From the IMG/VR virus record IMGVR_UViG_3300006919_000622, positions 1 to 20,239 of that record: 20,239 nt of DNA; one strand, 5' to 3'. The notes beneath the pieces were generated by a model. The model was not told where the DNA came from. It saw nothing but the letters and a program-made list of their open reading frames with translations, and ran no database searches. The translations under genes were made by a program, and so were the position numbers. This document shows positions 1 through 20,239 of this stretch, piece by piece. Each line of letters begins with the position of its first letter. Position 1 is the first letter of the stretch. Origin of the DNA: a virus.

Positions 1-335
1 AACTAACCTACCCGACCCCGCCTCGCCCCCCCGGCCACAACCCACCAGTCCTGACCTACCAGAACCGCCGCTCCAAGCTGCACCAAGCCTCGCCGCGACT
101 TGCCTTGCCAGACCTAACCGGACCTAAACCGCCGTACCTAAACCCATGTAGCCCTAACAGACCTGACCATACCGAAACCGCCATTCCATGACTGATCTCA
201 CCGTAACAAACCCCACCTAAACCGCTTTGCCGCGACTTGCGCTGCCAAAACACATCAAACCCGTCCATAACTCAGCATAACCGCCAAAAGCGGCCTCGCC
301 ATACCAGACCTAACCATATCTAACCGCGACCCTAT
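1..335. repeat. C-rich tract with degenerate period-5 repeat, no gene
   Basis: No convincing gene lies here. On the plus strand CC doublets recur every five bases: at 73, 83, 88, 93, 103, 108, 113, 118 and 123, and again at 294, 299, 304, 309, 314 and 324. Read on the minus strand this is a GGYNN-type pentamer array. The tract is strongly strand-asymmetric: the first 60 bases hold 34 C and 7 G. Two exact 12-base direct repeats occur inside it, at 92-103/229-240 and 108-119/304-315. It lies just beyond the terminator that closes the leftward operon. Similar G-rich pentamer tracts are known to me from other phages and prophages, but I cannot name an established function. Confidence 0.75.
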
Positions 336-340
336 ACATA

Positions 341-401
341 AAAAAACAGAGGGGCGGCAGGCGGTACTGATCAATACCACCACATTAGTCGCCGCCCCTC
401 T
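341..401 (-). terminator. Rho-independent terminator of the leftward early operon
   Basis: An 11-base perfect inverted repeat pairs 348-358 with 391-401 (GC-rich GGGGCGGC core). On the minus strand the stem is followed by a run of six T (346-341). The 32-base interior contains a second small pairing, GGTA 363-366 with TACC 375-378, so the RNA may fold as a hairpin with a side stem. The stop codon of the last leftward gene is only five bases upstream of the stem, which fits transcription end for that gene. Confidence 0.85.
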
Positions 402-405
402 TCTC

Positions 406-1164
406 TTAGGCTGCTCTACGCAGCCTTTCCTCTTGTAAGAACTGCATCAACTCAGCAGTCTTTTCATCCGCGCACTCAGGGTTTTCCATCGCAAGTTTTT
501 GGACCTCACGACTTTCCTGTGTAATGCTGTCCCACAACTCTTGATACTCACCCATATCTTCAGAGCCAGCAACTGCAAAAGTGCCATAAGAACCACGCCC
601 CTTTTCCTGACGGAAGTCACCAATGCCCACCATTGCGCCTGCATTGTTTAAAAGAGACATAATAGAGTGAGCGCTGAAAGTAGGCACAACGTACTTGATG
701 TTGATCTCAGCAACCCAATCAGGCAGGAACGCACGAGTACGAACATCCGGCGTCTTGTTCATATCAGCCGATCTTACGATGTCCATCTTCAGGTAAGGCT
801 TGCCCCAAATCTGAATGTGATCACCCGGCACAAAGATGCCACGATTAACATTTGTCTTGTTGATGCCAGCAGTCTCTAGCGCTGCCGTAGCCATGGCACT
901 CTTTACACCCGGCGCGGGGAAGCAAAGATAAGTATCGCCATCAGACTTTGTATACACGCTCTCACGAAACTCCTGTTCAGGATTGTGTTTGATCTCTTTT
1001 TTTTCAGCGGCAGTTTTTCTGCCACCGCCAACAAGCAGATCACGCATGGCCTTTGCAGACATGCTGTTGAAGTACAGCGGCGTCTGACCAATCATACGCA
1101 AAGTAATGTTTCCACGCTTTACACTGTGGATCTCAATAGTGTCATTTGTTTTTTTCGCAACCAT
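406..1164 (-). CDS. phage protein with RAMP/Cas7-like sequence features
   Basis: A 252-residue protein of unknown role, first gene behind its own promoter and last before the terminator. The start is supported by GAGAGG seven bases upstream of ATG. Two regions recall RAMP-superfamily (Cas7/Csm3-like, RRM-fold) proteins: an N-terminal segment with TPLYFNSMS near residues 28-36, and a glycine-rich loop near residues 179-197 (GIG, then EKGRGSYGTF). Between them are KSAMATAA and a conserved-looking WVAEINIKYVVPTFSA stretch. Related uncharacterised proteins occur in many phages, to my knowledge as singletons without CRISPR genes. An RNA- or ssDNA-binding role is inference from the motif pattern only. 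There is no CRISPR array or other cas-type effector nearby. The C-terminal tail (about 200-252) is acidic and helical. Confidence 0.85.
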   Translation of the reverse strand: MVAKKTNDTIEIHSVKRGNITLRMIGQTPLYFNSMSAKAMRDLLVGGGRKTAAEKKEIKHNPEQEFRESVYTKSDGDTYLCFPAPGVKSAMATAALETAGINKTNVNRGIFVPGDHIQIWGKPYLKMDIVRSADMNKTPDVRTRAFLPDWVAEINIKYVVPTFSAHSIMSLLNNAGAMVGIGDFRQEKGRGSYGTFAVAGSEDMGEYQELWDSITQESREVQKLAMENPECADEKTAELMQFLQEERLRRAA

Positions 1165-1185
1165 TGTTTTTACCTCTCTAACATT

Positions 1186-1210
1186 TTGGTTGATAGTCTT
1201 GTATAACCAA
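1186..1210. promoter_or_regulatory. inverted-repeat operator candidate in promoter P1
   Basis: TTGGTT at 1186-1191 and AACCAA at 1205-1210 form a 6-base inverted repeat with a 13-base spacer. It spans the expected transcription start of promoter P1 and touches its -10 box. It includes the plus-strand TTGATAGT (ACTATCAA on the coding strand) at 1190-1197 that also occurs in two other leftward promoters. A repressor site is plausible. Confidence 0.4.
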
Positions 1211-1237
1211 CATAAGAAGTCATTGCATACTTGTCAA
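1209..1237 (-). promoter_or_regulatory. sigma70-type promoter P1
   Basis: On the minus strand, a perfect -35 TTGACA (1237-1232), a 17-base spacer and -10 TATGTT (1214-1209), preceded by a T-rich tract. It sits in a 113-base gap ahead of the RAMP-like gene and gives that gene its own transcript start, about 40 bases upstream of its ATG. It aligns closely with promoter P2 (TTGAC, TATGCAA, TAT, TATA, ACTATCAA in the same order and spacing). Confidence 0.7.
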
Positions 1238-1277
1238 TAAAAAAAATGACTAAGTATAAATAATTTCTTTCTCGTAA

Positions 1278-1685
1278 TTACCCATAACGAACCTCCCCAA
1301 ACACACCTAACTGGAAGATATGATCAGCGTCATTAGCATCCCAATCGCCATCATTAGCGATAACAAGTTTCAACTTATCAGGCAGACGATTGATGCCCTG
1401 ATACATAACGTCAAACGTCTTCACTGTTTCTACTTCACTTTCATCATCCGGCTCCCAACCATCGGAGCCATGATGGATCTTCACTTCAAAGTTTTCTGCG
1501 AGATGTGCGCCGCTCTTCAAACTTGGCAAATCGTCTTTGAACAACATGCCTTCAGGCATGTCGTAGTCGATCTTGTCCACCCAGTAGTTACTGCCGCCCT
1601 CAAGAACTGTGACCCACAAATTCTCCAGCGTTTTTGCCCACCACTCATCTGTGGGTGTGCGATAAATTGTAATGCTACGTTTCAT
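1278..1685 (-). CDS. conserved phage protein, GGSNYW family, unknown function
   Basis: 135 residues. The ATG at 1685 is preferred over an upstream in-frame start at 1709, because GGTGGAG lies seven bases before it and it follows the previous stop codon by one base. Visible features are an LEGGSNYWVD segment near residues 28-37, an acidic middle (WEPDDESEVETVKTFD) and the ending DADHIFQLGVFGEVRYG. I recognise this GGSNYW...QLxxFGExxYG pattern from other phage proteins of unknown function. No catalytic motif, membrane segment or signal peptide is seen. It is co-transcribed with the 65-residue gene upstream from promoter P2, so it belongs to the same regulated early unit. Confidence 0.8.
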   Translation of the reverse strand: MKRSITIYRTPTDEWWAKTLENLWVTVLEGGSNYWVDKIDYDMPEGMLFKDDLPSLKSGAHLAENFEVKIHHGSDGWEPDDESEVETVKTFDVMYQGINRLPDKLKLVIANDGDWDANDADHIFQLGVFGEVRYG

Positions 1686-1686
1686 C

Positions 1687-1884
1687 TTACAACTCCACCA
1701 CAGTGCCAATCTTGTGGCCTGTATCTACGTTAAAATTGTGAGCCAGCATGTCCAACAGCCTTGAAGCCTTGTATGACTGCTCTGCCCAATCCTTGCTGTT
1801 TAAGATGTCGTGAACCTCTTCATAAATGTAAGCAACGTCCACACGGCTCATCTTCCGCAACTCATTAATCTGATCGTTATCCAT
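1687..1884 (-). CDS. small phage protein, unknown
   Basis: 65 residues, acidic and largely helical (DQINELRKMSRVDVAYIYEE...LNSKDWAEQ). The start has AAAGGT seven bases upstream. It is the first gene after promoter P2, and its 3' end carries the ribosome-binding site of the next gene, so the two are translationally linked. I do not recognise the family. It has no cysteines or membrane segment. Gene status is supported by promoter, RBS and tight packing rather than homology. Confidence 0.65.
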   Translation of the reverse strand: MDNDQINELRKMSRVDVAYIYEEVHDILNSKDWAEQSYKASRLLDMLAHNFNVDTGHKIGTVVEL

Positions 1885-1919
1885 GTCTCATACCTTTCGT
1901 TTGATAGTGATATATAGCT

Positions 1920-1947
1920 TATATATGTAGTGTTTGCATAACGTCAA
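1920..1947 (-). promoter_or_regulatory. sigma70-type promoter P2 with ACTATCAA element
   Basis: On the minus strand, -35 TTGACG (1947-1942), a 16-base spacer and -10 TATATA (1925-1920), behind a T-rich tract. ACTATCAA follows at 1908-1901, at nearly the same distance from the -35 box as in P1 (39 versus 40 bases). It lies in the 115-base gap 1885-1999, the second largest in the early region, and would drive the two small genes ending at 1278. Confidence 0.6.
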
Positions 1948-1999
1948 GCAAAAAAATAAAATGCCCGCTAATTAAGTCGAATTACCGCGCACAATATAT

Positions 2000-2230
2000 T
2001 TACATGTCTATTACGGACTTGCTTGGAATCCACGTTGCACTTTGGCGATAGGGGTTCGTATCGTCATCTTCTACATCATCAGCAAAAGCATTGTTAGGCA
2101 GCTTTGCACTGGCCTTCTGCCAAGCCAATTTGTTCGCCTCTTTTTCCCTTTCGTACACTTGATCCATTCCATGAATAGAAGAGCATCCAGCGTTTTTGCC
2201 CTCATACATGTAACGATAGTGTCTCGCCAT
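2000..2230 (-). CDS. small phage protein, unknown
   Basis: 76 residues. A very strong ribosome-binding site (AGGGAGGA, five bases before ATG) fixes the start at 2230 even though this lies 29 bases inside the upstream gene. The N-terminus is basic and aromatic (MARHYRYMYEGKN); the middle is a charged helix (QVYEREKEANKLAWQKA) and is followed by an acidic patch (DDVEDDD). Family not recognised. It is the last gene of the large replication operon before promoter P2. Confidence 0.65.
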   Translation of the reverse strand: MARHYRYMYEGKNAGCSSIHGMDQVYEREKEANKLAWQKASAKLPNNAFADDVEDDDTNPYRQSATWIPSKSVIDM

Positions 2231-2390
2231 CTTCGTCCTCCCTGTAAGTTTCCAACACTGCTTTTAGCAGCAGCTTCGATAACCAGAGCATTTGTTCTGG
2301 TTTCATGGGTTTGCGGTATTGAACTCCATCAATCGTAACCAGAATATGGTCAGGATATGGGTGAATCAAGATCTGCGGTGGGTGTTGCAT
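2202..2390 (-). CDS. small phage protein, unknown
   Basis: 62 residues from the ATG at 2390, chosen over a GTG at 2423 because GGGAGAAG precedes it. The first half reads as beta-rich (ILIHPYPDHILVTIDGVQYRK), followed by a helix (EQMLWLSKLLLKAVLETYRE). It overlaps the upstream gene by 25 bases and the downstream gene by 29, so all three small genes are coupled. Family not recognised. Confidence 0.6.
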   Translation of the reverse strand: MQHPPQILIHPYPDHILVTIDGVQYRKPMKPEQMLWLSKLLLKAVLETYREDEDGETLSLHV

Positions 2391-2569
2391 TGCCAACTTC
2401 TCCCATGATCCGAGCTGTACCACGCCCAGTTACTGTTACAATCAGTACAATTCTTCTCCTTTGGCCCAGTCCTCCTCTGGTGGGGGATAACTTCGGATGC
2501 GGCTTTTTTCATCCTCTTTTTCTGCCAAGGGTCCGCATATTCTCCACAGTAATCTAGTAAATCTTTCAT
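2366..2569 (-). CDS. small cysteine-containing phage protein, unknown
   Basis: 67 residues, starting one base after the primase-helicase stop codon. Four cysteines, at residues 8, 41, 44 and 60, include a CTDC pair, and histidines lie near the C-terminus. A zinc-binding fold is possible but unproven. The middle is basic (QKKRMKKAASEVIPHQRR), compatible with nucleic-acid binding. The RBS is weak (AAGGGA about 11 bases upstream), so coupling to the primase-helicase is likely. Confidence 0.55.
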   Translation of the reverse strand: MKDLLDYCGEYADPWQKKRMKKAASEVIPHQRRTGPKEKNCTDCNSNWAWYSSDHGRSWQCNTHRRS

Positions 2570-2570
2570 G

Positions 2571-4739
2571 TTACACGTTGTCCCTTGCTGTTACAGGCTC
2601 ATATTCACCCCGACTCATTGGGCCATTGACTGCACCGAGCCAGACCTTGCCGCCCGATGCGGTCAGTTGGAACTTATCAATCCGACCAGCCTGTTGTAGA
2701 TCCCGAACATATTTCTCCAGAGTCTGCTTCCCGATCCCCTGCAATACTTCAGGAGCATCAGCATCCTCAGAGCGCTTATGCACACCGTTATTACCGCTCA
2801 TATGCGTCAGAGCAACACCCTCGCGTTCACAATGGATAATCCAATCAGCCATTGCGTCCAGCTTCATCTCCAAAGCAGAGCCAGTGCTAAGAGCTTTAAT
2901 CTCTTCGGTACGATCATTCAGCAGGCCCGTCATGCTATCCCGAACAAAATGCCTGATGTCACGAGAGGCAGGACCATTAGACTTGACGACTGCGCCATCA
3001 AAGCAGCTATTGCGTTGATATGGTAGGCCCAGACGTTCACATGTTTTCTTGCCCCGGCCCGAATCAACCTGCCACATAGCAAATGATGACCTCACGCCGT
3101 CAACCAAAGCTGTTGTACCCCGGATCAAGTTACGAGCTTGTTCTGGTGTCTTGACCACTGCATCATCCTTAATCTTCGTCATGTGATGACAAACCAGTAC
3201 AGATGCACCTGTTTCTGTAGCGATCCTAGCCAGCAGACCCGTAAGAGCGGCACCCGCAGCAGGGTCAGCATTTACATCAGCGTGTACAAAAGATGCGAGC
3301 GGATCAAAGATAATCAGCTTCAGATTATTCATCTGTATAATTTGTTCGTAAATCTTCTCAAACTCTTCGGTTGTCCCGAACTCGCCCCCGACCTCATTCA
3401 AGATAGCGAATACACCACCCACATTGGGTAATGATACAATCTTCAGATCATTAGCGTAGTTGCGGCGCTCTTCAAAAGGGTCAAGCCTTTCAACGCGCCT
3501 GTGCATCTCAGCCTCATCATCTTCCGCAGTGAAGATAACTACGTTACCGAACTCTTTGACCAGCCCACCGAAAGCAGTAGTCATAGGCTTGCCTGATGCG
3601 ATCTTCATGCCCATGTCCAACGTCATCATGCCCTTACCTGCGTCACCAGCCGCAGCAAACAAAATGGGTACGCCCAACGGAAACGTGCCTTCAATCAAGA
3701 ACTTTTGTTCTGGTGCGTGTCCCTCAAACCGACTGACAAGAAACGAATCATCCAGCAGGTTGATGTTTGTTTTAGTAATCTTTGCCTTAGTGTTGACAAA
3801 GTTTTCGATGTTGAAGCCTTCGGCCAGAGCGTCAGCGGCGTCCCAGCCCTCTGGCTTACCCATAGGCGGTGTCAGCATTGTGACCGACTTTGCACCAGCA
3901 GCTAAAGCCAAGTCCTGAATAAGATCAGCCAGCCGCCTGCCACCTGTATCATTGTCAGGCCATAGGATTAGCTCTTTGCCCTGCAAGGGAGAGAAGTCGA
4001 ACTGTGGCGCTGTTTTCTTCGTCAGCGCACCAGCTCCGCCAATTGTACATGTTGCTGTGTAACCTGCATGATTTAAAGCGTCTGCACATTTCTCGCCTTC
4101 TACCCATACAACACGATCAGATGCTATGATGTTTGGGATATTGTACAAAGGCCTGATGTCAGGAAACTTAGAATACGCGGCCCCTTCGATGAAAGGCCTG
4201 AACTCTTTCTTTGGCTTGCCCTTAGTGTTGAGCATTGGGTTGCCAGCGATGTCCTTGACGTTGTAACGCCGAACAGAAACCAGCACCTCGCCGTCAGCAT
4301 TTGTGTATACATACTCAGCGTCATACGGAGTATTCACATTATACTGCGGCTTAATTGGGTTTTCGATTGGTGCATTATCCCGAACAATTTGCGGCTCTGC
4401 GTTATCAAGATAGTCAGAAAACATATGCTTGATGTCTTGCATCTTCATGCCACGAGCTTCCATCAGGATCTTGACGATACCCCCGATGCCAACACCGCCA
4501 TTAAAATCCTGACCTCGCATGAAATGCTGAGACTGTGGATCAATGTCGATCTTGAGCGATTGTCCCGGATCACCTAGTAGTGACCCGATGTAAAACGTTT
4601 TTCCATGGATGCGACCAGCAGGAAACGTGTCTTGCAAGATCCGAACTTGTTCTGTTCTTGGAACCTTACGAGAAATTTCTTCGACTAAATCATGTGCCGA
4701 TCTACTAGATGTAGTATTGCCAAACCTTACCACACTCAT
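2571..4739 (-). CDS. TOPRIM/RepA-type (AAA_25) primase-helicase
   Basis: 722 residues. The ATG at 4739 is preferred (GAGG nine bases upstream) over in-frame starts at 4757 and 4754, which lack an RBS. The N-terminus resembles the primase zinc-domain scaffold (IDPQSQHFMRGQDFNGGVGIGGIV shape, about 65-90) but without the metal-binding cysteines. A TOPRIM domain follows, with E215 in VEGEK and D262/D264 in PDND. A RecA-fold helicase domain has Walker A GDAGKG (365-370), Walker B LIIFDP (475-480), the CHHMTK motif (517-522) and RGTTALVDGVR (540-550), typical of RepA-like hexameric helicases. It would prime and unwind at the phage replication fork. Whether it synthesises primers itself is uncertain. 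It sits downstream of the Cas4-like nuclease in the replication operon. Confidence 0.92.
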   Translation of the reverse strand: MSVVRFGNTTSSRSAHDLVEEISRKVPRTEQVRILQDTFPAGRIHGKTFYIGSLLGDPGQSLKIDIDPQSQHFMRGQDFNGGVGIGGIVKILMEARGMKMQDIKHMFSDYLDNAEPQIVRDNAPIENPIKPQYNVNTPYDAEYVYTNADGEVLVSVRRYNVKDIAGNPMLNTKGKPKKEFRPFIEGAAYSKFPDIRPLYNIPNIIASDRVVWVEGEKCADALNHAGYTATCTIGGAGALTKKTAPQFDFSPLQGKELILWPDNDTGGRRLADLIQDLALAAGAKSVTMLTPPMGKPEGWDAADALAEGFNIENFVNTKAKITKTNINLLDDSFLVSRFEGHAPEQKFLIEGTFPLGVPILFAAAGDAGKGMMTLDMGMKIASGKPMTTAFGGLVKEFGNVVIFTAEDDEAEMHRRVERLDPFEERRNYANDLKIVSLPNVGGVFAILNEVGGEFGTTEEFEKIYEQIIQMNNLKLIIFDPLASFVHADVNADPAAGAALTGLLARIATETGASVLVCHHMTKIKDDAVVKTPEQARNLIRGTTALVDGVRSSFAMWQVDSGRGKKTCERLGLPYQRNSCFDGAVVKSNGPASRDIRHFVRDSMTGLLNDRTEEIKALSTGSALEMKLDAMADWIIHCEREGVALTHMSGNNGVHKRSEDADAPEVLQGIGKQTLEKYVRDLQQAGRIDKFQLTASGGKVWLGAVNGPMSRGEYEPVTARDNV

Positions 4740-4774
4740 TATATTGTACCTCATCAAGCATTGTTTTTACCTAC

Positions 4775-4794
4775 GGGGTGGTTCACGCCACCCC
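4775..4794. other. compact hairpin enclosing the nuclease stop codon
   Basis: GGGGTGG (4775-4781) pairs perfectly with CCACCCC (4788-4794) around a 6-base loop. The TGA stop of the Cas4-like nuclease gene (4783-4785) lies in the loop. On the minus strand no T-run follows, so it is not a normal leftward terminator. On the plus strand it is followed by TTCTTTTT, so it resembles a terminator for antisense transcription. It may also stabilise or space the nuclease/primase mRNA junction. Confidence 0.55.
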
Positions 4795-5577
4795 TTCTTT
4801 TTCCCAGCAAGTGTTGCGGAACTCACACCACTTACATGCAAAGTAATCATCGTTTTGCGCCACACGAGGCAGCATCTCTTGTGCCTGCGTAGCTTTTATA
4901 ATGTTTACCGCTTTATCGCTTGTCGCTTGCGCGAGAGCCGAATCAAACGGAACAAGCTCTATGTATATCTCGCTTGTGTTCTTGTTCAAAACAGTAAAAC
5001 AACAAGGATTGTCTGACAGGTTCATGTAGGCCTGATACAGAGCAATCTGCGCTGCATATACTGGGTTGGCTTCTGCCACGCCTTTACGCACGAACTCTTT
5101 GAACTTTTTGTCAGACGCAGACTTACACTCCCACAACATAGGGTATGCGAGGTGTACTGGACCACTACATATTACACCGTCAATATGTCCACGGACTTCT
5201 CCATTAGCAGTCTCAAAGCCAAATTGTTCTCCTTGTTTATCTGTTCGCAGATCAAATCCGGCGTCACGGAAGTACATGATCATCATATCTTCGATGGTGT
5301 GACCCAGAGCAAATGTTCTTAATGTGTTGGCTGGAAACCCTTTACCTTCGTCAATTGTCATGCCGATGTATCGGTATTGCAGCTTTCTTGAGCATGGATC
5401 GCCCAAAGATGATGCGCCAAGATACTTGCGCTTCGACTGCTTGCGTTCCTTTTCAATGACGGCCCGATTCAACTCAGCGATGATGTCTTCAGAATGGGAT
5501 GTCGTAATCGAATTGTTCTGGTTTTCTGCCGTACTTGTTAAAAAGGTCTGCAAGGTGTTCTTCTGTGTAGACATCAT
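4783..5577 (-). CDS. Cas4-like PD-(D/E)XK exonuclease with Fe-S cysteines
   Basis: 264 residues from the ATG at 5577, with a second ATG directly after it; AAGGGA lies upstream. RecB-family nuclease motifs are in order: H93 in GHTIED, D133 in GHIDG, E150 and K152 in WECKS, and Q177...Y181. Four cysteines fit a Cas4/AddB-type iron-sulphur cluster: C62 (DPCSRK) and C248, C251, C257 (CKWC...C). Expected activity is ssDNA or end-directed exonuclease for recombination or replication. The first ~30 residues are Asn/Ser/Thr-rich and overlap the preceding gene by 89 bases, so the true start could be further downstream. No CRISPR genes are nearby, and phage Cas4-like nucleases commonly occur alone. Confidence 0.88.
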   Translation of the reverse strand: MMSTQKNTLQTFLTSTAENQNNSITTSHSEDIIAELNRAVIEKERKQSKRKYLGASSLGDPCSRKLQYRYIGMTIDEGKGFPANTLRTFALGHTIEDMMIMYFRDAGFDLRTDKQGEQFGFETANGEVRGHIDGVICSGPVHLAYPMLWECKSASDKKFKEFVRKGVAEANPVYAAQIALYQAYMNLSDNPCCFTVLNKNTSEIYIELVPFDSALAQATSDKAVNIIKATQAQEMLPRVAQNDDYFACKWCEFRNTCWEKEGVA

Positions 5578-5713
5578 CAATCCCTTCTACTTTCTGGATA
5601 ACCAGAACAATTCCCACTACTTCGTCCATCGACAGATCTTGGAGTCGTTTATCCCACCCAACTTTGCCGAACAATTCTCCTACTTGCTTTAATGCACCGT
5701 CCTGCTCGCCCAT
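5489..5713 (-). CDS. small protein ending in an SSB-like acidic tip
   Basis: 74 residues, with GAAGGG eight bases before the ATG at 5713. The centre is helical (LQDLSMDEVVGIVLVIQKVEG, then EEHLADLFNKYG). The C-terminus FDYDIPF closely resembles the end of bacterial SSB (DDDIPF), the tip that docks replication and repair proteins. There is no visible OB-fold, and the protein is far too short for a full SSB. It overlaps the upstream gene by 25 bases and the nuclease start by 89 bases. A role as an adaptor for replisome partners is inference. Confidence 0.65.
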   Translation of the reverse strand: MGEQDGALKQVGELFGKVGWDKRLQDLSMDEVVGIVLVIQKVEGIDDVYTEEHLADLFNKYGRKPEQFDYDIPF

Positions 5714-5958
5714 CCTTCTGGCCCTTCCAAATCTCCAAATGTCGCGCAGTAATAGTCAGGATGGCCCTGTATATCCACAACGACTTCGGCCCGAACAAAG
5801 TCATCTTCCTTGCCGATTATTAGTTTACAAAGCAGCTTAGTCACTGCTTCTTGCAATTCCTCTACGTTCTCTGGATCCCCACACATCATGAAGTATGATG
5901 CCTCCATGGAGACATTTTCTTTAAACAGTACGTTAAATGTTACTTCACCACGGTTCAT
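5689..5958 (-). CDS. small phage protein, unknown
   Basis: 89 residues from the ATG at 5958, which overlaps the helicase stop codon as ATGA. This is preferred over an ATG at 6018 that would lie 64 bases inside the helicase gene. Predicted beta/alpha alternation (VTFNVLF, EELQEAVTKLLCKLI, FVRAEVVVDI) suggests a small compact domain. It ends GWASRTVH. Family not recognised. Translational coupling to the helicase implies co-production. Confidence 0.65.
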   Translation of the reverse strand: MNRGEVTFNVLFKENVSMEASYFMMCGDPENVEELQEAVTKLLCKLIIGKEDDFVRAEVVVDIQGHPDYYCATFGDLEGPEGWASRTVH

Positions 5959-7634
5959 GCGCTCTGCTTCTCTGCAACTATGTTGTAAACAATATTGTCT
6001 ACAAATCTCTTGTTCCAAACATAATTAAGCATACAAGCAGCCCTGTACTTGGTCCAAGAAAAATCTAGTGCGCTTACCACTACGCCATGTTGTGCCAACA
6101 AATCTCTTTGCTTTTGACTAGGAGAGTCATTCAGCCAACGCTTTGTTTTGTTTGCAGTATCACCAGACTCATTCTGCCTCATGAAGTCATCAGCAGCCGC
6201 CATAACCTGACGCTTAGTACCGATGCTAATCACTCTGGTTTTGCCCTTGTTCTTCTTTACGATAGCCATGCAAAGGCCGTCCACTTCGGCGATAAGAGCA
6301 AAGCCATTAAAGCCTGCCGCAGCCAAACACGCGCCTGTACCGAACAAGTCGATCCAACGGAACGGCGATCTGTTCATCAGATCAACTTCAGTTAGAACAA
6401 AATTATCAAGGATTTCTGGCTCTGGTTTCTCACCTTCATGACCACAAATAGGACATTCTTTAACACCAAGTGGTATCTCTGCCTTACAATTAGAACAAAT
6501 CTTAATAGGAGGCTCGCCATTGCCGCTTGCTTCTTTACCGTCAAGATCCACAGCATCATCAAGTGAGCCATGCGTCAGCACAGACGTACCAAAGTCCATA
6601 ACAATGCAATCTGATTTTATCACGCCCGGAAATTCATCTTGATCTACTGTGCGTAAACCCCGACCAATCATCTGCACCATAGTGGCCTTGTATGAGCAAG
6701 GGCGAGTAAGAACAATGCAAGATACAGGAGGTGAATCAAAACCCTCTGTAAGAACAGCTACGTTAACAACGACTTGAATATCGCCATTGCTCAAATCTGC
6801 AAGTATTTCCGCACGTTCATCTTTAGGCGTTTTGCCTGTGACCATTGCTGCGTCAATACCATAGCTAATAAATTCTTTGCATAAATCTTCGGCATGCTTA
6901 ATGGTAGAGCAGAACACGATTGTCTGACGATCACCAGCTTTTGCATCCCATTCTTCGACCACACGTTGATTGATTGCACGGTGATTCATGATCTTCTCAA
7001 CATCCGCCATGTCAAAGTCAGATGCGGACTTGCGTACTTGACGCAATTCGTCCTGTACCCCGACATCAATTACATAAGTCTTGGGGGGTACGAGAAAGCC
7101 TTCACGGATTAATGTAGAGATTTCGATCTGGTGACTACAGTTCGTAAAAACGTCCCGTAAGCCCTTCTTGTCACCTCTGTTGGGTGTGGCTGTAAAGCCA
7201 ACGATTTGCACCCCCTCATTGGCCTTCTTAGCGGCCTTAATGATACGTTGATATGTATCCGCAATGGTATGATGCGCTTCATCAACCACGATCAGATCAA
7301 CCTTGGGCATGTTCTCCAAGTTCTTCTCACGGGATAGCGTCTGAACCATTGCAAATACAGCATCACCAGACCAATCCTTTTGAGCAGCGTTCACTTCACT
7401 GATATTCAAAGACGGATTAACACGGTGAAATTTGTTGGAATTTTGTGAAACCAATTCGTCACGATGCTGCAAGACAAGCACATTTTGTGAACTCTTATGG
7501 CGTTTGCCAACCAGAGCGGAGAGCATGATTGTCTTTCCGGCTCCAGTTGGCGCAACGACTAAAGTGTTACCGTGCTTATCAAGTGCATCAGAAGCGTCAT
7601 TGATTGCAATCTTCTGATACTCTCGCAGGATCAT
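5955..7634 (-). CDS. DEAH superfamily 2 helicase with zinc ribbon
   Basis: 559 residues. Motifs in order: Q-motif-like REYQ (4-7), Walker A APTGAGKT (28-35), DEAH (118-121), TATP (148-151), GFDSPP and QMIGRGLR of the second RecA-like lobe, then a four-cysteine zinc ribbon (CSNC...CPIC) after the helicase core. The C-terminal segment contains SPSQKQRDLLAQHG, a type of module seen after the zinc ribbon in phage helicases. The layout matches phage SF2 helicases of the UvsW/RAD3-like group, which remodel branched DNA during replication and recombination. It starts three bases after the winged-helix gene and couples by ATGA to the next gene. The RBS is weak. Confidence 0.92.
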   Translation of the reverse strand: MILREYQKIAINDASDALDKHGNTLVVAPTGAGKTIMLSALVGKRHKSSQNVLVLQHRDELVSQNSNKFHRVNPSLNISEVNAAQKDWSGDAVFAMVQTLSREKNLENMPKVDLIVVDEAHHTIADTYQRIIKAAKKANEGVQIVGFTATPNRGDKKGLRDVFTNCSHQIEISTLIREGFLVPPKTYVIDVGVQDELRQVRKSASDFDMADVEKIMNHRAINQRVVEEWDAKAGDRQTIVFCSTIKHAEDLCKEFISYGIDAAMVTGKTPKDERAEILADLSNGDIQVVVNVAVLTEGFDSPPVSCIVLTRPCSYKATMVQMIGRGLRTVDQDEFPGVIKSDCIVMDFGTSVLTHGSLDDAVDLDGKEASGNGEPPIKICSNCKAEIPLGVKECPICGHEGEKPEPEILDNFVLTEVDLMNRSPFRWIDLFGTGACLAAAGFNGFALIAEVDGLCMAIVKKNKGKTRVISIGTKRQVMAAADDFMRQNESGDTANKTKRWLNDSPSQKQRDLLAQHGVVVSALDFSWTKYRAACMLNYVWNKRFVDNIVYNIVAEKQSA

Positions 7635-7637
7635 TGT

Positions 7638-7985
7638 CTAGCCCAACGTGTACCTGTGAGAGCGTGACGCTTTCTCATAGTTTTTGTAGACCTTGTATCC
7701 GGCCTTCTTGATAAGAGTTACCTCTTGATAAATAGAACCCTTGCTTTTTCCAGTGGCTTCTGCGGCCTCTGAAACTGTAACGCCCTTCTTGCGTGACATA
7801 AGACGGAGTGTCTTGGCACAAAACGCAGGTACTTTTTTGTCAAGTTTAGTGGGGGACTTTACGGCCCCGGCGTCCCCCGTACCGAGTTTAGCGACCTGCG
7901 AAGGTTTGCCGCTAAGAGGTTTAAATGGCTCGCTCTGTTCACACTTGCCACTAATAAACTGCCACAATGATGTTAACGCGCCCAT
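7638..7985 (-). CDS. winged-helix DNA-binding protein
   Basis: 115 residues. The C-terminal half (about 54-115) reads as a winged helix: LRLMSRKKGVTVSEAAEATG, a recognition helix SKGSIYQEVTLIKKAG, then a basic wing and C-terminal strand. The N-terminal half is low-complexity and probably disordered. AGGGGGT precedes the start. The gene overlaps the ssDNA-binding protein gene by 13 bases and sits just ahead of the helicase. It may be a regulator or an origin/replication accessory factor; the sequence does not decide between these. Confidence 0.75.
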   Translation of the reverse strand: MGALTSLWQFISGKCEQSEPFKPLSGKPSQVAKLGTGDAGAVKSPTKLDKKVPAFCAKTLRLMSRKKGVTVSEAAEATGKSKGSIYQEVTLIKKAGYKVYKNYEKASRSHRYTLG

Positions 7986-8602
7986 GATGGTGCTACCCCC
8001 TGTTGTGGTGTTGCGGGAGCAGCGGGTGCTTGCATTGGCTGTGCTGGCGGTGTCAGCGTAGCAGAGCCAGTAACAACGTTGCCACTAGAGATATACTTCT
8101 GAGAGTCGGGGGTCAAGACAGTCTTCATCTTGTTCTTGGCTGGATAGCCATTGTTTCCCGGCTCCACACCAATCGTAAAGCAAATCTCCATGTTGTTAAT
8201 CATGTTGATGCCTTGGATAGATGCGCGTTTAGCCCTAGCGTCCTCGCTTTCATCTTTGGGCGAGATGCCGAACCCACTATCGACCATCTGCTTAATGGTG
8301 TTCAGGCCAATCTTCTTGGCTTTCGACATGCCGTTGTCATCACGGGCATCACCATCAACGAAGATGTTTTGCCACACCTTGCGCTTATCGAATGGACCGC
8401 CAACGATGGTTAACTCAATAGGCAACCATTTTGCGCTAGTGGTTTTGGATTGTTTGAAGAATGTGCCTGCACCATACTCCGGCATTTCAATGTCACCACC
8501 TTGTAGTGACACGATTGCGCGAACAATAGTTCCATCAGGCATTAGTTCAAAGTCACCGCCGCCGGAGTTTTCCATTGGTGGTACGTTATTTAGATCAAGC
8601 AT
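7973..8602 (-). CDS. probable ssDNA-binding protein, DUF669-like
   Basis: 209 residues, with GAGGA eight bases upstream. The N-terminal 150 residues look like the DUF669 OB-fold group: DGTIVRAIVSL strand, LPIELTIVGGPFDKRKVWQNIFV (GPF.KRKV..N), and a helical GLNTIKQMVDSG segment. A Pro/Ala/Gln tail (about 175-205) follows, ending in SWAR rather than an acidic SSB tip. Its place immediately after the Sak4-like ATPase fits an ssDNA binder that partners single-strand annealing. Assignment is by pattern, so moderately sure. Confidence 0.75.
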   Translation of the reverse strand: MLDLNNVPPMENSGGGDFELMPDGTIVRAIVSLQGGDIEMPEYGAGTFFKQSKTTSAKWLPIELTIVGGPFDKRKVWQNIFVDGDARDDNGMSKAKKIGLNTIKQMVDSGFGISPKDESEDARAKRASIQGINMINNMEICFTIGVEPGNNGYPAKNKMKTVLTPDSQKYISSGNVVTGSATLTPPAQPMQAPAAPATPQQGVAPSWAR

Positions 8603-8603
8603 T

Positions 8604-9458
8604 CTAGGAGTCCTCTTCTGTATTGTTAACCATTTGTGGGTTTACAAACTGCATAGCTTCTGGTCTTGGGCCAGACATCTTATCAAACAGCTTGCCAAGA
8701 TGCGGCTCTTCAATTTCTTCAAGCCTGCCGCTTCTGTCTTTGGCAGGGTATCCCCACCTATTTAAAGTTGTACACACGAAAGCCCTAAACATAGTCCCAT
8801 CGTCTGCTGGGATTGTCGTCATAGTAATTAACTCATCGACAATACCGGGCAACTCACGCCCTGTCTTTGCACCCTCAATCTGCAAGTCGTAACTAAGGCG
8901 TCCATATTCATCAGTCTTCTCATCAAGAATCCCGACAAAGATCACGTTCTTTTCACGAATATGCTGAAGGTGTGTTAGCCAAGCCATCATCTCACGGCCC
9001 TGCGCCCCATACACTGCACGAGTGTCTAGCTTGCCTGTCCGCTCTGATCTAGCCTCTGGCTGATTTTGATTGTGCGTGAAGCATAAACGTCCAGCCACCG
9101 TGATACTATCAATGAAGATCGTATCGTATTTCGATAACACAGCGTTTGGATCACCATACGTCTGACACACATACTCATAGTGTGACATGCTGTACGGAGA
9201 GTCCTCGCTCAACGCAGGGTTTCCCCCGCCAAGGAAGCATGCAAAGTCTCTACACTCTTGCCAAGTGCGTGGTCTAATGACATCGACCTCACATCCTTCA
9301 ATGGCGGCATCACCAGCCTCTAAGTCCATGAACAATGTTTTGCTCATGTCTAGTGTACGCACCAGTGATGTTTTTCCCACACCAGACTGACCCGCGATCA
9401 CAATCTTGTGACCGCGCTTTTCTGCCAGCCTCTCTTCTGCGGAAATGATTTTTAACAT
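8604..9458 (-). CDS. Sak4-like RecA-fold ATPase (AAA_24, single-strand annealing type)
   Basis: 284 residues. Walker A GQSGVGKT (23-30), DLEAGD (45-50), Walker B YDTIFIDSI (111-119), a conserved HN after it (FTHNQNQ), and the later strand NVIFVGILDEK. This is the phage AAA_24/Sak4 arrangement, a shortened RecA/Rad51 core that acts with an SSB in recombination. GGAGGG lies six bases before ATG, and the start overlaps the previous stop by one base (TAATG). The next gene is the ssDNA-binding candidate, the usual partner. The full-length core and motifs suggest it is functional. Confidence 0.88.
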   Translation of the reverse strand: MLKIISAEERLAEKRGHKIVIAGQSGVGKTSLVRTLDMSKTLFMDLEAGDAAIEGCEVDVIRPRTWQECRDFACFLGGGNPALSEDSPYSMSHYEYVCQTYGDPNAVLSKYDTIFIDSITVAGRLCFTHNQNQPEARSERTGKLDTRAVYGAQGREMMAWLTHLQHIREKNVIFVGILDEKTDEYGRLSYDLQIEGAKTGRELPGIVDELITMTTIPADDGTMFRAFVCTTLNRWGYPAKDRSGRLEEIEEPHLGKLFDKMSGPRPEAMQFVNPQMVNNTEEDS

Positions 9459-9889
9459 TAATTGCCCTCCACTTTTTTGATATCAACAGTAACGCCTTGT
9501 AGAGATACAGTGCGAGCCTCTGATAAGGACGCCTTGATTTCTGGTGGAGCGTTCTGAAACTTGGCCTCTGCAACACTGTATTTAACAGTAGCAAAATGCC
9601 GTGCCGTATCTGGGTCCATGCCATTAAGAGCATTTACCAGTTCGTCTTGATCCCACTCAACACGCTTGCGGTAATCAAGAGTGACTTTGTAATCGCCACT
9701 GGTCATACTGGTCTGACCGAAGTCCTTGCCCTGTTGAGCAAGCTGCATACGGGCAGTGTCATCAAACATATCTTTGAGGGAGTTGGTCAAGATCTTCAAT
9801 TCGCCTTGAAGGTCTTGGATTTTAGATTTGATCTCTTCACGCTTGTTGTAAAGCGCAGACAGATCATTTGGCATATTCATAGCGTTCAT
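9458..9889 (-). CDS. coiled-coil phage protein, unknown, next to Sak4
   Basis: 143 residues. AAAGGA lies seven bases before the ATG at 9889; later ATGs at 9880 and 9874 lack this spacing. Residues about 10-45 form a probable coiled coil (LYNKREEIKSKIQDLQGELKIL). The rest holds YKVTLDYRKRVEWDQDEL and PPEIKASLSEARTV, a pattern I have seen in phage proteins encoded beside recombinases, without a known function. It is the first gene after promoter P3 and heads the recombination genes, coupled to Sak4 by TAATG. Confidence 0.75.
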   Translation of the reverse strand: MNAMNMPNDLSALYNKREEIKSKIQDLQGELKILTNSLKDMFDDTARMQLAQQGKDFGQTSMTSGDYKVTLDYRKRVEWDQDELVNALNGMDPDTARHFATVKYSVAEAKFQNAPPEIKASLSEARTVSLQGVTVDIKKVEGN

Positions 9890-9927
9890 TGGACTATCCT
9901 TTCGCAGTTCGCTAAAACCATGAGAGG

Positions 9928-9956
9928 AAAGTAAGGCCTTGATAGTCTTATGTCAA
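9928..9956 (-). promoter_or_regulatory. sigma70-type promoter P3 of the recombination operon
   Basis: On the minus strand, a perfect -35 TTGACA (9956-9951), a 17-base spacer and a weak -10 TACTTT (9933-9928), behind an A/T-rich tract (9960-9998). ACTATCAA lies inside the spacer (9946-9939), where a bound protein would block RNA polymerase. The -35 box overlaps the last codons of the DUF1064 gene. It leads the operon starting at 9889. Confidence 0.6.
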
Positions 9957-10325
9957 CGGTATTTTTAAAAAATTGTTTTTATTTTTTTTAGAAAGATAAA
10001 TATCAATATCAAAAACCGCCTTCATCAGTTTCTTCTTTAATTTAAATTCAGGCGTTTCCACGCCCTTGGCGTCTTCAACTATTTGTGTTTCGTTTCCGTA
10101 GTCATCTACTTGACTATATCTAAAATCTGCAATGTACTTACATATCTTCATATCGTTCACTAAGATGTCATAAGGTATCTGGCGCTCCAGATTTACAATG
10201 TACCCAGCGCGTTCCATCGCTGTTAATTCGCCCCATCTTTCTGCTTCCCATTTGGAGTCAAAAGTAATGCCCATGAATGTAGTTTTTCGTGCGCCGTACT
10301 TGCTCTTGCGTTTGTGGGTGTACAT
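9948..10325 (-). CDS. DUF1064 PD-(D/E)XK endonuclease-like protein
   Basis: 125 residues. N-terminal GARKTTFMGITFDSKWEAER (11-30), then LERQIPYDI, Y64-x-x-D67 (YIADFRY) and VEDAKG with D85 and K87. This matches DUF1064 phage nucleases of the PD-(D/E)XK fold, with E27 or E29, D67, D85 and K87 as probable active-site residues. Its role is likely cleavage of branched or recombining phage DNA. AAAGG lies nine bases before the ATG. The last ~12 residues (KKNKNNFLKIPLT) are encoded by A/T runs that also form the upstream part of promoter P3, so the tail is probably not catalytic. It diverges from the rightward island with only 41 bases between starts. Confidence 0.85.
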   Translation of the reverse strand: MYTHKRKSKYGARKTTFMGITFDSKWEAERWGELTAMERAGYIVNLERQIPYDILVNDMKICKYIADFRYSQVDDYGNETQIVEDAKGVETPEFKLKKKLMKAVFDIDIYLSKKNKNNFLKIPLT

Positions 10326-10333
10326 GATAATAT
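10306..10333 (+). promoter_or_regulatory. candidate extended -10 promoter for the rightward island
   Basis: -35 TTGCGT (10306-10311, weak), a 16-base spacer and TGA followed by -10 TAATAT (10328-10333). The TG at 10325-10326 makes it an extended -10 type. It overlaps the start of the divergent DUF1064 gene, so binding here could also affect that gene. It is the only promoter-like sequence I find ahead of the 10367 gene. Confidence 0.35.
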
Positions 10334-10366
10334 GCCTTTAACAATGGGTTGTCATGGGAAATTATA

Positions 10367-10555
10367 ATGACTGACACAAAAAGATACAAGTCCGTTGCGG
10401 TGGATTTACCAACATATCACAAGCTGTGCAAGCTGGCTGAAGATGAGCATAGGAATGTGCGCCAACAAATTGGCAAGCTAACGGCTGACGCATTTGACAG
10501 CAAGTATTCCGATAAGGGGATTGGCTCTGCGGTCAAGCTGAAGGATGCTGTGTAA
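10367..10555 (+). CDS. ribbon-helix-helix (Arc/MetJ type) DNA-binding protein
   Basis: 62 residues from the ATG at 10367 (GGGA upstream); a TTG at 10349 would add six residues. The core YKSVAVDLPTYHKLCKLAEDEH...QQIGKLTADAF fits a ribbon-helix-helix fold: beta strand about 6-12, helix A about 13-27, helix B about 31-42. Such proteins bind short operator repeats as dimers. It is one of only two rightward genes in the window and is divergent from DUF1064. This makes it the best candidate to recognise the ACTATCAA elements in P1, P2 and P3; that link is inference. Confidence 0.75.
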   Translation: MTDTKRYKSVAVDLPTYHKLCKLAEDEHRNVRQQIGKLTADAFDSKYSDKGIGSAVKLKDAV

Positions 10556-10733
10556 GTACATTCTTGTGCTAGTAACTTTGGTTAGCCCCACAGAACACTA
10601 TGTAACGCCGCTAACAGACGCTGATAGCGTGGAAGATTGCTATCAGAAATCCATTCTTGTAGATCAAGATATTGAACGGGATAGCAATCAGGAGATGCTG
10701 TGCATCAGAACGGCTTGTGAGTATAGGCTTTAG
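10545..10733 (+). CDS. small secreted-looking cysteine protein, unknown
   Basis: 62 residues, overlapping the ribbon-helix-helix gene by 11 bases. The N-terminus MLCKYILVLVTLVSP is short, basic then hydrophobic, like a signal peptide or single membrane anchor. The rest is acidic and has four cysteines in total (residues 3, 32, 53 and 58). Small proteins of this shape are frequent in marine phages; function unknown. A holin-like lysis accessory role beside lysozyme is conceivable, but there is only one hydrophobic segment and the gene is on the opposite strand. Its stop overlaps the lysozyme stop. Confidence 0.6.
   Translation: MLCKYILVLVTLVSPTEHYVTPLTDADSVEDCYQKSILVDQDIERDSNQEMLCIRTACEYRL
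10621..10689. repeat. overlapping inverted repeats with a GATAGC/GCTATC core
   Basis: CTGATAGC (10621-10628) is a perfect 8-base inverted repeat of GCTATCAG (10639-10646). GATTGCTATC (10635-10644) is a perfect 10-base inverted repeat of GATAGCAATC (10680-10689). The middle arm can pair with only one partner at a time, so two RNA hairpins are mutually exclusive. The site lies in the 3' half of the small secreted-looking gene and about 40-110 bases past the lysozyme stop on the leftward transcript. No T-run follows on either strand. Confidence 0.5.
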
Positions 10734-11173
10734 GACAGCGCTCTAATACGTTTTACCAAACGCTTGGCGCGGTTTGGTACCTGATCGTGCCAACGGCTGT
10801 CTACCATTTCATCCGCCGCCTTGTTCCAGTCACGAGCGTCTACGCCAGCTTTCATGCCTTTAAACTTAGACAGGCGTGGTCTGCCCATATTAAACATCAT
10901 ATTGGCAATGACTAACTGTGCCTCTTCTGGTAGATCATCAAAGTCGTCATATAAAACCTTGCAGTCCTCTATGGTCACAGCGATGTCCAAGTTAAAGCGC
11001 TGACGTACACGCTCTTCATCTACAGGTGTGCCAACAGGCTGCCCACACTCAGGGTCACCGTCTTTAATCAATGCTCCGATTCCGAACGTGGGTAGACCAA
11101 GATGATCTAAATAAATTTCAAACTTACAGCCTTCGTCCTCTGCAAGCTCTTCACGCAATTGATCTATGTTCAT
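10730..11173 (-). CDS. T4-type lysozyme (GH24 endolysin)
   Basis: 147 residues, close to T4 lysozyme in length. The catalytic triad E14, D23 and T29 sits in EDEG...YLDHLGLPTFGIG, offset by three from T4 lysozyme E11, D20, T26. C-terminal MMFNMG and SRWHDQVPNRAKRLVKRI match the family. It hydrolyses peptidoglycan N-acetylmuramic acid to N-acetylglucosamine bonds. There is no signal peptide, so a holin is expected elsewhere or release depends on lysis. The start overlaps the preceding stop by one base (TAATG), with AGGA five bases upstream. As last gene of the virion block it may act in lysis or in entry. Confidence 0.93.
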   Translation of the reverse strand: MNIDQLREELAEDEGCKFEIYLDHLGLPTFGIGALIKDGDPECGQPVGTPVDEERVRQRFNLDIAVTIEDCKVLYDDFDDLPEEAQLVIANMMFNMGRPRLSKFKGMKAGVDARDWNKAADEMVDSRWHDQVPNRAKRLVKRIRALS

Positions 11174-14112
11174 TATGGTCCTGTTCTCAACAGTGTAGCA
11201 GTTGCAGGGTTAATCCCTAGCGTCTGTGCCACGGCAGGATTTTGCGCTGCCTGTTGTCTAATGCTTGATGTGTTGCCAGCGGCAGCTATGTTAGGGTTAA
11301 GCGGTTGCGTAGGATCAATTTGACCAATACCAGATGCTGTCGATGGTTGCGCCACTGACCCTATATTTTGCCCGAACATTTGTTCGTTTTCTGGCTCTCT
11401 AATAGGGCCGGGTGTTTGTAATTGTGGATTAATACCAATAGCCCTTGCGCCAGCTTGCCTAACAGGACGCAACACTGCGCTTGTGCCAGCGACAGCCGCA
11501 TCTAAAGCACCTGTTATCTTACCTGCTGTCGCTTGACCATCTGGCGCTCCTGCACTTCTTCGTGCAAACTTTTTCATTATTGTAGGGTTAGCAAAGATCT
11601 TAGATGTAGCTTTCATCCTAAATCTATCGCCAGCTTTAGAAATTGGGTGCGCGGCATATTGGGCAGCGACAATAGCTCCCTCTTTCCCAACATCGCCAAG
11701 GTAGGCAATGTCAGCAGCAAGTTGACGTACACCTTCTGCTGTTTCTTTGCCCAGCAACGCATCCAGCGCACCCTCTTTGTAAGTTTTGTTGACAAGCCTA
11801 TCAAGCTCTAAAGCCTTGCTTGTATCTGCAAATACATCATCTCCCACGGAGCTAAGAATGTCCTCGGCAGCATACTCACGAATTTTTTGAAGGGCATCTG
11901 GATCATCTTTGAAGAAGTTTTTGATCCTATTAATCTCTGTGACACTGCGTTTTGGGTTTACAATGTAACGTGCCGCGTCTTCCGCGCTCAAAGTGCCAGC
12001 GTCAAAATCACGAACAACTTGCAGCTTTAAGGCGTCATCAAGCTGTGTCTTTGCGTCTAGTAAATCTTGCAAAGATTTTGTAAGAGGCTGATCTGTGTTC
12101 AAAGCAACAATACGGTCTACCGCATCCTTGCTAATTCTTGTCGGACCAGACTGAGCGATAGCGTTAGAGAGCTTTTGAATCTCTCCCCAGTTGTCTCCGA
12201 ACAATTCTTTGCCTGTCGTGCCAAGTCGATCAATTTGTGATTTGAACCGTAAGCCGTTGAACTGAGTTGGGTCCATCAGGTCAACACCAGTTTTTTGCAT
12301 AGCGTCATCAAGATACGCACGGGCCAACCTAGACCGCACCATCTCAGCATCATCTACAGCAGCGAACACACCCTTCAAACGCTCTGGAGAATTGGGTCTA
12401 ATAATCTTGTTGAAGAACTGATCAACATTGAATCGAGGGTCTTTAGACGCTGCCTTTAGGTTGCGAATAACTCCAAACTTTTGCAGATCATCGAACACTT
12501 TCATGCCATCACGATAACTAGCAAAAGCTTTTTCGCGCTGCTTTGCAATAGCATTAAGCTGTTGATTCTGACCTCGGCGCAAACCTTTGATGTTGCGTAA
12601 ATTGACAGAACTTAATGTGTTATCAAAGGCATCACGAATCTTGAACAATTGTTCGGTTGTTGCGGATCCAATTTCGTTGTCAAAAATTGCATCATTGATG
12701 AGTTTGCGTTGATTAGCGATTTGTTCAAAAGATGCTTTCCCGCCCTTTGCTGAAAGCTCTTCAATACCGCGCATAGCTTGCTGCACTGGAGCGGGGAGAA
12801 CAGATCGTGCGCCTACAACTTCTTCTAAGTCTTTTACAGCGCCTTCAATAATCCCCGTGTCAATAATACGAGCCTTACCACCTTCTTTAACAACACCAGC
12901 TATAGCATCATCAAACTCAAGCTTAGAAAGCATTTCGTCCATAATACGAAATTCGTTTCCGCTCACACGACTGAAGTTTTGAAAAGAGGCCACAATAGAT
13001 TGCAGGGTTTCATTATTGATGTCGAAGCCTTCATCTAAGGATCTTTCTATCAGGTCAATACTTTCTTTTGTGGATTTTAGAGCCGCGTCAGCAGCTTCTT
13101 TTTGTGTCTGCTGTAATGTTTTGAATTTAACGCCAGTCACATTAGCAAAAGCACCCGCCGCCTCATCCAAATCAGCAAGCCTGTCACCTTCTCGACCAGC
13201 CGCTGCGGCTATTTGTTCACGGAGCTTTTGTGTTTTGGTAAGAGCAAATTCAGTATTAGCAATAACCCTTCCGGCGTCTTTCGTTGCGCCCTCACCAAGT
13301 TTTTGTGCATAGGCGATTGCAGCAGGTGCGCCAAGACGCTCAAGACTTGGTGCGCCACCTTCATCAATAATACGCAAGCCACGTTCCGCGCCCTCTTGAC
13401 CAGCCTCTTGCAGCGGCCTACCAACCAGCCTACCAGCGCCACCTATAACTCCTCTAACGGCCTTTGCTGTTCCAAGTGTAACCAGATCAATTGTACCAGC
13501 AATCGCTGCTTCCGTGGCTACATCACCTGCCACTTCGCCAAGCGTTTGGCGCTGAACGCCAAGAAGGGTTTCAATGCCCTCTTCAATAGACTGACCCAGT
13601 GCTGCGCCAGCCGCCGCGCCAGCCGCGCTTGTGACAACGCCGGGAGAGGTAAGGATGCCACCAGCTATCGCGCCGATAGTTTCTGGTGCGATGCCAGCTA
13701 AATCTGCAACGTCACCAAACGAGAAGCCTTTGTCTTCTAAAACAATATTTTTGTCAGACACATCCATTCCCAGACGCCTTTGACCGATTGGCGTCAATGC
13801 GAGATTGCCTCGTGAGTCACGAACAAATCCGTCTTGCCCTACGCGAGTGGAAAGAATGGCTGCTTGTTCTTCTGGTGTTTCGCCGAAAGAAACAAGCGCA
13901 CGAATACCAGAGCCAGCACCAGTTTCATAATCAAAACCTTCATCTTCGCCAGCTCGTTTCAATCCAGAAACTAAATCTTCAAAAGATCCACGGCGCAAAT
14001 TGGATCCTTTTGTTGTACGACCAGTAATTTGACCTACAACATTTTCAAGCTGCTCTGGCGTAATGTCGTCAGGCAGTTCATATGTACCGCCATTGATTTC
14101 GTAAGTAGCCAT
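11173..14112 (-). CDS. giant internal virion protein, probable DNA-ejection protein
   Basis: 979 residues from the ATG at 14112 (an upstream in-frame TTG at 14115 is unlikely). The start overlaps the previous stop as TGATG and has AGGACAGG upstream. The N-terminus YEINGGTYELPDDITPEQLENVV is a short conserved-type module. Residues about 145-210 are Gly/Ala-rich and hydrophobic (GAIAGGILTSPGVV, AAGAAAGAALG), suited to membrane insertion. Most of the remainder (240-860) is charged and helical. Size, position next to other virion proteins and the hydrophobic patch resemble podovirus ejection proteins such as T7 gp16-type proteins, but no transglycosylase motif is seen. Lysozyme is a separate gene immediately downstream. 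Confidence 0.8.
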   Translation of the reverse strand: MATYEINGGTYELPDDITPEQLENVVGQITGRTTKGSNLRRGSFEDLVSGLKRAGEDEGFDYETGAGSGIRALVSFGETPEEQAAILSTRVGQDGFVRDSRGNLALTPIGQRRLGMDVSDKNIVLEDKGFSFGDVADLAGIAPETIGAIAGGILTSPGVVTSAAGAAAGAALGQSIEEGIETLLGVQRQTLGEVAGDVATEAAIAGTIDLVTLGTAKAVRGVIGGAGRLVGRPLQEAGQEGAERGLRIIDEGGAPSLERLGAPAAIAYAQKLGEGATKDAGRVIANTEFALTKTQKLREQIAAAAGREGDRLADLDEAAGAFANVTGVKFKTLQQTQKEAADAALKSTKESIDLIERSLDEGFDINNETLQSIVASFQNFSRVSGNEFRIMDEMLSKLEFDDAIAGVVKEGGKARIIDTGIIEGAVKDLEEVVGARSVLPAPVQQAMRGIEELSAKGGKASFEQIANQRKLINDAIFDNEIGSATTEQLFKIRDAFDNTLSSVNLRNIKGLRRGQNQQLNAIAKQREKAFASYRDGMKVFDDLQKFGVIRNLKAASKDPRFNVDQFFNKIIRPNSPERLKGVFAAVDDAEMVRSRLARAYLDDAMQKTGVDLMDPTQFNGLRFKSQIDRLGTTGKELFGDNWGEIQKLSNAIAQSGPTRISKDAVDRIVALNTDQPLTKSLQDLLDAKTQLDDALKLQVVRDFDAGTLSAEDAARYIVNPKRSVTEINRIKNFFKDDPDALQKIREYAAEDILSSVGDDVFADTSKALELDRLVNKTYKEGALDALLGKETAEGVRQLAADIAYLGDVGKEGAIVAAQYAAHPISKAGDRFRMKATSKIFANPTIMKKFARRSAGAPDGQATAGKITGALDAAVAGTSAVLRPVRQAGARAIGINPQLQTPGPIREPENEQMFGQNIGSVAQPSTASGIGQIDPTQPLNPNIAAAGNTSSIRQQAAQNPAVAQTLGINPATATLLRTGP

Positions 14113-16262
14113 CAACCTGTCCTTTTGACCATTACGCCGCCTATGTCTCGCTCATCGCCAACTTCCATGCTGGCAGACTGTTGACCACCACCAGACGCAC
14201 CAACATCATAATCGGTTCCTGTCAGCCTTTGACGCGCTGTATCAAGATTGCTACGGCCCTTAACAACAATAATTTCATGCAATTCGCTAAGTCTGTTGAC
14301 CAATCTCTTGGCATCCGCACCTGTCAGATCAGTTAGCGTCAAGCCACCAATTTCTCCAACAATCTGCGTAACAAGTGCGCGGTCTGCATCAGAAATGGTT
14401 TTGCCAGCTTCACCTAGAATTTCTGCCGTTCTGCGAACTTCGATCCTTTTCAAAGTTTGCTTTGCTTGTTCAAGAGGACTTAAATCTGCATCTACGTTAA
14501 TTCCAAACGCCCTTCCAAGACTACGCACTCCAGCCGCAGCCTGTTGCTGCACTGTAATGCCGTCTTGTAATGCAATCTCCGCAATCCCAGCCAAGTCATC
14601 TTCTAGCCTGTTCAAATCTTTTTCAGCGGCATCAAAAATTGGACGAAGTGTTCTTGCTGAAGTTGTAAGCTTTAGAGGAATGTCTTTGTCTTTATACCTC
14701 TTAGGAAGATTGGGGTTTTGCTTAAAGGCATTTACGGTCAATGCTTTTCCGGCACCCTCAAACAGAGGAACCTCCTCTGTTGAGTCGAGATAAAGATTAA
14801 CGCCCTCAAACTCAGACTCAAACAGAGTTTGCTCATGCTCCAGCCTTTTTAAATCCACATCCAAATTGTGCTGATATTTTTTTAACGCCAACTTTTGTTG
14901 ATATTCAAGGTCCGTTTTTTGAAGCTCATTAATGCGATCTCGCTCCGCTTCTAGCAGCGCCTGACGATTAGCTTTAGCTGCCTGACGTTGCTCCAGCGCA
15001 TATTTGCCACCCGCAAGCTTCGCTGCACGAGCCTCTTTCTTGGCCTGCGCCATTAACGGCAGAGCCGCTTCTCCAGCCTCGCCTACAGAAGATAAAATAT
15101 TGCCAACATTAAAACCTTTGCCAGCTTTGTTTTGCATTAAAGCCAAGCCGAAGGCCATCAATGCTGCTTTATTATCCACTTTACCTGATATGTCGATACC
15201 AGTAGCATCAGCAAATTCTTTTTTATAATCATCAATTGTACCTATCTCAGCAGACTCTCCAAGAGCCTCAAGATACGCATCGTACCCAGATTTAAACGCT
15301 TGTTCAGATGAACTTAAATCTTCTTGTTGAGCATCGCTTTTTTGTCCAACCATTCCTGAAAGCTGATCATCTCCAGCGACAGCTTCACCAGCAGGGTCTA
15401 CACTATCATCAGATAAAACAGCGCTATCCCCCTCTTTAGCGCCAACATCACTGACTGTAGCATCATCAGAAATGATGTCTTTTATTCTGCTAGTGAGTTG
15501 ATCATCGCCTTCTACAAACTGAACATCTTGCTCTGTTCCTAAGAAACTTTCAGAGGGTAATTCCGTATATTCATCTCCCACAGTGGGGTCTGAAGGGACT
15601 AAACCTGCCCTACCAAGAGCGACATCAGTATCACTGCCAACGCTTAACCCCATGTCCTGATCTTCAGCGACTTGAGATAACTCTTGTAATCTTTTAATTT
15701 CAGCATTTAACCCAGCATCTGCTTCAGCAGACGTAGGGATCTGTTGGTATGTTGGGCCACCAACAAAAGCTGGTCTGTTAGCTCTTGGGTCATCTCCTGC
15801 CAACATTGCTTTTTGCATGGCAAGCGCCCTGCTTCTACTGCCTTCATCTTGCCCTCTTTGAGAGGCCAAGGCTTTGGCTATACCTGTTAGTTCTTGATTA
15901 TAAGCTCCCCTACTAGGCAATGCTAAAGAACGTCCGATAGCACTTCCTAAAGCCGGGATTTCATTTGGCGCTGCGGTGATCAATCTTAAAGCTTCAAGCC
16001 CCGGACCTATGCCAATATTGTAAATCCCTTTACCTATTTCACCTGCGATAGTATCAGGCTGACTCGTCATTGGTCTTGGTTTCGGGTATCCTTTTTCTCC
16101 GCTAATATAAGCCCCAAGACCGGAGCCGCTTATAGCATCAGAAATTCCGGGTTGCGGATATAGCCGTCTTGCAAAATCTATATCTCTGCCGCTTTTAGGC
16201 AGATTTGACATAGGCTTACTTCCAAACATAAGGTTTAGACGGTCAAGAATTGTTTCAGCCAT
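14112..16262 (-). CDS. internal virion protein, probable ejection component
   Basis: 716 residues. AGGAG lies six bases before the ATG, nine bases after the previous stop. The N-terminus is Pro/Gly-rich, the middle (about 200-310) is acidic and low-complexity (many D, S, E), and the second half is a long helical coiled-coil region (AKKEARAAKLAGGKYALEQRQAAKANRQ..., about 410-500). It ends in a short module GDERDIGGVMVKRTG, which I have seen at the end of marine phage virion proteins. No enzymatic motif. Neighbours on both sides are virion proteins, so it likely lies inside the capsid or tail. Confidence 0.75.
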   Translation of the reverse strand: MAETILDRLNLMFGSKPMSNLPKSGRDIDFARRLYPQPGISDAISGSGLGAYISGEKGYPKPRPMTSQPDTIAGEIGKGIYNIGIGPGLEALRLITAAPNEIPALGSAIGRSLALPSRGAYNQELTGIAKALASQRGQDEGSRSRALAMQKAMLAGDDPRANRPAFVGGPTYQQIPTSAEADAGLNAEIKRLQELSQVAEDQDMGLSVGSDTDVALGRAGLVPSDPTVGDEYTELPSESFLGTEQDVQFVEGDDQLTSRIKDIISDDATVSDVGAKEGDSAVLSDDSVDPAGEAVAGDDQLSGMVGQKSDAQQEDLSSSEQAFKSGYDAYLEALGESAEIGTIDDYKKEFADATGIDISGKVDNKAALMAFGLALMQNKAGKGFNVGNILSSVGEAGEAALPLMAQAKKEARAAKLAGGKYALEQRQAAKANRQALLEAERDRINELQKTDLEYQQKLALKKYQHNLDVDLKRLEHEQTLFESEFEGVNLYLDSTEEVPLFEGAGKALTVNAFKQNPNLPKRYKDKDIPLKLTTSARTLRPIFDAAEKDLNRLEDDLAGIAEIALQDGITVQQQAAAGVRSLGRAFGINVDADLSPLEQAKQTLKRIEVRRTAEILGEAGKTISDADRALVTQIVGEIGGLTLTDLTGADAKRLVNRLSELHEIIVVKGRSNLDTARQRLTGTDYDVGASGGGQQSASMEVGDERDIGGVMVKRTG

Positions 16263-16271
16263 CTATATCTC

Positions 16272-17201
16272 CTAATTGGAAGACGCGCCGCCGCTAGGCG
16301 ATATACCTTGCAGAGCCGTGTAAGCACCAATGCCAGCCAAGAATGGGTTTGTATCAGGCGTTGTTGCAGACTTAAATGTTGACCCAAGACTACCGCTTGG
16401 TGTGCCTTTAAGCAACTGAGAACCAAGCTGCAATCTGGTAAACGGCTCTTGCTGCTGTTGCAACAAGTTTTGACGTTGCGCCTCAAGAACTTGAGATTGA
16501 TAGTTACGCCCTATGTCACCAAGCTGCGTAAGCATGCCAAGATCAGCGCGACCAAGTTCTGAGCCAAGACGACCTATGTCAGCCGTTGTGCCAGCCAGAG
16601 AGCCGTATGCCTGCCCAAGACCACCCATCAAACGAGCAGCGTCCTGTGAGCCTTTTAAGGCCGTTTCAAAGCCGCCTCTGCGTAGTGCAGCCGCTGCCTT
16701 TGCCTGTTGATCCAGTACATTTCTACCTAATTCTGCTTCTGCAATGCCTTGACGAGATCCGCCAAATGCGCCTGCGCCAACAGCTTTTGCACCGATTCCT
16801 TGTCGCTGAATGTCTCCTGCGCGAGCAATGTCTGCTAAAGTCTGATCTACAACCTGTGTTTCAAATGGATTGAAATACTGCGCCATTGCAGCAGAAGGAT
16901 TCATTAAAGCGCCAAGGCCAGCGCCCAAAGCAAGTTGCCCCGCGCCAGATTGACCTAAAGCAGATCCAAGGGTAGGAGCGTAAGACCCGAACATTTGTGG
17001 CGCTGCCGACAGTGCTTGTTTTTGTAGAGGGTCAAGACCAGCTACTTGGAACTGAGGAAGATTAAGAGCGGTATCAAGAAGACCTTTACTCTTTTGTTCA
17101 TCGCCGTCAAATTCGCCAAAGGCACTTTGCAGCAGTCTTTTTTCTAGTCCTTCTAAGTACGGCGCTAGGCGCTGGACTTGTTCTACAGTTTGTGTAGCCA
17201 T
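16272..17201 (-). CDS. internal virion protein with a GAFGGSRQGIAEAELGRN motif
   Basis: 309 residues, with GAGAGG eight bases before ATG and a TAATG overlap with the previous gene. The core AQYFNPFETQVVDQTLADI, then RQGIGAKAVGAGAFGGSRQG, is a strongly conserved pattern in virion proteins of marine phages. The rest is Gly/Ala/Gln/Leu-rich helix, with a Gln run near residues 240-250 and a flexible Ser/Gly end. The function is not established; a pilot or ejection role fits the composition and its neighbours. Confidence 0.75.
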   Translation of the reverse strand: MATQTVEQVQRLAPYLEGLEKRLLQSAFGEFDGDEQKSKGLLDTALNLPQFQVAGLDPLQKQALSAAPQMFGSYAPTLGSALGQSGAGQLALGAGLGALMNPSAAMAQYFNPFETQVVDQTLADIARAGDIQRQGIGAKAVGAGAFGGSRQGIAEAELGRNVLDQQAKAAAALRRGGFETALKGSQDAARLMGGLGQAYGSLAGTTADIGRLGSELGRADLGMLTQLGDIGRNYQSQVLEAQRQNLLQQQQEPFTRLQLGSQLLKGTPSGSLGSTFKSATTPDTNPFLAGIGAYTALQGISPSGGASSN

Positions 17202-18022
17202 TACGCCATCCTCTCAAACTCATCCATCATGTTATACATGTTATTTATGCCTTTCTTTAGGCTCCCGCCGCCAGCGCCCTTTACTGCATCACGGGTCATA
17301 ACAAACTCTCCATCCATCAGCAAAGCAGGAACATCATCTTTTGTTCCTGATCCTTCACCCGGTCCTATGCCGCCGTTACGGCGTGGAAAGTACATAGGAT
17401 CTCCACCTTCTGCCATATAGTTGATACCACCTAACTTGCCTCCGGGTCCACCTGCACCAAATGCACGGCGTTCAAAAGAGCCAAGAGATTGTGTATCATC
17501 TTCATCACCACCAGCTAAAAGCTGTGCCAACAAACCAGCCGCCAAACCCTCGCCAAGCTGTGAGTTTAAAATGTTAAACAACAGGCTAGGGTCATCTTCA
17601 CTCCCTGAAAGCCCGGGAAACTTAGCAAGTAGCTTGCCGCTCATTGTTTCTCCCGTTGGGGCAGTAAATACAGGAGGGGCAGGTGTTTTTGTAACAGGGG
17701 CTGTAAAACCTTTTGTTCCGGGCATCGCGCCTGTTGGATTGCTTGCGGCTATATCTTTAGCTGTAACCCCACCAGCACCTTTCATGATACCCGTTTGTTC
17801 AGCGCCGGGGGCAAACTTGCTCATAGTTCCACCAGCTATGCCACCAATCAATGCAGATCTCAAAGCATCCTTTGGTTTTTGTCCAAGAGCTACACCACCT
17901 ATGCCAGAAGCGAGAGCGGAAGCCAAAAACGGGTTCATCCCGGCAGGCATCAATCCCGGCGCAAACGCACCTATAGCTATGGGCGCTGCTTGCTTTATAA
18001 GCTTTCCTAGATTGAGTCCCAT
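17201..18022 (-). CDS. Gly-rich virion protein with a tape-measure-like C-terminal motif
   Basis: 273 residues, with GAGGAAAG before the ATG. The N-terminus (about 10-70) is hydrophobic and Gly/Ala-rich (APIAIGAFAPGLMPAG, GIGGVALG). A Pro/Thr/Lys linker follows, and the C-terminal part has GTKDDVPALLMDGEFVMTRDAVKGAG, then MYNMMDEFE. The DxxPALLxDGEFVMxxxAV pattern is shared with many phage tail and internal proteins. It is the first gene after the internal promoter at 18048-18076, so it may start a separately boosted transcript of ejection-protein genes. Confidence 0.75.
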   Translation of the reverse strand: MGLNLGKLIKQAAPIAIGAFAPGLMPAGMNPFLASALASGIGGVALGQKPKDALRSALIGGIAGGTMSKFAPGAEQTGIMKGAGGVTAKDIAASNPTGAMPGTKGFTAPVTKTPAPPVFTAPTGETMSGKLLAKFPGLSGSEDDPSLLFNILNSQLGEGLAAGLLAQLLAGGDEDDTQSLGSFERRAFGAGGPGGKLGGINYMAEGGDPMYFPRRNGGIGPGEGSGTKDDVPALLMDGEFVMTRDAVKGAGGGSLKKGINNMYNMMDEFERMA

Positions 18023-18047
18023 GGGTCTTTCCTCATAAACCAGTACA

Positions 18048-18076
18048 ATTATACGGTTAAAATGCTTTTATGTCAC
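18048..18076 (-). promoter_or_regulatory. near-consensus promoter inside the virion operon
   Basis: On the minus strand, -35 GTGACA (18076-18071, five of six), exactly 17 bases, and a perfect -10 TATAAT (18053-18048). It lies in the only gap (18023-18067) of the otherwise overlapping virion block, and the -35 box overlaps the last codons of the upstream gene. Transcription would begin near 18041, about 20 bases before the next ATG and just upstream of its RBS. Confidence 0.7.
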
Positions 18077-18298
18077 TATCTTCACAGTTCCGCTGTCATT
18101 GTACAACGCGCCTGTCTCTAAACCTGTGGCACTGGTAGGCAGATTTGTCAGTGTAATCTTAGTGCCTCGCAACTCTCCGGGGTTACGTTCCTGTGCAATA
18201 AACAACTCCAAAGCTCGCAACAAATCAGCCATATATTGCACCGAATACTCTGTTGGTGCTTCTGGTAGCCTTGGTGGTGCAATCTGATTGGATGACAT
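18068..18298 (-). CDS. small conserved virion-region protein
   Basis: 76 residues. The start overlaps the preceding stop as TAATG. The N-terminal half is helical (EYSVQYMADLLRALELFIAQER). The C-terminal half TLTNLPTSATGLETGALYNDSGTVKIVT is a pattern I recognise from small proteins encoded beside tail genes in marine phages. No function is known. Its constant place between the stabilisation protein and internal virion proteins suggests a minor structural or assembly part. Confidence 0.75.
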   Translation of the reverse strand: MSSNQIAPPRLPEAPTEYSVQYMADLLRALELFIAQERNPGELRGTKITLTNLPTSATGLETGALYNDSGTVKIVT

Positions 18299-20175
18299 TA
18301 GCGCTTACCGTCCTGTCGTATATCTATGCGTGGGCTACCAAGCTTCCACCTTGCGCCTAATGCAGATGATTCCACGCGCAACGCAAAAGATCTGCCTCGT
18401 GAACGCAAGAACAATTGATTGGTAAAAGTCTCAACAGGTGACGTAGCTGTTCGTATCGTGTCTCCTGCCGCTGTGTTGTCAAAACCTGCGCCCGGAAAGT
18501 TTCTGGATTTTACAGTAAATGTGGCCTGTGGGCTACTGAGGTTTGTCGATCCATTAAAGGTAATGTCAGGGATTACACGGTTTATATAGGTAAACTTGTC
18601 ACCATCACCGATGTCCATAGGTGAGGATTCGATAAACGAGTTCATCGCTGATCCGTCATCATCGTACCCAAGCTCATGGTTGTATAAGTATTGATTGCCT
18701 GCCGCCAATGGGAAGGATCTAACGCCACGGTCCAGCCACGCGGTACGAGCAAGATTACCAAAATACCAGACCTTTTCGGCGTAGTTGTATATGACATATC
18801 TGTCATTCTCAGAGCTACTAGCACTAGGATAGTACCACACAACTTCTGAAAACTCAGAGTTAACCCCAGCTACAACCTTGTCTCTCTGACTTTGGTTAAA
18901 GTCGAGAAACACTTTGTCTTTTACAGAGCAGGGTAACTGTTGTGTCTGACCAGCGTAGATGTAGAAGTTGTCGATACCCATCCAGTACACAACATCTTCT
19001 GTGCCAACAGCAGCGTTTGGTCCTGCTATCGTGATATTAGAAGCAAGCTGCTGTATGCCGAAAGTAAACGGAGGACCAATAAAACGCATAGAACTAAGGG
19101 CAGTGTCAGTCCACACAAGTATCTCGCGCTTTGTTTCAACGGCTTGCACAAAGGTAGATCCAGATCCAAGCCTGAGATCTCCTGCTGTGTTGGTAGCAGC
19201 CGGATACCAGATAAGTGGGTTCTCTTGGTCAGAGAAGCGTATGAGCAGCGGATCTTGTGTGCCGTTGCCTTGGTTAGCTGTATTGCTTGCGTTCAGAGCA
19301 TCACAACCAAAAGCAATAACATGCCTGTCCTGATCAGAGACAAGCACTTGCTTTGCGATCTGCGGTACGCTGGTCTTTGTGCCGCTGAGTGTAGACAGTT
19401 CAACCGCTCTCGTGGACAGGTTATTACTTCTGTCCCAATAGTAAATGTTACTGTCACGAGGGTTGATGAGTAGATCTTCTCCGAAATTATCGTGTGACCA
19501 CAGTCTGATCTGCGTGGTTGTAGTAAGACCGCCGGATGCTGCGTCACCCCATCCATCTCTTCCCCATGTTCCTGCACCCCAACCTGTACCACCAACCGTG
19601 GTATCAAGGCCCACGTTTATCTGATACACACCAACAGTATTAGACCCACCGTTGCCTGTATCAGAGCTATTAGCTGTGGCAGATACGGTGATTTTATAGC
19701 TGTTAGCGTTAACAACTTGTGTGATCTGATGCTCAGTATTCAGCACTGCGGCAGTGATATTGCCACCAAGGCTTGCCGCGCTAGAGAAAGTAACAAAGTC
19801 ATTCTCGACTGCGCCGTGGCTAGAGTCAGTTACAGTGATTACTGCACTGCCATTTGTTGCAGCAAAGGTGCAGTCTCCTGCACCTGTGGTCAGGCGTATA
19901 GGTGTGATGTCGTTCAGGCTTTGGCCTTCTTCGATGTAATATTTGAGATGAGTGCCGATACCAAGATAGTTGGAGCCATCAAGTGCGATCCAGTTGTGTA
20001 GCGCACGAGCAGAGCCAAGATAGGTTGACGAGGCGTACTTTTCCCAGCCGCCAATCTTCTCAGGATAGCCAAAGCGGAAGCGGACCTTATCGCAGTCACG
20101 CCAGCCGCCCTCGTTGCTATACGAGGTGACTTCCCTGTTTACGCCGGGTCTAAACTGAAGCTTGGTCAAAGGCAT
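18298..20175 (-). CDS. phage stabilisation / tail accessory protein (P22 gp10-like)
   Basis: 625 residues, with GCGGAG eight bases before the ATG and a TAATG overlap with the gene beyond. The N-terminus PGVNREVTSYSNEGGWRDCD, then VRFRFGYPEKIGGW, is typical of the phage stabilisation protein group, which closes the portal and joins it to the tail in P22-like virions. An Ig-like/FCCH-type insert lies near residues 100-170 (CTFAATNGSAVITVT...). The middle contains repeated W/Y-rich beta-propeller-like strands (DVVYWMGIDNFYIYAG, DRYVIYNYAEKVWYFG). Beta-rich composition and length fit the family. Assignment to gp10-like rather than another beta-propeller head-tail connector is moderately sure. Confidence 0.82.
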   Translation of the reverse strand: MPLTKLQFRPGVNREVTSYSNEGGWRDCDKVRFRFGYPEKIGGWEKYASSTYLGSARALHNWIALDGSNYLGIGTHLKYYIEEGQSLNDITPIRLTTGAGDCTFAATNGSAVITVTDSSHGAVENDFVTFSSAASLGGNITAAVLNTEHQITQVVNANSYKITVSATANSSDTGNGGSNTVGVYQINVGLDTTVGGTGWGAGTWGRDGWGDAASGGLTTTTQIRLWSHDNFGEDLLINPRDSNIYYWDRSNNLSTRAVELSTLSGTKTSVPQIAKQVLVSDQDRHVIAFGCDALNASNTANQGNGTQDPLLIRFSDQENPLIWYPAATNTAGDLRLGSGSTFVQAVETKREILVWTDTALSSMRFIGPPFTFGIQQLASNITIAGPNAAVGTEDVVYWMGIDNFYIYAGQTQQLPCSVKDKVFLDFNQSQRDKVVAGVNSEFSEVVWYYPSASSSENDRYVIYNYAEKVWYFGNLARTAWLDRGVRSFPLAAGNQYLYNHELGYDDDGSAMNSFIESSPMDIGDGDKFTYINRVIPDITFNGSTNLSSPQATFTVKSRNFPGAGFDNTAAGDTIRTATSPVETFTNQLFLRSRGRSFALRVESSALGARWKLGSPRIDIRQDGKR

Positions 20176-20239
20176 TATGTAAGCTCCGCTCTTGTATACT
20201 GTCCAGAAAAGTCGCTGAGTGATATTCCTGCACTTGGCG
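20175..20239 (-). CDS. 3' end of a virion-block gene, truncated by the window edge
   Basis: The last 20 codons of a leftward reading frame are visible (ending SLSDFSGQYTRAELT), and its TAA overlaps the next ATG by one base, the same TAATG coupling seen elsewhere in this operon. Of the three minus-strand frames only this one ends exactly at the next start. Too little is present to name a product; a head-tail or tail protein is expected from position. Confidence 0.5.
   Translation of the reverse strand, partial: PSAGISLSDFSGQYTRAELT

Follow-up and report, generated by a model that had tools for sequence, protein, structure and literature searches.

A period-5 repeat tract beside a RAMP-family Vipr homologue in an IMG/VR phage record as a very probable VIPR guide array against rival phages

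The stretch of DNA that we analyzed in its entirety, hereafter called the window, is a virus record of 20,239 bp from IMG/VR, the left end of which carries a tract of five-base periodicity, a hairpin and a gene of 252 codons that are arranged in the following way.

406-1164, minus strand: vipr, gene for a 252-aa RAMP-family Vipr homologue (phrog_4652; profile against PDB 36pp, hhalign, AlphaFold2)
348-401, minus strand: terminator-like hairpin with a T-run, between vipr and the array (inverted repeat; fold of -38.4 kcal/mol)
1-347, minus strand: very probable vrRNA (VIPR guide) array, cut by the contig end (period-5 test, 75/75 relatives, grammar)
283-347, minus strand: T-run and then the irregular leading module m1, the first stretch after the hairpin (parsed by the array grammar)
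224-282, minus strand: guide module m2, 11 units, NN = AT GA AT CG TT GT TT AG AA GC AA
180-223, minus strand: guide module m3, 8 units, NN = TA GG TT AC GA CA AT AT
131-179, minus strand: guide module m4, 9 units, NN = TC AT CA CT AG TA GG TA AC
67-130, minus strand: guide module m5, 12 units, NN = TA CC TA CT AA AA GC GA TT GC TT GC
1-66, minus strand: m6, a partial irregular module at the contig end

The names in this list refer to VIPR (Viral Interference Programmable Repeat), which the main text of a 2026 preprint describes as a system used between phages, with a RAMP-family Vipr protein, a vap gene and vrRNAs of 9-16 YNNGG repeats, the NN pairs of which recognise dsDNA with a 1-nt skip (PMC13142463). 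Elsewhere in the window (2571-9458, minus strand) lies a leftward run of replication and recombination genes (primase/helicase, Cas4-domain exonuclease, DNA helicase and Sak4-like annealing protein).

An earlier note on this DNA had described a period-5 repeat at 1-335, and the plus strand of this interval does show an identity at lag 5 of 0.427 vs 0.303 in 2000 dinucleotide shuffles (z 5.3), the corresponding z values at lags 10 and 15 being 6.0 and 4.8. Pairs of CC doublets separated by five bases number 26 against 12.4 expected, a count reached by none of the 2000 shuffles, and the period-5 signal is unmatched anywhere else in the 20 kb of the window. The register of CC doublets, which had been considered strict, is present in two runs (starting at 73, 83, 88, 93, 103, 108, 113, 118 and 123, and then at 294, 299, 304, 309, 314 and 324), but the slots at 78, 98 and 319 are not CC. 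The note was right about the composition of the first 60 bases, in which 34 C and 7 G correspond to its ratio of about 5:1, and about a strand-asymmetric GGYNN array of the minus strand situated just past a strong terminator, since the hairpin at 348-401 is real on the basis of both its inverted repeat and its fold. Where 12-base direct repeats had been reported, short repeats are present but sit inside larger imperfect ones. Three aspects had been overlooked: the GGYNN register shifts by one base at each GGC|GGT joint, the array at 1-347 runs off the contig end and the adjacent gene appears to belong to the same system. A protein-coding reading was rejected because the register changes at the joints and no reading frame is common to the arrays of relatives, consistent with the original view that the periodicity is not that of codons; the GGYNN array itself is conserved in related phages, with which a comparison had been asked for. 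The observation withstood both refuting conditions named in the note, a lag-5 signal no higher than in shuffles and a conserved protein frame across the tract.

On the minus strand, the array follows a simple grammar of GGT(YNNGG)nC blocks with CGGT joints, and 1247 of the 1511 joint-to-joint intervals of 30-110 nt have a length of 5n+4. The consensus of the unit over 1183 modules is N N G(96%) K(94%) Y(95%), with NN near-even and GTY instead of GGY in 24% of units, while n usually lies between 7 and 13 units per module (8-12 in modules m2-m5 of the window). Among homologous modules, the NN positions were found to be no more conserved than the scaffold positions. Close sister phages have some modules in common and differ in others while the order remains the same, a situation that looks like module exchange. 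The detector of arrays was verified with Escherichia phage SUSP1 (KT454805) as positive control, in which it finds the known vrRNA loci as repeat tracts at 27894-27966 and 29174-29226 that flank two small genes. A structured 3' tail such as that observed for comparison in SUSP1 was absent after the modules, which join directly via CGGT; near-identical direct repeats with unique spacers, as in a CRISPR array, were not found in the tract, which contains only imperfect repeat families, and no Rfam family matched the array.

Among solved structures, PDB 36pp or 'SUSP1 Vipr protein' is the one good match to the profile of the 252-aa family (E 3.1e-7), and in the G-loop region hhalign aligns the family with the SUSP1 gene at 28474-29061 at 96.7% (E 3.3e-10), the similarity to SUSP1 Vipr being limited to about 55 residues around this loop. 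AlphaFold2 gave confident models, with pLDDT values of 86.8 for the 406-1164 protein (gene A) and 85.7 for the product of a second gene discussed below, gene B. From its sequence relationships, the 406-1164 protein can be classed as a predicted RAMP-family Vipr. Searches for its relatives produced 241 candidate IMG/VR stretches, and 80 loci were examined. A G-rich period-5 array lies downstream on the same strand in all 75 relatives with at least 250 nt downstream, and the strands of array and vipr agree in 207 cases vs 1 opposite. A second array at L106:1717-1957 (minus strand) is the sole array near a Vipr to lie on the other strand from the Vipr gene. Of the 113 new loci among the matches listed for a DNA pattern of the array alone, 101 contained vipr, gene B or both (A and B in 77, A only in 13, B only in 11, neither in 12).

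Gene B, the second conserved gene by the arrays, encodes a protein of about 165 aa (MAYFSKKTKQRIIDDYL...) and would lie beyond the end of the window; in the sister phages L002-L007 the array continues past the equivalent of the window's edge and is followed by gene B, which is conserved beside the array in relatives. The order of these elements varies (A-array-B, A-B-array, B-A-array, or arrays on both sides). Gene B has no relative at a meaningful level in Pfam, PHROG, NCBIfam or PDB, nor any similarity to SUSP1 28031-28471, taken as Vap1; it is solely on account of its position that we regard it as a candidate Vap. Of note, some loci (L090, L133, L160, L100 and eight others) have an array with no detectable Vipr or gene B in the stretch examined, and because some of them extend for several kb on both sides, these guide arrays may be orphans or go with a Vipr that is more distantly related. 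Vipr relatives with an adjoining period-5 array are also present, annotated as hypothetical, in Gordonia phage ODay (gp19, L195:4980-5824) and Mycobacterium phage Donkeykong (gp49, L196:3499-4579), and a Vipr 67% identical to the 252-aa family occurs in a sequence labelled Candidatus Nealsonbacteria (L210, PWHM01000009.1), probably a misbinned phage contig.

We then considered whether the NN pairs can be decoded. For a first set, 746 unique modules were decoded at skips 0-3 against about 1.5 Mb of loci with the arrays masked, and the matches at E<0.001 were 10 at skip 1 and 0/0/0 at skips 0/2/3, and shuffled NN read at skip 1 gave 1 match; among the genes matched are those for the large and small subunits of terminase, the head maturation protease and the major head protein. 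A second set, consisting of the 76 contigs retrieved by m2 with the m2 site masked, gave 16 matches at skip 1, 0/0/0 at skips 0/2/3 and 0 for shuffled NN, in genes including those for DNA polymerase, primase/helicase, exonuclease, ribonucleotide reductase and integrase; the counts of matches are not all independent because related modules share targets. The skip base was the third codon position of the longest ORF in 15/15 matches examined in the second set. An earlier version of the skip test, with 170 modules scored by raw mismatch counts, had shown little, whereas the full set with E-values is significant. The NN pairs specify their target with a 1-nt skip, and the skip base falls mostly at codon wobble positions. 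As for self-targeting, no module matches the remainder of the window well. Two additional observations concern modules of other phages: the RHTAAS motif of integrases is matched in antisense by modules from several phages in target contigs (L333:12142-13086 and L303:3317-4159), and three modules, of L007, L035 and L042, show 12-base matches to tRNA arms without any skip, for example GGATTCGAACCACT, about 1 being expected by chance according to our own estimate.

The guides of the window could be decoded in the same way. Searched in IMG/VR as an 18-base gapped pattern, m2 has 76 exact matches, 75 of which are in frame, with the skip at wobble, in endonuclease I ORFs (phrog_945; target peptide KHLLIKEQxPDIDIRFVFSNANAKLYKGS); they carry 38 different skip-base strings, and all 22 NN bases are matched in 12 cases. 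These sequences point to T7-like endonuclease I as the target of m2. Module m4 has five exact matches, four of which fall in the 5' half of tRNA-Arg(tct) genes, and the version of m4 in sister phage L002 matches tRNA-Arg target sequences at 18/18 positions; the control at skip 2 gave 1 match and that at skip 0 gave 21 scattered matches with no common gene. The evidence points to the tRNA-Arg(tct) gene as the m4 target. For m3, only two of 21 exact matches are in the wobble frame, both in T7-like RNA polymerase, which is its probable target, while the other 19 look like chance. For m5, two matches of 20/24 with the skip at wobble lie in gp2.5-like SSB genes of L209 and L340, and such a gene is its probable target; both assignments are weaker than those of m2 and m4. 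Since about 20 chance matches arise for AT-rich patterns, the argument for these targets rests on gene identity and frame and not on counts alone. Taken together, the three T7-like targets (endonuclease I, SSB and RNA polymerase) are coherent with one another.

The tRNA target raises the alternative that the tract is a real VIPR array acting mainly on the host, for instance by silencing a host tRNA-Arg gene. Module m4 matches tRNA-Arg D-arm sequence and its core (TC AT CA CT AG TA) is kept in 8/9 module variants from divergent phages, with variation in the part facing the acceptor stem, and related tRNA-Arg sites with 2 mismatches are found in two alphaproteobacterial genomes. However, the exact tRNA matches are located in viral contigs, and m2 together with most decoded guides of relatives matches replication, packaging and head genes of phages, so that we regard a mainly host-directed action as improbable.

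Less probable still is a role of the tract at the DNA level, as an origin, a packaging site or an array of protein-binding sites recognised by a repeat-binding protein, for example the product of the neighbouring gene, in which case the phage matches would be a by-product of recombination or chance. Its location past a terminator-like hairpin and its tight linkage to gene A would fit such an element, but the NN positions are near-random and module-specific, the phage matches reach significance with a skip of 1 nt alone and fail to do so when NN are shuffled, the skip bases lie at codon wobble positions and gapped matches cannot come from recombination. The identity of the tract as an RNA guide array follows from these properties, namely from NN pairs that are near-random, differ from module to module and spell out genes of other phages at a single skip length. 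Consequently, the suggestions in the earlier note of an origin, a packaging region or a DNA-level role have found no support, and those of an R-loop or stacked GG structure are equally unsupported given that NN decode to other phages' genes; its idea of a protein array site survives in part, for a protein, Vipr, is expected to bind the array, but as RNA. Readings as origin, packaging site, R-loop or G-quadruplex were dropped because the array is tied to vipr and decodable, and those as Rho site, CsrA sponge or TRAP-like RNA site because the NN positions carry target information.

A functionless, decayed expansion of the microsatellite type is hardly credible, for although the repeats are imperfect and many units close to the contig end are irregular, the grammar and position are common to 75/75 relatives, the joints keep their 5n+4 spacing and targets are decodable, while expansion by slippage or duplication followed by decay, as had been proposed, is not supported by NN that are module-specific and decodable at one skip.

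We consider it very probable, instead, that the tract is a VIPR vrRNA array beside vipr and that a Vipr RNP represses genes of rival phages, the transcription, RNP formation and repression being transferred from the preprint. The array would be transcribed leftward as GGT(YNNGG)nC modules joined as CGGT, and the RAMP-family Vipr encoded at 406-1164 would coat the repeat RNA via its GGY scaffold, leaving each NN free, as in SUSP1 VIPR. The NN pairs would then bind dsDNA and pass over one target base from each pair to the next (NNxNNx...), by which the skipped base lands on codon wobble positions. The bound complex may repress the genes of competing phages, or disable them otherwise with the candidate Vap encoded by gene B. 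Its predicted targets would be T7-like podophages (endonuclease I, SSB and RNA polymerase, and in relatives also DNA polymerase, primase, exonuclease and integrase) and tailed phages with HK97-type head genes (terminase, protease and capsid), in addition to the tRNA-Arg gene. By analogy with SUSP1, RNA-guided repression of competing phages is the most likely role.

Genome contigs with Vipr relatives (16 in number, most with arrays) are mostly alphaproteobacterial, including Pararhodobacter, Maricaulis, Methylobacterium, Bradyrhizobium and others, which fits with, but does not prove, an alphaproteobacterial host for the phage of the window; from the company they keep, we infer that these phages are marine. 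It is with some reserve, and at slightly less than even chances, that we propose a tail-less, concatenated multi-guide variant of VIPR in marine phages, probably of Alphaproteobacteria, directed against T7-like podophages through their replication genes and against other tailed phages through their packaging and head genes, with one conserved guide at tRNA-Arg(UCU), an arrangement and target class that would be new relative to the main text of the preprint.

VIPR is known from that single 2026 preprint with few laboratory systems (PMC13142463). Membership in it places the window within an already known kind, and its architecture and targets go beyond what the main text of the preprint describes; the window family may correspond to the 'staggered arrays' of its figure S18 (PMC13142463). 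The tract has the alternating GGY/NN pattern, with YNNGG repeats or a related consensus, that defines vrRNAs as repeats of 9-16 units, but we have not filed it as VIPR type II because the invariable structured 3' tail of this type is absent. With the type II VIPR of SUSP1 it shares a RAMP-family Vipr gene and, in relatives, a second small gene, as well as intergenic YNNGG repeats with about equal units per guide and the 1-nt skip code with its skip base at wobble and its targets in competing phages. In contrast to SUSP1, many modules are arranged head to tail via CGGT joints, the scaffold is GKY (GGY or GTY), Vipr has 252 aa vs 195 aa, gene B has no sequence relationship to Vap1 and the guides are aimed at genes of T7-like and HK97-type phages and at a tRNA-Arg gene, whereas those of SUSP1 are aimed at satellites. 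The window family provides an independent group of phages in which the 1-nt skip code is recoverable by computation alone, in clean contrast with other skips, and its specific natural targets render conflicts between uncultured phages readable from sequence.

RNA sites of the TRAP type also have a five-nucleotide period read by a protein oligomer, with a conserved NAG triplet; the present array differs in having no such triplet and in carrying target information at its variable positions. The likeness to Class 1 CRISPR-Cas systems, in which Cas7, Cas5 and Cas6 RAMPs act with crRNA, lies in the RAMP family with its G-loop and in the periodically interrupted pairing of guide and target, although CRISPR repeats and spacers are absent here and the guide consists of NN pairs in a 5-nt repeat instead of a contiguous spacer. 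Large multi-guide arrays, the modules of which differ between near-identical phages, resemble a primitive guide memory and bear on the beginnings of CRISPR arrays.
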